Both the position numbers and the translations under genes were made by a program. Positions 1-64,000 of a DNA stretch of 64,000 nucleotides are shown in pieces (the first letter of the stretch is position 1; each line of letters begins with the position of its first letter). Below the pieces are notes generated by a model, which did no database searches, was not told the origin of the DNA, and worked only from the letters and a program-made list of their open reading frames with translations. The stretch spans positions 930,001 through 994,000 of the forward strand of contig NZ_CP015103.1 of NCBI RefSeq assembly GCF_002214505.1, in the 5' to 3' direction. Source of the DNA: Thermococcus siculi. Lineage in GTDB: Archaea; Methanobacteriota_B; Thermococci; Thermococcales; Thermococcaceae.

Positions 1-158
1 TCGGCGCTCGGAAGGACCTTCCCCCTCACGTATCTGTTGAGAACGGTTATTGGAAGGCCGGTTATCTTGGAGAGCTCCTCGTAGGTGTAGGTCTTCTTGA
101 GCAGCCTGAGCACCCTGACAAGTCTCAGCTTTTCCTGCACGGACTTCAGCTGACTCAT
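1..158 (-). CDS. HTH-containing orotate phosphoribosyltransferase-like regulator, N-terminal part
   Basis: Only the first 52 codons are inside the window; the gene runs off the left edge. The visible part begins MSQLKSVQEKLRLVRVL and continues into a helix-turn-helix (YEELSKITGLP then VLNRYVRGKVLPS). This arrangement is typical of the archaeal PyrE-like proteins in which an N-terminal HTH precedes a PRPP-binding phosphoribosyltransferase domain (GfcR/COG0856 type). The catalytic half is not visible, so the assignment rests on the HTH and its position. Start ATG at 158 has GGAGGTG at 164-170, and a TATA element lies at 196-205, so the gene has its own promoter. Inference: a purine or pyrimidine metabolism regulator. 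Confidence 0.6.
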   Translation of the reverse strand, partial: MSQLKSVQEKLRLVRVLRLLKKTYTYEELSKITGLPITVLNRYVRGKVLPSA

Positions 159-195
159 GCTCTCACCTCCGGTGCCCATTGATTAACAAGAAAAT

Positions 196-205
196 GTATA
201 AATAA
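196..205 (-). promoter_or_regulatory. TATA element of the HTH/PRT gene
   Basis: TTATTTATAC on the minus strand, about 40 bases before the ATG at 158 and 30 before the ribosome site. It fits an archaeal box A with a short leader. Confidence 0.55.
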
Positions 206-212
206 GTTTCGG

Positions 213-713
213 TCACTCGGATCTCTTTACAATCTTCCTGCGGTATTCCTCTATAACGTCGCCGTATTCACGCAGCAAAAACTCCCTTGTGACGGGTTCC
301 CCCTCGGGATGATTCAGGCCCGGGCAAAAGGAATCCATCTTGACGTATACCTCCATCTTCTTCCCGTTCTTTACAAAAACGAAGGGATAGAGCCTGCAGG
401 CGAGGGGCCTGTGGTGGTAGATTCTACACCTCTTGGTTTCGGGATCCAGGAAAACGCAGCCCCCGTCGAAGGGGCGTTTCTTGAGGGCGTAGCTGAGGAA
501 CTTATCCCCGCGGTAGAACATCTTATCGTAGTCTACGAACTCCCAGGCGTTATAGCCCAGTTCTTCGATTCTAACTATGTCCTCATCCCTTATCGGGATT
601 TCCAGCTCGTAGCAGCATCTCCCGCAGTTTTCGATGCACTTAAATTTAAAGGTGGGGTCGTGCTCCACCTCGAGGGTCTCGAGGTCGATCGTGGCGACCC
701 ACCTCTTTTCCAA
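213..713 (-). CDS. YkgJ-family cysteine cluster protein
   Basis: A 166-residue protein with the family signature near residue 27 (CIENCGRCCYELEIP), then CVFLDPETKRCRIYHHRPLACRLYPF and a late Cys (SFCPG). The Cys pattern CxxxCxxCC...C...C is that of the UPF0153/YkgJ proteins, predicted to bind zinc or an Fe-S cluster. The cellular role of the family is not established. It is the third gene of a minus-strand run behind srp54 and the RAM-domain protein, four bases after the RAM stop, so it is probably cotranscribed with them. The start ATG is at 713. Confidence 0.8.
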   Translation of the reverse strand: MEKRWVATIDLETLEVEHDPTFKFKCIENCGRCCYELEIPIRDEDIVRIEELGYNAWEFVDYDKMFYRGDKFLSYALKKRPFDGGCVFLDPETKRCRIYHHRPLACRLYPFVFVKNGKKMEVYVKMDSFCPGLNHPEGEPVTREFLLREYGDVIEEYRRKIVKRSE

Positions 714-717
714 CCGC

Positions 718-957
718 TCACCCCCTGTAGGAGCTGGCTATCAGCGTCTCCGTCATCTCGATGTGCCTGACCTTTCTCAGAACCCCGTCGTGAAAACTGT
801 CAAGCTCCTCTATGCTTCCCACTTCAACACGGAGGATGAGGTCGTACTCCCCGTACACCCGGTATATCTCCTTGATGTTCTCGTGTCCGGCCAGGGCAGT
901 GTGGACTTCATCCTCGTAGCCGGGCTTAACCACCACCAGAACGAACGCCTCTATCAT
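718..957 (-). CDS. stand-alone Lrp/AsnC ligand-binding (RAM) domain protein
   Basis: A 79-residue protein that is essentially one alpha/beta RAM (AsnC_trans_reg) domain: [37 protein letters not shown], then [15 protein letters not shown]. There is no DNA-binding HTH, so it is not an ordinary Lrp regulator. In archaea such stand-alone RAM proteins bind amino acids or pair with full-length Lrp proteins (family knowledge). The ATG overlaps the srp54 stop by four bases, so translation is coupled to SRP54. Confidence 0.82.
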
Positions 958-2300
958 ATCCCCATCCCCCCGAAGTTGAACTTCTTGGCCATCTTGGCCA
1001 GCTTCCTCTTGTCCATGCTCTTGAACATCTTCTTCATCTGGTTGTACTGATTCAGGAGTTCCCTGACCTCTGCCGTGCTCGTTCCGGAACCCCTGGCTAT
1101 GCGCTTTATCCTGGAGTAGTTGATTATCTCCGGGTTCTCGAGTTCCTCCTCCGTCATGGAGTCCATTATTATCCTGTACCTTCTGAGCTTCTCCTCGCCG
1201 ACCTTGACCGCTTCCTCTGGGAGCGAGTAGCCGAGTCCGGGTATCATCTGGAGGACCTGCTTGAGCGGCCCCATCTTCTGCATGGCCTCCAGCTGGGCGT
1301 ACATGTCCTTGAGGTTGAACTTGCCCTTGAGGAACTTGTCCAGGTCTTCCTCCTTGAACTCCTGCTGCTTCTGAAGCTCCTCGAGCTTCTCAAGGAGGCC
1401 CTCAATGTCCCCCATTCCGAGGAGCCTGGAAACGAAGCGCTTGGGGTCGAAGGCCTCGAGGTCGTCTATCCTCTCGCCGACACCTATGAATTTTATGGGT
1501 GCACCAGTGGCGGCAACGGCGGAGAGCGCTCCACCACCCTTGGCGGAACCGTCGAGCTTGGTCACGATTATGGAACCTATCGGGGTTGCCTCCTTGAAGG
1601 CCAGAGCCTGGTTGTAGGCCTGCTGGCCGATGGTTCCGTCTATGACCAGTATGACCTCGTGGGGTTTTATGGCCTCGCTTATCTGCTTCATCTCCTCGAT
1701 GAGGCCCGACTCCTCCTTGTGCCTTCCGGCGGAGTCCACTATGATGACGTCGACCCCTTTCTCCTTGAAGTACTCCACTCCCTCTCGGGCGAGCTTCACC
1801 GCGTCCTTCTCGTTGGGATCGCCGAAGACCTCTATTCCCAGAGGCTCGACCAGCTGCTTGAGCTGGAAGTACGCTCCCGGACGCCAGGTATCGGAGCAGA
1901 CGAGGCCGACCTTGTAGCCCCTCTTCTGGAGGTGTCTCGCCAGTTTCGCCACGCTGGTGGTCTTACCGGAACCCTGAATACCAACCGTGAGCAGGATAGT
2001 GGGCTTCTCCCTGATTTCAAGGGGCTTTGCCTCCTTCCCGAGGAACTTGGTGAGTTCCTCATAGACTATCTGGATTATGTGCTCCTTCTTGGAGGCGCCA
2101 GCTGGAGGCTCCTCCTCGAGTGCCCTCTTCTCTATGGTCTTCGTCAGCTGGAGCACGAGCCTGACGTTAACGTCAGCCTGAATGAGTGCCCTCTGTATGT
2201 CTCGCACTACCTCCTTTATCGTCGCCTCGTCCACCGTCCGCGAGCGGGCGAGCTTTTTGAGGGCGCTGTTGAGTGCCTTTCCAAGCTTTTCCAGGGGCAT
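954..2300 (-). CDS. srp54: signal recognition particle GTPase SRP54
   Basis: The 448-residue protein subunit of SRP; it binds 7S RNA and nascent signal peptides and docks with FtsY. The N domain (about 1-90) is followed by a G domain with G1 [15 protein letters not shown], the DSAGRH motif, [14 protein letters not shown] and a closing [15 protein letters not shown] Met-rich M domain follows ([20 protein letters not shown], then [16 protein letters not shown] near the end). Length and domain order are normal for archaeal SRP54. The start ATG at 2300 has GGTGA at 2307-2311 and a TATA element at 2331-2340. It heads an operon with a RAM-domain and a Cys-cluster protein. Confidence 0.97.
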
Positions 2301-2330
2301 TTTCTCTCACCGTAGTGATGAGGCCTTCAA

Positions 2331-2340
2331 AGTTTATAAA
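2331..2340 (-). promoter_or_regulatory. TATA element of srp54 operon
   Basis: TTTATAAACT on the minus strand, about 31 bases before the start codon. The expected transcription start leaves a leader of roughly ten bases containing the GGTGA site. Confidence 0.6.
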
Positions 2341-2555
2341 CGGTTGGGTCGGGGCGGTCCCATCACGTGCACTCTTCTGAAGAGGGAATAACACTCTCCG
2401 GGCTTTGGGTTGTTCCACAATGTGCATTAAGCGTCGGGAATCCCGGGAGAACTCCGGTACGTGTGGGTCCCGGGGTGGCTCGTTGGCCGATTTTTCTGTT
2501 CCTCCCCGGGTACTCCGGCACCGGGCCACAGTGCGCGCTAATGGCATTGAATCGA

Positions 2556-2590
2556 CAATAGACGATATTATCTTTGACGAATGTCTATTG
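2556..2590. repeat. inverted repeat CAATAGAC-N19-GTCTATTG
   Basis: Perfect 8-base arms at 2556-2563 and 2583-2590, ending eight bases before the TATA element at 2598-2607. An operator just upstream of the promoter of the small gene at 2628 is a reasonable reading, but no regulator is known. Confidence 0.45.
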
Positions 2591-2597
2591 GAAACCT

Positions 2598-2607
2598 TTT
2601 TATACTT
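2598..2607 (+). promoter_or_regulatory. TATA element of the small orphan gene
   Basis: TTTTATACTT lies 21-30 bases before the GTG at 2628, so the transcript would begin at or next to the start codon (leaderless). Confidence 0.5.
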
Positions 2608-2627
2608 TGAAATAGTATGTACTACTG

Positions 2628-2846
2628 GTGATACCTGTGACAACGGTAATAAGGAAAGATGCGGAAAGGTTTTTGAGGGAACTTAGGACTCATTACGGCG
2701 ATGTCTGGAAGATACCACGCAGTAACTATCTGTCCAAGCCGGATTTCGTTGTTATAGACCCTAAGAGCGGTAAAAAGACCAAGGTCAGTTTCGTCTCCCT
2801 GGACGACGGAGAGGTCGTCGGAGTGGTCTACGACGAGCTGGGTTGA
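2628..2846 (+). CDS. small hypothetical protein, 72 residues
   Basis: Not recognised. A charged 72-residue protein with an amphipathic start (VIRKDAERFLRELRTHYG) followed by a beta-rich half (DFVVIDPKSGKKTKVSFVS, then GEVVGVVYDELG). There is no Cys, no membrane segment and no signal peptide. The start is either GTG 2628, which fits leaderless transcription from the TATA at 2598-2607, or GTG 2637 with GGTGA just before it. It stands alone between the divergent srp54 operon and the helical-repeat gene. Codon use looks like its neighbours. Confidence 0.6.
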   Translation: MIPVTTVIRKDAERFLRELRTHYGDVWKIPRSNYLSKPDFVVIDPKSGKKTKVSFVSLDDGEVVGVVYDELG

Positions 2847-2936
2847 ATTTTCGTTTTTTGACTAATACCTTCTGTTCTGGTTTGGCTGTTGGAAATAATT
2901 AAATACTCTCATTTCGTAAATTTTCCGGTGGAAATC

Positions 2937-4238
2937 ATGGCCGCTGAGGTTTACCGCGAGGCCCTTCGATTGGCCGCGGATATAAGGGACAAATACCTGA
3001 GGGCTGTCACCTACGCTAAAATTGGCTACTACATGCACCGTGCCAAGCACCCTGAGTACAAAACCGCATTCAAGTACGCATTCAACGTCGTTTCTTCCAT
3101 GGAGAACCCTTTTCTCGCCGCAAAGGCCCTCATCGAGATAGGCACGTACCTGTGGAAGACAGGTTCTAAAACCTCTAGGAAGGTCTTCAGTCAGGTTCAC
3201 GAGGCTGTTATGGGCTTCCCCCAGCCGGTTCGCGATGATCTGCTCGAAGAGCTGGTTGTAAGGCTTTTGGAGCTGGGGATGACCGACGATGCCCTCTTCT
3301 ACGTTATGGACATGGAGGACACCATAAAGCGAAACGACCTCCTTCTGAAAATCCTGCGGGTGTACCTCAAGCACGGCAACATGCGTAAGGCATATCTCAT
3401 AATAAACCAGATCGAGGACGAGCCGTGGCGTTCCATAGCCGCGGTGGAGACCGTGAAGGTTCACCTCAAGAGGGAGGAGTTTGGGAGCGCGATACGCATA
3501 CTGACCGAACTCAAGAGCGAGTACTGGCTCGGGGAGGCCATGAAGGAGGTAGCGATGTACTTGAAGACCGCGGACGTTCCGAGGGCCACCTATGAGAAAT
3601 TCGTTGACATAGCCCTCTCCCTCTCGGGCGAGACAGGCTCGGACGTCCTGAACTCCCTGCTGGTTGGCCTCGGGGCACAGGGAGAGGTTGAGTTTGTCAT
3701 AGGCATCCTTGAAAGACTGCCAGAAGGACAGAGGATTCCGGTCCTGGAGGGTATCGTCAGCGCCTCCGCCGATAGAGAGGATATTCTCCGCAGGCTGTTG
3801 GAACTCCTGAAGGGGGATGAGTTTGAACACATCGCGGGTTTCACGATGGACAGGCTGCTCTCCAGAACAATGAGCGATAGGTACTCTTCGCTGGTGAAGT
3901 TCATCGGAAACAGGACCCGGGAAGACGCGGTCCTCGTCAAGGTTGCCACTTACCTGGCCAAGCTTGGCGACTTCGAGAGCGCCTGGGAGTTCGCATCGAA
4001 GGTCAGGGGGCACTACCTCCGTTCTCTTGCCTTCGGAAGCATCGCCGTGGCGAAGCTCAAGACCGGGGACATCGACGGGGCCATAGATGCCGCCCTCGAA
4101 GTAAAGGATCCGAAGTGGGGTTCCTGGCTCCTCAGTGAGATACTTACCAAGATACTGGAGCTTCAAACAGAGGGAGAGATCAACGAGGACATCGAGGCTA
4201 AGGCCGAGTCCCAGCGCGCCATCTGGGAGAAGGGCTAA
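2937..4238 (+). CDS. hypothetical all-helical (TPR/HEAT-like) repeat protein
   Basis: About 433 residues, almost wholly alpha-helical, with repeating A/L-rich helix pairs such as YREALRLAADIRDKYLRAV, ALIEIGTYLWKTGSK, LLLKILRVYLKHGNMRKAY, VLVKVATYLAKLGDFESA and FGSIAVAKLKTGDIDGAID. The spacing resembles TPR or HEAT scaffolds, suggesting a protein-protein interaction role; no catalytic motif is seen. The ATG at 2937 follows GGTGGA and is preferred; an in-frame TTG at 2889 falls within the promoter region. The stop lies 40 bases before the MTA phosphorylase start, and they may be cotranscribed, though a TATA-like GTTTTAAGG separates them. Confidence 0.7.
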   Translation: MAAEVYREALRLAADIRDKYLRAVTYAKIGYYMHRAKHPEYKTAFKYAFNVVSSMENPFLAAKALIEIGTYLWKTGSKTSRKVFSQVHEAVMGFPQPVRDDLLEELVVRLLELGMTDDALFYVMDMEDTIKRNDLLLKILRVYLKHGNMRKAYLIINQIEDEPWRSIAAVETVKVHLKREEFGSAIRILTELKSEYWLGEAMKEVAMYLKTADVPRATYEKFVDIALSLSGETGSDVLNSLLVGLGAQGEVEFVIGILERLPEGQRIPVLEGIVSASADREDILRRLLELLKGDEFEHIAGFTMDRLLSRTMSDRYSSLVKFIGNRTREDAVLVKVATYLAKLGDFESAWEFASKVRGHYLRSLAFGSIAVAKLKTGDIDGAIDAALEVKDPKWGSWLLSEILTKILELQTEGEINEDIEAKAESQRAIWEKG

Positions 4239-4278
4239 CGTTTTAAGGCCCCCGCCTTTTCTTTTCCCAGGTGATACC

Positions 4279-5082
4279 ATGCCGAGGATAGCGATTATTG
4301 GAGGTTCCGGAGTCTACGACCCCAAGCTGCTCCAGAACGTCAGGGAGGAGTTCGTGAGCACGCCCTACGGAAAGGTCAGGGTGAAGATAGGCGAATACGA
4401 GGGGGAGGAGATAGCCTTTCTGGCAAGGCACGGCGAGGGGCACAGCGTCCCGCCCCACAAGATAAACTACCGCGCCAACATCTGGGCGCTCTATGAACTC
4501 GGGGTTGAGAGGATACTCTCGACTTCGGCCGTTGGTTCCTTAAACGAGGCCATGAAGCCGGGAGACTTCGTGATACTCGACCAGCTCATGGACTTCACCA
4601 AAACCAGGCACTACACCTTCTACGACGGCGAGGAGAGCCCCCACGACAGGAAGTTCGTCGCCCACGTCGACTTCACCGACCCCTACTGTCCCGAGCTGAG
4701 GAAGGCGCTCATAACCTCCGCAAGGGAGCTGGGCTTTACATATCATCCAGCAGGAACCTACGCCTGTATGGAGGGGCCACGCTTCGAGACTAGGGCGGAG
4801 ATAAGGGCACTCAAGATACTCGGTGCCGACGTCGTTGGAATGACCCAGTGCCCGGAGGCTGCCCTTGCCAGGGAGCTTGAGATGTGCTACGCCAGCGTTG
4901 CAATCATTACGAACTTCGCCGCGGGCATAAGCACCGAAAAGCTCACCCATACCGAAGTTGTCGAACTCATGGCCCAGAAGAGCGAGGAGATAAAGTACCT
5001 CCTTATGAAATCCATCAGGTACATTCCGAAGGAGAGGCGGTGTGGTTGCAAGGACGCCCTCAAGGGTGCGACCGGTGAGTGA
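4279..5082 (+). CDS. mtnP: S-methyl-5'-thioadenosine phosphorylase
   Basis: A 267-residue enzyme that phosphorolyses methylthioadenosine to adenine and methylthioribose-1-phosphate in purine and methionine salvage. Visible family motifs: IAIIGGSGVYDP at the N terminus, ARHGEGHSVPPHKINYRANI (phosphate and sugar site), TYACMEGPRFETRAEIRALK, and GADVVGMTQCPEA. The C terminus carries a CGC (CxC) pair in ERRCGCKDALKG; such a CxC disulfide is known in Pyrococcus MTA phosphorylase and adds thermostability. The start ATG 4279 has AGGTGA just before it. An upstream in-frame extension from 4135 overlaps the previous gene and is not used. Confidence 0.95.
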   Translation: MPRIAIIGGSGVYDPKLLQNVREEFVSTPYGKVRVKIGEYEGEEIAFLARHGEGHSVPPHKINYRANIWALYELGVERILSTSAVGSLNEAMKPGDFVILDQLMDFTKTRHYTFYDGEESPHDRKFVAHVDFTDPYCPELRKALITSARELGFTYHPAGTYACMEGPRFETRAEIRALKILGADVVGMTQCPEAALARELEMCYASVAIITNFAAGISTEKLTHTEVVELMAQKSEEIKYLLMKSIRYIPKERRCGCKDALKGATGE

Positions 5083-5187
5083 TGTCCTCTTCTGTTCTTT
5101 CTTCTTCTGAAATGTGCTTACGTTTTGAACCTAGAGTTAAAGAAAGCGTTTAAAACCTCCGCGGCTTATTGCTATTAGGTGAACCGA

Positions 5188-6531
5188 ATGAAGTACGATG
5201 TCGTGATTATAGGCGCAAGTGCCGGAGGAATAACCACCGCGATAGCGGCGAAGCGCTTCTACCCGGACAGGAGCGTCCTAGTCATAAAGAAGGAAGAAGT
5301 GGGCATGATTCCATGTGGAATTCCTTATGTCTTCGGAACTCTGAGAAGCGTGGACGACGACGTCCTGCCCGTCGAGATGTTCCTTGAACCCCTGGGCGTC
5401 GAGGTTCTGACGGACGAGGTTACCGAGATTGACCCAAGGGCAAAGCTCGTCAGGACGAAGTCCGGAAGGGAGATATCCTGGGAGAAGCTCGTCATTGCGA
5501 CCGGTTCAAAGCCGGTGAAGCCGGAGTTTCCGGGGTCGGAGCTGGAGGGAGTTTACACCGTCCCTAAGGATTACCACTACCTCAAGGAGTTCCGCGAGAG
5601 GGTTGAGGACGCTGAAAAGGTCGTAATAATCGGCGGCGGCTTCATAGCTCTGGAGGTCGGCGACGAGATAAGGAAGCTCGGAAAGGACGTGACCATAGTC
5701 GTGAGGAGCAGGCTCCTGAGGAACTCCTTTGACCCGGAGTTCAGTGAAATGGCTGAGGAGAGGCTCAGGGAAGAGGGAATCCACATCGTCTATGGCCAGG
5801 TCGAGAGGCTCCTCGGGAGCGGAAGGGTCGAGAAGGTCAAGCTTGTTGATGGGACCGAGCTAGATGCCGATCTGGTTATCTTCTCCATTGGTTACCGCCC
5901 CAATGTTGATCTGGCGGTTAAGGCGGGGCTGAGGGTCACGCGTTACGGCATCTGGACTGACGAGTACATGAGAACCTCCCACCCGGATATATTCGCGGTC
6001 GGAGACTGCGTCGAACACAGGGACTTCTTCACAGGGAAGCCCTACCCGCTTATGCTCGCATCAACGGCAACCTTCGAGGCGAGAATAGCCGGGGCCAACC
6101 TCTTCAAGCTCCAGATAGTCAGGGAGAACAGGAGGACGATAGGTGTGTACTCCACTCACGTGGCGGGTTTGACCCTTGCCGCGGCGGGACTGACGGAAGA
6201 GGCCGCCAAGAAAGAGGGTTTCGAGGTAATAGTCGGGTATGGAAAAGGTCCCGACAGGCATCCGGCGAAGTTCCCGGACACCTCGATGATCACCGCGAAG
6301 CTGATCTTCTCCCGCGACAGGGGAGCCATCCTCGGCGCCCAGATAGCCGGTGGAAAGAGCGTCGGCGAGATGATAAACGTTCTCGCCCTGGCCATACAGA
6401 AGCGCCTAACCGCGAGCGAGCTTTACACCCTCCAGATAGCGACCCACCCGCTCCTCACCGCCTCACCGGTCGGTTACCAGATACTCCAGGCGGCTGAGGA
6501 CGCGCTGGCGAAGCTGAGGGCAGGAGGGTAA
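5188..6531 (+). CDS. CoA-dependent NAD(P)H sulfur oxidoreductase / CoA disulfide reductase
   Basis: A flavoprotein of about 447 residues in the pyridine nucleotide-disulfide family. Two dinucleotide folds are visible: YDVVIIGASAGGITTAIAA (FAD) near the N terminus and KVVIIGGGFIALEVGDEI (NAD(P)H) near 150. Between them lies the single active-site Cys in GMIPCGIPYVFG, the hallmark of CoA disulfide reductases and of Pyrococcus NSR, which reduces sulfur via CoA. FAVGDC near 270 closes the FAD domain and the C-terminal dimer domain follows. ATG 5188 with AGGTGA at 5177-5182 is preferred over GTG 5179. It has its own promoter (GTTTAAAAC around 5150). Probable role: cytoplasmic sulfur or disulfide reduction. 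Confidence 0.9.
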   Translation: MKYDVVIIGASAGGITTAIAAKRFYPDRSVLVIKKEEVGMIPCGIPYVFGTLRSVDDDVLPVEMFLEPLGVEVLTDEVTEIDPRAKLVRTKSGREISWEKLVIATGSKPVKPEFPGSELEGVYTVPKDYHYLKEFRERVEDAEKVVIIGGGFIALEVGDEIRKLGKDVTIVVRSRLLRNSFDPEFSEMAEERLREEGIHIVYGQVERLLGSGRVEKVKLVDGTELDADLVIFSIGYRPNVDLAVKAGLRVTRYGIWTDEYMRTSHPDIFAVGDCVEHRDFFTGKPYPLMLASTATFEARIAGANLFKLQIVRENRRTIGVYSTHVAGLTLAAAGLTEEAAKKEGFEVIVGYGKGPDRHPAKFPDTSMITAKLIFSRDRGAILGAQIAGGKSVGEMINVLALAIQKRLTASELYTLQIATHPLLTASPVGYQILQAAEDALAKLRAGG

Positions 6532-6639
6532 TCCTCCAGTTTTTGCTCTTCTTTTAATGCTCACTAGGCGTTGATTTTTAGATTTAAACACTTAAGATGC
6601 ACTTCAAGAGTTTTAGCGTCCCGCAGCCCCAAAGAGAAA

Positions 6640-6718
6640 ACACCCAGAACAACTTTAGAAGGAGCTGCAAACTCTATCAAACTTTTGCTTGACTCTCAAG
6701 GCTTTGCTCAGAAAATTG
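6640..6718 (-). repeat. degenerate copy of the tRNA-downstream element
   Basis: Read on the minus strand downstream of tRNA-Gly, the sequence AGCAAAAGTTTGAT followed by AGTTTGCAGCTCCTTCT aligns with the segment behind tRNA-Leu (AGCAAAAGTTTGATC, AAAGTTCGTAGCTCTTTCT). A partner arm GGGGCTGCGGG may pair with GCAGCTCC. It is much shorter and less regular than the two full elements at 7059-7297 and 53669-53910. Confidence 0.4.
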
Positions 6719-6796
6719 TGGTGCGGTGGCCGGGATTTGAACCCGGGCCAGCGGCGTGGCAGGCCGCTGTCCTAGACCAGGCTAGACTACCACCGC
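6719..6796 (-). tRNA. tRNA-Gly (anticodon GCC)
   Basis: Minus-strand cloverleaf: acceptor GCGGTGG pairs with CCACCGC, discriminator A, and CCA is encoded (6719-6721). The anticodon stem GCGGC/GCCGC holds the loop CTGCCAC with anticodon GCC. The T arm contains GGTTCAAATCC. No intron. The TATA element is at 6831-6840. Confidence 0.95.
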
Positions 6797-6830
6797 ATTC
6801 CGCGACTCGTTACATACTCACCTCCGGTCG

Positions 6831-6840
6831 CTTTATAAAT
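6831..6840 (-). promoter_or_regulatory. TATA element of tRNA-Gly
   Basis: ATTTATAAAG on the minus strand, 35 bases before the mature 5' end. The same 12-base string ATTTATAAAGCG recurs on the plus strand at 6865 for the divergent tRNA-Arg. Confidence 0.65.
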
Positions 6841-6864
6841 CTTTCGGTGAGCTGAGACGGTTAA

Positions 6865-6874
6865 ATTTATAAAG
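6865..6874 (+). promoter_or_regulatory. TATA element of tRNA-Arg
   Basis: ATTTATAAAG on the plus strand, 29-38 bases before the mature tRNA. It forms a divergent, near-identical promoter pair with the tRNA-Gly gene. Confidence 0.65.
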
Positions 6875-6902
6875 CGTCCCCGAGAATGGTTAGCTGGCAG
6901 AT

Positions 6903-6980
6903 GCCCCGGTGGCCTAGTCTGGATAGGGCGCAAGGCTGCGGACCTTGAGGTCCGGGGTTCAAATCCCCGCCGGGGCGCCA
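6903..6980 (+). tRNA. tRNA-Arg (anticodon GCG)
   Basis: Acceptor GCCCCGG pairs with CCGGGGC, followed by discriminator G and an encoded CCA. The anticodon stem CAAGG/CCTTG encloses CTGCGGA with anticodon GCG. The T arm has GGTTCAAATCC. No intron. Confidence 0.95.
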
Positions 6981-7058
6981 TTCTAACAAACTTCGCCTGC
7001 GCGACGTTGAAGCTCTGCTTCAACGCACGGGACGATAGTCCCGTTGAGTTTGATCAAG

Positions 7059-7297
7059 GTTCGTGGTTCTTTTTTGGGATGCCAAAATGCAGGAGGATTC
7101 CTTTTATAGGCTGTTTTTAGTTTGAATTCTCCCGTTAATGTCTTTTCCAGGGAGTTCCTCCCTTTTTGACGCTCTTCAAGCGTCGGTTAAAATTTGAACT
7201 CTTTCCAAAATGCCTTAGTGAATTGAACTCAAAGCTTAATCTGGAGTTCCTTAGCTCTGAATCCCATTAAAGACCAAACCTCGCAAGAACCACGAAC
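7059..7297 (+). repeat. tRNA-downstream structured element, copy 1 (239 bp)
   Basis: Bounded by a perfect 13-base inverted repeat, GTTCGTGGTTCTT at 7059-7071 and AAGAACCACGAAC at 7285-7297. It contains a central hairpin GACGCT-CTTCA-AGCGTC at 7168-7184. The flanks TTTGATCAAG (left) and TTTCGGTGAAGCTTTTTC (right) also match the copy at 53669-53910. The stretch between tRNA-Arg and udp (6981-7356) holds this element, preceded by two small hairpins (ACGTTGAAG...CTTCAACG and ACGGGAC...GTCCCGT), and no gene. Confidence 0.7.
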
Positions 7298-7356
7298 TTT
7301 CGGTGAAGCTTTTTCAGACGTTTCCTTAGCAGGACGTTGAAAATAAAAATAAAACA

Positions 7357-8190
7357 TCAACCCCTAAGACCAGGGAACCAGACCTCCTTGCCCTTCCGCT
7401 CCTTCTCCTCGTCCCACTCGGCGAGTATCTTAACGGCCTCGCTCGCAACCAGCGCCGCCTCCTTCTCCCCGGCCTTTCCGAACTCGTTGGTGACCCTGTT
7501 GGCGAAGACTGCGCAGACGCATCCAGCTCTTAATCCGTAGATGTTCGCCAGCGTGTAGAGCGTGGCAGCTTCCATCTCGAAGTTCGTGACGTTGGCCTGT
7601 CTGAGGTCGTCCATTATGTTTCTCGCGAAGCTCGGGAAGTAGCCGTTCAATCCCGGCCTGCCCTGACCGAGGTAGAAGCTGTCGGTTGAGGCAGTTATTC
7701 CCATGTGGTAGGGAATCCCTAGGGTTTCCGCAGCTTCCACTAGGGCGAGGGTGACCTCGAGGTCGGCAACGGCCGGATACTCAACGCGGACGTACTGCTT
7801 TGAAGTGCCTTCGAGTCTAACGGCTGCCCTAGCTATTATCAGGTCCCCTATCTCCATTCCCGGCTGTATCGCCCCGGTCGAGCCGACGCGGATGAAGGTG
7901 TCAGCCCCAATAGCTGCAAGCTCCTCGACGGCTATGGCTGTCGACGGGCCGCCGATTCCGGTGGAGGTCACGGTGATTGGAACGCCTTTATACTTTCCGG
8001 TGTGCGTCCTGTACTCGCGGTGAAACGCTATCTCCCTCGCCTCGTCCCAGAGGGAGCTTATCTTCGGAACCCTCTCAGGGTCTCCGGGAAGGAGAACGTA
8101 CCTTGAAACGTCGCCGGGCTTGCAGGCTATGTGGTACTGGTAGCCCTCCTCCGTCTGGGGCCTCTCGGCTGAAACGAACTTCTCTCCCAT
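7357..8190 (-). CDS. udp: uridine phosphorylase
   Basis: A 277-residue nucleoside phosphorylase of the NP-I/PNP-UDP family, releasing uracil and ribose-1-phosphate from uridine in pyrimidine salvage. Seen: YVLLPGDPERVPKI (phosphate site), VTSTGIGGPSTAIAVEELA, FIRVGSTGAIQPGM, and TNFEMEAATLYTLA with the ribose-binding MEAATL. The ATG at 8190 follows GGTGG and gives the expected start; an in-frame extension to 8235 adds residues not expected for the family. A TATA-like CATAAAAAGG sits unusually close to this ATG, so the exact start is less certain. Divergent from the threonine synthase gene. Confidence 0.92.
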   Translation of the reverse strand: MGEKFVSAERPQTEEGYQYHIACKPGDVSRYVLLPGDPERVPKISSLWDEAREIAFHREYRTHTGKYKGVPITVTSTGIGGPSTAIAVEELAAIGADTFIRVGSTGAIQPGMEIGDLIIARAAVRLEGTSKQYVRVEYPAVADLEVTLALVEAAETLGIPYHMGITASTDSFYLGQGRPGLNGYFPSFARNIMDDLRQANVTNFEMEAATLYTLANIYGLRAGCVCAVFANRVTNEFGKAGEKEAALVASEAVKILAEWDEEKERKGKEVWFPGLRG

Positions 8191-8260
8191 GGCAACCACC
8201 TTTTTATGCTCCTGTGCGTTAGTTATTCCCATCACAGCCTAAAAACCCTTGGGTGGTACC

Positions 8261-9325
8261 ATGCTCGTCTGCTCGCGCTGCGGAAGGGAGTATCCGGAGA
8301 CGTTTCGCCTGACCTGCGACTGCGGTGGAACCTTCCTCGTGGAGAGGGAGTACTACGACTTCTTCGGCAACCTCCTCCCCTACCTCGACATGAGGAGGTA
8401 TCTCAACTTCATCCCCATCGGCGGGAACTACCTTCCCCCTGCGATTCCAGCCATTACGCCCGTCGGCGCCCTCCAGATGGGTCCCGTCATCGCGCTCTTT
8501 AAGCTCGAATACCTCCAGCCCAGCGGCTCCTTCAAGGACAGGGGCACCTACGTAACCGTGGCAAAGCTCATGGAGGAGGGCATCCACGAGGTGGTTCTGG
8601 ACAGCTCGGGCAACGCCGCCCTGAGCATGGCCCTTTACTCCCTTCCCGCGGGCATAACGGCCCACATCTTCGTATCATACGATGTGATGCTCGAAAAGCT
8701 GTCCCTCCTCCAGCGGCTCGGGGCGGTTCTGAACTTCGTCGATGGGGATAGAATGGCCGTTCACGAGCGTGCGATGGAGTTCGCGGAGAACAATGGAGTT
8801 ACCTACGTCTCCCACTGGCTCAACCCCTACTTCCTGGAGGGGACGAAGACTACTGCCTTCGAGGCCTACGAACAGGTTGGCGTTCCCGATTACCTTTTCG
8901 CACCAGTAGGCTCCGGAACGCTCTTCCTCGGCCTCTGGAAGGGCTTCAAGGAACTCCAGGAGATGGGCGAAATCGATCGCCTCCCCACCTTCGTGGCGGT
9001 CCAGGCCTCCGGCTACGAGAGCCTCTGCGAGCGTTCCCCGATTAAGAACCACCTCGCGGACGGGATAGCGATCCCAGAGCCGCCGAGGTTGGGAGAGATG
9101 GAGAGGGTCCTTGACGAAACGGGCGGGAGGTGCGTAAGCGTCAGCGAAGCTGAGACAGGGGAAGCGCTGAGCTGGCTCACGAGGGCTGGCTTTCTGGTAG
9201 AGCCGACTTCCGCAGTAGTTCTGGCCGCCCTCTGGAAGCTGGTCGATATGGGCGAGATTCCCGACGGTTCGAAAGTCCTCCTCCCGCTGACCGGCTCGGG
9301 CCTTAAAATAACCGAAGGTATTTAA
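8261..9325 (+). CDS. thrC: threonine synthase (PLP-dependent)
   Basis: A 354-residue fold-type II PLP enzyme converting O-phosphohomoserine to threonine. It opens with a zinc ribbon (CSRCG, CDCGG) as in archaeal threonine synthases. The PLP lysine lies in [14 protein letters not shown] (K92), the Asn-loop is [14 protein letters not shown], and the phosphate loop is [18 protein letters not shown] 8261 follows GGGTGGTACC; a TTG at 8249 is ignored. The next gene, memo, starts 34 bases after the stop. The intact lysine contrasts with the second threonine-synthase-like gene at 51065. It could act on a related amino acid, but threonine synthase is the best call. Confidence 0.82.
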
Positions 9326-9359
9326 ATCTTGGGGACGATTCCACGATGGGGGTGGAAAG

Positions 9360-10235
9360 ATGATAAGGTATCCAGCCGTTGCCGGGAGCTTCTATCCCTC
9401 GGGAGAGGCGCTCATCGAGATGCTGGAGGAGTTCTTCAGCGACCTTGGAGAGGAAGGACGCGAGAGGAGGATAACCGCTGGAGTGGCCCCGCACGCCGGT
9501 TACGTGTTCTCGGGCTACACCGCGGGCAGAACCTACAAGGCCATCTTTGAGGACGGCATTCCAGAGACTTTTGTCATCCTCGGACCCAACCACACAGGCA
9601 TCGGCTCGCCGATAGCGGTGTATCCGGAGGGAAAGTGGCTCACTCCGCTCGGTGAAATTGAAATCGATTCCGAGATGGCCAGGGCGATAGCGAGGCTTTC
9701 GGGAATAGCGGACCTTGACGAGCTGGCCCACAGGTACGAGCACTCCATCGAGGTTCAGGTTCCGTTCATTCAGTACCTCGCCGAAAAGGCCGGAAAGGAC
9801 GTCAAGATAGTCCCCATAACCCTCGGCATGCAGGACGAGGACGTCGCGGAAGACCTGGGAAGGGCCATCTTCGAGGCGAGCAAGGAGCTGGGAAGGGACG
9901 TTGTCGTTATAGCGAGCACCGACCTCATGCACTACGGCACAATGTACGGCTACGTGCCCTTCAGAGTTAGGGCTGACGAGCTCTCCCACAGGATAAAGGA
10001 GTGGGACTTCAGGGTGATAAGGAGAATCCTCGACTTCGACGTTAGGGGGATGTTCAAGGAGATAAGGGAGATGAACCACACCATGTGCGGGCCGGGTGGA
10101 GTTGGGACTGCCATAGTCTACTCCCGCCTCGCTGGAGCAGTTGAGGCTGAACTTCTCCATTACACCACGAGCTTTGAAGTCAGCCGCTCGACTGAAGCTG
10201 TCGTTGGATACGCGAGCATAGTCTTCAGGCGTTAG
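9360..10235 (+). CDS. MEMO family protein (AmmeMemoRadiSam system protein B type)
   Basis: A 291-residue protein of the MEMO family, related to extradiol dioxygenases. Conserved metal-site-like residues are visible: [27 protein letters not shown] and TMCGPGGVG. Human MEMO binds copper or iron, but the archaeal function is unknown. Start ATG 9360 follows GGGGGTGGAAAG. It is the first gene of a run MEMO - MNT - mvk - ipk, and MEMO next to mevalonate genes recurs in archaea, suggesting a link with isoprenoid synthesis (inference). A full AmmeMemoRadiSam set (AMMECR1 and radical SAM partners) is not present here. Confidence 0.9.
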
Positions 10236-10271
10236 CGAAAGTGTGATAAGGCTTTTTTCGTATTTTCTACC

Positions 10272-10580
10272 ATGCAGACTCGCAAAGTGCAAAACCTCTC
10301 CGATGTTCAAAGGCTCCTCCGTCTCCATACGGACGAGCTCCGTAAAAGGTTCGGAGTGAAGAGAATCGGGATTTTCGGCTCGTATTCACGGGGTGAACAG
10401 AGGTCGGAGAGCGACGTGGACATTCTGGTCGAGTTTGAGAGACCAATTGGAATGATAGACTTTATCCGCCTCCAGGAGTACCTCGAAAGCATTCTGGGCG
10501 TAAGGGTTGACTTGGTAACTCCACAGGCTCTCAAAAAGAGGATCAAGGAGCGGGTTTTGAGAGAGGTGAAATATGTATGA
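10272..10580 (+). CDS. minimal nucleotidyltransferase (MNT domain) without HEPN partner
   Basis: A 102-residue MNT protein: IGIFGSYSRGEQRSESDVDILVEF holds the GSYSRG motif and the two Asp of the catalytic DxD, and VRVDLVTPQALKK carries the third acidic strand. MNT proteins are normally antitoxins paired with HEPN RNases; MntA of such pairs can AMPylate its partner (family knowledge). Here no HEPN gene follows; instead a 22-codon reading frame starts at ATG 10577, overlapping the MNT stop as ATGA, and then mvk begins. The toxin was probably deleted, or the MNT protein works alone. Confidence 0.85.
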   Translation: MQTRKVQNLSDVQRLLRLHTDELRKRFGVKRIGIFGSYSRGEQRSESDVDILVEFERPIGMIDFIRLQEYLESILGVRVDLVTPQALKKRIKERVLREVKYV

Positions 10581-10645
10581 AAGTCCAGCATACTCTCCTA
10601 CAATTTGAAGATGTCTTAAAACGGCTTTTGGAGGGTCAAAGATGA
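10577..10645 (+). other. 22-codon mini-ORF linking MNT and mvk
   Basis: ATG 10577 overlaps the MNT stop (ATGA) and its own TGA overlaps the mvk ATG (ATGA at 10642-10645). It encodes [20 protein letters not shown] plus two residues, a single amphipathic helix. It may be the fused ends of a deleted HEPN gene, or a translated linker. It also contains the mvk ribosome site GGAGGG at 10630-10635. Confidence 0.35.
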
Positions 10646-11655
10646 GCGTTAAAAGGGTTCTTGCCTCGGCACCGGCTAAAATTATCCTCTTTGGGGAGCA
10701 CAGCGTTGTTTACGGAAAACCCGCGATAGCGGCTGCCATAGACCTTCGAACCTACGTCAGGGCGGAGTTCAACAACACCGGCGCGATAAAGATAGAGGCC
10801 CACGACATAAGGACTCCCGGACTTATCGTCTCCTTCACGGAGGACGAGATATACTTCGAGAGCGACTACGGAAGGGCCGCGGAGGTTCTCAGCTACGTCA
10901 GGCAGGCCATAGAGCTGGTAAGAGAAGAGGCAGGCGCAAACGGGAGGGGTGTGACCGTTTCGATAACCTCCCAGATACCGGTCGGTGCAGGTCTGGGAAG
11001 CTCCGCGGCGGTTGCGGTGGCGACAATAGGGGCAGTCTCAAAGCTTCTCGGCCTTGAGCTGAGCAACGAGGAAATAGGAAAGCTCGGCCACAGGGTTGAA
11101 CTCCTCGTACAGGGCGCTTCAAGCGGTATAGACCCAACCGTTTCTGCCATAGGCGGCTTCATACACTATGAGAAAGGAAACTTCGAGCACCTCCCGTTCA
11201 TGGAGCTCCCGATAGTCGTCGGCTACACCGGTTCGAGCGGCTCAACCAAGGAGCTGGTCGCTATGGTTAGGAAAACGAGGGAGGAGATGCCCGACGTTGT
11301 CGAGCCGATTTTGAGTGCGATGGGCAAGGTGGTGGAGAAGGCGAGGGAGGTTCTCCTCTCCGACCTCGACGATGAGGTGCGCTTCGCCAGGCTTGGCAGG
11401 CTGATGAACATAAATCACGGCCTCCTCGATGCCCTCGGTGTTTCCACGAAGAAGCTCAGCGAGCTGGTCTACGCCGCAAGAACTGCCGGAGCTTTGGGTG
11501 CTAAGATAACCGGCGCCGGTGGTGGTGGCTGCATGTACGCCCTCGCTCCGGAGAGGCAGAGTGAAGTGGCGACGGCCATAACAATAGCGGGAGGAACGCC
11601 CATGATAACCAGAATCAGCCGCGAGGGGCTCCGCATAGAGGAGGTTCTGCCATGA
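10642..11655 (+). CDS. mvk: mevalonate kinase
   Basis: A 337-residue GHMP-family kinase phosphorylating mevalonate to mevalonate-5-phosphate with ATP, an early step of archaeal lipid-precursor synthesis. Seen: [20 protein letters not shown] at the N terminus, the ATP-binding [18 protein letters not shown] near 115, [13 protein letters not shown] with the catalytic Asp, and the C-terminal [19 protein letters not shown] 10642 has GGAGGG at 10630-10635. The stop overlaps the ipk start by four bases, so the two kinases are translationally coupled. Confidence 0.97.
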
Positions 11656-12443
11656 TAATCGTCAAGATCGGTGGGAGTGTCTTCAGCGATAAGAAAGGGC
11701 AGCCCGAGAACTTCGACGAGGAAACCGTTAGGAGAATAGCGAAGGAGATAGCGGGATTTTATCCGGACGAGGACTTCATAGTCGTCCACGGTGGGGGCAG
11801 CTTCGGGCATCCATACGCCAAGGAGTACGGGATAAGAGAGGGCCTTCCGGAAGAGTGGGAGGCTGCCAACAGGAGGAGGATAGGCTTCACCCTCACCCAC
11901 CAGGCCATGCTGAGGGCGAATGAGAGGTTCATTGAGGTCTTCGTCCGCGAGGGACTGCCAGCTTTCTCCGTTTCCACTTCATCAGTTTTCATAACCGAGA
12001 ACGGAGACGTGGCCTACGGGGACGTTGAAGTCATAGAGAGGCTCCTTGAGCTGAAGTTCATCCCCATGCTCTTCGGCGATGTTTCTATCGACCTAGCTAA
12101 GGGAATAGAGATACTCTCGGGCGACCAGATAATAACCTACCTCACCAAGATGCTCGAGCCAAACAAGGTGGTGTTCCTCATGGACGTCGACGGGATATAC
12201 GACGGAAGGCCCGGCGAGGGAAGCCTCGTTCAGAACCTGACTAGAGACGAGATCGATGGCCTTCTGGAGCGGCTCAACTGTCTCGCAGCAGGCACCGACG
12301 TCACAGGAGGAATCTGCAACAAGCTCGCGGAGGCGAAGAAGATAGCGGAGCACTCCGAGGTCTGGTTCGTGAACGGAAAGGTTCCGGGACGGCTGAGCGG
12401 GGCCATAAGGGGAGACGGCTTCGGGACGAGGATCACGGGCTGA
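11652..12443 (+). CDS. ipk: isopentenyl phosphate kinase
   Basis: A 263-residue amino-acid-kinase-fold enzyme that phosphorylates isopentenyl phosphate to IPP in the archaeal mevalonate pathway. Seen: [14 protein letters not shown] at the N terminus, the glycine-rich [18 protein letters not shown] with the IPK-specific His, [20 protein letters not shown], and [16 protein letters not shown] 11652 overlaps the mvk stop. It ends the MEMO-MNT-mvk-ipk operon, convergent with the FAD oxidoreductase at 12460. Confidence 0.96.
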
Positions 12444-12459
12444 CTCTCTTTTTCCAACC

Positions 12460-13653
12460 CTATTCCCCGTGCATTCCCCTTATCGTGAGGTATGCGTTCG
12501 CGGAGTCAATGGAGTGGAAGTGCCCCATCTGAACCCTCTGCCAGCCCACTAAACGGCCTTCTGAGTCAAAGATGCTCGCTTCCTTCCATTTCTCACCCTC
12601 ATAAACTTCAGCTTCCGTTGAAAGGCCAAGTCCTTCGGCTTCTCCCTTCCCGAGTCCAATCTTGTAGACCTCGATGGAGCCAACTTTCTCGTAAATCGTT
12701 GGAATTACGCCCCTATCCTCTACGCGCTTCCCCACGATCGCCCCTGCTACCACTTTGGAGTAGTGGGCCGCCACGAAACCCAGGGGCCTGTAGGTGAACT
12801 TCCCGGTCACGAAGTCTTTGCTCATGGCACAGTCGCCGAGGGCATAGATGCCCGGTATGGCCGTCTCTCCACGTTCATCCACCTCAATGGCCCTGCCGTC
12901 GTCCCTCAGGAGAGCCGAGTTCGGTCTCATGCCGGTTGCCAGAACAACCGCCCCGGCCCGTAGACTTCTCCCGTCGCTCAGCTCTACAGCTTCGACTCTT
13001 TCTCTCCCATCGATTCCCTTGACGAGGGTTGAAGTCAGGACTTCGATCCCTTCCCGCCTCAGATACTCCTCAACGAACTCCGAAAGCTCCGGCTCGAGCA
13101 GTCCGGGGAGTACTCTTTCTTTAGCCTCAACCACTGTCACCCCGTGTCCGCGCCTCCTAAGGGCGACTGCCGCGGTAAGACCCACGAGACCTGCACCGAC
13201 GACAACAACGTCTTCTTCAGGAAGAAGGGATTCGAGGAACTCAACGTCTTTAACCCCGTAGAAGGAGATGACGCCTCTGAGGTTCACACCTGGAATGGGG
13301 GGAACGGCCGGCCTTCCTCCGGTCGCGATGACGAGGTTGGTGAAACTTACTTCAAGAGTTCTCCCGTTGAGTCTCACCGTAACTCTCCGCTCCTTTGGGT
13401 TCAGCGAGAGAGCTTCCGCACCGGCGAGAACCTCAACGCCCATTGTTTCGAGCTTCCCGGCGAGCTTTAGAGCTATGCTCTCAAAGGATGCTTTCGACAT
13501 CAGGAACTCCGCGAGCCTGTGCCTCGTGTAGGGCGGCCACTCCCTGGCGATGAGGGTTATCTCCCCCGGCTCGACCCCTTCCTTTATCAGGTTCATGGCG
13601 GTGTAGATTCCCCCAACGCCGCCCCCGATGATGACCGTTCTCCCTGGAGACAC
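12460..13653 (-). CDS. FAD/NAD(P)H-dependent oxidoreductase subunit of the AOR cluster
   Basis: A 397-residue pyridine nucleotide-disulfide-family flavoprotein. FAD motif TVIIGGGVGGIYTAMNLI at the N terminus, NAD(P)H motif VVVVGAGLVGLTAAVALRRR near 150, and YALGDC near 270. It lacks the Cys of CoA disulfide reductases or a CxxxxC disulfide, so it resembles the NADH oxidase / rubredoxin-reductase group. It is the last gene of a minus-strand operon behind the AOR-family enzyme and two polyferredoxins, starting one base after the upstream ferredoxin stop. Inference: it passes electrons between ferredoxin clusters and NAD(P). Confidence 0.82.
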   Translation of the reverse strand: MSPGRTVIIGGGVGGIYTAMNLIKEGVEPGEITLIAREWPPYTRHRLAEFLMSKASFESIALKLAGKLETMGVEVLAGAEALSLNPKERRVTVRLNGRTLEVSFTNLVIATGGRPAVPPIPGVNLRGVISFYGVKDVEFLESLLPEEDVVVVGAGLVGLTAAVALRRRGHGVTVVEAKERVLPGLLEPELSEFVEEYLRREGIEVLTSTLVKGIDGRERVEAVELSDGRSLRAGAVVLATGMRPNSALLRDDGRAIEVDERGETAIPGIYALGDCAMSKDFVTGKFTYRPLGFVAAHYSKVVAGAIVGKRVEDRGVIPTIYEKVGSIEVYKIGLGKGEAEGLGLSTEAEVYEGEKWKEASIFDSEGRLVGWQRVQMGHFHSIDSANAYLTIRGMHGE

Positions 13654-13654
13654 C

Positions 13655-14107
13655 TCAGACCAGCCCCCTGAAGGCCAGAAGCTCCTTCACCGGCTTCTTC
13701 CCCTCCATCAGAACCTTCCCCTCGGTCAGTCTGCCGTAGAGGAGCGCCCCCTCCCTGCAGGCTTCCACGCACCTCGGCTTTCCCCCACAGAGGTCACACT
13801 TGACCATCTCTCCCGTCGCCCCAAGGAAAACGGCTCCAAACGGGCAGACGGCCGTGCAGGCCTTGCATGAGGTGCATAGCTCTCCGGTGAGAAAGACCGT
13901 TCCGTCATCCTTAACCCAGAGCGCCCCGAACTCGCACGCTTCCACGCAGGGAGCAGGACTGCAGTGCCTGCACACGACCACATCCCAGCCGCCTGGGATT
14001 TCCGGTATCCTTATCGCCGGCTCGTCCATCGGGCAGGCCTCGACGCAGTCCCCGCAGCCCGTGCACTTTTCTGGAAAGACATGGAGGAGGTACTCTCTTC
14101 CGCTCAC
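13655..14107 (-). CDS. polyferredoxin (four [4Fe-4S] clusters), AOR cluster
   Basis: A 150-residue ferredoxin-type electron-transfer protein. Cysteine groups: CTGCGDCVEACP, CRHCSPAPCVEACEFGAL, CTSCKACTAVCPFGAV and CDLCGGKPRCVEACREGAL, the four-cluster pattern of DmsB/HycB-like subunits. No membrane segment or signal peptide. The ATG at 14107 overlaps the stop of the upstream polyferredoxin by four bases, so the two are coupled. Probably carries electrons between the AOR-family enzyme and the flavoprotein. Confidence 0.9.
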   Translation of the reverse strand: MSGREYLLHVFPEKCTGCGDCVEACPMDEPAIRIPEIPGGWDVVVCRHCSPAPCVEACEFGALWVKDDGTVFLTGELCTSCKACTAVCPFGAVFLGATGEMVKCDLCGGKPRCVEACREGALLYGRLTEGKVLMEGKKPVKELLAFRGLV

Positions 14108-14670
14108 AACTCAAGCCCCTCGTTCCTTTTCCATATCTCCCTGAGGAGTTTCGTGGCCTCCTCCGCCTTCTTCGTCCTGTAGGGGGAAGGTTCGCCCGAT
14201 AGTTGCCCGTATATTCCGTAGGAAACTCCGGCTGCTTTGGCCTTCTTCAGCTCCCTCATGACCCTCTCCTCCGGACCGTAGATTATTGCATCGTGGGGGC
14301 AGACCTTGGCGCACTCCGGTTCGCCGCCGCATAGGTCGCACTTTATCGGACTGACGTCGAAGTCGAAGCTTATGGCCCCAAACGGGCAGGCGTAGGCGCA
14401 TTCCCTGCACCCTATGCAGCGAGAGTAGTCTATGACGTAGGCCCCGACCTTCCCATCGAGGTGAATGGCATCGACCGGGCAGACCCTCTCGCAGGCCGCG
14501 TCCCTGCACTGGAGGCAGTAGACGGGAACGGAGGTCTGAACTTCTGGCTTTGTCAGAACTGTTATCCTCGAAAGCAACGGGTTAAAGACTCCCTCGTGGG
14601 TGTAGGAGCACGCCAGCTCGCAGAGGTGGCAGCCCGTGCAGTTCTCGTAGATGATACCCAGAATCGGCAT
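14104..14670 (-). CDS. polyferredoxin (four [4Fe-4S] clusters), AOR cluster
   Basis: 188 residues with CTGCHLCELACSYTH, CLQCRDAACERVCP, CIGCRECAYACPFGAI and CDLCGGEPECAKVCP, so four [4Fe-4S] sites are predicted. It has an extra C-terminal tail of about 50 residues (EERVMRELKKAKAAGVSYG onward) not present in its neighbour. The start ATG at 14670 directly abuts the AOR-family stop. Same operon and role as the other ferredoxin. Ferredoxin-like partners next to AOR-family genes are known in Pyrococcus (WOR5 region), which this cluster resembles. Confidence 0.9.
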   Translation of the reverse strand: MPILGIIYENCTGCHLCELACSYTHEGVFNPLLSRITVLTKPEVQTSVPVYCLQCRDAACERVCPVDAIHLDGKVGAYVIDYSRCIGCRECAYACPFGAISFDFDVSPIKCDLCGGEPECAKVCPHDAIIYGPEERVMRELKKAKAAGVSYGIYGQLSGEPSPYRTKKAEEATKLLREIWKRNEGLEL

Positions 14671-16623
14671 TCACTCACCCCCCGGATAGCTCTCAAGCGG
14701 CCACAGCGGCGGCCCGTCCCACTCAGGGAACTCCTTGCCTTTTATCTCATCGGCAACATGGCCAATGCCGAGCCTCTCCAGCGTTTCCCTCTTTGGATAG
14801 GCGGTCTCAACGTCGCAACCCCTCCTCTCAAGGTACTCGTCCACCATCTCCCAGTGCCTCTTCTCCTGCCGCCTGAACTTCTCGGTCTTCGCCAGCTCGG
14901 GCGGGAACTTGACGTCGTAGTGCTTCTTTTTGATGCCCTGCTTCACATTGATGGCCATCTCCGTCAGGTATATTCTGTCCAGGGCATCCACGACGTCCCG
15001 CTCGCTGAACTTCATGCCCGTGAACGCCGTCAGGAGCATAGCGGTCCCCTTGAAGATCGGATACTTCCACACGAGCGGAACTGCCTGGAACCACATGTTT
15101 ATCGAACCCTTACACCTTCCGAGGGAATCGGCAAGGGTGCAGGCCCTCTCCCCCGCTATGAGTGCCCCGACGGGATCAACGCGGTAGTCTGGAAGCCCAG
15201 CCTCAAGCATCCTCCTCACCGCCTCGGGGTCCATGTTAACGTCATTCTCCCAGTAGGCCCAAGAGCGCCCCCTGAGGTGGTCGGCTCCTCTCGTCGAGGT
15301 GGCGTGGGCGAGGGTGAATACTCCGTTCAGGAAATCGACCTCGTACCAGCCCCTGTTGAGGCCCTTCACGTCGTAGCTGTAGGCCAGAGCCTCCCTGCCG
15401 ACGAGCTTGGCGAAGTTGCGGTAGCCCTCTGCGATCATGTTCCCGAAGCCTTCCCTGTAGGCAGTCATTCTCACGAGCTCGATCTGCCCCTCAGCGTCCC
15501 CCCATTCGAGGGAAACGCCATTAAGGACCTCATCACTCAGGATTCCCCTCTCGTGCAGAACCCTTGCGAGGGCTATCGTGTCGCCGAGGGTTATCACGTC
15601 CATCCCGTACTCGTCCGCCATGTGCTCCATCTGTAGAACCGCCTCGGTGTCAGTGATGCAGTTGTTCGAGCCGAGGGCGTAGATTGACTCGAACTCACTC
15701 GACGTGCCGTACTCGCCCGTCTTTGGGAGATAGTAGACGTCCTTGCAGGCGAGGGGGCAGGAGTAGCACTGAGTTCTGCCGACTTCGTAAGCCGCCAAAT
15801 CCTCGGGTCTAAGGCCCTTCGGAAGTTCGTCCGGGCCGAGGTATCTGGAGAAGTACCTCCAGCCGGGGTGCCAGCTCAGAAGACCGTAGTGGGTGCCTAT
15901 GACAGAGTAGATCTTCCTAACGAACTCACTCTTCTTGAAGTACTCCAGATCCTCCTTGGCAAGCCCGTAGAAGGTCTCCAGGTCGGCGGGTTCAACTCCC
16001 TTCGTCCCCCTGATGGCTATCGCCTTGAGGTTCTTAGAACCCCAGACAGCCCCGCTCCCCCTCGCCCCCGCGTGGTACTTGTCCACCATAGTGGTGGCGA
16101 ACCTGACGAGGTTCTCTCCAGCTGGTCCTATGCCAGTCACACTTACATCGTCGCCGTGCTCATCGCGGAGGACGTCAACCAGCTCCCCCGTCTTCATCCC
16201 CCACAGTCCTTCCGCGTCCCTGAACTCGACCCTCTCATCCTCGATCCAGACATACTTCGGCCTGCTGGCCCTTCCGATAATGATTATCTGGTCGTAGCCC
16301 GCATACCGCATCATCGCCGCGAACTCCCCGCCGGCGTTCCCGTCGCCGAGTATCCCCGAGAGCGGTGAGATAGTGCTCACGTGAAGCCTGCTGGTCATTG
16401 GAAGGGCAGTGCCGGCGAAGGTGCCGTTTCCGAGGGCGAGAACGTTCTCCGGGCCGAGAGGGTCTATCTTTCCATTGACCATCTCAAAGAGCTTCCTTGA
16501 GTTGAAGCCCCTGCCGCCGAGGTAGAGCTTGACCTCTTCAGGCGTCACTGGCTGCTTAACGGCTTTCTCCCGGCTCAGATCTATGAAAAGAACATGGCTT
16601 TCTCCGCTAGTGGATATTGACAT
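14671..16623 (-). CDS. tungsten-dependent aldehyde ferredoxin oxidoreductase family enzyme (WOR-like)
   Basis: About 650 residues of the AOR/WOR family, which oxidise aldehydes to acids with a tungsto-bispyranopterin and one [4Fe-4S] cluster. Seen: YLGGRGFNSRKLFEM near the N terminus, GAGRGSG-type pterin region HAGARGSGAVWGSKNLKAI, the cluster motif CYSCPLACKD near 290, the later LADSLGRCKG with the distal Cys, and HATSTRGADHLRGRSW. ATG 16623 follows AAGGTGT; a GTG at 16632 overlaps that site. A TATA element (GTTTATATAC) is near 16676. It heads an operon with two polyferredoxins and a flavoprotein. The substrate cannot be read from sequence. Confidence 0.93.
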   Translation of the reverse strand: MSISTSGESHVLFIDLSREKAVKQPVTPEEVKLYLGGRGFNSRKLFEMVNGKIDPLGPENVLALGNGTFAGTALPMTSRLHVSTISPLSGILGDGNAGGEFAAMMRYAGYDQIIIIGRASRPKYVWIEDERVEFRDAEGLWGMKTGELVDVLRDEHGDDVSVTGIGPAGENLVRFATTMVDKYHAGARGSGAVWGSKNLKAIAIRGTKGVEPADLETFYGLAKEDLEYFKKSEFVRKIYSVIGTHYGLLSWHPGWRYFSRYLGPDELPKGLRPEDLAAYEVGRTQCYSCPLACKDVYYLPKTGEYGTSSEFESIYALGSNNCITDTEAVLQMEHMADEYGMDVITLGDTIALARVLHERGILSDEVLNGVSLEWGDAEGQIELVRMTAYREGFGNMIAEGYRNFAKLVGREALAYSYDVKGLNRGWYEVDFLNGVFTLAHATSTRGADHLRGRSWAYWENDVNMDPEAVRRMLEAGLPDYRVDPVGALIAGERACTLADSLGRCKGSINMWFQAVPLVWKYPIFKGTAMLLTAFTGMKFSERDVVDALDRIYLTEMAINVKQGIKKKHYDVKFPPELAKTEKFRRQEKRHWEMVDEYLERRGCDVETAYPKRETLERLGIGHVADEIKGKEFPEWDGPPLWPLESYPGGE

Positions 16624-16775
16624 TCTACACACCTTCTTGGTACCGAACCGTAATATCCCAACTTTGCCTTTGGAGTATATAAACGTTCGTGGGGAAATTG
16701 TGGATGTCGGAGTGAGTCCCGAAACGTTCCAAAAACCTCTTAACTTCCACCACCCTTTCCCCTTCGGTGGTGTGA

Positions 16776-17906
16776 ATGCAGACCTTTGACAAGGAAGAAC
16801 TCACGGTCATCAGGAAGTTTGAGCACATCGAGCACTGCCTGAAGAGGAACGTGCAGGCTCACACCAGCAACGGTTTTGAGGACGTTCACTTCGTCCACAT
16901 GAGCCTTCCCGAGATCGACAAGGACGAGATAGATTTGAGCGTCGAGTTTTTAGGAAGGAAGTTTGACTACCCAATTTTCATAGCGGGAATGACCGGAGGA
17001 ACGAAGGGCTCTCAGCTCGCGGGAAAGATAAACAAAACCCTAGCTCAGGCCGCCCAAGAGCTTAACATCCCGATGGGCGTTGGCAGTCAGAGGGCAATGA
17101 TAAGGAAGCCCGAAACGTGGGAGAGCTACTACGTGCGCGATGTCGCTCCAGATGTCTTCCTCGTTGGCAATCTAGGCGCCCCCCAGTTTGCCGAGACAAT
17201 GCCGGAGCGCTACGGCATCGAGGAGGCGCTCAAGGCAGTTGAGACCATCCAGGCCGATGCTCTGGCAATTCACATGAATCCCCTCCAGGAGAGCGTTCAG
17301 CCCGAGGGGGACACCCAGTACAGGGGCGTCTTGAAGGCTTTAGCAGAGCTGAAGGCGGAGTTCCCGTACCCAATAATAGCGAAGGAAACCGGAGCCGGAG
17401 TTTCCATGGAGGTTGCGATAAGGCTTGAGAGCATAGGTATCGACGCGATAGACGTCGGCGGCCTCGGCGGGACGAGCTGGTCTGGAGTGGAGTACTACCG
17501 CGCAAAGGACGAGATTGGGAAGGATTTGGCGCTCCGCTTCTGGGACTGGGGGATAAAAACTGCCATCAGCGTTGCGGAAGTCCGCTATGCCACCGAGCTT
17601 CCGATAATAGCCACCGGTGGAATGCGTGACGGAATAACGATGGCCAAGGCCCTCGCTATGGGGGCGACCTTTGCCGGAGTTGCCCTGCCCCTTCTCAGGC
17701 CCGCAGTTAAGGGCGACGTTGAAGGGGTTGTAAAGATTCTCAGGCGCTACATAGAGGAGATAAGGAATGCCATGTTCCTCGTTGGGGCCAGGAACGTCGA
17801 GGAGCTGAGGAAGGTCCCGCTCGTGATAACGGGCTTCACGAGGGAGTGGCTGGAGCAGAGGATTGACCTAGCCGAGTTTCTCAGAGCAAGGCGGAGAAAA
17901 GCTTAA
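16776..17906 (+). CDS. fni: type 2 isopentenyl-diphosphate delta-isomerase
   Basis: A 376-residue FMN-dependent isomerase interconverting IPP and DMAPP. Seen: [83 protein letters not shown] and [19 protein letters not shown] (FMN and Mg sites). ATG 16776 follows GGTGGTG. Not in an operon with mvk/ipk, but only 4 kb away; the intervening minus-strand AOR cluster splits the isoprenoid genes. RNase J and the prenyl synthase follow after an AT-rich island. Confidence 0.96.
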
Positions 17907-18034
17907 CTTTTCTGCTTTCTAATGCTCGTTTTTGTTCGCTCTTTTACTCAAGCTTCTTTTGGCTGGTTCTAAGATGAAATATTGAGGATACGGTTAGGCA
18001 GGGAGATTCAAATCCTTATGACTATTACTATGGC

Positions 18035-18499
18035 GTGCCCGCTCCATGGCTCAAAGTCCAATATTCAGCCAACCAGGTAACTACTGTTACATATACCTGC
18101 AAAGTAAGTCTGCATGATCATTTGTTTGATATAGACCAACTGCCAGTATATCTGAAAGTATTGGAAGCTACTGATTCACTCACAGTCACTATATGGCCAA
18201 AGAATTCAGGCACGTCAAGTTTAGTAATGTCATCACTATCATACTTAAAACCCCACAAGTATAGTGCTCCCAAAATTAGAGATTTGTCAAAATACAAGAA
18301 CTTGGCATTAACCAATGGAAGAACTGCCGTAATTAACGTGTTAAAAAAGAATAAAGCACTTGTTGATTCTATTGATTTTATCGTACTTGAATATAATGAA
18401 AAAGAAAATGCTTGGATAATTTCAGGATATAAATACTCAGACCATCACAGCAAAAGTCTTATATTTAAGTCTATGCAAAAATCTATAGGTGGTGGTTGA
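18035..18499 (+). CDS. AT-rich hypothetical protein, possibly 5'-truncated
   Basis: Not recognised. 154 residues from GTG 18035; the frame is open back to 17978 without an ATG and reads IEDTVRQGDSNPYDYYYGVP, so the true N terminus may be lost. Later parts: VTTVTYTCKVSLHDHLFD, SLTVTIWPKNSG, NGRTAVINVLKKNKALVDS. There is no membrane segment. Base composition is strikingly AT-rich compared with the neighbours and ATA/TTA codons are common, suggesting recent acquisition. It overlaps the start of the next gene. Confidence 0.5.
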   Translation: MPAPWLKVQYSANQVTTVTYTCKVSLHDHLFDIDQLPVYLKVLEATDSLTVTIWPKNSGTSSLVMSSLSYLKPHKYSAPKIRDLSKYKNLALTNGRTAVINVLKKNKALVDSIDFIVLEYNEKENAWIISGYKYSDHHSKSLIFKSMQKSIGGG

Positions 18500-18500
18500 C

Positions 18501-18860
18501 GTGTATCAGGGACAACACTCAGATTTTTTCAATTTTCTCTTTGATGCTTTTGTTAACTTATTTGTGATACTCATCCTTTCAGCAGTAACAGGGGCAATGT
18601 TCTATGGGGTTGCTTCCTATTTTGGAGCGGCAGAACTTGGGAAAGCGCTTATGTTTTCAACTCTCGCTGTTGTTTCTGCATTGGTATTTGGCTCAGGAGC
18701 TTTGTTCCATATGAGCAGGCGTGCAAATCGTGTCTTATTACTCTCCCTCCTAACCGTGGTTGTGTTACTCTTCTATTTCAATCAACACGCCCTTGCAAGC
18801 ATCCTTTTGGGTGCCTTATTTGCTTCCTGTTTCCAAGTAAAACGGTCGAGAAATTATTGA
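18501..18860 (+). CDS. AT-rich small membrane protein
   Basis: Not recognised. About 119 residues from GTG 18501, which has GGTGGT before it (GTG 18489 is an alternative). Predicted membrane stretches: LFVILILSAVTGAMFYGVA, ALMFSTLAVVSALVFGSGAL, and VLLLSLLTVVVLLFYF followed by SILLGALFASCF. The short N terminus is hydrophilic (MYQGQHSDFF). It shares the AT-rich composition of the gene before it, and the two probably arrived together. No function is proposed. Confidence 0.55.
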   Translation: MYQGQHSDFFNFLFDAFVNLFVILILSAVTGAMFYGVASYFGAAELGKALMFSTLAVVSALVFGSGALFHMSRRANRVLLLSLLTVVVLLFYFNQHALASILLGALFASCFQVKRSRNY

Positions 18861-18932
18861 AATTTACTTGGGGTATACTATAATAAGCGATAACTCTGGG
18901 GGAGGCAGTATCACTTTTGTCCGGGCAACTTA

Positions 18933-18955
18933 TCCTGGAGTAATTTAATCCAGGA
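18933..18955. repeat. inverted repeat TCCTGGA-N9-TCCAGGA
   Basis: Perfect 7-base arms at 18933-18939 and 18949-18955, ending about nine bases before the RNase J TATA element. May be an operator, or the end structure of the AT-rich island transcript. Confidence 0.35.
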
Positions 18956-18963
18956 ATGCACAC

Positions 18964-18973
18964 CTTTTTAAAC
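18964..18973 (+). promoter_or_regulatory. TATA element of RNase J
   Basis: CTTTTTAAACC around 18963-18973. It predicts a transcript start near 18995, right before the leader hairpin at 18999-19027. Confidence 0.5.
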
Positions 18974-18998
18974 CCTCTCACCAACTATGACCAACGCA

Positions 18999-19027
18999 GC
19001 CCCACGCCTCAGGAGAGGCCTGGGGGC
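18999..19027 (+). promoter_or_regulatory. 5'-leader hairpin of RNase J mRNA
   Basis: The 29-base segment from 18999 to 19027 folds as GCCCCA / TGGGGGC (one bulged G) enclosing GCCTC-AGGA-GAGGC. It lies at or near the predicted mRNA 5' end and stops three bases before the ribosome site AGGAGGA at 19031-19037. Confidence 0.5.
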
Positions 19028-19043
19028 GTAAGGAGGAATGAGT

Positions 19044-20378
19044 ATGATAAAAATCTACACGATTAGCGGCTACGAGGAAGTCGGCAAGAACATGACCGCC
19101 GTTGGTTACTCCAACGGAGGTAAAGAAGAAGTCGTTATAATCGACATGGGCATCCGCCTCGACAGGGTTCTCATTCACGAGGACGTCAACATCCAGGAGT
19201 TCCCCACGAAGGAACTCCAAAAGCTCGGCGCGATTCCCGACGATTCAATTTTACGAAACAAGAAGGTCGTTGCAATAACCTTCACCCACGGGCACCTTGA
19301 CCACATCGGCGCCATTGGGAAGCTGGCCCCCCACTATCCAGACGTGCCGGTCTACGGCACGCCCTACACCATAAAGCTCGCGAAGAGCGAGGTGAGGAGC
19401 GAGAAGTACTTCGAGGTCAAGAACCCGATGTACGAGACCCAGTTCGGCGAGATAGTCCAGGTCAGCGAGAATCTCGCGATAGAGTTCGTCCAGATAACCC
19501 ACTCGGTACCACAGGCGGCGATGGTGGTCGTCCACACGCCCGAGGGCGCGGTCGTCCACACCGGCGACTTCAAGTTCGACAACAACAACCCGCTCGGCGA
19601 GAAACCCGACTATAAAAGGCTGAAGGAACTCGGCAAGGAGGGCGTGAAGGTCCTCATACCAGAATCAACGCGCGTTGCTGAGCCTACGAAGACTCCCAGC
19701 GAGGCCGTCGCCCAGATGCTGCTGGAGGATTTCTTCCTCTACGAAGGCATGGAGGAGGACGGACTGATAGCGACCACCTTTGCCAGCCACATACCGCGCC
19801 TCCAGGAGCTGATATGGATAGCCAACAAGATGGGCAGGCAGGCCGTCTTTGTCGGCCGCTCGCTGGCGAAGTACACCGGAATAGCGAAGCAACTGGGCCT
19901 CATAAGGATGAAGGGAGCCAGAGCGGTGAGGAGTCCCAACGCCATAAGGAAGGTTCTCGCGGAGGTCTCCGGGGCGAGGGAGAACTACCTCCTCGTCGTT
20001 ACCGGCCACCAGGGCGAGCCGGGGGCGGTGTTGACCAGAATGGCCAACGGCGAGCTCTACGACATAGGCAAGCGAGACACGGTTGTCTTCTCCGCAGGAA
20101 CCATACCCAACCCGCTCAACAGGGCCCAGCGCTACGTCCTTGAGACAAAACTCAAGATGAAGGGCGTTCGCATGATAAAAGACCTCCACGTTTCCGGCCA
20201 CGCAAGCAGGGAAGACCACCGCTACCTCCTCAGGATGCTCAACCCGGAGAACATAGTTCCGGCCCACGGTGAGTTCAGGATGCTCACCCACTACGCGGAG
20301 CTTGCGGAGGAAGAGGGCTACCTAATAGGGCGCGACGTCTTCGTTTCGAGGAACGGCTACATGGTCGAGATACGCTGA
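19044..20378 (+). CDS. rnj: archaeal ribonuclease J (beta-CASP 5'-3' exoribonuclease)
   Basis: About 444 residues. Metallo-beta-lactamase motifs: FTHGHLDHIGAIG (motif II), VHTGDFKFD and ISGH-type FSAGTIPNP/VSGHASREDH, and PAHGEFRML at the end, in the RNase J order. Family function: processive 5'-3' RNA decay. It also starts MIKIYTISGYEEVGKNMTAV, typical of the euryarchaeal enzyme. ATG 19044 sits six bases after AGGAGGA; ATG 19038 directly abuts that site and is less likely. Followed 75 bases later by the prenyl synthase, which has its own ribosome site. Confidence 0.93.
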   Translation: MIKIYTISGYEEVGKNMTAVGYSNGGKEEVVIIDMGIRLDRVLIHEDVNIQEFPTKELQKLGAIPDDSILRNKKVVAITFTHGHLDHIGAIGKLAPHYPDVPVYGTPYTIKLAKSEVRSEKYFEVKNPMYETQFGEIVQVSENLAIEFVQITHSVPQAAMVVVHTPEGAVVHTGDFKFDNNNPLGEKPDYKRLKELGKEGVKVLIPESTRVAEPTKTPSEAVAQMLLEDFFLYEGMEEDGLIATTFASHIPRLQELIWIANKMGRQAVFVGRSLAKYTGIAKQLGLIRMKGARAVRSPNAIRKVLAEVSGARENYLLVVTGHQGEPGAVLTRMANGELYDIGKRDTVVFSAGTIPNPLNRAQRYVLETKLKMKGVRMIKDLHVSGHASREDHRYLLRMLNPENIVPAHGEFRMLTHYAELAEEEGYLIGRDVFVSRNGYMVEIR

Positions 20379-20453
20379 ACGTCGAGGGCAAAACTGATAA
20401 ACCGTTGCCCCATTTTTCCTTTAGGTTGCTTTCATCGCTCACGGGGTGGTAAG

Positions 20454-21485
20454 ATGAAAAAGTACGATGAGCTGTTCGCAAGGATTAAGGACAAAGCAAA
20501 GGACGTTGACAACGTCATACTGGAGCTTATCCCGGAGAAAGAACCGAAGAGCCTTTACGAGGCATCGAGACACTACCCGCTCGCGGGAGGAAAGCGCGTG
20601 AGGCCCTTCGTGGTTCTCCGCGCTACGGAAGCCGTTGGCGGTGATCCGGAGAAGGCGCTCTATCCCGCCGCAGCAGTCGAGTTCATACACAACTACTCCC
20701 TCGTCCACGACGACATAATGGATATGGATGAGCTTAGGAGGGGAAGGCCGACCGTCCACAAGGTCTGGGGCATCAACATGGCGATTCTCGCCGGGGATTT
20801 GCTCTTCAGCAAGGCCTTTGAGGCTATAGCAAAAGCCGATGTCCCGGCCGAGAAGAAGGCGAGGATCCTCGACGTTCTGGTCAAGACCTCCAACATGCTC
20901 TGTGAGGGACAGGCCCTTGACATAGAGTTCGAGACGAGGGAAGAAGTTACCGTTGAGGAGTACCTCAGGATGATAAGCGGCAAAACCGGGGCGCTCTTCC
21001 AGGGTTCTGCCGAGATTGGGGCAATCATCGGCACCGATAACGAGGAATACATAAGGGCACTCTCCAAGTGGGGTATGAACGTCGGAATAGCCTTCCAGAT
21101 ATGGGACGACGTCCTTGACCTCATAGCCGACGAGGAGAAGCTCGGAAAGCCCGTCGGCAGCGACATAAGGAAGGGCAAGAAGACGCTCATAGTGAGTCAC
21201 TTCTTTGATCACGCGAGCGAGGAGGACAAGGTCGAGTTCATGAAGGTCTTCGGCAAGTACGCCGGTGATGCAAAGGGCGACGCGCTGATACACGACGATA
21301 AGGTGAAGGAAGAAGTCGGCAAGGCCATCGAGCTCCTCAGAAAGTACGGTAGCATCGACTACGCTGCGGAATACGCCAAAAACCTCGTGAGGGAGGCTAA
21401 CGAGGCCCTCAAAGTTCTTCCAGAGAGCGAGGCTAGGAAGGATTTAGAGCTTCTGGCAGAGTTCCTCGTTGAGAGAGAGTTCTGA
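20454..21485 (+). CDS. idsA: short-chain isoprenyl diphosphate synthase (FPP/GGPP)
   Basis: A 343-residue polyprenyl synthase making the C20 (GGPP) chain of archaeal ether lipids. First Asp-rich motif in NYSLVHDDIMDMDELRRGRP, with GGKRVRPF before it; second motif IWDDVLDLIADEEKLGKPVG. The residues upstream of the first motif (AVEFIHNYSLV) influence chain length. ATG 20454 follows GGGGTGG. Together with fni, ipk and mvk it forms the isoprenoid block of this window. Confidence 0.95.
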   Translation: MKKYDELFARIKDKAKDVDNVILELIPEKEPKSLYEASRHYPLAGGKRVRPFVVLRATEAVGGDPEKALYPAAAVEFIHNYSLVHDDIMDMDELRRGRPTVHKVWGINMAILAGDLLFSKAFEAIAKADVPAEKKARILDVLVKTSNMLCEGQALDIEFETREEVTVEEYLRMISGKTGALFQGSAEIGAIIGTDNEEYIRALSKWGMNVGIAFQIWDDVLDLIADEEKLGKPVGSDIRKGKKTLIVSHFFDHASEEDKVEFMKVFGKYAGDAKGDALIHDDKVKEEVGKAIELLRKYGSIDYAAEYAKNLVREANEALKVLPESEARKDLELLAEFLVEREF

Positions 21486-21578
21486 AATTTTCTCCCTTTC
21501 CTCTGAATTTTCAAATCCCCGATTTGACTACAAAACTTTTAAATCCTATTGTGCATAATTATATCCTTGGTGAACGAC

Positions 21579-23102
21579 ATGGCTCATGCTAAGTGGGGAG
21601 TCCTTTACATCATGAGTGCGGCGCTTTTCATAATGTTCATCGATACAACAATGATGAACGTTTCTATCAGCGCCCTCGTCAGGGATCTTAACACGACCGT
21701 CGGCGGTGTTCAGGGGGCTATAACCCTCTACGCCCTTGTCATGGCGGCTTTCATGATAACCGGCGCTAAGCTCGCTGACATCTGGGGGACTAAGAAGGTC
21801 TTCTTCCGAGGTCTTGTGATTTACACGGTTGGAACCCTAATGGCCGCCTTCGCCCCGAACCTGGCCGTTCTAATCCTCGGCTGGTCAATCCTCGAGGGGA
21901 TAGGAGCTTCAATGATGATGCCCGCAACCGTAACTTACATCACCAAGGCCTACACCGGCAGGGACAGGGCCTTTGCCTTCGGCGTCTGGGGTGGCGTTGG
22001 TGGAGCTGCAGCAGCCTTTGGTCCGATCATCGGTGGTTTCTTCACGACCTACATAACCTGGCGTCTCGGCTTCTTCATGGAAGCCTTCATATCGGCGGCG
22101 ATATTCGCCTACATGAAGATACTGGCGGACTACAAACCCGAGAAGAAAATTAAGCTCGACGTCGTTGGAGCAACCCTCGTTGGTGTGGGCTTATTCCTGC
22201 TCACGCTCTCGGTGCTCATAATGGATCCGCTCGCCAATCCGCCGGTCCTTCTCCTGATGGTGCTTGGCTTGATCGTGCTCGCGATCTTCTGGAAGTACGA
22301 GAAGAAGAGGAAGGCCAGGGGCGAGGACATTCTCATCGACGTTGACATATTCAAGTCCAAGGTCTTCACGGCGGCAAACCTGGTCAGCCTCTTCTTCCAG
22401 ATAACCCTCGCGGGAATAATGTTCACGGTCCCGGTCTTCGTTCAGCAGTACCTCCACTACAACGCCATCCAGACGGGTTTTGTAATCGTCCCGCTCTCGA
22501 TAATGATGTTCATCTTCTCGATGACCGGGCAGCGCTTCGTGAAGTACCTAACCCCCAAGCAGGTAATCCAGCTCGGTATAATCCTGACCTTTGTGGGCCT
22601 CTACCTCGTCCTCCGGGTTCTCCATCCGGGGGTCACGGGGAGTGACTTCGCCCTCGGACTGGCGTTCTACGGTACCGGCTTTGGGCTGATCTTCTCCCAG
22701 ATAACCAACCTGGCGATGCTCGGCGCAAAACCCGAGCAGCAGGCCGACGCCTCCGGCATATTCAACGCCCAGAAGCAGTTCGGCCTCTCGCTGGGGACGG
22801 CTTTCGTCGGTGCCGTCCTCGTCCTCGGGGTAATCCACAGCATAACGAGGCAGATCTACGAGTCCGGAATCTTCGAGGGACTCCCCAAAGACCAGATACA
22901 GGAAGCGGTTATTCAGTGGATAATCAAAATGCAGCAGGGCGAGCTTCAGATTCCGCCGGAGTACCACGATGCCGTCCTCAAAATCGTGAACACATCGCTG
23001 GTGGACACCATGAAGCTCGCGGTAGTCTTCATGATGGGAATCCTCATCATCAGCGCCCTCCTCTCGTTCCTCCTGCCGAGGGGGGAGAAGGCAAAGGCTT
23101 AG
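21579..23102 (+). CDS. MFS drug/solute exporter, DHA2 type (about 14 TM)
   Basis: About 507 residues, highly hydrophobic throughout. The first helices contain FIMFIDTTMMNVSISALVRD, the DHA2 hallmark, and the loop 2-3 motif GAKLADIWGTKKVFFRG resembles motif A (GxLaDrxGrkrvf). Motif C-like GAAAAFGPIIGGFF follows. ATG 21579 has GGTGA at 21569-21573 and a TATA element ACTTTTAAAT near 21534. Its 3' end overlaps the convergent methyltransferase by 53 bases. Substrate unknown; an efflux role is inferred from the family. Confidence 0.9.
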   Translation: MAHAKWGVLYIMSAALFIMFIDTTMMNVSISALVRDLNTTVGGVQGAITLYALVMAAFMITGAKLADIWGTKKVFFRGLVIYTVGTLMAAFAPNLAVLILGWSILEGIGASMMMPATVTYITKAYTGRDRAFAFGVWGGVGGAAAAFGPIIGGFFTTYITWRLGFFMEAFISAAIFAYMKILADYKPEKKIKLDVVGATLVGVGLFLLTLSVLIMDPLANPPVLLLMVLGLIVLAIFWKYEKKRKARGEDILIDVDIFKSKVFTAANLVSLFFQITLAGIMFTVPVFVQQYLHYNAIQTGFVIVPLSIMMFIFSMTGQRFVKYLTPKQVIQLGIILTFVGLYLVLRVLHPGVTGSDFALGLAFYGTGFGLIFSQITNLAMLGAKPEQQADASGIFNAQKQFGLSLGTAFVGAVLVLGVIHSITRQIYESGIFEGLPKDQIQEAVIQWIIKMQQGELQIPPEYHDAVLKIVNTSLVDTMKLAVVFMMGILIISALLSFLLPRGEKAKA

Positions 23103-23895
23103 CCAGGATCCAGCCAACGGGCGGGTACTCGGCGCCCCTCTTCCACTTTTTGTATGCTGCGTCCCAGCGCCTCAGGAGTTCGGCGCGCTTTTTCTCGTCT
23201 TTTATTCTCCCCATGTATTCGCGCGGGATATAAGCAAGATAGTGCGGCAATGCAGGTTCAAAGGCCCCGCTCTCGATGATTTTTCCTCCGGCCCGCTCCA
23301 CGAACTTCCTCAGCTTCTCCAAGGGGAAGTAGTGGAGGTCATCCTTCTCGCCGAAGAGGGCCTCGAATATCTCCTGCCTCAGGTTGTACAGCTCAAGATG
23401 GGCCATCTGACGCTCGTTGTTGGCTACTGGCATGCTCTCCGCTATGAAGACCCTCTCGGAAATGCGGAGCATCTCGGAGATGACCTTAATTATAGTTTCT
23501 TCGTTCCTCAGGCTTCTGACGCCGTGGACGAGAACGGCCAGATCAAACATTTTAAATGGAAAGGGCAGTTCCCTCGCGTCGAGCTTCATCGGAATTATCC
23601 GGTGTCTTAATCCTGCGGCGGACGTTATCTCCTCGAAGAAGCGCCAGCGAGCTTTATCTACGGCCACAACCCTGCCGGTTTCACCAACGAGATAAGCGAG
23701 TGGAACGGTGGTTATTGCGTGGGCGCCACAGCCGATTTCGAGAACGTTCATCCCTTCTCTTATGGGCGCGAACCTGAGGACGCGGAAGCGTTCGAGCATT
23801 TCAATACGAAGCCAGTCTGAAGGTAAAGGTGGCTCGTTTCGGAGGGGAATTTTGGAAAGGACGTCTCTCTCAAACTTCTCTTCGTTGGCAAGCAT
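23050..23895 (-). CDS. class I SAM-dependent methyltransferase
   Basis: About 281 residues. Motif I is NVLEIGCGAHAITTVPLAY near 50, followed by VVAVDKARWRFFEEI (acidic end of strand 2), MKLDARELPFPFKMFDLAVL and a late YIPREYMGRIKDEKKRAELL. Motif I GCGAH differs a little from the usual GxGxG. The substrate is not evident. ATG 23895 (TTCGGTGCTCTCC before it) is preferred over GTG 23904. The last 53 bases overlap the end of the convergent MFS gene and encode a low-complexity tail (LPSPPSAGGTRGGR) that may be dispensable. Confidence 0.85.
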   Translation of the reverse strand: MLANEEKFERDVLSKIPLRNEPPLPSDWLRIEMLERFRVLRFAPIREGMNVLEIGCGAHAITTVPLAYLVGETGRVVAVDKARWRFFEEITSAAGLRHRIIPMKLDARELPFPFKMFDLAVLVHGVRSLRNEETIIKVISEMLRISERVFIAESMPVANNERQMAHLELYNLRQEIFEALFGEKDDLHYFPLEKLRKFVERAGGKIIESGAFEPALPHYLAYIPREYMGRIKDEKKRAELLRRWDAAYKKWKRGAEYPPVGWILAKPLPSPPSAGGTRGGR

Positions 23896-23950
23896 GGAGA
23901 GCACCGAAAAGAGCTAAAACGATTCTGGTTAAAGCGTTTTTGGAGAAAAA

Positions 23951-23960
23951 GTTTTATAAG
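23951..23960 (+). promoter_or_regulatory. TATA element upstream of the leader ORF and AT-rich orphan gene
   Basis: GTTTTATAAG, preceded by purine-rich AAAAA. It predicts a start near 23980, close to the ATG at 23975 or the palindrome at 23986-24008. Confidence 0.45.
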
Positions 23961-23974
23961 GGGAGGTTGAGTCT

Positions 23975-24082
23975 ATGACATGCGAGAATTTTCTAGTTGA
24001 GAAAATTCCTTTACAAATTCTAGAAAACTTTTTAGTTGGTAACACTAACCTGCTTATGGTGAAACAGGATGTTACCTATTAG
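23975..24082 (+). CDS. possible 35-codon leader ORF
   Basis: ATG 23975 has an unusually strong ribosome site (GGGGAGGTTGA, 23961-23970) and reads MTCENFLVEKIPLQILENFL and on to VKQDVTY. Its end overlaps the start of the 494-residue gene at 24069 by 14 bases, an arrangement suited to translational coupling. The first third is built from the palindrome GAATTTTCT-AGTTG-AGAAAATTC (23986-24008). Not recognised; it may be a leader peptide or chance. Confidence 0.35.
   Translation: MTCENFLVEKIPLQILENFLVGNTNLLMVKQDVTY
23986..24008. repeat. perfect 9-base palindrome GAATTTTCT-AGTTG-AGAAAATTC
   Basis: Arms 23986-23994 and 24000-24008. A related half, TTCTAGAAAAC followed by TTTTTAGTTGG, follows at 24019-24038. 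Located at the expected transcript start of the AT-rich gene; operator or RNA hairpin. Confidence 0.5.
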
Positions 24083-25553
24083 CGAGTTGGAGCAAATTTT
24101 AGAGTGGGTTAAGAAGAACTCCAAAAATTCAATAGACTTATTCAGAGTCCCTCACACAGCCTGGGTAACTCATCCAGATGCCAAAATCTCATTAGAAATG
24201 CCTGTTCTTGTCGACTTTCCGCGGATTGCATACGAAACGATTGGAACTTTCATCGTTAATTATGCCTCTGAGAAAACTAAAGAAAACGGGCTAAGAGAAG
24301 GATTACGTGAGATTCTAGAGAAGAAAGAAGATTCCAATACACCAATTGGCTATGCAACCTCTGTATTACGGACGTTAGGCATTGAGTGGGACGCGTATCC
24401 TTTAGGGGAAAAGTTGATACTAAGTGTTGATCCAGATGAATACTACAAAAATGTCTGGCCACATAAGATTCTAAGTTTTGTTAAACTGCTAAATGAGGGA
24501 CAGGATTATCCGAGCAACATCTATGAAGTTGCCTCTATTCTGACACCACAATTACCCATAGATAGTATTCCTACACCTTCAAAAGTTGCATTGCCTGTCA
24601 TATTCTTTAATTTTGGCGCTACCACAGCCTTTAACGCGGTAATTGAACTGGATGCCCTTAAGAATAGGATACTCCAACTATACACGCTGATCATATCTAC
24701 AAATGAAACCCCTGAGGACTATGGGAGGCAGATAATTACGAAGAATCACTTAATGAAAATATTTACAGACATGTTTACCATTGTCCAGCACCTGGAGCTA
24801 CTCTTAGAGTCAGGTCATTTTCACTCAGGGTACTACCTAATGCGCTCACTCATAAGGGATCTAGGAGACGCTTTATTAACGGCCTCACTTATTCAATACT
24901 ATTCATTAATAGCTCCTAAGCTTGACGAAACCGTTCTCACAGAGGAAACAAAAGAAGATGCTGTTTGGAGTGGTTTAACCTATGTGGATGAGAATTTTAT
25001 TGAAAAGTGGCTTAGGGTGTACTATGATAGCTATGGGAGGCCGTTTGTAGGGGATGCTATCTTAGAAAATCCCAAAGAAGAATCAAAAGAATGGAAAATC
25101 AAATCGCTATCGAATCTTAGGGATGAGCTCAAAAAAGGCATGTTTTACCAATTGTTCTCAACGGGTTTTATAGAAAGGAAAGTGAACAAGAAAGTCCAAA
25201 AATACTCCGTAGTCGGTTTTTCGGATAGGGTTTGTTATGAGTCTGTGGATATGTTTATTAAGACGGGGAAATTCCCGATAGATGTCGTTTTAGATGAGCA
25301 TATTAAGTTGCCAACAAAAGCGAACCTTAAGGATGCTTCCCAGTTTCTAGTTTCAAATGAGTATCACAAACTCAGTGATGTAGTTCACAATCCGGTTTTA
25401 GTAGACTTTCCACCGTATAGCTCCACTATTGAATATCTTGGTTTTCTCCACCATTTGAAGATACTTAGAAAAATTTTTGATAATGTACTGAGGGTCTACT
25501 TAGAGAGACGTAAGAGGGAGAGAAAGATTATGAGAAAAGAAGAGAAAAACTAA
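24069..25553 (+). CDS. AT-rich orphan protein, 494 residues
   Basis: Not recognised. No signal peptide, no P-loop and no metal motif seen; mostly helical with parts such as LEQILEWVKKNSKNSIDLF, FGATTAFNAVIELDALKNR, HFHSGYYLMRSLIRDLGDAL and HHLKILRKIFDNVLRVYLER, ending in a basic tail RRKRERKIMRKEEKN. Composition is clearly more AT-rich than the genes on either side, with many ATA, AAA and TTA codons, which suggests horizontal transfer. Helix HFHSGYYLMRSLIRDLGDA has the look of a HEPN-like or structural core, but no Rx4-6H motif is convincing. It ends exactly one base before the convergent leuS stop. Confidence 0.7.
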   Translation: MLPISELEQILEWVKKNSKNSIDLFRVPHTAWVTHPDAKISLEMPVLVDFPRIAYETIGTFIVNYASEKTKENGLREGLREILEKKEDSNTPIGYATSVLRTLGIEWDAYPLGEKLILSVDPDEYYKNVWPHKILSFVKLLNEGQDYPSNIYEVASILTPQLPIDSIPTPSKVALPVIFFNFGATTAFNAVIELDALKNRILQLYTLIISTNETPEDYGRQIITKNHLMKIFTDMFTIVQHLELLLESGHFHSGYYLMRSLIRDLGDALLTASLIQYYSLIAPKLDETVLTEETKEDAVWSGLTYVDENFIEKWLRVYYDSYGRPFVGDAILENPKEESKEWKIKSLSNLRDELKKGMFYQLFSTGFIERKVNKKVQKYSVVGFSDRVCYESVDMFIKTGKFPIDVVLDEHIKLPTKANLKDASQFLVSNEYHKLSDVVHNPVLVDFPPYSSTIEYLGFLHHLKILRKIFDNVLRVYLERRKRERKIMRKEEKN

Positions 25554-28457
25554 TCACTCCACAAACACCGCCGGCTTCAGCGGCATCGCGGCCTTCTTCT
25601 TTCCTCCCTTGTCCTCCTCGGCGTTGATGATTATCTCTAGGCCAAGTTCTTTCTCAATGAAGTCCTTTGCCTCCCTCAGGGCCTTCTCCTCGTTGATCCT
25701 CGTGACGTCAAAGGCCCTCTCCTTGATGAGTCTCTGTATCAGCTTGCTTACCTCCTTGCCGTGTTTCCTCATCTCCGGGTCCTTCATCAGCTCAGTCATC
25801 GCTGCCTTGAAGTCCCTCTTCTCCGCGACGACCTCTACGACCTTCCACTTCCACTCGGGAGCGGTGTAGATGTAGGCCCTCTTGGCATCTTCGAGCTTCG
25901 CAACCCTGATTATCTCCTTGATGTCCTCTATGACCGACTGGACGAAGTCTTCCTCCGCTTCCACCGTCTCGTTCCACCACTCGGGAACCGGCTCGGGCCA
26001 GGGAGCGAGGCTCACGAAGCCCTCCCCGCCGAGCTTCTCCCAGAGTTCCTCGCTGATGTGCGGCGTGAACGGGGCCATCAGCCTGACCCAGACGTCGGCG
26101 AGCTTTCTCAGGACGTAGCGCTTGGCCTCGTCGTCCCTTCCCTCGGTTCTCCTCATGTACCAGCGGAGGTCGTTGAGGACGGTGTAGAACGCCCACTGGA
26201 CTGCTGTCCTCGTCCTGAACTCCTCCAGGGCTTTGGTGGCACCTTCAATGGCCTTGTTGAGCCTGTGGAGCATCCACCTGTCTATGTCCTTCAGCTCAAC
26301 GCCTTCCTTGGCCTCGTAGGTTGCGAACTCGCTTATCAGCTCGTAGAAGCGCTCGACCTGCCTGCGGAGCTTTCCAACTTCCTTCCTCCTCCAGTCGAAG
26401 TCGCTGTCGTGCTCTGCAAGGCCCATGATGTAGAGCCTCACCACGTCGGCGCCGTTCTCCTCTATCGCGTCTATGAAGTTCAGGACGTTGCCCTTGCTCT
26501 TGCTCATCTTTGTGCCTTCCAGCGTCCCGAAGCCGTTTACCGCTATTCCCCTCGGCCAGTGCTTCCTGTCAAAGATGGCCGTGTGGTTGAAGATGAAGAA
26601 CGTCAGGTGGTTCGGGATGAGGTCCTTCGCAGAGCAGCGCCAGTCGAGCGGGTACCAGTACTCGAACTCCTCCTTCATCTCGTGGATGGTCTCGGCCGGA
26701 ATGCCCGTCTTCTCCGCCAGCTCCTTCTCCCTCTCCTCGCTGAAGGGCTCGCGGAAGAGGTAATCGAAGAACTCCCTGTCGAGCTTCTCAGCGTCGAGCC
26801 TGCCCTCCTCCCTCAGGCGGTTCATGTGCCTGCTTATCGTGTAGTAGGCCATGTAGATGGTCGAATCGCTCAGGCTCTCGATTACCCACTCCGGGTCCCA
26901 CGGGAGGGGCGTTCCGAGGCCGACCTTTCTGGCGCAGGCCTTCTTATCGAGCCAGTCTATAATGGCCTCGAACTGAGCGCGCCTGCTCTCGGGATAGATG
27001 GTCATGTTCTTCAGTGCTTCTCTGGCCTTCTCCTTCCACTTGGGGTTTCCGTAGTCTATGAACCACTGGTCGTGGATTATCTTGATGACCGCCTGGTTGC
27101 CGAAGCGACTTATGACTGGCTTTTCCGCGAACTCGTACATTATCTCGGCGATGCCCTTCTCCTGGAGTTCCTTGGCGATGAGGTCTTTGGCTTCCTGCAC
27201 AGGCTTTCCGGCGTATGGCTCGATCTTGAAGACTCCCTTGTGGTACTCGGCCTTGTAGATGTTCTTGGTTGCTTCCTCAAGCTTCTCAACGTCCCTCTGG
27301 CTCTTCACGCCGAGCCTCTCGGCCTCCTCAACCGCCGGGAAGTCACCGTAGCCTTCCAGCTTGATCAGCGAGATGTAGCTTATCTCCTCAACCACGCGCG
27401 GGTCGATGTCGTACTTGAGCAGTATCTCGGTCTCCTTCTTCAGGTCTTCGAGGGCCACGTGGTCGAAGGGAGCGTGGGCAGGAACGCTCATGACGACACC
27501 GGTGGCGTTGTCCGGGTCGACGAACTCCGCCGGCAGAATTATGACCTCATCACCTGTGACAGGGTTCTTGACGTACCTTCCGATGAGCCTCTCGCCCTTG
27601 AACTCCTCGATGACCTCTATCTCCCTGTCCTGGAAGGAGAGCTTGTAGGCAGCCTCCTTGCTGACGATCCAGACCTCTTCCTTGTCGCCCTTCCTCACCT
27701 TCGCCTTTACGTAGGTGGCCTCTGGGTTCAGCCACATGTTGGTTACTCCATAGACCGTCTCGGGCCTCAGGGTCGCCGCTGGAAGATAGATTTCCTCGCC
27801 GTTCTCTTCCAGAACGAACTTGATTATAACGTAGTCCAGTATCTGGACGTCCTCACCCTCCATTATGTCGTGGTCTCCGAGCGGCGTTCCGACGACAGGA
27901 TCCCAGCGGACGCGGTGGGCGCCCTTAACTACAAGCCCCATATCCTTGAGCGTCCAGAACTGCCACTCGATGAACTTGCTGAAGGGCGGGAAGAGCGAAG
28001 TCGTGTGGAACTCCCTCGTCCAGTCCACTCCAAAGCCGGCCCTTATGAAGGTCTCCTTGGCGGACTTCATGAAGTACTTGACGATCTCCTTCGGGTCCTC
28101 GAACTTCCAGAGCACATCCTCGGGAACCTTGTAGACATCCCTGTAGATGTGTATCGTCTTGGGGTCGCGGTGCTTTATCCTCTCCGCGATACCGACTATC
28201 GGCGCGCCGGTGATGTGCCAAGCCATCGGGAAGAGGACGTTGTAGCCCTGCATCCTCTTGAAGCGTGCTATGACGTCCGGTATCGTGTAGGTCCTCGCGT
28301 GGCCGACGTGGAGGTGGCCCGAGAGGTAGGGGAATGCGACCGTTATGTAGAACTTCTTATCCTTCGGCTTCGCGTTCCTGTCTGGCTCGAAGACCCTCTC
28401 CTCCATCCAGCGCCTCTGCCACTTCTCTTCAATGGCCTTGAAGTCAAGTCCAGCCAT
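25554..28457 (-). CDS. leuS: leucyl-tRNA synthetase
   Basis: A 967-residue archaeal-type class I synthetase charging tRNA-Leu. HIGH motif: [21 protein letters not shown] region (HVGH). KMSKS motif: [16 protein letters not shown] large CP1 editing insertion lies between them ([31 protein letters not shown]), as in LeuRS. The C-terminal anticodon-binding and tail domains are complete, and the length is as expected. The start ATG at 28457 has GGAGGTTTT before it. A matching substrate gene, tRNA-Leu(CAA), is at 53948. Confidence 0.97.
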
Positions 28458-28695
28458 GTCTAAAACCTCCTTTAGCTTCGATTTTCAACCCCGAGGGTTC
28501 AGTGGGAACTCCAAAAGAGCGAGACTCAGGAATAGGGGGGTTATCGCGGAAATCAGTTACCGGTGCGGTTTGAACGGTGGAGAAGACACTCCCCCCTCAT
28601 CGGCATCGGTTTTGGTAACGGGATTGGGTATTTAAGGTTTTTGCCGCTTCGAGAGGTTTTTATATCCTTTCGACGGAGATTTTAACGGTGATCGC

Positions 28696-28881
28696 ATGCC
28701 CACCGTTATCGTTGAGGGTCCGAAGATAGGTGTCGAGGAGAAGAGGGAGCTGGTTAGACGAATAACGGCAGTTATTACCGAGGTGTATGGAGTGCCTCAT
28801 GTCACGGTTCTGATAAAAGAGAACCCTCCCGAAAACGTCGGCATTGACGGTGAGCTTCTCTCTGACAGGAGAAAGGGGTGA
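28696..28881 (+). CDS. 4-oxalocrotonate tautomerase-family protein
   Basis: A 61-residue protein beginning MPTVIVEGPKIGVEEKRELV; removal of Met would expose the catalytic Pro1 of the family, followed by the typical VRRITAVITEVYG helix and HVTVLIKENPPENVGIDG. Such small enzymes catalyse keto-enol tautomerisation; the natural substrate is unknown. The TGA overlaps the GTG start of the amidohydrolase (GTGA at 28878), so the two are coupled. A TATA element (TTTTTATATCC, 28658-28668) is present. Confidence 0.85.
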   Translation: MPTVIVEGPKIGVEEKRELVRRITAVITEVYGVPHVTVLIKENPPENVGIDGELLSDRRKG

Positions 28882-30491
28882 AGGCGTTGATCGCGGCGTT
28901 CGTCAATGGAAGGATATACGTCTCTTTTAGGCCCCTTAAAGTCGTCGAGGCCATTCTAGTGGCGTCCGGTAGGATTATCCACGCTGGCTCGGGTGAGGAG
29001 GTCCGAAAAATCGCGGAAGAACTCGGTGGCGAGGTCATCGATCTCAACGGAAAGACGGTTCTTCCCGGCTTCATAGACTCCCACCTCCACCTTGAGGAGC
29101 TTGGCATGGCCCTTGAGACCCTTGACCTGAGGGGAGTGGGGAGCATAGTGGAGCTTAAGGAAAGGGTTAGGGAATACTCGGAGAGGGTTAGAACAACGTG
29201 GATACTCGGCCACGGCTGGGATCAGGAACTCTTCGAAGAAAAGCGCTGGCCGACGCGCTGGGACTTGGACGAGGCCGTTGACGACAGGCCGGTCATGCTC
29301 TCCCGTGTCTGCCTGCACGCGGCGGTTCTGAACACGAGGGCGATGGAGATGGCGCGGCTCCTCGATGCCGACCTCCAGGGTGTCGTCAGGGACGACAACG
29401 GAGAGGCAATAGGTGTCGTTAAGGAGGAGGCCTTTGAGCTTGCGCGCGAGAAGTTCAAAGAGACGCTGAGCCTTGAAGACTACGAGCACTTCGTGAGGAG
29501 GGCCACCGATTACGTCGCTTCCCTGGGCATCACCGCGGTTGGAACCGTGAGCGTTGAGGAGAAAACACTCCACGCGCTTTCGAATCTCGAGGAGCGCGGG
29601 GAGCTTAAGGTGAGGGTCTTCGCCTACCTCGACCCGGGAAAGAGGGAGGTGAAAGATGGGAGCATGTTCGGAAACCTCGACGTCCTCGGTGCCCTCGGGA
29701 AGCTCGGGATAAAGCGGGGCTTCGGGAGGGGAAAGCTCAGGATAGCGGGGATAAAGATACTTGCCGACGGTTCCCTTGGGGCGAGAACCGCGTGGCTGAG
29801 CGAGCCGTACGCCGACGCGAATACGAAAGGCTACCCGAACGTCTCAAGGGATTTCCTGGAGAGGGTCGTGAGGGAGGCCCATGGGGCGGGCCTTCAGATG
29901 GCGGTTCACGGCATAGGCGATGCCACCATAGACATGATCCTCGATGTTTACTCCTCGCTCGACGGGCCTGGGGGGATGAGGCACCGGATAGAGCACGCTT
30001 CGATCCTCAGGCCGGATCAGATTGAGAGGATGGCGAAGCTCGGAGTTGTTGCGAGCGTCCAGCCCCACTTTGTGATAACGGACTGGTGGGCGGTTCGCCG
30101 GGTTGGTGAAGAAAGGGCGCGCTGGGTCTACCCATTCGGGAGCATGATCAGGGCCGGAATAGTCCTCGGCTTTGGGACCGATTCGCCGATAGAGCCTACA
30201 AACCCCTGGGAGACCGTTTACGCCGCAGTTACCCGCGGAAAGCACGAGGGCGTTGAGGTCTACCGCTACACAGAGTACGAACGAGTAACACTGGAGGAGG
30301 CGCTCTGGGCATACACCCACGGCTCGGCGTACGTGCTCCACTCCGAGAACGACCTGGGAACGCTCGAGGAGGGGAAGCTGGCCGACTTCATCGTGGTTGA
30401 CAGGGATCCCTTCGAGGCTGGAGAGAAGGAACTGAAGGAGATAAGGGTTCTGGGGACGTACGTTGGTGGGGAGAGGGTTTGGGGGAGCTGA
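28878..30491 (+). CDS. amidohydrolase 3-family (YtcJ-like) metal-dependent hydrolase
   Basis: A 537-residue TIM-barrel amidohydrolase. N-terminal beta-sandwich then PGFIDSHLHLEELG (HxH metal motif), ILGHGWDQ, AVHGIGDATIDMILD and RIEHASILRPDQI (metal His), GFGTDSPIEPTNPW (metal Asp) and DFIVVDRDPFEAGEKEL at the end. This is the YtcJ-like order. The substrate is unknown. GTG start at 28878 overlaps the tautomerase stop; the tautomerase partner may act on the product (inference). Confidence 0.87.
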   Translation: MKALIAAFVNGRIYVSFRPLKVVEAILVASGRIIHAGSGEEVRKIAEELGGEVIDLNGKTVLPGFIDSHLHLEELGMALETLDLRGVGSIVELKERVREYSERVRTTWILGHGWDQELFEEKRWPTRWDLDEAVDDRPVMLSRVCLHAAVLNTRAMEMARLLDADLQGVVRDDNGEAIGVVKEEAFELAREKFKETLSLEDYEHFVRRATDYVASLGITAVGTVSVEEKTLHALSNLEERGELKVRVFAYLDPGKREVKDGSMFGNLDVLGALGKLGIKRGFGRGKLRIAGIKILADGSLGARTAWLSEPYADANTKGYPNVSRDFLERVVREAHGAGLQMAVHGIGDATIDMILDVYSSLDGPGGMRHRIEHASILRPDQIERMAKLGVVASVQPHFVITDWWAVRRVGEERARWVYPFGSMIRAGIVLGFGTDSPIEPTNPWETVYAAVTRGKHEGVEVYRYTEYERVTLEEALWAYTHGSAYVLHSENDLGTLEEGKLADFIVVDRDPFEAGEKELKEIRVLGTYVGGERVWGS

Positions 30492-31568
30492 TCAGAGTAT
30501 CACCAGCTCCCTCTCCGCCCTCGTCAGCCTCTTCCCCCTTCCGTCTATCACTGCAACGTCGTCCTCTATTCTTACCCCTCCGAGGCCCGGGACGTAGATC
30601 CCCGGCTCTATCGTGAAGGTCATACCGTTCTCAAGGACCACTTCACCGTCAGGCCCTATGAACGGCTCCTCGTGGACATCAAGGCCGAGGCCGTGTCCTG
30701 TCCTGTGGGTGAAGTAATCACCGTAACCTGCTCCCGCGATTGTTTCCCTGGCGGCGGCATCTATCTCCCTCGCCTTCCTTCCGGCCCTAACGGATTTGTA
30801 CGCCCTCTCCTGGGCGTCTTTAACGACTTCGTAGATCTCCAGGAGCTTTTCGTTCGGCTTCCCGAGGGCTATCGTCCGCGTTATGTCCGAGCAGTAGCCC
30901 CTCCACTTCGCACCGTAGTCGAGTATCACCATGTCCCCCTTCCTCAGACGCCTGTTTCCGGGGGCGTGGTGCGGATTGGCCGCGTTCTCCCCGCTCGCGA
31001 CTATCGGCTCGAAGGATATTCCATCGCTAAGCTCCCTTATTTCAAGCTCTATCTTCAGCGCCAGTTCGCTCTCGCGCATTCCCAGGAGGTCCCAGCCCAA
31101 AAGCTCTTCAAAAACCCTGTCAACGACCTTCGCCGCGTGCTTCATGTAGTCGATTTCCCTGTGGTCTTTCCTCATGCGAAGCTCCCTGATGACCGAACTG
31201 AGGGAATAGAACTCGAACCCCCTGTTTCCGACGCGAAAGATGTTTATGAGCCAGTCGGCGCGCATGGTGTCCTCGACGAGGAGCTTTCCAGACGAGAGTT
31301 CAAACTCCGCCAGAATCCACGCGAGCTTCTCGTAGGGGTTCTCGCCGTCGCGCCAGAAGGTAACCGGAAAGTTCCTGACGACGTTCTCGTAGAGGCTCGG
31401 CGCAAGAAGACGGTAGTTTCCGTCCGAGCTAATAACCAGCAGGGTGAGCCTTTCCCCCGCCTCGTGGATGTGGAGGCCCGTCAGGTAGTAGAGGTTCGTT
31501 CCGGGGCTTATTAGAGCACCGTCGAAGCCTTTCCCTTTCATTAGGGAGATGAATTTATCGAGGCGCAT
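30492..31568 (-). CDS. pepQ: Xaa-Pro dipeptidase / aminopeptidase (M24B)
   Basis: About 358 residues of the creatinase/prolidase fold that cleaves X-Pro bonds. The N-terminal domain begins MRLDKFISLMKGKGFDGAL. Metal ligands: DYGAKWRGYCSDITRTIALG (two Asp), TGHGLGLDVHEEPFIG (His), FTIEPGIYVPGLGGVRIEDD (two Glu). ATG 31568 follows GGTGAAGGAA; GTG 31577 would overlap the ribosome site. Pyrococcus has several prolidase homologues, so it may be a paralogue of the main enzyme. Divergent from L15e. Confidence 0.9.
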   Translation of the reverse strand: MRLDKFISLMKGKGFDGALISPGTNLYYLTGLHIHEAGERLTLLVISSDGNYRLLAPSLYENVVRNFPVTFWRDGENPYEKLAWILAEFELSSGKLLVEDTMRADWLINIFRVGNRGFEFYSLSSVIRELRMRKDHREIDYMKHAAKVVDRVFEELLGWDLLGMRESELALKIELEIRELSDGISFEPIVASGENAANPHHAPGNRRLRKGDMVILDYGAKWRGYCSDITRTIALGKPNEKLLEIYEVVKDAQERAYKSVRAGRKAREIDAAARETIAGAGYGDYFTHRTGHGLGLDVHEEPFIGPDGEVVLENGMTFTIEPGIYVPGLGGVRIEDDVAVIDGRGKRLTRAERELVIL

Positions 31569-31607
31569 TTCCTTCACCGCAATGAATACTCCGCAACCCT
31601 TAAAAAC

Positions 31608-31616
31608 TCAACCTCC
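31608..31616 (+). promoter_or_regulatory. TATA element of L15e
   Basis: CCTTAAAAAC region; predicted transcript start near 31636, giving a leader of about 60 bases. Confidence 0.45.
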
Positions 31617-31632
31617 AACCTCGACCGACTAG

Positions 31633-31659
31633 GCGGGGTAGACCCGCGGGATGTTCCCG
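31633..31659 (+). promoter_or_regulatory. tandem hairpins in the L15e leader
   Basis: GCGGG (31633-31637) pairs with CCCGC (31643-31647), and CGGGA (31647-31651) pairs with TCCCG (31655-31659). They sit between the promoter and the AGAGGTGA ribosome site. Possible autoregulatory leader; no match to a known RNA is claimed. Confidence 0.35.
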
Positions 31660-31695
31660 TAAGGGAGAACCACAAACTGGGAAGAGGTGAACGAG

Positions 31696-32280
31696 ATGAG
31701 CATGTACAAGTACATTAGAGAAGCCTGGAAGAGCCCGAAGAAGAGCTACGTTGGGGACCTTCTCAAGGTCAGGATGATAAAGTGGCGCCGTGAGCCGGTC
31801 GTCGTTCGCGCCGAGAGGCCGACCAGGCTCGACAGGGCCAGGAGCCTCGGCTACCAGGCCAAGCAGGGCTACGTCATCGTCCGCGTCAGGGTTAGAAAGG
31901 GCGGCAGGAAGAGGCCCAGGTGGAAGGGCGCGAGGAAGCCGAGCAAGATGGGTATGGTCAAGTACAGCCCGAAGAAGAGCCTCCAGTGGATAGCCGAGGA
32001 GAAGGCCGCTAGAAAGTACCCGAACCTCGAGGTTCTCAACAGCTACTGGGTCGGCGAGGACGGCATGTACAAGTGGTTCGAGGTTATCATGGTCGACCCG
32101 CACCACCCGGTCATCAAGGCCGACCCGAAGATCAACTGGATAACCGGCAAGGCCCACAAGGGACGCGTCTTCCGCGGCCTCACCAGCGCCGGCAGGAAGA
32201 GCAGGGGACTTAGGAACAAGGGCAAAGGAGCCGAGAAGGTCAGGCCCAGCATAAGGGCCAACAAGGGCAAGGGCAAGTGA
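31696..32280 (+). CDS. rpl15e: 50S ribosomal protein L15e
   Basis: A 194-residue basic large-subunit protein found in archaea and eukaryotes. Seen: [18 protein letters not shown] at the N terminus, [19 protein letters not shown]-like segment [32 protein letters not shown]-type basic loop, [19 protein letters not shown] and [22 protein letters not shown] 31696 lies five bases after AGAGGTGA. Monocistronic with its own promoter. Confidence 0.98.
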
Positions 32281-32289
32281 GGCCCTTCT

Positions 32290-32661
32290 TCATTCTTCTT
32301 CTGGATCCTCAAGCTTTATCCTTTTGATCCCGACCTTCTCGTAAACCCTGTCGGAGCTTATTATCACCCCTCCGCATTTTGCCGCGTGGAACGCGTCGAA
32401 GGCGTTTAGCCCATGCTCCTTCATGTAGTACGCGGCCCTCAGCGGTACCTCATCCTCGATCCCCGTGATGGCCATGACCGCTGCGGTCACCCTTATCGGA
32501 TCAAGGCCGTACTTCTTGGCGACTATCAGAAGCTCCAGAAAGGTCGTCTCCGAAGTGGTTATGTTGCCCTTGTATCTCCCCAGAATTTTCTCGGCGTTGC
32601 CCTTGAGCCAGTCGCTGGGCTTCATTAGGGCGAGAAAGAAATCCGTGTCCGCGTATACCAT
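32290..32661 (-). CDS. vapC: PIN-domain RNase toxin (VapC family)
   Basis: A 123-residue PIN protein with an intact acidic site: VYADTDFFLALM (first Asp), SETTFLELLIVAKKYG (Glu), NAFDAFHAAKCGGVIISSD (two Asp). VapC toxins are Mg-dependent RNases, often cutting tRNA anticodon loops. Its ATG at 32661 overlaps the last base of the antitoxin stop, so the pair is translationally coupled. It ends 10 bases after the convergent L15e stop. Confidence 0.9.
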   Translation of the reverse strand: MVYADTDFFLALMKPSDWLKGNAEKILGRYKGNITTSETTFLELLIVAKKYGLDPIRVTAAVMAITGIEDEVPLRAAYYMKEHGLNAFDAFHAAKCGGVIISSDRVYEKVGIKRIKLEDPEEE

Positions 32662-32906
32662 TAAAGGCCCCCCAGGGCCTCCTTCATGGCCTCTTTGAGG
32701 ATTTCCCTCTTGATCTCTGACAGTGGCTTATCGGGAAGAGCCTTTCCAAGCTCCTCCAGTTCCCTCAGTGGGTCATCAGGTTTGGGAACTATGAGTATCT
32801 CATGATCGAGCCTCACCAGATAGACCTCCCTGGAGAGGCCCTCCCTCATCTCCTTCGGGATGTACAGCCTCCCCTTTGAATCGACCCTGGCCAGGATTCC
32901 TACCAC
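32661..32906 (-). CDS. vapB: AbrB/MazE-type antitoxin (VapB)
   Basis: About 81 residues: ARVDSKGRLYIPKEMREGL and EVYLVRLDHEILIVPKPDD form the swapped-hairpin AbrB DNA-binding fold, and a C-terminal helical tail (LSEIKREILKEAMKEAL) would wrap the toxin. The start is uncertain. GTG 32906 (VVGILARVD) fits leaderless transcription from TTTATATAG at 32930-32938; TTG 32915 would be too near the TATA box. The promoter is flanked by a perfect 12-base palindrome, as expected for autorepression. Confidence 0.85.
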   Translation of the reverse strand: MVGILARVDSKGRLYIPKEMREGLSREVYLVRLDHEILIVPKPDDPLRELEELGKALPDKPLSEIKREILKEAMKEALGGL

Positions 32907-32917
32907 CCGCCACAATC

Positions 32918-32950
32918 TTGGTGGGAAAATTTATATAGTTTTCCCACCAA
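32918..32950 (-). promoter_or_regulatory. palindromic operator around the vapBC TATA box
   Basis: Perfect arms TTGGTGGGAAAA (32918-32929) and TTTTCCCACCAA (32939-32950) with the TATA element TTTATATAG as the 9-base centre. A dimeric AbrB-type antitoxin bound here would block TBP directly. Confidence 0.75.
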
Positions 32951-33008
32951 CGTTGAGCGGTCCGGTTAGCTTTTAAACCAACCGACACAACTCATCACGG
33001 TGAGAAAA

Positions 33009-33464
33009 ATGGCCCAGCTTAAAGCCCATCACGTCAGGCTCACAACCTTCATCCAGGCAACCGAGGACGAGGATAAGGTTCTCGAGGCGATAGCAACCTT
33101 TATCCCCGAGGAGATTGACGAGGACGACGTCCTCTTCGATATAGACGAGACCACCGGCTTCTTCGGGAACCCGATTAAGGTAGTGAACGCCGAGATAAAG
33201 AGGAGCAAGGCTGTTAGGGCGTTCCTTAAGTACTTTAAAGAGCTGCTGAGCGAGGAGGACAGGCGGTACCTCCTGGAGCACCTCAATGAGAAGGTAGACG
33301 AGGAGGGAACCCTCTACGTCCGCTTCAACAAGCAGAAGGCTTACCTCGGCGAGGTCGAGATCGACGAGGGCGCCGACGTGATCCAGATCAGGATAAAGGT
33401 CAAGGCCTTCCCGATGAGGAAGGAGGCAGTCGTTAAAGCCGTGAGGGAGTGGCTGGAGGAATGA
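33009..33464 (+). CDS. RNA-binding protein of the exosome-linked COG1325/DUF54 family
   Basis: 151 residues: MAQLKAHHVRLTTFIQATED, DIDETTGFFGNPIKVVNAEI and YVRFNKQKAYLGEVEI. The family is predicted to bind RNA and is repeatedly found beside exosome and RNase P genes; its molecular role is not settled. ATG 33009 follows GGTGAGAAAA. Its stop overlaps the Rpp30 start (ATGA at 33461-33464), and the two are surely cotranscribed. Confidence 0.83.
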   Translation: MAQLKAHHVRLTTFIQATEDEDKVLEAIATFIPEEIDEDDVLFDIDETTGFFGNPIKVVNAEIKRSKAVRAFLKYFKELLSEEDRRYLLEHLNEKVDEEGTLYVRFNKQKAYLGEVEIDEGADVIQIRIKVKAFPMRKEAVVKAVREWLEE

Positions 33465-34180
33465 GCGAGGGCCAACACTCTCCCGAACCCGAAGTCGAGG
33501 AGGTTTCCTTCTCCCGCGATTATTTCATCGAGATGGACGTGAGGAGCGAAGAGGCGTACGAGCTGGCCAGCGAGTGGTTCGACGAGGTCGTCTTCACGAG
33601 GAAGCTCGTTCTGGAAACTTCCCCCGACTGGGGAGTGCTGAAGGAGGAGGTAAAGGTCCTTCGCGAGACCTATGGGAGGGTTGCCCTCCTGCTCGTGACC
33701 AGGAAGCCGAGCTTGATCCGAGAGGTCAAGAACCGTAACCTTCGGACGCTCCTCTACGTGCAGGGCGGGGACATGAGGGTCAACCGCTTTGCTCTGGAAG
33801 CTGGCGTTGACGCCCTAATAAGCCCCTGGCTGGGGAGAAAGGACCCGGGCTTCGACCACATTCTGGCTGGAATAGCTGCAAGGCGGGGGGTTGCCATAGG
33901 CTTTTCCCTGTCTCCACTCCTGAGGGTCAACCCCTACGAGAGGGTTCAAATCCTGCGCTTCATGACTAAGACCTGGCAGCTCGTTGAGAAGTATGGTGTT
34001 CCGCGCTTCATAACGAGTTCTGCCGAGAGCAGGTGGGACGTCCGCGGGCCGAGGGACCTTATGAGCCTCGGAATAAACATTGGAATGGAGGTTCCACAGG
34101 CTAGGGCCAGCGTGAACTTCTATCCGAGGAAGATTTTGGGCAGGCTCACGGCCCCCACTGCCACCAGCCGTACTTCATGA
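33461..34180 (+). CDS. rnp3: ribonuclease P protein component 3 (Rpp30)
   Basis: About 239 residues; TIM-barrel-like subunit of archaeal RNase P, which works with Pop5 to trim tRNA 5' leaders. Seen: FSRDYFIEMDVRSEEAYELA, LLYVQGGDMRVNRFALEAGV, DALISPWLGRKDPGFDHILA, FITSSAESRWDVRGPRDL and GMEVPQARASVNFYPRKIL. ATG 33461 follows GGAGGA. The last dozen codons overlap an antisense small membrane gene (34146-34259) and look like a species-specific tail. Confidence 0.93.
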   Translation: MSEGQHSPEPEVEEVSFSRDYFIEMDVRSEEAYELASEWFDEVVFTRKLVLETSPDWGVLKEEVKVLRETYGRVALLLVTRKPSLIREVKNRNLRTLLYVQGGDMRVNRFALEAGVDALISPWLGRKDPGFDHILAGIAARRGVAIGFSLSPLLRVNPYERVQILRFMTKTWQLVEKYGVPRFITSSAESRWDVRGPRDLMSLGINIGMEVPQARASVNFYPRKILGRLTAPTATSRTS

Positions 34181-34259
34181 CGAGGAAGGCTATGCCCACG
34201 CCTAGAACCATCAGAATCAAAAGAATCGCGACGAGCTTTTTCTTATCCTGTGTTTTCAT
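34146..34259 (-). CDS. 37-residue single-span membrane protein
   Basis: MKTQDKKKLVAILLILMVLG, then VGIAFLVMKYGWWQWGP. A basic N terminus followed by one hydrophobic helix and an aromatic end suggests a small inner-membrane protein with the N terminus inside. Expression signals are good: AAGGTGAT at 34263-34270 and TATA element GTTTTTATAACC at 34289-34300, both well spaced. It overlaps the 3' end of rnp3 on the other strand by 35 bases. Function unknown. Confidence 0.65.
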   Translation of the reverse strand: MKTQDKKKLVAILLILMVLGVGIAFLVMKYGWWQWGP

Positions 34260-34288
34260 ACAATCACCTTCTATTAGCTTCTCCTTGG

Positions 34289-34300
34289 GTTATAAAAACC
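34289..34300 (-). promoter_or_regulatory. TATA element of the 37-residue membrane protein gene
   Basis: GGTTTTTATAACC on the minus strand, about 30 bases before ATG 34259. Confidence 0.5.
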
Positions 34301-34340
34301 TTCGCATGCCTTTGGCATTCATCCCCCATGAGGTAGAAAT

Positions 34341-35030
34341 CTAAACCCCTCTACCCTCAGGGAGTGCGAAGGGCATCACCCCCGAACAGGGTCCCTCGGC
34401 CAATACCACAGCCAGCCCCCCTCCCAGAATCCGGAACTCGCCTATGTAAACGCATTTGCTCCCCTTCGCGAGTAGAACGTCGTGTATGCGGCCATCCCGG
34501 TTCCCGAAGTCCTCGACTGTGATTTTGTAGCCGGCTTTCTCTGCAATCCCGACTGCCCTCAGGTAGGCCTGTTCCATCCTTTCCCTTGGTTCCCAGAGAA
34601 TCACGAATCCTCCCCTCACGGGCAGCTCGACGACGGTTTCTTTCCAGGCGATTCCACTGACGTGTATCCTCGTGTAGTTCACATAAACGCGGCAGGAATA
34701 GACAACCTCAGCGTTTTCATCAAGGGGCCAGGGGTCACCCTCCAGTCCCCAGCAGTAAGTGATTTCGTGAAGGCCGAAGTGGATGTTTGGTCCAGCTGCC
34801 GGCGGGGGGTAGAGAAGAACTATGATAACGATTGCCGCGGGAACAAAGAGGGCGATGCCGTGAACGTGGTTTCGATAGTATCTCCTGAAGAGGAGCAGGG
34901 GGGCGGCAATGGCCGCGAAGAAGAGCACGGCTCCGGCGTACGGGTTGAGCTGGACGGCAATCCATGCCACCGATCCAACCATAGCGGTGACCGTCACCGA
35001 GAGGAGGGGCTCTCTCCATCCCATACCCAT
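34341..35030 (-). CDS. hypothetical membrane-anchored protein, 229 residues
   Basis: Not recognised. Three N-terminal membrane helices (LLSVTVTAMVGSVAWIAVQL, AGAVLFFAAIAAPLLLF and GIALFVPAAIVIIVLLY) precede a soluble beta-rich domain of about 145 residues that would face outward, with Cys residues in EITYCWGLEG, VYSCRVYVNYTR, GSKCVYIGEF and AEGPCSGVM that could form disulfides. ATG 35030 lies about 30 bases behind a TATA element (GGTATAAACC, near 35057), so it is nearly leaderless. Divergent from the DUF389 gene. Confidence 0.65.
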   Translation of the reverse strand: MGMGWREPLLSVTVTAMVGSVAWIAVQLNPYAGAVLFFAAIAAPLLLFRRYYRNHVHGIALFVPAAIVIIVLLYPPPAAGPNIHFGLHEITYCWGLEGDPWPLDENAEVVYSCRVYVNYTRIHVSGIAWKETVVELPVRGGFVILWEPRERMEQAYLRAVGIAEKAGYKITVEDFGNRDGRIHDVLLAKGSKCVYIGEFRILGGGLAVVLAEGPCSGVMPFALPEGRGV

Positions 35031-35134
35031 CGATGTTTACTACCGCGTTACAGGTTTATACCCCCTTCCTTGACTTCAACTCAGATTGAACCGGTAGCGT
35101 TATTAGGGAACGTGCCCAAGTCCGTTTGATACAC

Positions 35135-36136
35135 ATGCTCCGGCTGGAGGTTTACTGCGATAAAGGCGAAGCGGAAAACGTGTCCGGGGTTCTGGGGAAG
35201 TGGGGCCTTCAGTTCTACAGCGAGGGGGTCAGAGGCAGCGAGCGGGATGTGGTGAAGTTCACGGTTCTCGTCCCGGACTTCGTGATAAACGATGTCGTCG
35301 AAGAACTCATGAAGTCGATTGACCTGAGGAGGGGATATTCGTCGATAACCTGGTCCCCCGTGAGCGGGAAGTCCGTCAAATACGCGAACTCCGTTAAGTC
35401 CCTCAAGAAGTTCAAGCGCCGCTGGACACTCGCCGCGATAGAGCAGCTCATCGAAAACGCCAACAGCCAGGCACAGGTTGACCCGATCCAGCTCACCCTC
35501 GGTGTGGTTGCCTCGATAATAGCGCTCTTCGGCCTGATAAACGACAGCATCGTCATGATAATCTCCGCCATGCTGCTCTCCCCAATCCTCGGCCCGCTCT
35601 ACGGCTTCTCGCTTAACATCATCATGGGTAAGGGAAGGGACGCCCTCGATGCGGTCTACTCAATCCTCAAGCTCCTTGGGGTGATATTCGTATCGGCCCT
35701 TGCGGTTTCGGCGGCTCTGAAACTTGTCGGGGCCATGCCGCCCCATCCGACGCACGAGATACTGCTCCGCGGCGATTCCGGAATCGTCTACATCCTCCTG
35801 GCCATTATCCTGGGCTACGCCGGGATAGTGGCGATAGTCAGCAGGATCCCGGAGATACTGGCGGGGGTTTCAATAGCCGCGGCCCTCGTTCCGCCGACGA
35901 CGGTCGTGGGGATATCCCTGGCGATGGGCTGGTGGGACACGTTTGCCGGCTCCCTGGTGCTGACCGTTGAGAACGTCCTCGGCCTCCTGAGCGGTTCCCT
36001 TCTTGGCCTCTACATCCTCAACGTCTCTCCGAGGAGCTACTACGAGAAGAGGGCCGCGAAAATATATGCGAAAAGGACGATGGGGGTTCTCGCGCTGTTG
36101 ATGGCCATTCTGGTCCTTTTGGAGCTGTTTGCCTAG
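35135..36136 (+). CDS. DUF389 family membrane protein
   Basis: About 333 residues. A soluble N-terminal domain of about 120 residues (MLRLEVYCDKGEAENVSGVL) precedes the DUF389 membrane core: LTLGVVASIIALFGLINDSIV, SAMLLSPILGPLYGFSLNII, ALVPPTTVVGISLAMGWWDT and VENVLGLLSGSLLGLYILNV. Function is unknown in this family. ATG 35135 is used; a TTG at 35126 is unlikely. Overlaps the convergent gene at 36133 by four bases. Confidence 0.87.
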   Translation: MLRLEVYCDKGEAENVSGVLGKWGLQFYSEGVRGSERDVVKFTVLVPDFVINDVVEELMKSIDLRRGYSSITWSPVSGKSVKYANSVKSLKKFKRRWTLAAIEQLIENANSQAQVDPIQLTLGVVASIIALFGLINDSIVMIISAMLLSPILGPLYGFSLNIIMGKGRDALDAVYSILKLLGVIFVSALAVSAALKLVGAMPPHPTHEILLRGDSGIVYILLAIILGYAGIVAIVSRIPEILAGVSIAAALVPPTTVVGISLAMGWWDTFAGSLVLTVENVLGLLSGSLLGLYILNVSPRSYYEKRAAKIYAKRTMGVLALLMAILVLLELFA

Positions 36137-36579
36137 GCAACTTCCGTCTGCTCGTAGACGGGCTTTCCCTGGCGGTGCTTGACGAGGAGGCCGTAGAAGA
36201 ACTCCTTCAGGTCGGGACTCATATCGTCGTCGAGGAGCAGGTCTGCCCTTCCGGTGTAGTCCTTCTCTGCCTTCGTTATGAGCGTCGCTATCGCCGGGGT
36301 CAGTCCCTGTAGGAGTATCCTCACCAGCTCGGGCAGGGCCTCCTCCTCTATCTCCTCATCCGCCTCCAGGCCGAGGTAAACGATGAACCCCTTCATCTGG
36401 ACCGCCAGGATGAACTCGCTCTCGCTCAGCTCGAAGAACGAGAAGTTGTAGGTCTTTGAGTCGGCCCTTGCGAGCATGACACCCCTTATCGATACCGTCA
36501 CCGGCTCCTCATCTATCTCGAAAACGAGGTCCTTCGCGAGTTCGCTCTGGGCTATGGCGTAGAGTTCCTCCATCGACAT
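36133..36579 (-). CDS. hypothetical acidic protein, 148 residues
   Basis: Not recognised. Soluble acidic protein: MSMEELYAIAQSELAKDLVF, MLARADSKTYNFSFFEL, AVQMKGFIVYLGLEADEEIE and LLLDDDMSPDLKEFFYGLLV. The alternation of strands and helices suggests an alpha/beta fold with a helical end. No catalytic motif. Divergent from nikR with a TATA-like CCCTTTTATCC near 36603. ATG 36579 or ATG 36573 could be used. Confidence 0.65.
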   Translation of the reverse strand: MSMEELYAIAQSELAKDLVFEIDEEPVTVSIRGVMLARADSKTYNFSFFELSESEFILAVQMKGFIVYLGLEADEEIEEEALPELVRILLQGLTPAIATLITKAEKDYTGRADLLLDDDMSPDLKEFFYGLLVKHRQGKPVYEQTEVA

Positions 36580-36657
36580 GTGGGTGCCTTCTCCGAGAGG
36601 GATAAAAGGGTTTCGTCACCTTTTTAACGATGGGAGCGAAGGTTATACGGTGGTGGT

Positions 36658-37074
36658 ATGAAGATCACGCGCTTCGGCGTCTCAGTACCGGATGAACTCC
36701 TCGCGAAGTTCGACCGTATAATCGAGGAGAAGGGCTACGTGAACAGGAGTGAGGCGATCAGGGATTTAATGAGGGACTTCATAGTGAGGCACGAGTGGGA
36801 AGAGGGTGAAGGGGAGGTCGCCGGGACGATAACGATGCTCTACAACCACGACGAGGCTGAAGTGGTTAAGGAACTCTTGGATTTGCAGCACGATTACCTG
36901 AACGAGATCGTCTCCAGCATCCACGTTCACATGGACGAGCACAACTGCCTTGAGGTCGTGATCGTTAAGGGAAATGCGAGGAGAATAAAGGAGATAGCCG
37001 ACAGGCTTCTGAGCCTGAAGGGCGTCAAGCATGGGAAGCTCGTCATGACCGGAACCGGGAAGGAACTCGTCTGA
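36658..37074 (+). CDS. nikR: nickel-responsive ribbon-helix-helix regulator NikR
   Basis: 138 residues: the N-terminal ribbon-helix-helix ([33 protein letters not shown]) binds DNA and the C-terminal ACT-like domain binds Ni. The metal site is visible: a His in [18 protein letters not shown], and the HxH...C set in [19 protein letters not shown] 36658 follows GGTGGT; a TATA element (CCTTTTTAACG, near 36617) predicts a very short leader. The next gene starts ten bases downstream and may be part of the same response. Confidence 0.95.
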
Positions 37075-37084
37075 GGTGTTTACT

Positions 37085-37495
37085 GTGAGGTTGGTGAGCC
37101 TGATAACCTCCCTGCTCGTTGCCCTCTCGTTTCCCCTTCCCTGGCTCAGGCTCTCCTCGGGAGATGTGACATTCCTGTACATCCTGGACAAAACAATTAC
37201 CGCTTCAAACGGCTTCGAGGGTGCCTTCTGGTGGCTCAACCCGAACAGCACAGGCTCGATATTCACCTACGTTGTCTTCTTCGCCGGCCTCTTCATGATA
37301 CTCCTGGGCGTCTTCTTCGGCCTCCTCGGGGGAAGGCTCGGCCCCGGCGTTGGCCTCGCCGGGATGCTCCTCTTCACAACTGTGGCCTGGTACATCTACG
37401 GGGGCGGCTTTCTGGAGACCCTCAGCGTGGGCTACCTCCTGGCTCTTGGGTCCTTCGTGGCGGGCTTCCTCCTGGCGGGCGGGAAGTACCTCTAG
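37085..37495 (+). CDS. small polytopic membrane protein downstream of NikR
   Basis: Not recognised. About 136 residues, four membrane helices: MRLVSLITSLLVALSFPLPW, FTYVVFFAGLFMILLGVFFG, GVGLAGMLLFTTVAWYIYGG and VGYLLALGSFVAGFLLAGG. GTG 37085 with GAGGTG six bases before it is preferred over GTG 37076. It sits directly behind nikR, so nickel-linked expression is plausible, but there is no metal-transport motif. Overlaps the rqcH stop by four bases. Confidence 0.7.
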   Translation: MRLVSLITSLLVALSFPLPWLRLSSGDVTFLYILDKTITASNGFEGAFWWLNPNSTGSIFTYVVFFAGLFMILLGVFFGLLGGRLGPGVGLAGMLLFTTVAWYIYGGGFLETLSVGYLLALGSFVAGFLLAGGKYL

Positions 37496-39444
37496 CCAAC
37501 GACCTCCGCTATCTCCCCGTTCCCCGGCGGGAGAACGGCCATTATGTCCTCTTCCCTCACCTTGTAGCCCCACTTCTCCAGGATGCGCTTGATCTTCTTG
37601 ACCAGCTCGCTCTTCTTGAGTCCCCCGGGCCTTATAACGATGTATCTGTTCGTGTGGGCCTTTATTGCATCGACCGGCGCGCAGACGACGAAATCCTCCC
37701 CCTCGTAGTTTATCACGCCAACCGCCAGCTTGAGTGGAAGCCCGTGGAGCCAGTTCCTCTTTCCGTAGACCATGAAGGCGCCCTTTCCGAGGTACTCGCC
37801 ACTGGGAGTCTGCTTGGTGACCTGGTTGGGGTAGGCCCAGTAGGCATCCTCGCTGTAAACGCCCCTGCTCCATGCCTTGCTCATCGAAACTGCAAACTGG
37901 CAGGCCTCGAAGATTGTCTTCTCTCCAGCCTTTTGGCCCTCCTTGATTACGACGTGGGGGGCACCGTAAACGTCAGCGTGGCAGTAGAGGTCGTTCTCGG
38001 CCATGTGCTTTTTAATGAGAATCTCGTTGGTGCTCGCGTCTTTACCCCCCAGAACGAGGAACCCCTCGCTCGAAACGAACCACCGGAACTTCTCGAACCA
38101 CTTCTTCTTCCGCCTCTCTATCTTCCTGACGTTCAGCTCCTTCTTCATCTCCTCCTCGATGAGCTTCTCAACCTCGTCGAGCTTCCTCCTAGTATCTTCG
38201 TAGGCTTTGAGTGCCCCTTCGTACTTGTGGCGGAATTTCTTGGCCTTCTCGTAGTAGAGTTCGGCGTTCTCGCCTATGCTCCTGTTGAGGTAGAGCCTGA
38301 CCTTTTTTCCTTCCAGCTCTATCGTTACGGCCTTCTCCTTTGGATCGATCCCCTTGACCATAAGCGCCACTTTGTTGCCCGCCTTCCTGCCGGCCTCTAT
38401 CCTCCTTTTGAACTCCTCCCAGCCGAGCGTTTCGGTGGCCTTCCTGAACTCCTCCAGAAGGCGCTCCACAAGGGAGAAGTTGGCGTAGATGAGGTCGCCT
38501 ATCTCCTGGTTGGCCTTTGCCCCCTCCTCGAAGCCCTTGAGCATCTCCTCCTGCTTTTTGAGGGTCATGAGGAGCTGTCTCTTCTTTGATTCGAGCCTCC
38601 TGGTCTGCTCTATTTTGGCCTTCTCTATGGTTATCCTCCCGAAGTACTCGTCGAGGGCCTCGCTGAAGGTGTTGAAGTAGCGCTTCTCAAGCCCCTCGTA
38701 TATCTTCAGCTCTATCGGGACGACGTCGTGCATGCTGCCGTCCTTGAAGACTATGTTGGGCCTCGGCTCGTCGTTGAACGTCTTCATCATGGCATCGTAG
38801 ACTTTCAGGAGGTCCTCGTCGCTCAGCTCCTTCACTGGAGTTGTCTTCTCAAAGCCGGCCCTCCGCGATATCTCCTCTGCGTACATGCCGCCCATGTTGA
38901 GCTTTCTGGCCAGAGCGCGGACGAGTTCAAGCCCCTCTTCCTCGCGCATCAGCTCCAGAAAGCGCTCTGGCGTCACTTCCAGAGGGTTCTCCCTCGCGGG
39001 GGGATACCGGTAGTCGGCCTTCGGCATTATCCTCCTGTCCTTGTACTCCTCGTAGCGGAGGGCTGCAACGATTTTGTTCTCCGAATCGACGAGGATGATG
39101 TTCCCCTTTCTAAAAAGCTCGCCGATGAGGGTGTAGTCGCCGACCCTTATCTTCACTATCCTGTCGAAGCCGTGCTGCTCGATGGCATCGATGAAGCCGC
39201 CGCTCAGGTGTTTTCTAAGGAGCATAGTGAAGCTCGAGGGCTGCTTCGGTGCCTCTTTGACGTAGCTCGTGATGTGGAAGCGCTTTCCGGCCTGGAGAAT
39301 TAGATCTGCCCTTCCTTCCTTCGTTCGGAGTTTTATCCTTATCTCATCGCCGTCGTGGTAGACCTTGTCAACGCGGGAACCGACGAGCCACTGGAGTTCC
39401 CTAACGATGTAGCGTATGTCAACGCTGCTCATCTCCCCCTTCAT
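37492..39444 (-). CDS. rqcH: Rqc2/NEMF-family ribosome rescue factor
   Basis: 650 residues. NFACT-N domain at the start (MSSVDIRYIVRELQWLVGSR, then YRYPPARENPLEVTPERF), two helix-hairpin-helix regions and a long coiled coil in the middle (RRLESKKRQLLMTLKKQEEM; YEDTRRKLDEVEKLIEEEMK), and NFACT-R at the end (KWFEKFRWFVSSEGFLVLGG, NEILIKKHMAENDLYCHADV, GAPHVVIKEG). Family function: binds split large subunits carrying peptidyl-tRNA and can recruit tRNA-Ala for tailing. ATG 39444 or ATG 39432 could be the start. Confidence 0.92.
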   Translation of the reverse strand: MKGEMSSVDIRYIVRELQWLVGSRVDKVYHDGDEIRIKLRTKEGRADLILQAGKRFHITSYVKEAPKQPSSFTMLLRKHLSGGFIDAIEQHGFDRIVKIRVGDYTLIGELFRKGNIILVDSENKIVAALRYEEYKDRRIMPKADYRYPPARENPLEVTPERFLELMREEEGLELVRALARKLNMGGMYAEEISRRAGFEKTTPVKELSDEDLLKVYDAMMKTFNDEPRPNIVFKDGSMHDVVPIELKIYEGLEKRYFNTFSEALDEYFGRITIEKAKIEQTRRLESKKRQLLMTLKKQEEMLKGFEEGAKANQEIGDLIYANFSLVERLLEEFRKATETLGWEEFKRRIEAGRKAGNKVALMVKGIDPKEKAVTIELEGKKVRLYLNRSIGENAELYYEKAKKFRHKYEGALKAYEDTRRKLDEVEKLIEEEMKKELNVRKIERRKKKWFEKFRWFVSSEGFLVLGGKDASTNEILIKKHMAENDLYCHADVYGAPHVVIKEGQKAGEKTIFEACQFAVSMSKAWSRGVYSEDAYWAYPNQVTKQTPSGEYLGKGAFMVYGKRNWLHGLPLKLAVGVINYEGEDFVVCAPVDAIKAHTNRYIVIRPGGLKKSELVKKIKRILEKWGYKVREEDIMAVLPPGNGEIAEVVG

Positions 39445-39573
39445 TCTCCCACCCTCAGTGGGTAGTTCCTCAACCCTTTAAACCTAACCGGTGCCCCAAC
39501 ATGTCCATACGTCCAAAGGTGTTCCGGATAAGGTTAAATACTCAAAAGACCATAACACTCTCGGTGATACACA

Positions 39574-41598
39574 ATGAGAGGCTACTTCACCTTTGTGCTG
39601 CACACTCACCTGCCCTACGTTAGAAAGCACGGGAAATGGCCCTTTGGGGAGGAGTGGATATACGAGGCCATGAGTGAAACGTACCTGCCCCTTCTTATGG
39701 AGTTCGAGAGGCTCAGCTCCTCTGGAGTACGGTTCAACATCGTGGTGAACATCACGCCGGTTCTGGCCGAGCAGCTGGCCGACGAGTACATAAAGTGGGA
39801 GTTCGAGCGCTACCTGGAGAGGAAGATAGAGAAGACCGAGGAAGACCTCCGCTCCGGCAAATACGACGAGAAGGCTGTAATGGCTAGCCTCGACCACTTC
39901 AGGAAGGTCTACGACTACTGGAGGGCAATAAACGGCGACATAATCGGCAAGTTCCGTGAGTTTCAGGAGAGGGGATACGTCGAGATAATAACCTCGGCGG
40001 CAACGCACGGCTACCTTCCCCTCCTCGGGAGGGACGAGGCTATAAGGGCGCAGATAGCCAACGGTGTTGCCACCTACGAGAAGCACTTCGGGAGGAGGCC
40101 GAGGGGAATATGGCTCCCCGAGTGCGCCTACAGGCCTGCCGGCGAGTGGGAGTTGCCCGGAGGAAGGAAGGTGAAGAGGAAGGGGATAGAAAAGTTCCTC
40201 GAGGAGTTCGGCATCGAGTACTTCTTCGTCGAGAGCAAACTCATCGACGAGGGGCCGGTGACCCGGGGCTACCACGAGATTGAGGTCTACAAGGGGGGAA
40301 AGAGCACCCTCCGGCCCTACTGGATTAAAGGCTCGAAAGTTGCGGTCTTCGCGCGCAACAGGGAGACCGGGCATCAGGTCTGGAGCGCCCACTACGGCTA
40401 CCCGGGCGACTTCTACTACCGCGAGTTCCACAGGAAGGCACCGGAGAGTGGCGGCCAGTACTGGAGGATAACAGGGAAGGACGTTGAGCTTGCCGATAAG
40501 GAGTTCTACGACCCGGACAAAGCCATGGAGCGCGTCGAGGAGCACGCGAGGCACTTCGTCTCGCTGGTGGAGAGGCTTTTGAGGGAGTTCGAGGAGAAGA
40601 CGGGAGAGAAGGGAATAATAGTTTCTCCCTATGACACCGAGCTTTTCGGCCACTGGTGGTTTGAGGGGGTTAAATGGCTCGGCAGGGTTCTGGAGCTGAT
40701 GGCCGGCAGGGGAATAGAAACCGTGTCCCTCTCGAGGTTCCTCGAAAACTATTCCGGCGAGAGGCACGAGATAGAGCTTCCCGAGGGCTCGTGGGGGGCC
40801 AACTCGGACCACTCCACCTGGTGGAACGAGGAGACAGAGTGGACGTGGGAGCACGTCTACCGGGCCGAGGACAGGATGGTGGCGATAGCGAGCAGGTTCT
40901 ATGGAAGGGACGCTTTAACGGACAGGGCCATCGAGCAGCTCGCGAGGGAGCTTCTGATACTCGAAGCCAGCGACTGGCAGTTCCTCATAACGACAGGACA
41001 GGCGAAGGAGTACGGGAAGAGGAGGATTCTCACCCACAGCAGGGACTTCCACAGGCTGGCCAACGAGGTCGTGAGGTACGTTAAAACGGGCGAGTTCGAT
41101 GTTAAGGTGCTTGGAGAGTTAGAGGAGAGGGACAACGCCTTCAGACCGGTTGTCGTGGCCCACTACATAAGCGAGAACCCGCCCGAACTGGAGGAGTACG
41201 TGGAACCTCCCGAGGTGCCCCCTGAGAAAGCCTCCGAAGAGAATGAAGGTGAGGCGAGGGAGAAGGCCGAGAGGGCCTACGCGACGGAGGTCGTGAAGGA
41301 AGTTGCGGTGAAGGGAAAGACAAAGCAAACTAAACCCCTGGGAAGGGCCAGGAAGTCGGAAAGGAAGCCGAAGCAAGAATCCTCCGCCAGGAAGGGTGGA
41401 AGGAAGATGGGTGGAAGGATGAAAACCGGGAGTGACCTGCTCTTGATAAAGGGCATCGGGCCGAAGACCCTTGTCAGGCTCAGGAAAGCCGGAGTCCACA
41501 CGGTGGATGACCTCAGGACCGCCGACCTTGATGAACTCGCCCGGAAAACGGGAATATCGATAAAGAGGCTGAGGAAGTTCGTGGAGCAGGTTTCTTAG
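39574..41598 (+). CDS. GH57 1,4-alpha-glucan branching enzyme
   Basis: 674 residues, close to the characterised T. kodakarensis GH57 branching enzyme. The barrel starts MRGYFTFVLHTHLPYVRKHG; the nucleophile Glu is in GIWLPECAYRPAGEWE and the acid Asp in SPYDTELFGHWWFEG, with SWGANSDHSTWWNEE later. A linker of about 80 charged residues leads to a C-terminal helix-hairpin-helix pair (LLLIKGIGPKTLVRLRKAGV and GISIKRLRKFVEQ). ATG 39574 is leaderless-like behind AAGGTTAAATAC. Role: adds alpha-1,6 branches to glycogen-like polymer. Confidence 0.93.
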   Translation: MRGYFTFVLHTHLPYVRKHGKWPFGEEWIYEAMSETYLPLLMEFERLSSSGVRFNIVVNITPVLAEQLADEYIKWEFERYLERKIEKTEEDLRSGKYDEKAVMASLDHFRKVYDYWRAINGDIIGKFREFQERGYVEIITSAATHGYLPLLGRDEAIRAQIANGVATYEKHFGRRPRGIWLPECAYRPAGEWELPGGRKVKRKGIEKFLEEFGIEYFFVESKLIDEGPVTRGYHEIEVYKGGKSTLRPYWIKGSKVAVFARNRETGHQVWSAHYGYPGDFYYREFHRKAPESGGQYWRITGKDVELADKEFYDPDKAMERVEEHARHFVSLVERLLREFEEKTGEKGIIVSPYDTELFGHWWFEGVKWLGRVLELMAGRGIETVSLSRFLENYSGERHEIELPEGSWGANSDHSTWWNEETEWTWEHVYRAEDRMVAIASRFYGRDALTDRAIEQLARELLILEASDWQFLITTGQAKEYGKRRILTHSRDFHRLANEVVRYVKTGEFDVKVLGELEERDNAFRPVVVAHYISENPPELEEYVEPPEVPPEKASEENEGEAREKAERAYATEVVKEVAVKGKTKQTKPLGRARKSERKPKQESSARKGGRKMGGRMKTGSDLLLIKGIGPKTLVRLRKAGVHTVDDLRTADLDELARKTGISIKRLRKFVEQVS

Positions 41599-41656
41599 TT
41601 CCCGTTCCTTTCGAAACCCTTTTCTTAACTTTGACCAAGTATATTCAGTGGTGGCC

Positions 41657-41974
41657 ATGAAGAAGGTTGAGGCGATTATAAGGGGAAATGACTTTGATCG
41701 CGTTAAGAACGCGCTGAAGCAGATTGGCATCGTGCCGCTGACGGCTTACCCCGTCCAGGGGAGGGGTGTGCAGGGCGGAGTCCCGCCATATGACCTGCTG
41801 CCGAAGATGAAGATAGAGATCGTCGTCAAGGACAAGGACGTTGAGACCGTGGTGAACGTCATCACGAGGAACGCCCGAAGCGGCACCCCCGGGGACGGAA
41901 AGATATTCATAATCCCCGTTGAGGATGCGATAAGGATAAGAACCGGGGAAAGGGGGAACGAGGCCCTCTACTGA
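41657..41974 (+). CDS. P-II family nitrogen regulatory protein
   Basis: 105 residues with the P-II fold: MKKVEAIIRGNDFDRVKNAL, GRGVQGGVPPYDLLPKMKIE (T-loop region with one Tyr), IEIVVKDKDVETVVNVITRN, and the ATP-site ARSGTPGDGKIFIIPVEDAI. P-II proteins sense ATP/ADP and 2-oxoglutarate and control ammonium transport and glutamine synthesis. No amtB gene adjoins it, unlike most archaeal glnK. The T-loop is shorter and richer in Pro than in GlnB/GlnK, so partners may differ. ATG 41657 follows GTGGTGG. Confidence 0.87.
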   Translation: MKKVEAIIRGNDFDRVKNALKQIGIVPLTAYPVQGRGVQGGVPPYDLLPKMKIEIVVKDKDVETVVNVITRNARSGTPGDGKIFIIPVEDAIRIRTGERGNEALY

Positions 41975-41989
41975 GGGCTTTCCCCATTT

Positions 41990-42718
41990 TCAGAGGAACG
42001 CGTGGCGGTGCTTGTAGAGCATGTAGCTCGCGTACCCGAGCAGGATTAGCGTGGCTGCCCCGAGGACTCCGACGGTGGCCACTACCCCCTGGGCGAAACC
42101 AATGCTCCTTCCGAATGCCTCCGCTATCTTGGCTAGCTCCTCCGGGTTGTTGAAGGCGTAGAAAGCGTACCTTATCGAGAACGCCCCCATGACCATCGGT
42201 ATGGGCATAACTGCGAAGCCCAGCATGAGGCCAAGCTTACCCCTCTTCCTCATGCTCAGCATCGCCAGTAGAGTGGGGATTATGAGTATGAGCGCGGTGA
42301 AGGCGTACATCGGTCCGAAGATTCCGGACACTATGTAGAAGGGCACCATACCCGCCAGGAAGGCGAAATACGTCCGGCGAAGAACCTTTACCTCCCCCGC
42401 GAAGTCGTAGGGTGCGACCTTGGAGTACCTGTTCATGAGGTCTACGTCCTTCATGTACTCCTTCTGGCCCATCTTCTCGATGTACTTGTCGGTGGTGTTG
42501 TTCTTCAACCTCACCGCCCTCTTGAGGAAGAAGTTGGCCAGCTCCTCGTTGTCGTTGACGAGGTTGTCGGCCAGGTCGAGGAAGTTCCTCCTGGCTTCAT
42601 CAAGGAGCCGCAGCGCTTTCTGTTTGTTCTTATCCGAGAGTGATTTGAGTGAGTTTATGCGTTTTTCTACGTCTTCCAAAGTCTGCGCTACGTCGCGCAG
42701 AATCTCGGCACTTTTCAT
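41990..42718 (-). CDS. hypothetical membrane protein with coiled-coil N terminus
   Basis: Not recognised. About 242 residues: a helical N-terminal half (MKSAEILRDVAQTLEDVEKR, QKALRLLDEARRNFLDLADN) and then five or so membrane helices, e.g. TYFAFLAGMVPFYIVSGIFG, FTALILIIPTLLAMLSM, LMLGFAVMPIPMVMGAF and VVATVGVLGAATLILLGYAS. ATG 42718 follows GGAGGTG; the in-frame start at 42733 lies within that site region. Third gene behind the NSS symporter and its small subunit, 35 bases after the latter, so possibly cotranscribed. Confidence 0.7.
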   Translation of the reverse strand: MKSAEILRDVAQTLEDVEKRINSLKSLSDKNKQKALRLLDEARRNFLDLADNLVNDNEELANFFLKRAVRLKNNTTDKYIEKMGQKEYMKDVDLMNRYSKVAPYDFAGEVKVLRRTYFAFLAGMVPFYIVSGIFGPMYAFTALILIIPTLLAMLSMRKRGKLGLMLGFAVMPIPMVMGAFSIRYAFYAFNNPEELAKIAEAFGRSIGFAQGVVATVGVLGAATLILLGYASYMLYKHRHAFL

Positions 42719-42753
42719 GGCTACACCTCCCAAATGTAAAAGAAAAGAAGGCT

Positions 42754-42864
42754 TTAAGCCTTTTGCTGCTTCTCAGCGTGCAGCAGCTTGGTTATGCTCC
42801 AGTACATAAGGATAAAAATGGAGCCCCAAGCAAACACCAGGAATACGAGTGCACCCGTGTCCAT
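42754..42864 (-). CDS. 36-residue MetS-like small subunit of the NSS symporter
   Basis: MDTGALVFLVFAWGSIFILM then YWSITKLLHAEKQQKA: one membrane helix with a short basic tail. It starts 11 bases after the symporter stop with GAGGTGGTGAAG before the ATG at 42864. In bacteria a comparable one-span protein, MetS, is required for the MetP NSS transporter of methionine and alanine; size, topology and position match. Sequence identity to MetS is not claimed. Confidence 0.72.
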   Translation of the reverse strand: MDTGALVFLVFAWGSIFILMYWSITKLLHAEKQQKA

Positions 42865-42874
42865 CTTCACCACC

Positions 42875-44461
42875 TCAGAGCTTTATGATGACCTCGTTCT
42901 TTGCAAGCTCTTCGCCGTACTTCTTCTTGATGGCCATGTACGCCTCGAGGGCACCGAGTATGATGATTATCAGTATCACTATCCTGGCCCTGGTGATGAG
43001 GCTAATGACCTCCGGGGTGTATTCATAGCCAAGAACCTCCGTGACGTAGGCCTCTGAGACGCTGAAGGCTCCCATCTGTATGTAGTTCCAGGTGTTTCCG
43101 CCAAGGAGCACTATCATGAAGAGCGGTGCTATGTAGACCATTATTGGCTTGAACCACCCTGGTATGCTCATGTAGGCACCCTTGTGGAGTTCCTCCCAGA
43201 AGTTGTCGGGCTTGAAGAGCCAGACCGCAACTATGACGTCGAAGAGACCAAGGACGACGAGGAAGTAGCTGCCGACCCACATGTCAAGCTCGCTGAGGTA
43301 GGCGAGGGTGCTGTCGAGGGCGACCGGCAGTCCGAGCAGGAACAGGAATCCGAAGACCGCCCAGGTGCCTATCTTCCTGTCGAGGTGTATGTCCTCCTCG
43401 AGCATGGCGACGAGGTAGTTGTAGGTTGCTATGGCCGAGGTGAAGCCCGCGAACCAGAGGAGCAGGAACCACATTGCACCGAATATCTGTCCTCCCGGCA
43501 TGTGCATGAAGACGTTCGGCAGTGCCATGTACGCGAGACCAACGCCCGCCTTGGTTGCAGCCTCGGGACCCATGTAGGCGAAGGCTATCGGGATGGCGAG
43601 TGAACCACCGAGGATGACCTCCGCGAACTCGTTGAGCGAGACGGTGGCGAGACCGCTGAGGGCAACGTCGTCCTCAGGACCGAGGTAACTGGCGTAGTTG
43701 TGGATGATACCCATACCGAGCGAGAGCGTGAAGAATATCTGTCCCGCAGCTGCCAGGCTGATCTTGAAGAAGTTCTCGCTCAGGGTCTGGAAGTCCGGCT
43801 TCCAGATGTACTCGAGTCCGCCGATTGCGCTCCACTCGGGCTTAACCGGTGAGCCAAGGGTGAGTGCCCTTATAACCAAGAGTATGGCGAACACATAGAG
43901 GAGGGGCATCATTACCTTGACCCAGCGCTCGATACCCTTGCTGACACCCTGTCCGACCGCTATTCCGAGGAAGAGCATCGTCAGTCCCCAGAACAGCAGC
44001 ACCGATTTGGTGTCTGCAACGTAGTCCAGGAAGAACTGCACGGTGTCCTTGCCGAAGTAGGCTCCTGTGAGGCTGTAGTAGGTGTATGCCGCCGACCAAC
44101 CGATGATCTGGTAGTAGTACGAGCTAAGCAGCGCTGCGACCGAGAAGGCCAGCATTCCGCCTATAATTCCGAATATCAGCGCGGTCTTCGGTTTGAGGCT
44201 CTCCCTTGCCATGAGGTAGAACATTGGTCCTATTGTGCCGTGGCCGTACTTACCACCGTAGCGACCGGTGGTCCACTCAATCCACATCACGGGGATTCCC
44301 AGGAATACCAGCGCTATGAAGTACGGTATCATGAAAGCGCCGCCACCGTTGCTGGCAAGCTGGTATGGGAACCTCCAGAAGTTACCAAGGCCGATTGCGT
44401 TACCGGCCATAGCCAAAATCAAACCGATCTTTGTCGCCCATTGATCCCTCTGTTGTTCCAC
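42875..44461 (-). CDS. neurotransmitter:sodium symporter (NSS/SNF) family transporter
   Basis: About 528 residues with 12 helices of the LeuT fold. TM1 has the family motif AMAGNAIGLGNFWRFPYQLA (Na and substrate site), followed by GGAFMIPYFIALVFLGIPVM and EWTTGRYGGKYGHGT. TM6 region FFTLSLGMGIIHNYASY and TM8 FTSAIATYNYLVAML. The start is likely GTG 44461 (MEQQRDQWATK) with GGGGGTGG before it; ATG 44476 is the alternative. TATA element GCTTATACATA near 44530. Probable role: Na-coupled amino-acid uptake, with the 36-residue partner downstream. Confidence 0.9.
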   Translation of the reverse strand: MEQQRDQWATKIGLILAMAGNAIGLGNFWRFPYQLASNGGGAFMIPYFIALVFLGIPVMWIEWTTGRYGGKYGHGTIGPMFYLMARESLKPKTALIFGIIGGMLAFSVAALLSSYYYQIIGWSAAYTYYSLTGAYFGKDTVQFFLDYVADTKSVLLFWGLTMLFLGIAVGQGVSKGIERWVKVMMPLLYVFAILLVIRALTLGSPVKPEWSAIGGLEYIWKPDFQTLSENFFKISLAAAGQIFFTLSLGMGIIHNYASYLGPEDDVALSGLATVSLNEFAEVILGGSLAIPIAFAYMGPEAATKAGVGLAYMALPNVFMHMPGGQIFGAMWFLLLWFAGFTSAIATYNYLVAMLEEDIHLDRKIGTWAVFGFLFLLGLPVALDSTLAYLSELDMWVGSYFLVVLGLFDVIVAVWLFKPDNFWEELHKGAYMSIPGWFKPIMVYIAPLFMIVLLGGNTWNYIQMGAFSVSEAYVTEVLGYEYTPEVISLITRARIVILIIIILGALEAYMAIKKKYGEELAKNEVIIKL

Positions 44462-44730
44462 AATATCCACCCCCATTCTTGAGTGTCTGGGATACAAAAC
44501 CCCGTGGATGGCATTGGGGCATTATGTATAAGCAAAGGCATTCTATAAAAAGCTTTTCCATGGCTCTTTTCGACAAAAGACGATTTACTCGGGCGCAAAA
44601 CTTTTCATGTCGGTTTTTCGTCGTTTCTTTAATACGTTGGAATAACGTAACCCGGTGGTTGATGATGTGACAATAAACCCCCTTCTTATAAAAAGAAATG
44701 ACAAAAGCTAGCCCCATTCATGTCTCCCAA

Positions 44731-44740
44731 AGATTTAACT
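44731..44740 (+). promoter_or_regulatory. TATA element of the C/D box sRNA
   Basis: AGATTTAACT lies 23-32 bases before the predicted RNA 5' end at about 44763. The rest of 44498-45093 holds this RNA, an inverted repeat at 44910-44948 and the gdhA promoter; no protein gene is seen. Confidence 0.45.
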
Positions 44741-44762
44741 TACCCGGTGCATAGAATTGGGT

Positions 44763-44826
44763 GGCGCCCGATGATTGGAACAAGAGTGAGCTGATGGGTG
44801 ATGACCGACTTCTCGCTGAGGGCGCC
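44763..44826 (+). ncRNA. box C/D guide sRNA
   Basis: All parts of an archaeal C/D sRNA occur in order: terminal stem GGCGCC (44763-44768), C box CGATGA (44769-44774), first guide, D' box CTGA (44791-44794), four-base spacer, C' box TGATGA (44799-44804), 11-base guide CCGACTTCTCG (44805-44815), D box CTGA (44816-44819), G, and stem GGCGCC (44821-44826). By the N+5 rule the D guide would direct 2'-O-methylation of an A within CGAGAAGUCGG, and the D' guide a C within CUCACUCUUGUUCC. Targets in rRNA or tRNA were not verified. Confidence 0.8.
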
Positions 44827-44909
44827 CAAACCGCCCGGCCGGCGGAACGTATAGAACTGCGTTCATGTAAAAGTTCATCGATGTAGTCTTGTGTTCCCCA
44901 ATGTATAGA

Positions 44910-44948
44910 AAATCTTGGATGTACATCGCTCTTTTTGCCCCAAGATTT
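44910..44948. repeat. inverted repeat AAATCTTGG-N21-CCAAGATTT
   Basis: Perfect 9-base arms at 44910-44918 and 44940-44948, about 90 bases upstream of the gdhA TATA element, in otherwise AT-rich DNA. Could be a regulator site or the terminator-like end of an upstream transcript. Confidence 0.4.
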
Positions 44949-45034
44949 CGGGAGGATTTTTCTTTCCGCCGAAAATTTCCGTACATAACTTTTTGTTTAA
45001 AATCAACCGTTCTCCGGCCTCCTTTAGCGAAAGG

Positions 45035-45042
45035 TTTATATA
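45035..45042 (+). promoter_or_regulatory. strong promoter of gdhA
   Basis: BRE-like GCGAAAGG followed by TTTATATA, a near-consensus Thermococcales promoter. Predicted start near 45065, leader of about 30 bases with GAGGTGG at 45082-45088. Confidence 0.75.
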
Positions 45043-45093
45043 TGCAAATGCCTAAGGGTACCTCGCAAATTACCGAAACCTGAGGTGGTATAG

Positions 45094-46353
45094 ATGGTCG
45101 AGATTGACCCGTTTGAGATGGCTGTTCAGCAGCTTGAGAGGGCTGCTCAGTACATGGACATAAGCGAAGAGGCCCTTGAGTGGCTCAAGAAGCCCATGAG
45201 GATTGTTGAGGTTACCGTCCCCCTCGAGATGGACGACGGTTCTGTCAAGGTTTTCACCGGTTTCCGCGTTCAGCACAACTGGGCCCGCGGTCCGACCAAG
45301 GGTGGCATTCGCTGGCACCCGGCCGAGACCCTCAGCACCGTTAAGGCCCTCGCAACCTGGATGACCTGGAAGGTCGCCGTCGTTGACCTCCCCTACGGTG
45401 GAGGTAAGGGTGGCATCATCGTCAACCCGAAGGAACTCTCCGAGAGGGAGCAGGAGAGGCTCGCCAGGAACTACATAAGGGCCATCTACGACGTCATCGG
45501 CCCGTGGACTGACATCCCAGCCCCTGACGTTTACACCAACCCGAAGATCATGGGCTGGATGATGGACGAGTACGAGACCATCATGAGGAGGAAGGGCCCG
45601 GCCTTCGGTGTCATCACCGGAAAGCCGCTCAGCATCGGCGGTTCACTCGGTAGGGGCACCGCCACCGCCCAGGGTGCCATCTTCACCATCAGGGAGGCCG
45701 CCAAGGCCCTCGGCATCGACCTCAAGGGCAAGACCATCGCCGTCCAGGGTTACGGTAACGCCGGCTACTACACCGCCAAGCTCGCCAAGGAGCAGCTCGG
45801 CATGAAGGTCGTCGCCGTCAGCGACAGCCGCGGCGGCATCTACAACCCGGAGGGCCTCGACCCGGACGAGGTCTTCAAGTGGAAGAAGGAGCACGGCTCA
45901 GTTAAGGACTTCCCGGGAGCCACCAACATCACCAACGAGGAGCTCCTCGAGCTTGACGTCGAGGTTCTCGCCCCGGCCGCCATCGAGGAGGTCATCACCG
46001 AGAAGAACGCTGACAACATCAAGGCCAAGATCGTCGCCGAGGTTGCCAACGGTCCGGTCACCCCGGAGGCCGACGACATCCTCCACGAGAAGGGCATCCT
46101 CCAGATACCGGACTTCCTGTGCAACGCCGGTGGTGTCACCGTCAGCTACTTCGAGTGGGTCCAGAACGTCAACGGCTACTACTGGACCGAGGAGGAGGTC
46201 CGCGAGAAGCTCGACAAGAAGATGACCAAGGCCTTCTGGGACGTCTACAACACCGCCAAGGAGAAGAACATCCACATGCGCGACGGTGCCTACGTCGTCG
46301 CCGTCAGCAAGGTCTACCAGGCCATGAAGGACCGCGGATGGGTCAAGCACTGA
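45094..46353 (+). CDS. gdhA: glutamate dehydrogenase
   Basis: A 419-residue hexameric NAD(P)-dependent enzyme, abundant in Thermococcales, interconverting glutamate and 2-oxoglutarate plus ammonia. Seen: [20 protein letters not shown], the catalytic [36 protein letters not shown], and the nucleotide motif [16 protein letters not shown]. Codon use is strongly biased (GTC, CTC, AAG, GAG), as expected of a highly expressed gene. ATG 45094. It is monocistronic; AT-rich DNA with gene remnants follows. Confidence 0.98.
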
Positions 46354-46455
46354 AGACCCTTCCTTTTCTTCTTCGTTTCTAGATTCTGTTCCATCGCATC
46401 ATAACACGCAATGTTAACTTTTTAAATGATTCTTTGGATACCTTTACAAGTCGTA

Positions 46456-46799
46456 ATGGGGGGTGAAATCTTGGGAGAAAGGATGAAGCCCTGTTGGGGA
46501 TTCCACTTGGGGTCGTATATGCTCTGATTTTTTATGTACTGGAAATTGTCATAGGTTGATGATCATGATCCAGTTCTTCTATACCCTCCTACTAGATAGG
46601 CGGCATAGGGGCATGCAAGATTCGCCAATCACTATGTGTCCCTTCTGTATCATATCAACAGGTATCTACTCTTTCCACCAACGAGAAACCTCTCTTTAGT
46701 GGGTCTGGATGGGAAGAAGTGCTTCCCTGTGACTTTGACAGGGAAGAAAGGAAAAAGGCGTACGAAGAACTCAAGAGGGAGTTAGACAAGTACATTTGA
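46456..46799 (+). pseudogene. decayed gene(s) downstream of gdhA
   Basis: This stretch looks coding but broken. ATG 46456 opens MGGEILGE; one added base near 46479 would continue it as KDEALLGIPLGVVYALIFYV and LEIVIG to the stop at 46559, a small membrane protein. A promoter-like ACTTTTTAAAT is still present near 46416. Then an ORF open from 46596 ends at 46799 with SGWEEVLPCDFDREERKKA and YEELKRELDKYI, a good amphipathic helix without a clear start. Sequence between them carries stops. No family is recognised. The region 46354-46840 has no other gene. Confidence 0.4.
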
Positions 46800-46840
46800 T
46801 TAACCCTCATGTCCTCTGAATGTTTCCAAAAGATCTCCCC

Positions 46841-47206
46841 TTATTTTTGCACCTCATTCTCAAGCTTGGCTTTGTAAAGCCTCCCTATGGCCTGCATCGC
46901 TGCGGCAACCATTATGCCCGTCAGCACCATTCCCAGTATGGGGAGAACGAGAGCACACAGCACCTTCGATACCGGCGTCGTTGGTGATAGGTCTCCATAA
47001 CCCACAGTGAAGGCCGTTATGAAGGCGAAGTACATCCCGTTCCAGATGCTCAGGTGCTCCTGTCTGGCGAGGACCAGGCCGAAGAGTGCGATTATGATGA
47101 ATAACCCGAGGAGTATGCTCCTCACGTAGTAGAGCACCTTGAGGTAAGTGCGGAAAAAGAGACGAAAACTCACTATGTCCATGTCGAGTTCCCTTTCACC
47201 AGACAT
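46841..47206 (-). CDS. two-helix potassium channel subunit
   Basis: 121 residues with the pore signature: an outer helix (YYVRSILLGLFIIIALFGLV), a pore helix ending in the selectivity filter FITAFTVGYGDLSPTT (TVGYGD at 67-72), and an inner helix (VLCALVLPILGMVLTGIMVA) with a glycine hinge. No voltage sensor and only a short C-terminal tail (RLYKAKLENEVQK), so there is no RCK/TrkA domain. Four subunits would form a K+ pore. It starts three bases after the stop of the 387-residue nucleotide-enzyme-like protein, so the two are coupled. Confidence 0.9.
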   Translation of the reverse strand: MSGERELDMDIVSFRLFFRTYLKVLYYVRSILLGLFIIIALFGLVLARQEHLSIWNGMYFAFITAFTVGYGDLSPTTPVSKVLCALVLPILGMVLTGIMVAAAMQAIGRLYKAKLENEVQK

Positions 47207-47209
47207 TGG

Positions 47210-48373
47210 CTACACCTTCGCCCAGTATTCCCTCTCCTCCAGCATGGCTCTCACCATCTCGTCCTCGTCCCTGAACATCGTCCTCCTCGAGGGGTTCTGC
47301 ATGCCGTAGAACTCCATGAACGGACTCGGGCGCCTCTTGAACGGATAGTAGAGGTATATCGCCGCGAGCGTTCTGTAGGCTTCCGCCATCTCACTGATGA
47401 CCCCTGCAGAAACCCCTTCGGCGTAGTGGTAGACCGCTATTGCCTTGCTAACGTCCACGAGGTTGAAGTCCCTCTCGACGAGCTGGCGCCTCAGTATGTC
47501 CGTGGCCTGCTCTATGTCCTCCCTGTCCAGCTCTTCAACCTCCTCGCCGTCCAGGAGGTGCTTTATCTTGATGCGCTTTATCGAGGGGTCCGCGTTGACC
47601 TGGGCATCGTATTCAGCCACGACCCACCAGTCGTCCAGGGCACCTGGATCGAGGACCGTGAAGTGCTCGCTCAACTTGTCGTAGAAGCCCCTTACCCTGT
47701 GGTAGTACTCCTCCTCGTGGCCCGTCATCGGGTAGCTTAGGTATACGAGCGGTTTCTCCTCCTCGCGGAACAGGAGGTCGAGGAAAACTCTATGCGGGTG
47801 TCTTATGCCGAACTGGAGGACGTAGCGAACCTCGAGGCCCTCCTTTTTAAGCTCGTGGACGAGGGTCTTCACGTGGTTTATGGCATCCTCACGCCACATG
47901 ACCAGCGTGGTGATCTTTATGTTCTCCGGGTTTCCGCCAAAGCGCTCGAACCACTCCGGGTCGTTGATGATCCTCCTCCTGACGGAGAGGACGTCGTCGA
48001 GGACTATTACAACGCGGTTCGGCTTCAGTAGCTTGAGGTTGCTGGCGGTAAACCCTATGACGCTCCCGCTCCCCCAGCGGAATAAACTGGGGGTCGAGAC
48101 GAGATGGTACTCCTTATCGCTTCCGTCTATCTCCTTCCTTATCCTCTCGAAGGCCTCATCCCTTATCTCGTTCATCAAATCCTGGTGGTTTATAGCGAAG
48201 TCAAGGACGTTCTTCCGGGTTATTTTAACGCCCCTCTCCTTTCCAACATCTCTAATGTAGTCAAAGACGTGGTAGTATGCGTAGCTTTCCCCCTTCGCGA
48301 GCTTCAGCGCCTCGGCTATGTACTCGTCCCGCCCGTTGAGCGGGGGTCCGGTAAGCAGGATTATCTCCTTCAT
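47210..48373 (-). CDS. P-loop-like plus nucleoside 2-deoxyribosyltransferase-like fusion protein
   Basis: 387 residues in two parts. Residues 1-200 look like an AAA/adenylate-kinase-type fold: MKEIILLTGPPLNGRDEYIA is a Walker-A-like loop in which the usual Lys is Arg (GPPLNGRD), followed by VVIVLDDVLSVRRRIINDPE (Walker-B-like). Residues from about 212 resemble nucleoside deoxyribosyltransferases: PLVYLSYPMTGHEEEYYHRV, NLVDVSKAIAVYHYAEGV, SAGVISEMAEAYRTL (catalytic-type Glu). Neither activity is proven. It precedes a K+ channel gene by three bases, hinting at a nucleotide-linked membrane function (inference). ATG 48373 has GGTGGTGGAATGAAGG context. Confidence 0.6.
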   Translation of the reverse strand: MKEIILLTGPPLNGRDEYIAEALKLAKGESYAYYHVFDYIRDVGKERGVKITRKNVLDFAINHQDLMNEIRDEAFERIRKEIDGSDKEYHLVSTPSLFRWGSGSVIGFTASNLKLLKPNRVVIVLDDVLSVRRRIINDPEWFERFGGNPENIKITTLVMWREDAINHVKTLVHELKKEGLEVRYVLQFGIRHPHRVFLDLLFREEEKPLVYLSYPMTGHEEEYYHRVRGFYDKLSEHFTVLDPGALDDWWVVAEYDAQVNADPSIKRIKIKHLLDGEEVEELDREDIEQATDILRRQLVERDFNLVDVSKAIAVYHYAEGVSAGVISEMAEAYRTLAAIYLYYPFKRRPSPFMEFYGMQNPSRRTMFRDEDEMVRAMLEEREYWAKV

Positions 48374-48485
48374 TCCACCACCCCACCAAAGCCTTCTTTT
48401 GGACGAAACCTTTAAATACTATTCCCCGAAAGTGCGGTTGTAGAGGTTCTTCTATTCTAAAAACATACCAGCAGGGGTGTTGTAA

Positions 48486-49097
48486 TTGACTGAAAAGCTA
48501 AAGGGAACGACTACAGTCGGCATTGTATGTAGGGACGGCGTGGTCCTGGCAGCGGACAGAAGGGCGTCGCTCGGCAACATGGTGCTATCCGAGAACGTAA
48601 CCAAGGTCTTCTGGATAGACGACCACCTGGCCCTCGCGGGGGCCGGTAGTGTCGGCGATATTCTGGGCCTCGTCAGGCTTCTCCGCGCGGAGGCCAAGCT
48701 CTACAGGGCCAAGGTAGGGAAGGAGATGAGCGTCAAGGCCCTCGCAACGCTGACTTCTAACATCCTTCACGGGAGCAGGTTCATGCCCTACTTCGGGTGG
48801 TTCCTCATAGCGGGCCACACCGGAAAGCCGGGGCTTTACTCGGTTGACATGGCCGGCGGCGTTACCGAGGACAGGTTCACGGCCGCCGGTTCGGGAATGG
48901 AGTTCGCCTTCTCGATACTGGAGTCGGAGTATAAAGATGACATCCCCGTAAGTGAGGGGGTTAAGCTCGCCCTCAAGGCCATAAAGGCCGCCACCAGGAG
49001 GGACGTTTTCACCGGAGGCGGCGTTACCCTCGTTACCGTCACGGAGGAAGGGTACAGGGAGTGGACGGAGGAGGAGATAAAAGCACTTCTGGAGTGA
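48486..49097 (+). CDS. psmB: 20S proteasome beta subunit
   Basis: 203 residues. A seven-residue propeptide (MTEKLKG) precedes the catalytic Thr of mature [20 protein letters not shown] and K of the site are visible ([21 protein letters not shown]), as is the C-terminal [12 protein letters not shown]. The start is a TTG at 48486 with AGGGGTG at 48473-48479; no ATG is available nearby. It makes the peptidase chamber with alpha subunits encoded elsewhere. Two bases separate it from the FttA frame, so the two are cotranscribed. Confidence 0.95.
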
Positions 49098-49107
49098 GGT
49101 GGTTCCA

Positions 49108-51054
49108 GTGATAAGAAGAGAGACCTTCGTTGACGACATTCTACGCGATATACGGGCAGTGATACGCCAGATGGTGCCCCCTGAGGCCAGGATAACCGAC
49201 GTCGAGTTCGAGGGTCCCGAACTGGTCATATACACCAAGAACCCCGAGGTTCTGATGCGCGACGGCGATCTGATAAGGAACATGGCCAAGGTTCTGAAGA
49301 AGCGCATAAGCGTCCGCCCGGATCCGGACGTTCTTCTACCACCCGAGCGGGCCGAGGAGCTGATAAAGGAGCTGGTCCCCAAGGAGGCGGAGATAACCAA
49401 CATAAGCTTCGATCCCTCCGTTGGGGAGGTCATAATCGAGGCGAGGAAGCCGGGCCTCGTCATCGGAAAGAACGGAGAAACGCTCCGGCTCATAACCCAG
49501 AAGGCCCACTGGTCGCCTAAGGTCATCAGAACCCCGCCGCTCCAGAGCCAGACGATATACTCCATAAGGCAGATACTTCAGGCGGAAGCCAAGGACAGGA
49601 GGAAGTTCCTCCGCCAGGCTGGAAGGAACATCTACCGCAAGCCGGAGCTGAAGAGCGAGTGGATAAGGATAACCGGCCTCGGAGGTTTCAGGGAGGTTGG
49701 CAGAAGCTCGCTCCTCGTCCAGACCAACGAGAGCTACGTTCTGGTTGACTTCGGCGTTAACATAGCGGCCCTCCGCGACCCCAAGAAGGCATTCCCGCAC
49801 TTCGACGCTCCGGAGTTCCGCTACGTCCTCGATGCTGGTCTTCTTGATGCAATCATAATCACCCACGCCCACCTCGACCACAGCGGAATGCTGCCGTATC
49901 TCTTCCGCTACAAGCTCTTCGACGGGCCGATTTACACCACGCCCCCGACGAGGGACCTGATGGTCCTCCTCCAGCAGGACTTCATAGAGATACAGAAGAT
50001 GAACGGCGTCGAGCCGCTCTACAGGCCCAGAGACATTAAGGAGGTCATAAAGCACACCATAACCCTCGACTACGGTGAGGTCAGGGACATAGCCCCCGAC
50101 ATGCGCCTTACCCTTCACAACGCTGGCCACATACTCGGCTCCTCGATAGTCCACCTCCACATAGGCAACGGCCTGCACAACATCGCCATAACCGGCGACT
50201 TCAAGTTCATCCCGACGAGGCTCTTCGAGCCTGCCGTCAGCAGGTTCCCGCGCGTCGAGACGCTGGTCATGGAGTCCACCTACGGCGGAAGCAACGACTA
50301 CCAGATGCCGCGTGAGGAAGCCGAGAAGAGGCTCATAGAGGTCATCCACCAGACCATAAGGCGCGGTGGAAAGGTGCTAATCCCTGCGATGGCCGTTGGA
50401 AGGGCGCAGGAGATAATGATGGTTCTCGAGGAGTACGCGAGGATAGGCGGCCTCGAGGTGCCGATTTACCTCGATGGAATGATATGGGAGGCCACCGCAA
50501 TCCACACCGCTTATCCGGAGTACCTCAGCAGGCACCTCCGCGAGCAGATATTCCACGAGGGCTACAACCCGTTCCTCAACCCGATATTCAAGCCGGTGGC
50601 GAACAGCAGGGAGAGGCAGGACATCATAGACTCCGGGGAGCCGGCGATAATCATCGCAACCTCGGGTATGCTCGTCGGAGGGCCGAGCGTTGAGTACTTC
50701 AAGCAGCTCGCCTCGGATCCGAAGAACAGCATGATCTTCGTCAGCTACCAGGCTGAGGGAACCCTCGGAAGGCAGGTGCAGAGGGGCCTGAGGGAGATTC
50801 CGCTGGTCGGAGAGGGCGGAAAGACGGAGGTCGTCAACGTCAACATGGAGGTACACACCATCGACGGCTTCTCCGGTCACGCGGACAGAAGGGAGCTGAT
50901 AAGCTACATCGCCAGGCTCAGGCCCAGGCCGGAGAGGGTCATAACGGTCCACGGCGAGGCCCACAAGTGCCTCGACCTCTCGACGAGCATCCACAAGAAG
51001 TTCGGCATCTCAACCCGTGCCCCGAACAACCTGGACGCCATAAGGCTCAAGTGA
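49108..51054 (+). CDS. fttA: aCPSF1/FttA, KH-domain beta-CASP endoribonuclease and transcription termination factor
   Basis: About 648 residues. N-terminal KH domains (IEARKPGLVIGKNGETLRLI), then the metallo-beta-lactamase core: ITHAHLDHSGMLPYLFRY (motif II), AGHILGSSIVHLHIGNG, TGDFKFIPTRLFEPA, and the beta-CASP part with IIATSGMLVGGPSVEYFKQL, SGHADRRELISYIA and VHGEAHKCLDLS. The archaeal enzyme cleaves nascent RNA at U-rich sites and ends transcription. GTG 49108 with GAGGTGG six bases before it is preferred; GTG 49099 also fits homologues. Lies between psmB and the threonine-synthase-like gene. Confidence 0.95.
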   Translation: MIRRETFVDDILRDIRAVIRQMVPPEARITDVEFEGPELVIYTKNPEVLMRDGDLIRNMAKVLKKRISVRPDPDVLLPPERAEELIKELVPKEAEITNISFDPSVGEVIIEARKPGLVIGKNGETLRLITQKAHWSPKVIRTPPLQSQTIYSIRQILQAEAKDRRKFLRQAGRNIYRKPELKSEWIRITGLGGFREVGRSSLLVQTNESYVLVDFGVNIAALRDPKKAFPHFDAPEFRYVLDAGLLDAIIITHAHLDHSGMLPYLFRYKLFDGPIYTTPPTRDLMVLLQQDFIEIQKMNGVEPLYRPRDIKEVIKHTITLDYGEVRDIAPDMRLTLHNAGHILGSSIVHLHIGNGLHNIAITGDFKFIPTRLFEPAVSRFPRVETLVMESTYGGSNDYQMPREEAEKRLIEVIHQTIRRGGKVLIPAMAVGRAQEIMMVLEEYARIGGLEVPIYLDGMIWEATAIHTAYPEYLSRHLREQIFHEGYNPFLNPIFKPVANSRERQDIIDSGEPAIIIATSGMLVGGPSVEYFKQLASDPKNSMIFVSYQAEGTLGRQVQRGLREIPLVGEGGKTEVVNVNMEVHTIDGFSGHADRRELISYIARLRPRPERVITVHGEAHKCLDLSTSIHKKFGISTRAPNNLDAIRLK

Positions 51055-51064
51055 AGGGATTGAA

Positions 51065-52396
51065 ATGAGGGTCCGCTGTCCAAACTGTGGACGGCTTTAT
51101 TCTTCCATTATTCCCCCCACATGCTGTGGGGAGTCGCTTATGATAGAGTACGACTATGAAGAGGTTGACGTTTCAAAATGGAAGAACAGACGGCCGGGAG
51201 TCTGGAGGTATAAAGAGCTTCTGCCAGATGTCTCCACGAGGATAAGCCTCAGCGAGGGTGGCACCCCGGTTCTCAGGGCCAAACTCGGCGAGGAGCTGGG
51301 GATTAAGGTGTTCATCAAGGACGAGACGAGGAACCCGACCGGCTCCTTCAGGGACAGGCTCGCAACGGTGGCCGTCTCCTACGGGCTGCCGCACGCGGAC
51401 AACGGCTTCGTCGTCGCGAGCAACGGGAACGCGGCCGCTTCTCTGGCGGCATACGCGGCCAGGGCGGGAAGGCCGGCATACACCGTCGTTCCGAAGCTCA
51501 TTGAACCGGGAAAGCTCAACCAGATAACGGCCTTCGGCGCGAGGCTCATACGCTACGGGGAGAGCGTAGACGAGGGCATAAGCTACGCTGAAGGATTGGC
51601 CGAGGGGAAGGGCCTATACAACATAACTCCGGAGAGCAACCTCATCGGCCTGGAGGGGCAGAAGACGATAGCCTTCGAGCTATGGGAGGAGTTAAAACCG
51701 ACCCACGTTGTTGTTCCCACCGGAAGCGGCAGCAATCTCTACAGCATCTACAAGGGATTTGCGGAGCTTATAGCGGTCGGCGCCCTCGAGGAGATGCCAA
51801 AGCTCATAGCCGTTCAGACCGAGAAATGCTCGCCGATAGCGAGCGAGGTCCTCGGCGTCGAACCCAGGGCGGAGCCGACGAAGGCCCTTGGCCTCTACGT
51901 CAAGAACCCCGTGATGAAGGAGCTGGCCCTCGAGGCGATAAACGAGAGCAACGGAACTGCCGTCCTCGTCGGGGAGGACGAGCTTGACCTCGGCCAGAGG
52001 CTGCTCGCCAAGGAGGGAATCTTTGCGGAGTACGCTTCGTCGGTAATCGTCCCGGCACTGCTCAAGCTGGCAGAGGAGGGCTACTTTGAGAGGGACGACA
52101 GAGTAGCCCTTATAGTGACCAGCTCCGGGCTGAAGGGGCACTACTCCGAGAGCAGGGAGAAGTTCAGCATCGGTGGTACAAAGCTTGAGATACTGAAGCT
52201 CCTCAGCGAGAACGAGATGTACGGCTACGAGATATGGGAGGCCCTCGAGAAGCCGCTTAAATATCAGGCCGTCTATCAGCACCTCCGCGAGCTGGAGAGC
52301 ATGGGGCTGATAGAGGAGTCACACAGGAAGGGGAGAAGGGTCTACTACCGGGTGACGGATAGGGGCAGGAAGTTCCTCGAGACCCTCGGTGGGTAG
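51065..52396 (+). CDS. threonine-synthase-like protein lacking the PLP lysine, fused to a winged HTH
   Basis: 443 residues. Residues 1-365 follow threonine synthase: an N-terminal Cys cluster (MRVRCPNCGRLYSSI, CCGE), LSEGGTPVLRAKLGEELG, VASNGNAAASLAAYAARAG and the phosphate loop VVVPTGSGSNLYSIYKGFAE. The PLP-lysine motif reads NPTGSFRDRLA, so residue 96 is Arg (AGG, 51350-51352). From about 367 there is a PadR-like winged helix (KLEILKLLSENEMYGYEIWE, YQHLRELESMGLIEES, RVYYRVTDRGRKFLETL). Known PLP-fold regulators are bacterial MocR-like; here the fold differs. Best reading: a ligand-sensing regulator or pseudo-enzyme (inference). ATG 51065 follows AGGGATTGAA. Confidence 0.75.
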   Translation: MRVRCPNCGRLYSSIIPPTCCGESLMIEYDYEEVDVSKWKNRRPGVWRYKELLPDVSTRISLSEGGTPVLRAKLGEELGIKVFIKDETRNPTGSFRDRLATVAVSYGLPHADNGFVVASNGNAAASLAAYAARAGRPAYTVVPKLIEPGKLNQITAFGARLIRYGESVDEGISYAEGLAEGKGLYNITPESNLIGLEGQKTIAFELWEELKPTHVVVPTGSGSNLYSIYKGFAELIAVGALEEMPKLIAVQTEKCSPIASEVLGVEPRAEPTKALGLYVKNPVMKELALEAINESNGTAVLVGEDELDLGQRLLAKEGIFAEYASSVIVPALLKLAEEGYFERDDRVALIVTSSGLKGHYSESREKFSIGGTKLEILKLLSENEMYGYEIWEALEKPLKYQAVYQHLRELESMGLIEESHRKGRRVYYRVTDRGRKFLETLGG

Positions 52397-52441
52397 AAAG
52401 GTTTTAAAGGCCCTTTTAAAAGCTAACCGTAGGTGAAGAAG

Positions 52442-52810
52442 GTGAAGCTGGCTATTGAACACAAGTTCTCACTCACGGTTTACCTCTGGGGAACGATAAC
52501 CGGAATAATCAGCGGACTTGCCGCGACTAAGGTGGAATACGGGTGGCTCCTAGGAATAGCGATGTACTTCGTCGTCGACAGGTTCGTCATGGCGGTGATC
52601 AAGGAGCTTCCACCGGAGATACCGGAGCAGAGGGCCGTACTCAAGAAGGCTTTCTGGGGCTGGCTCCTGTTCTGGCTCTACTTTACGATGCTCACGTACT
52701 CGATTATGATACAGTTTACTCCGCAGTGCTACTCCAATCAGAGCCTGCTCTACCAGATGGTGACGAGCGGCAACGCGACCGTTCCGTGCAACGTAACTCC
52801 CGTGGGGTGA
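52442..52810 (+). CDS. hypothetical small membrane protein
   Basis: Not recognised. About 122 residues with membrane helices FSLTVYLWGTITGIISGLAA, YGWLLGIAMYFVVDRFVMAV and FWGWLLFWLYFTMLTYSIMI, and a C-terminal loop with two Cys (PQCYSNQS; VPCNVTP) that could form an external disulfide. GTG 52442 with AGGTGA at 52431-52436 is used; GTG 52433 lies inside that site. Followed four bases later by rpiA, so they share a transcript. Confidence 0.68.
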   Translation: MKLAIEHKFSLTVYLWGTITGIISGLAATKVEYGWLLGIAMYFVVDRFVMAVIKELPPEIPEQRAVLKKAFWGWLLFWLYFTMLTYSIMIQFTPQCYSNQSLLYQMVTSGNATVPCNVTPVG

Positions 52811-52814
52811 TGGT

Positions 52815-53498
52815 ATGGAGGAACTTAAGAGGGCCGTTGCTAGGGAGGCCCTGAAGTTCATCGAGGACGACATGGTTGTGGGCCTCGGAACCGGCTCAAC
52901 GACGGCCTACTTCATCGAGTACCTCGGCAAGCTCATAATGGAGGAGGAGCTGGAGGACGTCTATGGCGTTCCAACCTCGTATCAGTCCAGAATGCTCGCC
53001 CTTGAGAACGGCGTCCCGGTGGTGGGCCTCGACGAGGTCGACGCGATAGACATAGCCGTCGATGGAGCGGACGAGGTCGATCCCCATCTCAACCTCATAA
53101 AGGGCCGCGGGGCGGCACTTACGATGGAGAAGATAATCGAGTATCGCGCCGGAACCTTCCTGGTTCTCGTTGACGAGAGCAAGCTCGTCGAGAGGCTTGG
53201 CCAGAAGATGCCCGTCCCGATAGAGGTTATCCCCGCCGCCTGGAGGGCCATAGCAGAGGAGATAGAGGTCTTCAACGCGACGGCGGAGCTTAGGATGGCG
53301 AGCAAGAAGGACGGGCCGGTGGTTACCGACAACGGCAACTTCATTCTCGACGCGAGGTTCCACCGCATTGAGGATCCCCTCGACCTGGAGATAGAGCTGA
53401 ACAACATACCCGGCGTCGTCGAGAACGGCATCTTCGCGGATATAGCCGACGTGGTTCTCGTTGGGACCAGAGAAGGCGTCAAGAGGCTCGAGCGCTGA
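52815..53498 (+). CDS. rpiA: ribose-5-phosphate isomerase A
   Basis: 227 residues interconverting ribose-5-P and ribulose-5-P. Seen: VGLGTGSTTAYFIEYLGKL (phosphate site), DIAVDGADEVDPHLNLIKGR with catalytic Asp residues, GAALTMEKIIEYRAGTFLVL, DESKLVERLGQKMPVPIEV and VTDNGNFILDARF. ATG 52815 follows GGGGTGATGGT. In Thermococcales it feeds ribose-5-P synthesis from the RuMP route. Confidence 0.95.
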   Translation: MEELKRAVAREALKFIEDDMVVGLGTGSTTAYFIEYLGKLIMEEELEDVYGVPTSYQSRMLALENGVPVVGLDEVDAIDIAVDGADEVDPHLNLIKGRGAALTMEKIIEYRAGTFLVLVDESKLVERLGQKMPVPIEVIPAAWRAIAEEIEVFNATAELRMASKKDGPVVTDNGNFILDARFHRIEDPLDLEIELNNIPGVVENGIFADIADVVLVGTREGVKRLER

Positions 53499-53640
53499 AA
53501 CTTTGCCTTCACAAAGTTTTGTCAAAGTTTGTGATCCCTTTCCGGCCACTTTTATTTTTGTGTTATTCTAAGGGCAGATTTCTTTGAAAAGCTGGACGCT
53601 CTCACCACGGAGCAAGTGAGTAAAAACCCGTTTTGGAATT

Positions 53641-53664
53641 GAAGCTTTTAGAAAAAGCTTCACC
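53641..53664. repeat. hairpin GAAGCTTTT-AGAAAA-AGCTTC at the outer edge of tRNA-downstream copy 2
   Basis: Arms pair as GAAGCTTTT with AAAAGCTTC, loop AGA. It lies five bases outside the 242-bp element; copy 1 retains half of it (GGTGAAGCTTTTTC at 7302-7315). The rest of 53499-53640 shows no gene. Confidence 0.55.
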
Positions 53665-53668
53665 AAAA

Positions 53669-53910
53669 GTTCGTAGCTCTCCCCAAAATGCTGATTCAGG
53701 CCAGTTTTAACTTTCAAAACGCTCCTTTTTAAATCAGGAACTTTTTAATGGGTGCTCTACTCATGGGGTTTGCTTTCTACTGACGCCCGAAGGGCGTCTT
53801 TTTAGTGTAAACCCCTTTAGAACAAGCTCTTGTGGGGGGTTCTCGTCCAAAATGAGCTAGTTCAAGCGGAAAAACTCCTTATGAATGCACTCTAAGAAAG
53901 AGCTACGAAC
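53669..53910 (-). repeat. tRNA-downstream structured element, copy 2 (242 bp)
   Basis: Bounded by a perfect 12-base inverted repeat: GTTCGTAGCTCT at 53669-53680 and AGAGCTACGAAC at 53899-53910. The central hairpin is GACGCCC-GAA-GGGCGTC (53782-53798). Read on the minus strand from tRNA-Leu, order, size and spacing match copy 1 at 7059-7297: the hairpin begins 112 bases in versus 109, and length is 242 versus 239. Arms and hairpin differ from copy 1 by paired changes. Confidence 0.7.
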
Positions 53911-53916
53911 TTTGAT

Positions 53917-53941
53917 CAAACTTTTGCTTGGCAAAAGTTTG
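53917..53941 (-). terminator. hairpin directly behind tRNA-Leu
   Basis: CAAACTTTTG and CAAAAGTTTG are perfect 10-base arms with a CTTGG loop, six bases after the tRNA CCA on the minus strand. It could be a transcription end or 3' processing signal. Confidence 0.5.
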
Positions 53942-53947
53942 TTGTTG

Positions 53948-54035
53948 TGGTGCGGGGGAGGGGATTTGAACCCCTGAACCCCTGCGGGAGTGGATCTTGA
54001 GTCCACCGCCTTTGACCAGGCTCGGCAACCCCCGC
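53948..54035 (-). tRNA. tRNA-Leu (anticodon CAA)
   Basis: Minus-strand class II tRNA: acceptor GCGGGGG pairs with CCCCCGC, discriminator A, and CCA encoded (53948-53950). The anticodon stem GTGGA/TCCAC holds CTCAAGA with anticodon CAA; a long variable arm (TCCCGCAGGGG) follows, then GGTTCAAATCC. No intron. TATA element at 54071-54080. Confidence 0.95.
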
Positions 54036-54070
54036 TCGCGAGGGTTCGAGAATAATAACCCCCGGCGGGC

Positions 54071-54080
54071 TTATAAATTT
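54071..54080 (-). promoter_or_regulatory. TATA element of tRNA-Leu
   Basis: AAATTTATAA on the minus strand, 36-45 bases before the mature 5' end; the same core (ATTTATAA) as the other two tRNA promoters. Confidence 0.6.
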
Positions 54081-54127
54081 AACGTGCCCCCGGAACCGAA
54101 GGCGCTGGAAAAAGTTGGAAAAGGGTA

Positions 54128-54796
54128 TCATGGCTTGATCGGCGCTCCAAAGGCCCTGTCGCCCGCGTCTCCAAGGCCCGGAAGTATGTAGCCCTTCTCG
54201 TTCAGCTCCCTGTCTATCGCGGCCACGAACATCTCGACGTCCGGATGGGCCTCCTTTATCCTGCTGATGCCCTCGGGTGCAGCCAGGACACCAATTATAA
54301 CGTAGCGCTTGGCCTTTCCGTACTTCTTGACCTCCTCGAGGACTTTGATGAGTGTCGAACCCGTTGCTATCATCGGGTCGGCTATTATGACCGTGTCCTC
54401 CGATCTAATCTGGGGCACCTTGACGTACTTCATCTCAATCTCGAACTTCGGGGCCTTTCCACGGGAGGCAGAAACGATGCCAACCCTCGCGTGGTCGAGA
54501 ACCTTAATGAGGCCCTCCATCAGCGGTATCGCCGCGCGGAGGACGGTTATTATCACGACGTTCCGCCTGTCCTTTACGATTATTCCCTCGGTCTCCTCCA
54601 GCGGGGTTTTAATGGGGACCTTCTCGACGTCCATTGTCTTGGTTATCTCGTACGCCATGTAGCGGCCGAGCTTAACGAGGCCTTTCCTGAAGGCTATCGG
54701 TCCGGTTTTCTCGTCGCGAAGCTCCGTCAGAATCTCCATGATAAACGGGCTGTCCTCAAAGGAGTAGACACCCTCCCAGCGTTCGTCCCTCTTCAT
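54128..54796 (-). CDS. upp: uracil phosphoribosyltransferase
   Basis: 222 residues converting uracil and PRPP to UMP. Seen: [20 protein letters not shown] at the start, [20 protein letters not shown], the PRPP motif [20 protein letters not shown], and the uracil-binding [18 protein letters not shown] 54796 follows GGTGAGACTC and matches family starts; a frame open to 54922 would add 42 residues that overlap the promoter (TCTAATAAAC) and the upstream gene's end. Complements uridine phosphorylase in uracil salvage. Confidence 0.94.
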
Positions 54797-54918
54797 GAGT
54801 CTCACCGTAGCCCCTTCGGCGTCGGGTTTATTAGACTTCCGCCTGCCAATTTCTGCCGCCGATGTACCACTTTTTTGCCCCGTCCCCGACAATGCGCTTC
54901 GTCCAGGGGGCAAAAGGT

Positions 54919-55752
54919 TCATGATTCCATCAGGTTATCGACGGCCTCCAAAAACTCCCTCAGAAACTCAAGTCCTCCCCCGTAGTTCACCGGACCGGGA
55001 TGAACGGAGAGGTAGAAGGGTATCCCCTCCTTTGAGGCCTTCCTGTAGTCGTGGAGGGCCACCCTGAGCCTGTCCCTAACCTGGCTCCCGTTGATGTACC
55101 AGCTGTACTCTTTGTTCACTATTCTAACGCGGCTTCCATTGGGAAGTATGAGGTAATCCGTCATGACCACCGTAAAGTTGTGCTCCAGAATCACCCTCAG
55201 GGACTCGTTGTTGATGGCCCACGCGGGCGGGAGGAAGAGGGTAATGTTGTCGAAGCCCAGTTCCCGCATCATCGCGGTGGCGTTGTCGAGCTTCTCATTC
55301 GCCAGCTCGTGGGAGCAGTTGAACTCGTGATATGTGTGGGCGTAGCCATGTAGTTCCACCCTGTAGCCCCTTTCCTGCAGTTCGTGGAGGTACTCAACGA
55401 AATCCGGGTGCTTCCTCAGGTCCCATTCGTCCCCGTAGTGGGTGGTGTCAAAAACCGGTATCACAAAGAGAATGGTAGAGTTTGAGTAGTTGTAGTCGTC
55501 GAGGACGGCTATTATCTCACGGAGTTCATCGAAATAGAAGGGAGTAACGTCGTGAACGAGGATCGTCGGTTTCTCGTAGTGAACCTCTTCGCTCTTTCTT
55601 GGGGGGGTAGATTTTCGGAGGTGATTCGATACCTCCCTTGGCTGGGGATTTACCCCTGGATTCCGGCCGTTTTCAAACTGTGCCACGCTCCCAGTTACCG
55701 CGACGAGAAGGGCGACGATGAGCAGGAAGGCGGCCAGCCGTCTGTTCCCCAT
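54919..55752 (-). CDS. secreted or membrane-anchored DUF2334 (polysaccharide deacetylase-like) protein
   Basis: About 277 residues. An N-terminal hydrophobic segment ([21 protein letters not shown]) is a signal or anchor. The catalytic domain begins [20 protein letters not shown] (HDV; motif 1 Asp) and has [18 protein letters not shown] (HxxxH metal pair) and [20 protein letters not shown], features of the NodB-like barrel. It is likely to act on an outer glycan. ATG 55752 follows GGTGCAGTTA. An in-frame extension from 55782 is not supported. Confidence 0.82.
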
Positions 55753-55794
55753 TAACTGCACCGGGTAATGATCCACTCTCAAATGATAAAAAGT

Positions 55795-57198
55795 TTACTG
55801 TTCTGGGGAGTGCTCCTCTATGATGCGACTCATCCAGCTGCCGGTGAGGAACCATGCGAGCGCCACTATCGCGCCTAAAATGTTGCTCAGGCCCATTCCC
55901 AGCCACATTCCGGCGGTGTCCTGCACCAGAAGGCCAAGACCGTAGCTGAGGGGAAGCCTTATCCCCCAGAGGCGGACTATGTTGAGAACCATGCTCTTCT
56001 TTGTGTGTCCCGAACTCTGGAAGACTCCGTTGACGGCCGAGAATATCCCAAAGAATGGCAGTGAGGCCGAGAAGTACTTCACGACCTTGGCGCTCTCGGC
56101 TATTATCGCGGGGTCCTTTATGAAGAAGCTGAATATCTCAATGCGGAAGAGGGCGAAGAGGAGCGTTCCAACGCCGAGTATCGCAAAGTTTATCGCCATG
56201 GTCTTCTCCGCTATGACCTTCGCCCTCTCGTAGAGCTTAGCCCCAACAGTTTGGCCTATCATAGTCCCCATCGCCATGCTTATGCCGTCCGAGAAGGCAA
56301 ACATGAAGTTGGTTAAGCGGTTGGTTATGCTGTAGGTCGCGAAGGCAACATCAGCTTCTCCAAACTGGCCCCCGAGGGTGAAGATTATCCTCGTCAGGAT
56401 TACAAAGCCCAAAGCCGTCGTTGAGGAGCCGACACTGGCGGGGATTCCAACGCGGAAGATCCTCCCGTAGAAGGGCCAGTCCGGTCTGAGGTTCTCCAGG
56501 TTGAGGTGGATTCCAACCCTTCCGGTGAAGAGCAGATAGCCGCCTACCGCCGAACCGAGGCTGTTGGAGAGCATAGTGGCAACCGCAGCACCGACGACGC
56601 CCATCTCCGGGAAGGGTCCCCAGCCGAAGATTAGGAACGGGTCTAAAACGAGGTTGAGGAGAACCGTTCCGACGTTTATCTTCACCGGCGTTTTGGTGTC
56701 GCCTATCGCCCTGAGGAGGAAGTTGAAAGCAAAGAGAGTGAAGGAGAAGGGTATCCCGGCGAAGATGACGCGCGTGTAGTCGAGGGCGTAGGGATAAACC
56801 GTCTCGCTCACGTTCATGAAGTTGAGAAGGTATGGAGCCGAAACAACGCCGAAGATTCCGACACCTATTGAGAAGAGCATCATGAGGGAGTATAAGGCTC
56901 CGGCTGCGCGGTTGGCCTTGTCGTACTCCTTTGCCCCAACGTACTGGCTCACGAAGGCAAAGCCCGCGGTGGCAAACCCCATCCCTATGCTCATGAAGAA
57001 CCACACGAGGGGCCACGCCGTTCCTGGGGCCGCTAACTCCTCCCTTCCGAGCTTTCCAAGCCAGTATGTGTCGGTTAGGTTGTAGAGAACCTGGACGAGG
57101 CGGTTGATGATTAAGGGGTAGGCTAACACTATCAGCGTCTTGACTATCGGTCCGCTGATTATCTGCTCGCGCATTGCTTCGACTTTTTCGCTCCTCAT
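55795..57198 (-). CDS. MATE-family multidrug/Na+ efflux transporter
   Basis: 467 residues with 12 helices in two MATE repeats. Seen: IVLAYPLIINRLVQVLYN-like start (LIVLAYPLIINRLVQVLYNL), TDTYWLGKLGREELAAPG, INVGTVLLNLVLDPFLIFGW and the second-repeat GVFQSSGHTKKSMVLNIVRL with IRLPLSYGLGLL. NorM-type archaeal MATE proteins export cations with H+ or Na+. ATG 57198. Downstream of it lies the DUF2334 gene. Confidence 0.93.
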   Translation of the reverse strand: MRSEKVEAMREQIISGPIVKTLIVLAYPLIINRLVQVLYNLTDTYWLGKLGREELAAPGTAWPLVWFFMSIGMGFATAGFAFVSQYVGAKEYDKANRAAGALYSLMMLFSIGVGIFGVVSAPYLLNFMNVSETVYPYALDYTRVIFAGIPFSFTLFAFNFLLRAIGDTKTPVKINVGTVLLNLVLDPFLIFGWGPFPEMGVVGAAVATMLSNSLGSAVGGYLLFTGRVGIHLNLENLRPDWPFYGRIFRVGIPASVGSSTTALGFVILTRIIFTLGGQFGEADVAFATYSITNRLTNFMFAFSDGISMAMGTMIGQTVGAKLYERAKVIAEKTMAINFAILGVGTLLFALFRIEIFSFFIKDPAIIAESAKVVKYFSASLPFFGIFSAVNGVFQSSGHTKKSMVLNIVRLWGIRLPLSYGLGLLVQDTAGMWLGMGLSNILGAIVALAWFLTGSWMSRIIEEHSPEQ

Positions 57199-57253
57199 TG
57201 AGATGGCTATCGAAACGTTGGTATAAAAAGCTTAGGGTGGATAAAAGGGCCAG

Positions 57254-57670
57254 CTACTCTTCAACGATTTTTACCTCGAGGTTCAGAAAGTGCCTGTCGA
57301 AAGTGTATATTTCCCCTATACCAAGTTCTTTCATCTTCAGGTAAGCTAAAGCGTCGTTTACGCTCACCCCTTTGTCCCTGGCCATAAGGAGGGCGCGCAG
57401 ATAGTCCTCAGTACTCAGCGGAAGAACGCGGACGTTTTCTGCTGTCATGAGGTCCTCGAGGAATTCGATGGCAATCGTAAGGTTGAGCCTGGCCTCGAGG
57501 ATGTTAGCAACTTCACTGAGGTGGACTACTGTGGTTGCCACTTCCTCACCGCTTTCTATTCTGGTCAGGATTTCTTTCGCCTTCTTCTTTCGTTCCAGGA
57601 CCAACGGTGGAACTTCACCCTTTGGCTTAATTGCGGCATATAAAAAGACGTTGGCATTGATGAACCTCAT
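57254..57670 (-). CDS. PIN-domain protein (VapC family) with active-site D-to-N change
   Basis: 138 residues: MRFINANVFLYAAIKPKG, HLSEVANILEARLNLTIAI (Glu), VSVNDALAYLKMKELG (Asp) and EIYTFDRHFLN (Asp). In PIN toxins the residue at position 5 is nearly always Asp (IDANVF); here it is Asn (codon AAT). The other acidic residues are kept. Paired with an upstream AbrB-type antitoxin, nine bases away. The toxin may be attenuated. Confidence 0.85.
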   Translation of the reverse strand: MRFINANVFLYAAIKPKGEVPPLVLERKKKAKEILTRIESGEEVATTVVHLSEVANILEARLNLTIAIEFLEDLMTAENVRVLPLSTEDYLRALLMARDKGVSVNDALAYLKMKELGIGEIYTFDRHFLNLEVKIVEE

Positions 57671-57679
57671 GGAAATCCC

Positions 57680-57907
57680 TCACTGAGGATCTGCATCCTT
57701 GAGAAGTTCCTTTTCGATGTCTTCTCCCTTCAGCTCTACCTCGAGGATGTCAAAGAACCGAGAAAGCCTGGGCCTCTTTCGGGGAAGTATCTCTATTCTG
57801 TCCTCGAACTCTACGACTATGACCTCGTTTCCCCACTTCTCACGCCAGGACTTGGGGAGAACCAGCCTTCCTTGGGGATCAACTCGTTTAACTTCCACAT
57901 AACTCAT
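57680..57907 (-). CDS. AbrB/MazE-type antitoxin (VapB)
   Basis: 75 residues: MSYVEVKRVDPQGRLVLPKS and VIVVEFEDRIEILPRKRP form the swapped-hairpin DNA-binding domain; ILEVELKGEDIEKELLKDA would wrap the toxin. ATG 57907. A TATA-like AAACTTATC lies near 57945. Unlike the pair at 32 kb, no strong palindrome is seen at its promoter. Confidence 0.87.
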   Translation of the reverse strand: MSYVEVKRVDPQGRLVLPKSWREKWGNEVIVVEFEDRIEILPRKRPRLSRFFDILEVELKGEDIEKELLKDADPQ

Positions 57908-57985
57908 GGAACCACCATTAATGAATTCGAAATGGAACTAGATAAGTTTTTTGGTAAAACCATGTAAAAGGAGATTAGAAAAGAG

Positions 57986-58001
57986 GAAGCCGAAGGGCTT
58001 C
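57986..58001 (-). terminator. hairpin and T-rich tract ending ppsA
   Basis: GAAGCC-GAAG-GGCTTC spans the ppsA stop. On the minus strand it is followed by CCTCTTTTCTAATCTCCTTTT, cut at FttA-preferred U-rich runs (inference). Confidence 0.45.
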
Positions 58002-60357
58002 ACTCGAAGAGCCTCTTCCTGGCAGCCTCGAGGATGAGCTTCTGCTCCTCCTGGGCGACGGTCTTCTTGATAAGCTCGACGGCGTCCGGGTTGGCGCTGA
58101 TGCTGTCGATGCCGAGCCTGACGAGGATCCTGGCCATCTTCGGGTCGCTTCCGGCCTGTCCGCAGATGCTGGTCTCGACGCCGTACTTCTTACAGACCTT
58201 GATGACGTTCTCGATGAGCTTGAGAACGGCCGGGTGCTTCTCGTCGTAGAGGTAGGCGATCCTGTCGTTGTCTCTGTCGATGGCGAGGGTGTACTGGGTG
58301 AGGTCGTTGGTTCCGAAGCTGACGAAGTCAAGACCCTCCTTGATGAGGTCCTCGATGATGAGCGCAGCGGCCGGAACCTCGATCATGATGCCCCACTCGA
58401 CGTCCTTGTGCGGCTCGAGGCCGACGCTCCTAGCTATCTCCTTGGCCTTCCTGATCTGCTCGGGGTGGCCAACGAGCGGGAGCATGACACCGATGTTGTC
58501 GTAGCCCTCCTCGACGACCTTCTTGATGGCGGTGAACTCGGCCTTGAGGAGCTCCTGCTGGTCGAGGCCGCGCCTGATTCCGCGCCATCCGAGCATCGGG
58601 TTCCTCTCGTCCGGCTCATCCTCTCCACCCGGCATCTCCTTGAACTCGTTGGTCGGAGCGTCGAGGGTCCTGTACCAGACCGGCCTCGGGTAGAACGCTG
58701 AAGCAACGGTCCTGATGCCGTCGGCGAGCTTCTCGACAAGCTCATCGAACTTGCCGTCCTTGATGAACTTTATCGGGTGCTGGCCGATGCTGAGGATCAT
58801 GTGCTCAGCCCTGAGGAGACCAACACCGTCGGCACCGGTGGCGGCAGCCCTCTCGGCGACCTCGGGCATTGAGACGTTGACCTTGACCTTGGTGGCGGTT
58901 ATGAGCGGGGCGCCGGCAACGACGACCTGGCCGCCAGCGGCCTTCTCCTCTTCCTTCTTCTCGACGAGGCTCTTGACTATGCCCTTGTAGACGACACCGC
59001 GGGTACCGTCAACGGTGACGTAGTCGCCGGTCTTGAGGACCTTGGTGGCCTCCTTGGTACCGACGACGGCAGGAATTCCAAGCTCACGGCTGACGATGGC
59101 GGCGTGGCTGGTCCTTCCACCCTCGTCGGTAACGATGGCGGAAGCCCTCTTCATTGCCGGAACCATGTCCGGGTTGGTCATGGTGGTGACGAGAACGTCT
59201 CCTTCCTTGACCTTGTCGATCTCGCTGGCGTCGAAGATGACGACGACCTTACCAGCACCGATACCCGGTGAGGCTCCAAGACCCTTGAGGATGACCTCGG
59301 CCTCCTCGGTCTCAGCGGCCTCGGTGGCGGCGCTCTCGGCCTCCTTGAGGGTGGTGATCGGCCTGCTCTGGACGATGTAGAGCTTGCCGTCGTCCTTGTC
59401 GTAGGCCCACTCGATGTCCTGCGGCCAGCCGTAGTGCTCCTCTATCTTGGCGCCGATCTTGGCGACCTCGACGATCTGCTCCTCGGTGAGAACCTGCTTC
59501 TCAACCCACTCGGGGCCGAGGTAGTCGGCGACCTTGACGTAGACGGTGCCCTTGTTGGTCTCCGGGTTGCGGACGACCATGACTTCCTTCTTGGCGATGA
59601 ACTTCTCCTTTATCTTCCAGGTGCCCTTCTCGACGATGTACTCGTCCGGGGTGACGCTGCCGCTGACGACGGCCTCACCGAGGCCCCAGCTGGCGTTGAT
59701 CATGATCTCGTTCCTGTTGTTGGTGACCGGGTTGGCGGTGAACATGACGCCGCTCTTCTCGCTGTTGACCATCTTCTGGACGACGGCGCTGAGGTAGACC
59801 TTGCTGTGGTCGAAGCCCTGCTTGGCTCTGTAGAAGGTGGCCCTCGCGGTCCAGAGGCTGGCCCAGCACTTCTTGACCTTGTCTATGACGTCGTCAACGC
59901 CGTAAACATCAAGGTAGGTCTCCTGCTGGCCTGCGAAGGAAGCCTCCGGAAGGTCCTCGGCGGTGGCAGAAGAGCGGACGGCGACGTAAACGGCGTCCTT
60001 GTTGAACCTCTGGCTGAGCTTCTTGTAGGCATCTTCAATCTCCTTGGCGATCTCGGGGAGCATCGGAAGCTCGATTATCTTCTGCCTGATCTTGGCGGTG
60101 TTCTCCTGGAGCTGCTTTGAGTCATCAACGTTGGTCTGGGCGATGATGTTCATGATCCAGTCCTGGAGAACGGTACCATCCTCGAGCTTGACGTTCTCAA
60201 CGAAGTACTTGTAGGCCTCAGCGGTGACACAGAACCCGGGCGGAACCGGAATTCCGGCGTTGGTCATTTCTCCGAGGTTTGCGCCCTTTCCACCGACGAG
60301 GGGAACGTCGGTCTTCCTGAGGTCCTCAAACCACCTTATAAACTTGTATTCGCTCAT
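58000..60357 (-). CDS. ppsA: phosphoenolpyruvate synthase
   Basis: 785 residues of pyruvate,water dikinase: makes PEP from pyruvate and ATP (or the reverse in Thermococcales). ATP-grasp domain (VPLVGGKGANLGEMTNAG; VAVRSSATAEDLPEASFAGQ), swivelling domain with catalytic His in GGRTSHAAIVSRELGIPAVV, and the C-terminal barrel (GVGLLRAEHMILSIG; DLTQYTLAIDRDND; SICGQAGSDP). Codon bias is strong, typical of high expression. ATG 60357 follows GGAGGGA; TATA-like TTTTAAAAG near 60406. Confidence 0.97.
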   Translation of the reverse strand: MSEYKFIRWFEDLRKTDVPLVGGKGANLGEMTNAGIPVPPGFCVTAEAYKYFVENVKLEDGTVLQDWIMNIIAQTNVDDSKQLQENTAKIRQKIIELPMLPEIAKEIEDAYKKLSQRFNKDAVYVAVRSSATAEDLPEASFAGQQETYLDVYGVDDVIDKVKKCWASLWTARATFYRAKQGFDHSKVYLSAVVQKMVNSEKSGVMFTANPVTNNRNEIMINASWGLGEAVVSGSVTPDEYIVEKGTWKIKEKFIAKKEVMVVRNPETNKGTVYVKVADYLGPEWVEKQVLTEEQIVEVAKIGAKIEEHYGWPQDIEWAYDKDDGKLYIVQSRPITTLKEAESAATEAAETEEAEVILKGLGASPGIGAGKVVVIFDASEIDKVKEGDVLVTTMTNPDMVPAMKRASAIVTDEGGRTSHAAIVSRELGIPAVVGTKEATKVLKTGDYVTVDGTRGVVYKGIVKSLVEKKEEEKAAGGQVVVAGAPLITATKVKVNVSMPEVAERAAATGADGVGLLRAEHMILSIGQHPIKFIKDGKFDELVEKLADGIRTVASAFYPRPVWYRTLDAPTNEFKEMPGGEDEPDERNPMLGWRGIRRGLDQQELLKAEFTAIKKVVEEGYDNIGVMLPLVGHPEQIRKAKEIARSVGLEPHKDVEWGIMIEVPAAALIIEDLIKEGLDFVSFGTNDLTQYTLAIDRDNDRIAYLYDEKHPAVLKLIENVIKVCKKYGVETSICGQAGSDPKMARILVRLGIDSISANPDAVELIKKTVAQEEQKLILEAARKRLFE

Positions 60358-60491
60358 GCAAATCCCTCCACAATTGTTTACTGCGGGTGATATATCGGGA
60401 GTCCACTTTTAAAATTAACTATCCAGAGGTGTTCTTCAGCGTACAGAAATGAAAAGAGGGCCTAACGTGTCCATCCCCGGGTTAAGACACC

Positions 60492-61898
60492 CTAATTCTC
60501 CTTTCTGAGGTATAGCTTGAACTTTCCACCGTAGAACTCCTTCACGAGGATGTAGTTTCCGCTCTCCTCGATGTTGAGGTGGGGCGAGGGTTCCCTGAGC
60601 ACGATGAGGTCGTAATAACCCTCCGCGATCCTTTCCTTCACCGCTTTCCTGTCGAGTACCATATCCACGCTGGCACCGGGATAGTAGTAGCCTGCCACCG
60701 TGTAGAGCCTTGGGGATACCAGGAGACGGCTTGCGGGATAGCTATCCAATGCGTACATCATGACCTCCGTCTCCCCTTTTCCCATCAGGTTCCACGAGTC
60801 CTTGAGGTCGCGTGCCTGCGTTCCAACGGGCACCAGGAGTAGCAATGAAAGCACCAGCACAATGATTCCCGCCTTGTTCTCGGAAATGGAAACCCCCGCC
60901 TTTCTTGCGGCGAGTCCAAGTGCATCCGCAATGACTTCAACGCCGAGAACGGCCATCACCGCTATAGCGGGCGAGAGGAACGTTATGAAGCGCGTTTCCT
61001 TGTGGGTTACGGTCAGTATTCCCGCCAGCCCCATGAAGAGCCAGCTTATCAGGAGCCAGCCTTCGTCGTCCTTTCTGAGCTTGAGAAAACCAAGGGCCGC
61101 GAGGGCAATTAGAACCCGTCCAACGTCCTCCATGAGCAGTTTGAAGAAGTCTGAAACCGAGACTGGTCTGTCGAGGGTTACCACGCGGGAAGCCACGCTA
61201 AAGGGCCTGAAGGCACCCCCGTAATAAACGTGCCCCATGTAGAGCCACGGCGAGAGGGTGAGCACGAGCAGCGCAAAGCCTATCCAGTACTCCCTCCGTT
61301 TGACCCAGTCCCAGTGCTCCGTCAGCCAGAGGTAAGCGAGGAAGACCGCGATTATGGACAATCCCGTGTATCTGGTGAGTATGGCCAATCCCGCGGCTAC
61401 AAACGCCCCGTAGATTCTGGCTTCGCTCCCCCTTTTTCTTCCGGTGTAGAGGAGGTAGATTGCCAGCGTGTAGAAGAGGGTGAACTCGCTGTGAACCAGC
61501 TCCCTGGTGGCCATCGTGAAGGCCAGAGGATTGAAGATGTAGAAGAGGCTCGCCAGGATCGCCTTCGCCTCGCCCATCAGTAACTCCCTTGCGAGGAGGG
61601 AAACCAGAACCGCCGTGAGGGCGAACGATAGGAGTGAGACCAATCTCGCCGCGGTTAGGTGGGTATCGAGGGGAGCGAATCGGAATAAAACGGAGAGCGT
61701 GTACGGATAGAGCGGGGGCCTGTACATCATGTATACCCCCTGGTAGGTGAAGTCCGTTATGTCTCTGGCCAGGTTTCTGGCTATGTCGATGTAGAGCGCC
61801 CCGTCGTAGGTCAGGGTGCTCCAGGGCGGGAACGTGAGGGCGCCCGCCGTTAGGGCCAGTATGAACGGTATAACGGGTATCAGTGACCTCTTTTCCAT
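60492..61898 (-). CDS. GT39-like membrane glycosyltransferase
   Basis: 468 residues, about ten membrane helices, GT-C fold. After the first helix (MEKRSLIPVIPFILALTAGA) the first loop holds LTYDGALYIDIARNLARDIT, with the Asp pair expected at a GT-C catalytic site, and MMYRPPLYPYTLSVLFRF as in PMT_2 proteins using dolichyl-phosphate sugars. ATG 61898 follows GGAGGTGGACGT; a longer open frame upstream is rejected. It overlaps the previous gene by 19 bases. Probably transfers sugar in S-layer or exopolysaccharide assembly. Confidence 0.82.
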   Translation of the reverse strand: MEKRSLIPVIPFILALTAGALTFPPWSTLTYDGALYIDIARNLARDITDFTYQGVYMMYRPPLYPYTLSVLFRFAPLDTHLTAARLVSLLSFALTAVLVSLLARELLMGEAKAILASLFYIFNPLAFTMATRELVHSEFTLFYTLAIYLLYTGRKRGSEARIYGAFVAAGLAILTRYTGLSIIAVFLAYLWLTEHWDWVKRREYWIGFALLVLTLSPWLYMGHVYYGGAFRPFSVASRVVTLDRPVSVSDFFKLLMEDVGRVLIALAALGFLKLRKDDEGWLLISWLFMGLAGILTVTHKETRFITFLSPAIAVMAVLGVEVIADALGLAARKAGVSISENKAGIIVLVLSLLLLVPVGTQARDLKDSWNLMGKGETEVMMYALDSYPASRLLVSPRLYTVAGYYYPGASVDMVLDRKAVKERIAEGYYDLIVLREPSPHLNIEESGNYILVKEFYGGKFKLYLRKEN

Positions 61899-62998
61899 AC
61901 GTCCACCTCCACCGACAGATAGGCAAAGAAGGCCATCGCCGAGAGGAAGAAGGCATCTATCCCGATGGGAACCATCAGCGTCATAAACGTAATCGCGAGA
62001 ACCGCGGTGGGCTTTCTCCTTTCCGCATCCCTTAGGGCCATGCCGAGGAAGAGCGCCTCGATCAGGCCGAGAATCCCAAAGTCGTAGGCCGGCTGGCCGA
62101 AAATTGTGTATGTATAGCCCACGTTCCTCCCGAAGAGGGAACCCACGTAGCCCTTCGGATCGGTTGAGAACAGTATTCCGTGCTTTCCGAGGGGCATGCC
62201 CATCTCGAAGAGCCTCTCGTAAACGGTGTACGTAACCCCCGGACGGTAGAGGAGCGTCTCGAGGAAGCCGAGCTTCCAGCCGGGGTAACTTTGAATGGTG
62301 ATGTAGTACCTCGCCGCGAACACCCCCAGTAAACCGAGGAGAATTATCCCAACAACGGCGTAGCGCCTGCCCTTTGTGCCCCCGCTCAGCGCCCCCACCT
62401 GGAAAAGCTTGAGGAGGTATGCTATGGCAACCGCGAGGCCGATCGTCCTGAAGGTGGAGACGACCGCTATAAGCTCCCCCAGCAGGAATACCCTGAAGTC
62501 CGGCTTCACTGAAATCAGGGCGACTGCAAAATAGCCCGCCGCCAGGTACAGGAGCCTGAAAGTCGAATACCTCTCTTGGGGTTTTAGGATGGGGATCGAA
62601 CCGGCCGCGAGGGGTATGATGAACAGGCCCAACACGACCGCCAGCAGGACGATGCGAAGCTCCTTTCGCGCGTTCTGGGGATTTCTGGCAACCACGCCGG
62701 CCTCGTAGTGTATTATGAGCAGGGTGATTGCCACTATCGCCACCGCGCTGAGAAGTCCCCACCAACCGAGTGCGCCGAGAACCAGGAGGATAACCCCGAG
62801 ATAGAGCCTCGTCTTGTGCTCATCCTTAAGCCGGCGGCCAAAGCGGTGTCCAAATAGAACGAACACCAGAAAGATGAGAGCGTAGGCGAGTGGACCCGCA
62901 TCTGGGGGTGGGAGGAGATCCGGGTAGGCCAGCTTTGAAATCAGAGCCGCCAGAAGGTATGCTGCTGCGGCCGCCCAGAACACCAGGTTCAGCCTCAT
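61880..62998 (-). CDS. polytopic membrane protein, oligosaccharide repeat-unit polymerase-like
   Basis: About 372 residues, 10-11 membrane helices (MRLNLVFWAAAAAYLLAALI, VILLVLGALGWWGLLSAVAI, YLAAGYFAVALISVKPDF). A large loop near the C terminus contains SLFGRNVGYTYTIFGQPAYD and FGILGLIEALFLGMALRD; the DFG-containing helix start is shared with the next gene and is common in Wzy-like polymerases. ATG 62998 overlaps the stop of that gene. Part of a tandem glycan-assembly operon. Confidence 0.65.
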   Translation of the reverse strand: MRLNLVFWAAAAAYLLAALISKLAYPDLLPPPDAGPLAYALIFLVFVLFGHRFGRRLKDEHKTRLYLGVILLVLGALGWWGLLSAVAIVAITLLIIHYEAGVVARNPQNARKELRIVLLAVVLGLFIIPLAAGSIPILKPQERYSTFRLLYLAAGYFAVALISVKPDFRVFLLGELIAVVSTFRTIGLAVAIAYLLKLFQVGALSGGTKGRRYAVVGIILLGLLGVFAARYYITIQSYPGWKLGFLETLLYRPGVTYTVYERLFEMGMPLGKHGILFSTDPKGYVGSLFGRNVGYTYTIFGQPAYDFGILGLIEALFLGMALRDAERRKPTAVLAITFMTLMVPIGIDAFFLSAMAFFAYLSVEVDVWKRGH

Positions 62999-63999
62999 GT
63001 CCCGACCCCGCTCGCCTCTCTCCTCATCCTCCTCCACCCAACGATTACAACATAAGCCCCGAGTCCAAAGAGGAGGTAAACCGGGAGGTCGAGTATTCCG
63101 GTCTCCACACCGACGAGTCCGTAGGCGAGGGTGCTGTAGTAGAGGGACAGCGTAACCGGGTGGGTGGCCTTCTCTATCATTCCGTAGTACAGCCCGAGGA
63201 GGAAGCCCTCGATGACCGCGAAGATCCCGAAGTCGAGGTACATGCCCCCGAGGAGGGTGGGTGTTATGGTCACACCGGTTCTTACGTACAGGAACTTGGC
63301 CACCAGTCCGCGGGGGGAATAACCTCCGGCCAGGTAGGACTTTATCCCGCTCCACTGGAGGTAGCCGTGGTACAGTCCGTTCCATCCAGCGCGCCAGACG
63401 ATTATGTCCAGCACGGACGTTGAGCTTTGGATTCTAGTCCAGAGGCTGGAAATGCTCTCGCCTCGCATCAGGGTCATACCGAGTCCCAGGACCAACACTC
63501 CACCCACTATGAGCGCGATGTGAAGTGCCTTGATCCTTCCCTCTGCCCTCAGACTCTCGTAATAAGCCGCTCCAAGGGCGATGATGCCAACGAGAACGGG
63601 GGTTCTGTATGCGTAGAGGGCCACGGTGAGAGGATATATGAGGGCGTAGCGTTTCCCCCTGATGAAGAGGTAGACGCTCGAGGGGACGCCGAGGAAGTAG
63701 GTTAGAGCCGTCAGTCTCGGGTTCAACTGGGTTCTTATGGTGGGGTGTAGGAGGGGAACGTCCCGGAGGACGAGGAGCTGGAGGCCAATTATCGCCATCG
63801 CCGTCCAGAATGCCCAGAAGATGTACTTCTCATCTATGTTCAGCCCGTCGTCCCTCCAGTCGATTCCATACCCCCTGTAAATTCCGAGGATTATTGCGAC
63901 GGAGAACACCAGTCCGACCGCTATGGTCTTCGGTTCGGCCAGCCCGACTGCTATGAAGGTCATGAAAAGCACTGGGATCAAAAGGGGCAACCCCTTCAT
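62995..63999 (-). CDS. polytopic membrane protein, oligosaccharide repeat-unit polymerase-like (paralogue)
   Basis: About 334 residues with 10 helices (LPLLIPVLFMTFIAVGLAEP, IYPLTVALYAYRTPVLVGII, IALIVGGVLVLGLGMTLM). A late outer loop has VRTGVTITPTLLGGMYLDFG followed by IFAVIEGFLLGLYYGMIE, parallel to the downstream paralogue. The ATG at 63999 is one base from the window edge, so no ribosome site can be checked and the gene may begin further upstream. The overlapping stop/start (ATGT at 62995-62998) couples it to the next gene. Confidence 0.62.
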   Translation of the reverse strand: MKGLPLLIPVLFMTFIAVGLAEPKTIAVGLVFSVAIILGIYRGYGIDWRDDGLNIDEKYIFWAFWTAMAIIGLQLLVLRDVPLLHPTIRTQLNPRLTALTYFLGVPSSVYLFIRGKRYALIYPLTVALYAYRTPVLVGIIALGAAYYESLRAEGRIKALHIALIVGGVLVLGLGMTLMRGESISSLWTRIQSSTSVLDIIVWRAGWNGLYHGYLQWSGIKSYLAGGYSPRGLVAKFLYVRTGVTITPTLLGGMYLDFGIFAVIEGFLLGLYYGMIEKATHPVTLSLYYSTLAYGLVGVETGILDLPVYLLFGLGAYVVIVGWRRMRREASGVGT

Positions 64000-64000
64000 C

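Follow-up and report, generated by a model that had tools for sequence, protein, structure and literature searches.

Dyad-symmetric, hairpin-bounded DNA units with periodic, covarying rungs at the 3′ borders of small RNA genes in Thermococcus

Behind a tRNA-Arg gene and a tRNA-Leu gene of Thermococcus siculi lie two similar non-coding stretches with matching inverted ends, and the question they raise is what kind of element such a stretch represents: a structured RNA linked to the tRNA, a module for processing tRNA 3′ ends or for termination, or a mobile element that resides at tRNA flanks. All three possibilities had been put forward in an original prediction. The window, that is the whole stretch of 64,000 nucleotides that was analysed, corresponds to G000:C1:930001-994000 of the T. 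siculi genome (G000, 2.03 Mb in a single contig). The two copies, predicted to be 239 and 242 bp long, are present in it with the expected sequences, coordinates and tRNA neighbours, the second one on the minus strand (Table 1). Their ends read GTTCGTGGTTCTT...AAGAACCACGAAC in copy 1 and GTTCGTAGCTCT...AGAGCTACGAAC in copy 2, and at the two positions where these ends differ between the copies both partners are altered, as had been claimed. The central hairpins, GACGCTCTTCAAGCGTC and GACGCCCTTCGGGCGTC, are likewise distinguished by a paired change, and the flanks said to be held in common, TTTGATCAA and GGTGAAGCTTTTTC, occur at both copies. The description of the interior as otherwise diverged holds for the loops and fails for three further segments that are mirrored between the two arms at fixed spacing, some of which are weak in copies 1 and 2; such mirrored segments are referred to below as rungs. 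Compared with shuffled sequences, copy 2 together with its linkers folds with z = -9.5 and copy 1 with z = -3.3.

Table 1. Features at and around the two copies, in window positions.
Feature	Position	Strand	Partner or basis
Linker remnant, 3′ side of divergent tRNA-Gly (GCC)	6657-6691	-	blastn G000:936657-936691, E 5.6e-4
tRNA-Arg (GCG), anchor of copy 1	6903-6980	+	ARAGORN, Rfam RF00005
Long linker 3′ of tRNA-Arg	6986-7052	+	fold z -4.4
Copy 1, whole ladder unit, TTTGATCAA-type ends included (inner part 7059-7297)	7049-7307	+	
Copy 1 rung 1, left, GTGGTTC	7063-7069	+	
Copy 1 rung 1, right partner, GAACCAC	7287-7293	+	
Copy 1 rung 2, left, GGATTC	7095-7100	+	GAATCC 7259-7264
Copy 1 rung 3 (weak), TTTGA	7121-7125	+	TCAAA 7229-7233
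Copy 1 rung 4, left, GAGTTC	7152-7157	+	GAACTC 7196-7201
Copy 1 central hairpin, GACGCT-CTTCA-AGCGTC	7168-7184	+	
Convergent gene facing copy 1, phosphorylase-superfamily protein	7357-8235	-	
Convergent gene facing copy 2, ribose-5-phosphate isomerase A	52815-53498	+	
Degenerate remainder of another unit, from copy 2 towards the convergent gene	53509-53639	.	
Copy 2 distal linker hairpin, TGAAGCTTTTTC..AAAAGCTTCA type	53640-53662	-	
Copy 2, whole ladder unit (inner part 53669-53910)	53659-53920	-	
Copy 2 central hairpin, GACGCCC-TTC-GGGCGTC	53782-53798	-	
Copy 2 rung 4, GGGGTTT	53809-53815	-	53765-53771
Copy 2 rung 2, AGTTTT	53871-53876	-	53703-53708
Copy 2 rung 1, tRNA-proximal arm, AAAGTTCGTAGCTCT	53899-53913	-	53666-53680
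Short linker hairpin CAAACTTTTGCC-AAG-CAAAAGTTTG, tRNA-Leu to copy 2	53918-53942	-	
tRNA-Leu (CAA), anchor of copy 2	53948-54035	-	ARAGORN, Rfam

The units are non-coding, dyad-symmetric DNA cassettes with a layout of hairpin, ladder and hairpin. Units of class A have a narrow size distribution of 245-275 bp with a mode near 260 bp, the TTTGATCAA ends included. When the left arm of a unit is matched against its own right arm, identity is seen only at five short rungs and stays at background level between them. A unit carries four to five rungs of 6-8 nt each, separated by stretches of about 24 nt that lack pairing, and the rungs are positioned 0, 19, 49, 80 and 111 nt from the central loop, with spacings of 31.5, 31.0, 30.1 and 16.6 nt. 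The linkers are hairpin structures in their own right: behind tRNA-Arg, a CAAACT...AGTTTG stem encloses three small hairpins (CGCCTGCGCG; GACGTTGAAGC..GCTTCAACG; ACGGGACGATAGTCCCGT), and this type of long linker recurs within 1.2 kb on the 3′ side of other tRNA genes. The degenerate remainder beyond copy 2 contains an end motif with three mismatches at 53517-53537 (genome 983517-983537). At the far boundaries of units no duplicate of a tRNA 3′ end is present, these far ends being formed by hairpins and by TGATGAAAC/GGTGAAGC motifs. An origin inside a tRNA gene was considered and rejected, as the units contain no tRNA fragment.

Other unit classes, with the centres GCGCCC, GCGTCC and GTGCCC, have four rungs. 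Further classes, also with four rungs, are located at G000:367400-367691, 1056308-1056550 and 1519300-1519596 and in the related loci L299 and L305; their ends are GCGCTGGCGGAA, GAATGTCC/GGACATTC, GCATGC or GTACGTGC, and they stand alone or are mixed into arrays with class A units. In three loci of related species (L033, L034 and L035) tRNA-Lys is followed either by a short linker or by a linker with a precise insertion of about 45 bp that comprises two hairpins.

The pairing of the rungs is conserved far beyond the two starting copies, and the claim of a tRNA-linked family with covarying ends and a covarying central hairpin proved to describe a real and widespread family. In a set of 140 units freed of redundancy, rung 1 matches its partner at position 17 in 138 cases, at position 18 in 135 and at position 19 in 134, where about 72 would be expected; three large subfamilies (GGT, GAT and AGC) inflate these raw counts, and the minor types (GAC, GGC and AGT) are also mostly matched. 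In the same set, positions 14 and 22-26, which lie beside rung 1, match about as often as expected, and a single helix running along the whole arm was rejected on this ground. Compensatory base changes, which a structured RNA family should show, are present: within an alignment of 36 units the terminal and central helices yielded 53 double-change cells, compared with 19.5 after shuffling and with one to six in slid controls. Since rungs 2-4 fall out of register when mixed subfamilies are aligned with MAFFT, pair counting was limited to these helices, and the inner rungs were assessed by matching within each single unit. For rungs 2-5, a match with the partner in the same unit is more frequent than a match with other members of the subfamily, the values within and between units being 0.80 and 0.50 for rung 2 and 0.85 and 0.51 for rung 4. 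In an analysis of mutual information the structural pairs fall on the mirror diagonal and none fall in the loops, the other high-scoring pairs following the subfamilies. Related units have diverged by 6.5% in the rungs compared with 29.5% in the loops, a 4.5-fold difference that is slightly biased by the choice of rungs according to their match in one member.

Within the T. siculi genome the units are almost confined to one kind of place. The end motif TTTGATCAARGYTYGTRRYTC, allowing up to two mismatches and scanned over nearly the whole genome, has 16 matches, every one of them behind the 3′ end of a tRNA gene (two of these genes, tRNA-Trp and tRNA-Met, both with an intron, were recognised by eye); a shuffled genome contains none. 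The suggested enrichment behind tRNA genes is thus evident, and the recurrence of the ends at these sites is more than chance. Unit ends nearest to the tRNA begin mostly 22-28 or 62-71 nt behind it, and exact parts of units (centres, long linkers and distal hairpins) fall nearly always within 1.2 kb on the 3′ side of tRNA genes, a space that makes up 2.7% of the genome. By the author's reading, units or their variants follow 19 of the 46 tRNA genes, the remainder, more than half, having no unit. They occur singly or in tandem arrays with a spacing of about 270 bp, such as three units after tRNA-Trp, two between the convergent Arg and Val tRNA genes and two between the convergent Thr and Pro tRNA genes. 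A ladder detector that requires a centre hairpin and at least two mirrored rungs, and that makes no use of the end motif, found units at 12 of the 46 tRNA 3′ flanks compared with none of the 46 5′ flanks.

The family extends through much of the Thermococcaceae. With up to one mismatch the end motif was found in 67 of 94 genomes of this family, the reversed-pattern control being near zero, and the objection that related genomes might hold no further copies falls away. Within the genus of T. siculi the majority of genomes carry the motif, none of nine genomes of genus g9 has it, and the named genome records that contain it are nearly all from Thermococcus or Thermococcales. Two matches outside Thermococcales within the genome collection, in Aminicenantes and Colwellia MAGs, are probably due to chance or to binning errors. 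In G010 (2,088,737 bp) about 30 end motifs were counted, and 16 of 30 sampled tRNA 3′ flanks bear some mark of units. Applied to a same-genus genome without the class A end motif, the ladder detector reported units at 10 of 30 tRNA 3′ flanks compared with 1 of 30 5′ flanks. In one genome of genus g9 none of the 30 tested tRNA genes has a unit, and the ladder units are therefore dispensable.

The surroundings of the units were surveyed in 80 regions from eight genomes, chosen by the end motif alone. A tRNA 3′ end lies within 1 kb in 65 of them, at distances that are quantised by unit length (22-28, 250-290, about 320, 480-515 and 800 nt). The other 15 regions comprise five behind a conserved H/ACA-like sRNA, two behind the C/D sRNA sR36, three behind truncated tRNA halves beside an integrase-like gene, one behind an mRNA gene and four that have no clear neighbour. 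As units are also linked to sRNA genes, their address is the 3′ border of genes for small stable RNAs in general, of which the tRNA genes are one kind. The H/ACA-like sRNA (L190:1361-1432 and G000:1296683-1296786) ends in ..CCCCCTTACA, is directly followed by units in several genomes, and has no Rfam match at the gathering score. In L260, L286 and L288, of which L286 is the weakest case, the 3′ half of a truncated tRNA gene adjoins an integrase-like gene and is followed by an array, which places these arrays where integrated elements are attached. A rare case away from RNA genes is seen at L310:1520-1600, where half a unit starts right at the stop codon of an mRNA gene whose product, judged from its C-terminal residues, looks like asparaginyl-tRNA synthetase.

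Comparison of orthologous loci revealed presence and absence of units as well as rearrangement around them. tRNA-Leu-GAG is followed by two units in G017, and in T. siculi by a short, degenerate flank; at G000:901479 and at the sR36 flank T. siculi retains a solo hairpin where relatives have whole arrays; and the H/ACA sRNA is followed by units in relatives and by none in T. siculi. Leu-GAG is the one clean pair of filled and empty sites, and its empty site is degenerate rather than pristine. The Arg/Gly tRNA pair beside copy 1 (window 6712-7002) is inverted in G008 and in two further loci, the outer flanks being unchanged relative to each other and the breakpoints falling in linker hairpins (the loci compared were L031 and L182 against L032, L177 and L184). 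Across 24 of 55 arrays the gene order of the T. siculi genome is not kept, compared with 2 of 110 flank pairs in which synteny is broken, a comparison between spans of different length that was made without array-free tRNA genes as a control, so that the tRNA genes themselves may be the breakpoints. Some copies have been inherited in place, among them copy 1 in G008 (86% identical) and the units at tRNA-Lys in G001, G011 and G013, and since these are vertically inherited at orthologous tRNA genes, movement of units is slow at best. The proposal of a non-autonomous mobile element at tRNA flanks agrees with the presence and absence, the solo hairpins and the rearrangements, and mobility itself may be the process behind them; recombination at the hairpins could have caused the rearrangements.

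Which molecule folds bears on the suggestion of a structured non-coding RNA that would be co-transcribed with the tRNA and freed by tRNA 3′ processing. Strong folding, compensatory changes, a site directly 3′ of RNA genes and conserved hairpins at the junction all speak for such an RNA. If it were selected, G.U pairs should be in excess over A.C mismatches on the tRNA strand; the counts are 43 G.U and 53 A.C, which gives no sign of a selected tRNA-strand RNA, and the antisense strand folds equally well (mean z of -5.2 and -4.8 for the two strands compared with shuffles). Moreover, near 85 °C little stability would be expected of helices of 6-8 bp that are split on both sides by unpaired loops of about 24 nt. 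A search with Rfam 15 at gathering scores over the window, its flanks and the regions of relatives placed no family over the units, and the main text of a transcriptome paper on T. kodakarensis mentions no such transcripts (PMC4247193). Within the window, Rfam recognises the C/D sRNA sR58 at 44767-44821 and an eL15 ribosomal-protein leader at 31633-31676. Constraint on the rungs thus looks to be at the level of DNA, and the sequences suggest that DNA is what folds or pairs, unless the two strands are of equal importance; the claimed non-coding RNA family is accordingly an unlikely reading of the units. A general role in tRNA 3′ processing is also unlikely, more than half of the tRNA genes of T. 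siculi and all 30 of those tested in the g9 genome having no unit.

The reading to which most weight is given, with a confidence that stops just short of even, is that the units are recombinogenic cassettes, non-autonomous and built as hairpin, ladder and hairpin, which sit where small RNA genes end at the 3′ side. Such cassettes would be gained, lost, duplicated into arrays and reshuffled through recombination at the flanking hairpins and the unit ends, and the rungs would be kept because one DNA strand must fold back at some step, be it replication, extrusion or transfer. Folding as single-stranded DNA, and any enzyme that acts on the cassettes, would be parts of this scheme. It fits best because it accounts for the location, the modular hairpin-ladder-hairpin build, the scars and the rearrangements. 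Against it stand a purifying selection on the rungs that is stronger than a decaying MITE would need, and the facts that neither a transposase nor an integrase or other recombinase nor an autonomous partner came to light and that a target-site duplication was not seen, the one empty site, at Leu-GAG, being degenerate. A serious rival, if a rather improbable one, is that the units act as bidirectional terminators of transcription, or as insulators, where highly transcribed small RNA genes end: polymerase arriving from either side would meet a T-rich arm first, so that tRNA transcripts and convergent mRNAs are both stopped and the dyad serves both directions. Runs of five or more T in the arm met first are enriched on both strands of 115 units (81 compared with 52, and 89 compared with 58, expected from shuffling), the two strands are equivalent, the units are placed where RNA genes end, sRNA genes among them, and in T. 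siculi a convergent neighbour is found for 12 of 19 unit-bearing tRNA genes compared with 7 of 27 without a unit (p = 0.016). However, tRNA genes internal to operons cannot host units, which alone biases this convergent count, the enrichment of about 1.5 times amounts to only some 0.7 such runs per arm, the many tRNA genes that lack units have to be explained, and a terminator has no need of rungs that are matched base for base in a sequence particular to each unit.

Two further explanations carry less weight. An element of chromosome architecture or a roadblock, consisting of a dyad that is either bound by protein or extruded and has a phase of three helical turns, would absorb supercoils, block replication forks or anchor nucleoid proteins near highly transcribed RNA genes. 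On both arms the rungs follow one another at 30-31.5 nt, which is near three helical turns, and the dyad symmetry, the lack of strand bias and the position beside strongly transcribed genes are as this model would have them; a fixed binding protein, however, would select fixed rung sequences and not matching pairs specific to each unit, and the model is considered improbable, to nearly the same degree as the non-coding RNA. That the units are the decayed ends of an ordinary insertion sequence, i.e. plain MITE debris, is disfavoured and very improbable. Inverted ends, size, arrays and patchy presence would be in keeping with debris; the narrow size distribution, the 4.5-fold lower divergence of the rungs and the near-exclusive site at RNA genes are not, and neither are the searches of plasmid and phage collections, which returned no match to units, the single motif match in a viral contig having no unit around it.

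Returning to recombinogenic cassettes, a wider proposal can be ventured, tentatively and with more doubt than belief: that a new genetic element is at hand, in the form of gene-less, hairpin-bounded ladder cassettes that address the 3′ ends of stable-RNA genes family-wide and work by single-strand folding, with rungs of 6-8 nt every 31 nt registering the two arms, and that these cassettes are also the recombination sites of the frequent Thermococcus inversions that end at tRNA genes. Cossu et al. report that inversions end at tRNA genes which resemble each other too little to recombine (PMC5495485). The ladder units are a candidate for the missing shared sequence at these end points. A large share of Thermococcus tRNA 3′ borders carries elements of which no description was found, in a literature search that reached a minority of the subscription journals, and the rung pattern is directly testable in a genetically tractable archaeon.

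The general kind to which the units belong, that of intergenic palindromic or MITE-like repeats, is known, and the units lack several of the features by which the nearest families are defined; for the periodic, covarying rung pattern we know of no precedent. Like MITEs, ladder units are short and non-coding, have inverted ends, exist in many diverged copies and are patchily present. MITEs, however, have terminal repeats only, along with a target-site duplication, a transposase and an autonomous parent, none of which was found for ladder units, which have terminal inverted repeats and in addition multiple rungs under purifying selection and a restriction to the 3′ borders of small RNA genes. 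The bacterial REP/BIME and ERIC sequences are similarly intergenic, palindromic mosaics of hairpin modules that often lie between convergent genes. A relation in sequence is not expected, and they are set apart from the archaeal ladder units, which are much longer, have a rung period of 31 nt, covary and are tied to tRNA and sRNA genes; the general dispersal over intergenic regions that is typical of REP/BIME was not seen. Elements of Thermococcales that target tRNA genes (pTN3/TKV-type, with an SSV-type integrase) share with ladder units the use of tRNA genes as an address, whereas ladder units include neither a tRNA fragment nor an integrase and start a few nucleotides after the tRNA instead of inside it. 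The tRNA-linked non-coding RNAs and dicistronic tRNA-sRNA genes, such as Tko-sR44 with tRNA-Arg (PMC4247193), also lie directly 3′ of the tRNA; ladder units differ in showing no sign of selection on an RNA strand and are not C/D or H/ACA guides. Integron identity was dropped for the ladder arrays. Their resemblance to the attC cassette arrays of integrons, which have tandem cassettes with foldable hairpin sites between them and are anchored at one end, is one of layout, ladder units having no ORFs.

Follow-up and report, generated by a model that had tools for sequence, protein, structure and literature searches.

A conserved archaeal two-domain protein family with an adenylate-kinase-like half and a predicted nucleotide glycosidase half, and its variable K+ channel neighbour in Thermococcus

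Introduction

What does a protein that resembles two nucleotide enzymes joined end to end do in Thermococcus siculi, and does it do so together with the small K+ channel encoded directly behind it? The locus lies in a stretch of 64,000 nucleotides, here termed the window, from a 2.03 Mb genome on a single contig. Both open reading frames were found where a preliminary description of the locus had placed them, and the spacing it gave, three bases between the stop codon of the larger gene and the channel ATG (47204-47206), proved correct. The genes of the locus are as follows.

47210 to 48373, minus strand, stop codon included: coding sequence of the 387-residue two-domain protein (adenylate-kinase-like plus NDT/DNPH1-like; open reading frame check), here called the fusion gene
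47210 to 47212, minus strand: stop codon of the fusion gene
46841 to 47206, minus strand: 121-residue two-helix K+ channel without a cytoplasmic domain (Pfam PF07885, two hydrophobic stretches)
46991 to 47008, minus strand: selectivity filter TVGYGD, channel residues 67 to 72
48486 to 49097, plus strand: divergent upstream neighbour, whose product we take to be the proteasome beta subunit; adjoining the fusion gene in 57 of the 82 loci surveyed, in flanks of unequal length
45094 to 46353, plus strand: convergent downstream neighbour, presumably glutamate dehydrogenase; following the fusion gene in 71 of the 82 loci surveyed, in flanks of unequal length
46470 to 46787, plus strand: remnant, broken by frameshift, of a gene for a DUF4389 membrane protein, in the space that separates the channel gene from glutamate dehydrogenase; not part of the pair (tblastn in two frames, three-frame view)

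Here, we trace the distribution of the two genes and the ancestry of the two protein halves. Our main finding concerns the fusion protein, which belongs to a conserved family of archaeal proteins resembling nucleotide enzymes; in this family the kinase loop is disarmed and the glycosidase site appears armed.

Distribution of the fusion family

The 387-residue protein belongs to a two-domain family that occurs across the archaea and is apparently uncharacterised so far; a literature search, partly among the matches listed, found no paper on the two-domain protein. We take TK1430 to be its ortholog in Thermococcus kodakarensis and TK1431 to be the glutamate dehydrogenase gene of that species. 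In the available excerpt of one study, TK1430 is named only as flanking a terminator (PMC13260591).

Within the Thermococcaceae, 83 of 94 genomes carry the fusion gene, each in a single copy (that of G035 is split over two contigs). The 11 genomes without it comprise the incomplete assemblies G003 (78%) and G050 (86%) and all nine members of genus g3, probably Pyrococcus by our assumption; given its absence from all nine, the gene is not essential to the family as a whole. Our locus survey covered 82 fusion-gene loci, leaving out G085 and including G051 with just 82 bp of downstream sequence. None of the 82 has an internal stop, and the presumed proteasome beta and glutamate dehydrogenase genes both flank the fusion gene in 50 of them. 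Conservation extends over both halves: in 24 close Thermococcaceae rows, 113 of 204 positions are invariant in the N-terminal half and 114 of 183 in the C-terminal half.

A profile of the close rows found one further relative among 115 genomes of the same phylum (G114, E 1.8e-11), and the G114 protein as query gave matches in 6 archaeal genomes outside the class, of 297 searched. With an 11-row profile, matches were obtained in 8 of 29 genomes from one other phylum, 4 of them with two-domain proteins, and in 20 of 236 genomes from another, 17 with two-domain proteins. We then rely on a diverse alignment of 36 rows, made up of 12 Thermococcaceae (reduced to this number) and 24 others; L147 and L153 were dropped from it as the same genes as L142 and L143, as were the single-domain kinases L149, L150, L151, L169 and L171 and the single-domain glycosidases L152 and L170. 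The corresponding profile matched 182 of 349 archaeal genomes. Many of these matches comprise the kinase half alone in open frames of about 200 amino acids, as expected of ordinary adenylate kinases, and at least 56 of the 349 genomes have a match over at least 260 of 335 model positions. The two-domain family also occurs in genomes of 0.7-0.9 Mb.

Around 44 distant family loci, we found no common operon partner except a glutaredoxin-like gene and lineage-limited neighbours. The small glutaredoxin-like gene lies divergently upstream in 14 of the 44, within 17-272 bp in 13 of these; examples include L139 (4717-4959), L148 (2229-2465), L225 (2680-2913), L228 and L237-L244. Two of four tested glutaredoxin-like genes exceed the Pfam Glutaredoxin cut-off, and the other two, those of L139 and L148, contain no cysteine.

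The kinase-like N-terminal half

Built on the 24 close rows, a first AlphaFold model gave a poor C-terminal domain, with pLDDT values of about 30-40 for most of residues 300-360, and was not used for folds. The model computed from the 36 diverse rows reached a pLDDT of 89.9 and a pTM of 0.90 (model m07d1583b58e6), and structure prediction of the two halves recovered both a P-loop-kinase fold and an NDT fold. Two features concern the first half.

47762 to 48373, minus strand: residues 1 to 204, archaeal adenylate-kinase fold (VIA-align match to 6ln3; profile match)
48320 to 48352, minus strand: residues T8 to Y18, degenerate P-loop TGPPLNGRDEY with Arg15 for Lys and Asp16 for Ser/Thr

The N-terminal half is descended from an archaeal adenylate kinase, whose fold it has kept while losing the canonical Walker A lysine and Ser/Thr. 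Residues 1-204 align with 6ln3 over 187 residues (Z 18.7, rmsd 2.4), and the N-terminal profile matches archaeal adenylate kinases with a best E of 1.6e-17. Against the curated adenylate kinase model NF003122/PRK04040, the window protein scores 17.0 bits, below the cut-off of 155 bits.

A Walker-A-like loop with arginine in place of lysine had been noted at the outset and is borne out by the comparison: Arg15 is present in all 81 Thermococcaceae loci that cover the position, as well as in 24 of 24 rows of the close alignment. The complete loop reads TGPPLNGRDEY in 79 of 82 loci and TGAPLNGRDEY in two, the split gene of G035 not covering it. A loop so nearly fixed in the Thermococcaceae is being maintained rather than decaying. 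Over the 36 diverse members, a canonical Walker A (GxxxxGK[ST]) occurs once, position 15 is occupied by R in 21, K in 6, A in 4, T in 3, M in 1 and S in 1, and there is no conservation at position 16. Near-invariant aromatic residues at F98 (34/36), W100 (34/36) and W160 (35/36) suggest an altered ligand site. The sole member with a canonical loop, GLPRVGKT, is L172 (991-2133, minus strand), which could represent either the ancestral state or a branch of active kinases.

These data bear on whether the protein might be bifunctional, with an N-terminal half that phosphorylates by means of Arg15 or another residue and a C-terminal half acting on the product or substrate. The uniform Arg15 of the 81 covering loci places the loop under constraint, and adenylate kinases of methanococci in the PDB likewise do without the Walker lysine (GVPGVGGTT in alignments), so that its loss is no proof of lost kinase activity; the canonical loop of the distant L172 also fits such a scheme. 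Against it stand the mixed occupancy of position 15 and the unconserved position 16 across the family, the 17 bits reached of the 155 needed for NF003122, and the availability of a dedicated enzyme. A separate, ordinary adenylate kinase with the intact loop GIPGVGKST is encoded elsewhere in the same genome, and NF003122 is matched above its cut-off in 91 of 94 Thermococcaceae genomes. On balance we regard a second catalytic activity in the N-terminal half as unlikely.

The glycosidase-like C-terminal half

The features of the second half are the following.

47213 to 47761, minus strand: residues 205 to 387, NDT/DNPH1-like glycosidase domain (structure match and hhalign)
47741 to 47743, minus strand: Y211, predicted triad tyrosine (CtNDT Y7, DNPH1 Y24), in 36 of 36 members
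47468 to 47470, minus strand: D302, predicted triad aspartate (CtNDT D62, DNPH1 D80), in 36 of 36 members
47390 to 47410, minus strand: S322 to E328 (SAGVISE), with E328 the predicted nucleophile (36 of 36 members) and S322 at the place of DNPH1 S98 (34 of 36)
47645 to 47647, minus strand: P243, after the second strand, in 36 of 36 members; aligned to a proline of 7o62 in just a 3.1-bit segment

The preliminary description had called this half deoxyribosyltransferase-like, an assignment that structure confirms and to which Pfam is blind in the window protein. In the predicted model, residues 205-382 match the NDT 7o62 (Z 12.7, rmsd 2.0, 130 residues aligned), and the half also matches the NDT 8rh3 (Z 12.2) and human DNPH1 8rqd (Z 10.6, 134 residues). 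A profile of the C-terminal half was moreover aligned by hhalign to L152 with 95% probability (E 3.1e-8), and L152 in turn matches rat Rcl/DNPH1 with an E of 1.1e-17. L152 is a standalone archaeal DNPH1-like protein (1363-1758, plus strand) from genome G308, which belongs to the same phylum as G280.

Other sequence searches gave little. The window protein has no match to PF05014 (gathering threshold 28.8 bits); the best family member reaches 20.3 bits, and 5 of 36 members match below the cut-off at E up to 0.01, the best at 6.2e-4. Searched against PDB sequences, the C-terminal profile found the NDT superfamily with a best E of 0.11, next to the unrelated Ile-tRNA ligase (0.17) and hepatocyte growth factor (0.56); the superfamily value became 0.0012 when a PF05014 protein was added to the profile. 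The window protein had no phmmer match in the PDB, and the profile of close rows had a single chance match. PF05014 is matched in 7 of 94 Thermococcaceae genomes, in 5 of them above the cut-off, and hhalign of our profile against one such protein, L223, was not significant (2.6%). Since Pfam scores stay below the cut-off and PDB sequence matches are weak, the assignment of the C-terminal half rests on structure and on the link through L152. By these two lines, the half has the NDT/DNPH1 fold, and the residues expected of a glycosidase triad are all in place.

The triad residues could be placed by comparison with characterised enzymes. Their roles in CtNDT are described in the available part of PMC12645435, and excerpts of PMC10603095 give the DNPH1 triad as Y24, D80 and E104, with S98, six residues before the glutamate, on the phosphate. 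Asp and Glu of our family align with those of L152 by hhalign, and the triad is also found in further profile alignments. The spacing from S322 to E328 is identical in 36 of 36 members, G324 is invariant (36/36), the exceptions at position 322 are one His and one Thr, and SAGVxSEM is present at all 82 Thermococcaceae loci.

Two of these positions speak to the substrate. D82 of CtNDT, which precedes the glutamate by six residues, lies near the 5'-OH according to the excerpted text of PMC10913048; a serine in its place points to 5'-phosphorylated substrates. In MilB, the excerpts of PMC10603095 report Phe in place of Tyr, and a change from Phe to Tyr moves the preference to deoxyribose. The family thus combines a nucleotide-type residue, Ser322, with a deoxy-type tyrosine, Tyr211. 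The region after the second strand is less straightforward. DNPH1 carries an E55/H56 element there (PMC10603095, as excerpted), whereas a water-excluding proline at this place is a transferase feature of NDTs according to the part of PMC12884076 available to us. The window protein reads VLDPGALDD and has no Glu-His; in the DNPH1-like L152, Glu-His comes after a gap. The markers conflict, with a hydrolase-like serine as in DNPH1 and a transferase-like proline as in NDTs.

Proposed mechanism

We infer a dNMP N-glycosidase or phosphodeoxyribosyltransferase because of these active-site residues and the precedent of DmtZ, a phage enzyme known to us from excerpts of PMC12884076. In the scheme that we consider somewhat probable, the fusion protein is an enzyme of dNMP glycosidase or base-exchange type whose other half, derived from adenylate kinase, is a non-canonical nucleotide-binding domain; its role is in salvage or clean-up, and the channel is optional. 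E328, oriented by Y211 and helped by D302, would attack C1' of a 2'-deoxynucleoside 5'-monophosphate, with S322 anchoring the 5'-phosphate, and the base would depart. The enzyme-bound deoxyribose-5-phosphate could then pass to water, which amounts to hydrolysis, or to another base; the transferase-type P243 hints at the latter. The kinase-like half would bind a nucleotide, probably without the usual phosphorylation, and either regulate the glycosidase or present its substrate. Such an activity would serve nucleotide salvage or clean-up rather than defence.

Alternatively, the protein might have no catalytic activity at all, both halves binding nucleotides for sensing or scaffolding, for example in proteasome or glutamate metabolism. 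Such a regulator would be in line with the degenerate P-loop, with the two flanking genes shared by 50 of 82 loci, and with the glutaredoxin-like gene that lies a short way upstream, in divergent orientation, at 13 of the 44 distant loci. The flanking genes nevertheless vary between lineages, and a triad that is invariant in 36 of 36 members across archaea is unexpected for a pure binder, which leads us to regard a non-enzymatic role as improbable.

The channel gene and its linkage to the fusion gene

The small gene encodes, as first described, a TVGYGD channel without a cytoplasmic regulatory domain: Ion_trans_2 is matched over residues 35-107 with 51.1 bits (cut-off 22.5), and no second Pfam domain exceeds its cut-off. 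Of the 94 genomes, 21 have a strong ortholog (E up to 1.1e-38), and each of these belongs to the window's genus; weaker matches within the family fall mostly in open frames of more than 330 amino acids. Over 20 genomes, mean identity to the window copy is 65% for the channel, compared with 90% for the fusion protein. A literature search found no relevant paper on the small Thermococcus channel.

Each of the 21 strong channel orthologs follows the fusion gene and shares its strand, and no ortholog was found away from it. Of the 82 fusion loci, 21 have a linked channel, one has a remnant and 60, G051 with its short downstream sequence among them, have none. A possible channel start is located 0-4 nt after the fusion stop in 16 of the 21 channel-bearing genomes, which fits co-transcription there, and in the present genome the channel is probably co-transcribed with the fusion gene. 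The first possible start is further from the stop in G038 and G071, and in G048, G058 and G066 the two genes are about 380-420 nt apart with an intact 111-residue DUF4389 gene between them on the opposite strand. Channel loss is visible in G059 (contig C10, near 94722-94805; L216), where channel fragments sit beside an intact fusion gene.

Mapped on a fusion-gene tree of 81 rows, the presence of the channel has to switch 9 times, and well-supported branches demand no fewer than 8 of these switches; such counts do not separate gain from loss, and because the site is always the same, a single gain followed by many losses is likeliest. Beside the 44 distant family loci, a motif scan covering mostly 1.5 kb flanks found no channel-filter motif. 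The interval before glutamate dehydrogenase also hosts the DUF4389 gene, whose intact copy from G048 matches PF14333 and which occurs, intact or broken, in 13 of 82 intervals including that of the window, 5 with the channel and 8 without. That channel and DUF4389 gene differ in presence among intervals marks the interval as variable, a place where no fewer than two small genes for membrane proteins appear and disappear. We conclude that the channel is most likely an optional gene in this variable interval and that it is not needed for the conserved function of the fusion gene.

The notion of a two-gene unit is thus retained in part. Close spacing and plausible co-transcription hold for 16 of 21 channel-bearing genomes, and since the channel, where it occurs, is always a neighbour of the fusion gene, the two may be functionally coupled in those lineages; an obligate unit, by contrast, does not agree with a channel in 21 of 82 loci. 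By the criterion set at the outset, under which genes unlinked in relatives would speak against the idea, the outcome is half against it: no channel ortholog turned up elsewhere than beside the fusion gene, yet most fusion genes have no channel. What is seen is a lineage-specific neighbourhood, which makes for a weak case for a unit.

The most specific form of the unit idea holds that the adjacent channel is gated by a nucleotide which the fusion enzyme produces or breaks down, in an ion-homeostasis or abortive defence system. Strict adjacency of all 21 strong orthologs (94 genomes), the possible start within 0-4 nt in 16 of them, and the action of DrHyd/NDT relatives in antiviral nucleotide systems, as stated in the excerpted part of PMC9503650, would favour such a system. 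Gating by a product is not supported, as the channel has no ligand-binding domain by Pfam. Its state changes at least 8 times on the tree, it is lacking at 60 of 82 fusion loci, its filter motif is missing from the surroundings of the 44 distant loci, and an opposite-strand gene separates the pair in three genomes. Abortive defence fared no better: neither protein matched a family of PADLOC-DB 2.0.0 at E up to 1, phage and plasmid searches were empty, and the fusion gene is single-copy and near-universal in the Thermococcaceae (83 of 94 genomes) rather than patchy. A defence or mobile origin was rejected on these empty searches, a defence role of the fusion protein has no support, and we consider the gating or defence system very improbable. 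Among the matches listed from BFVD, names were mostly of the kinase type or missing, TM-scores were low, and none was convincing over both domains.

Significance

The two-domain protein spans several archaeal phyla, with a glycosidase site whose residues are intact and a kinase loop that is disarmed. Should it act on deoxynucleotides, archaeal nucleotide metabolism would gain a clean-up or base-exchange step, and the protein would exemplify the fusion of a pseudo-kinase to a glycosidase. Our survey also corrects the tempting but weak view of channel and fusion gene as a two-gene defence unit. As a more speculative extension, and a long shot in our estimate, the family might perform base exchange throughout the archaea: the C-terminal half would shuttle deoxyribose 5-phosphate between bases by combining DNPH1-type phosphate binding with NDT-type water exclusion, the retired adenylate kinase would read adenylate levels, and the minimal K+ channel would have been recruited to the transcript as an extra output in part of Thermococcus.

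Comparison with known systems

The N-terminal half resembles archaeal adenylate kinases (6ln3, 6pjw, 1nks) in fold and sequence descent over residues 1-204. It differs from them in lacking a canonical Walker A in 35 of 36 members, in the near-invariant F98, W100 and W160, and in the fused second domain.

With DNPH1/Rcl and MilB, the C-terminal half shares the fold, the Tyr/Asp/Glu triad and the serine six residues before the glutamate (S98 and E104 in DNPH1), as far as the excerpts describe these enzymes. In contrast to DNPH1/Rcl, the family carries an adenylate-kinase-like domain and, past the second strand, an invariant proline that is mostly preceded by Asp or Asn; at this place L152 shows its gap and Glu-His, and the excerpts locate the DNPH1 element. 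NDTs (7o62, CtNDT) are alike in fold and triad, their proline after the second strand being weakly aligned, but the family has serine where CtNDT, in the excerpted account, places D82 near the 5'-OH.

The small channel is similar to two-helix K+ channels (Ion_trans_2; the KcsA/MthK pore) in its TVGYGD filter and two hydrophobic helices; unlike these, it has no RCK or other regulatory domain, and its strong orthologs are confined to the window's genus among the 94 genomes.

Likened by description, DmtZ of Z-DNA phages combines, as the fusion family appears to, a nucleotide-type 5' pocket with the transferase proline (PMC12884076, as excerpted). DmtZ differs in being a phage enzyme with measured dAMP hydrolase/transferase activity, and the excerpts of the same source mention a dUTPase domain and describe no adenylate-kinase-like half.
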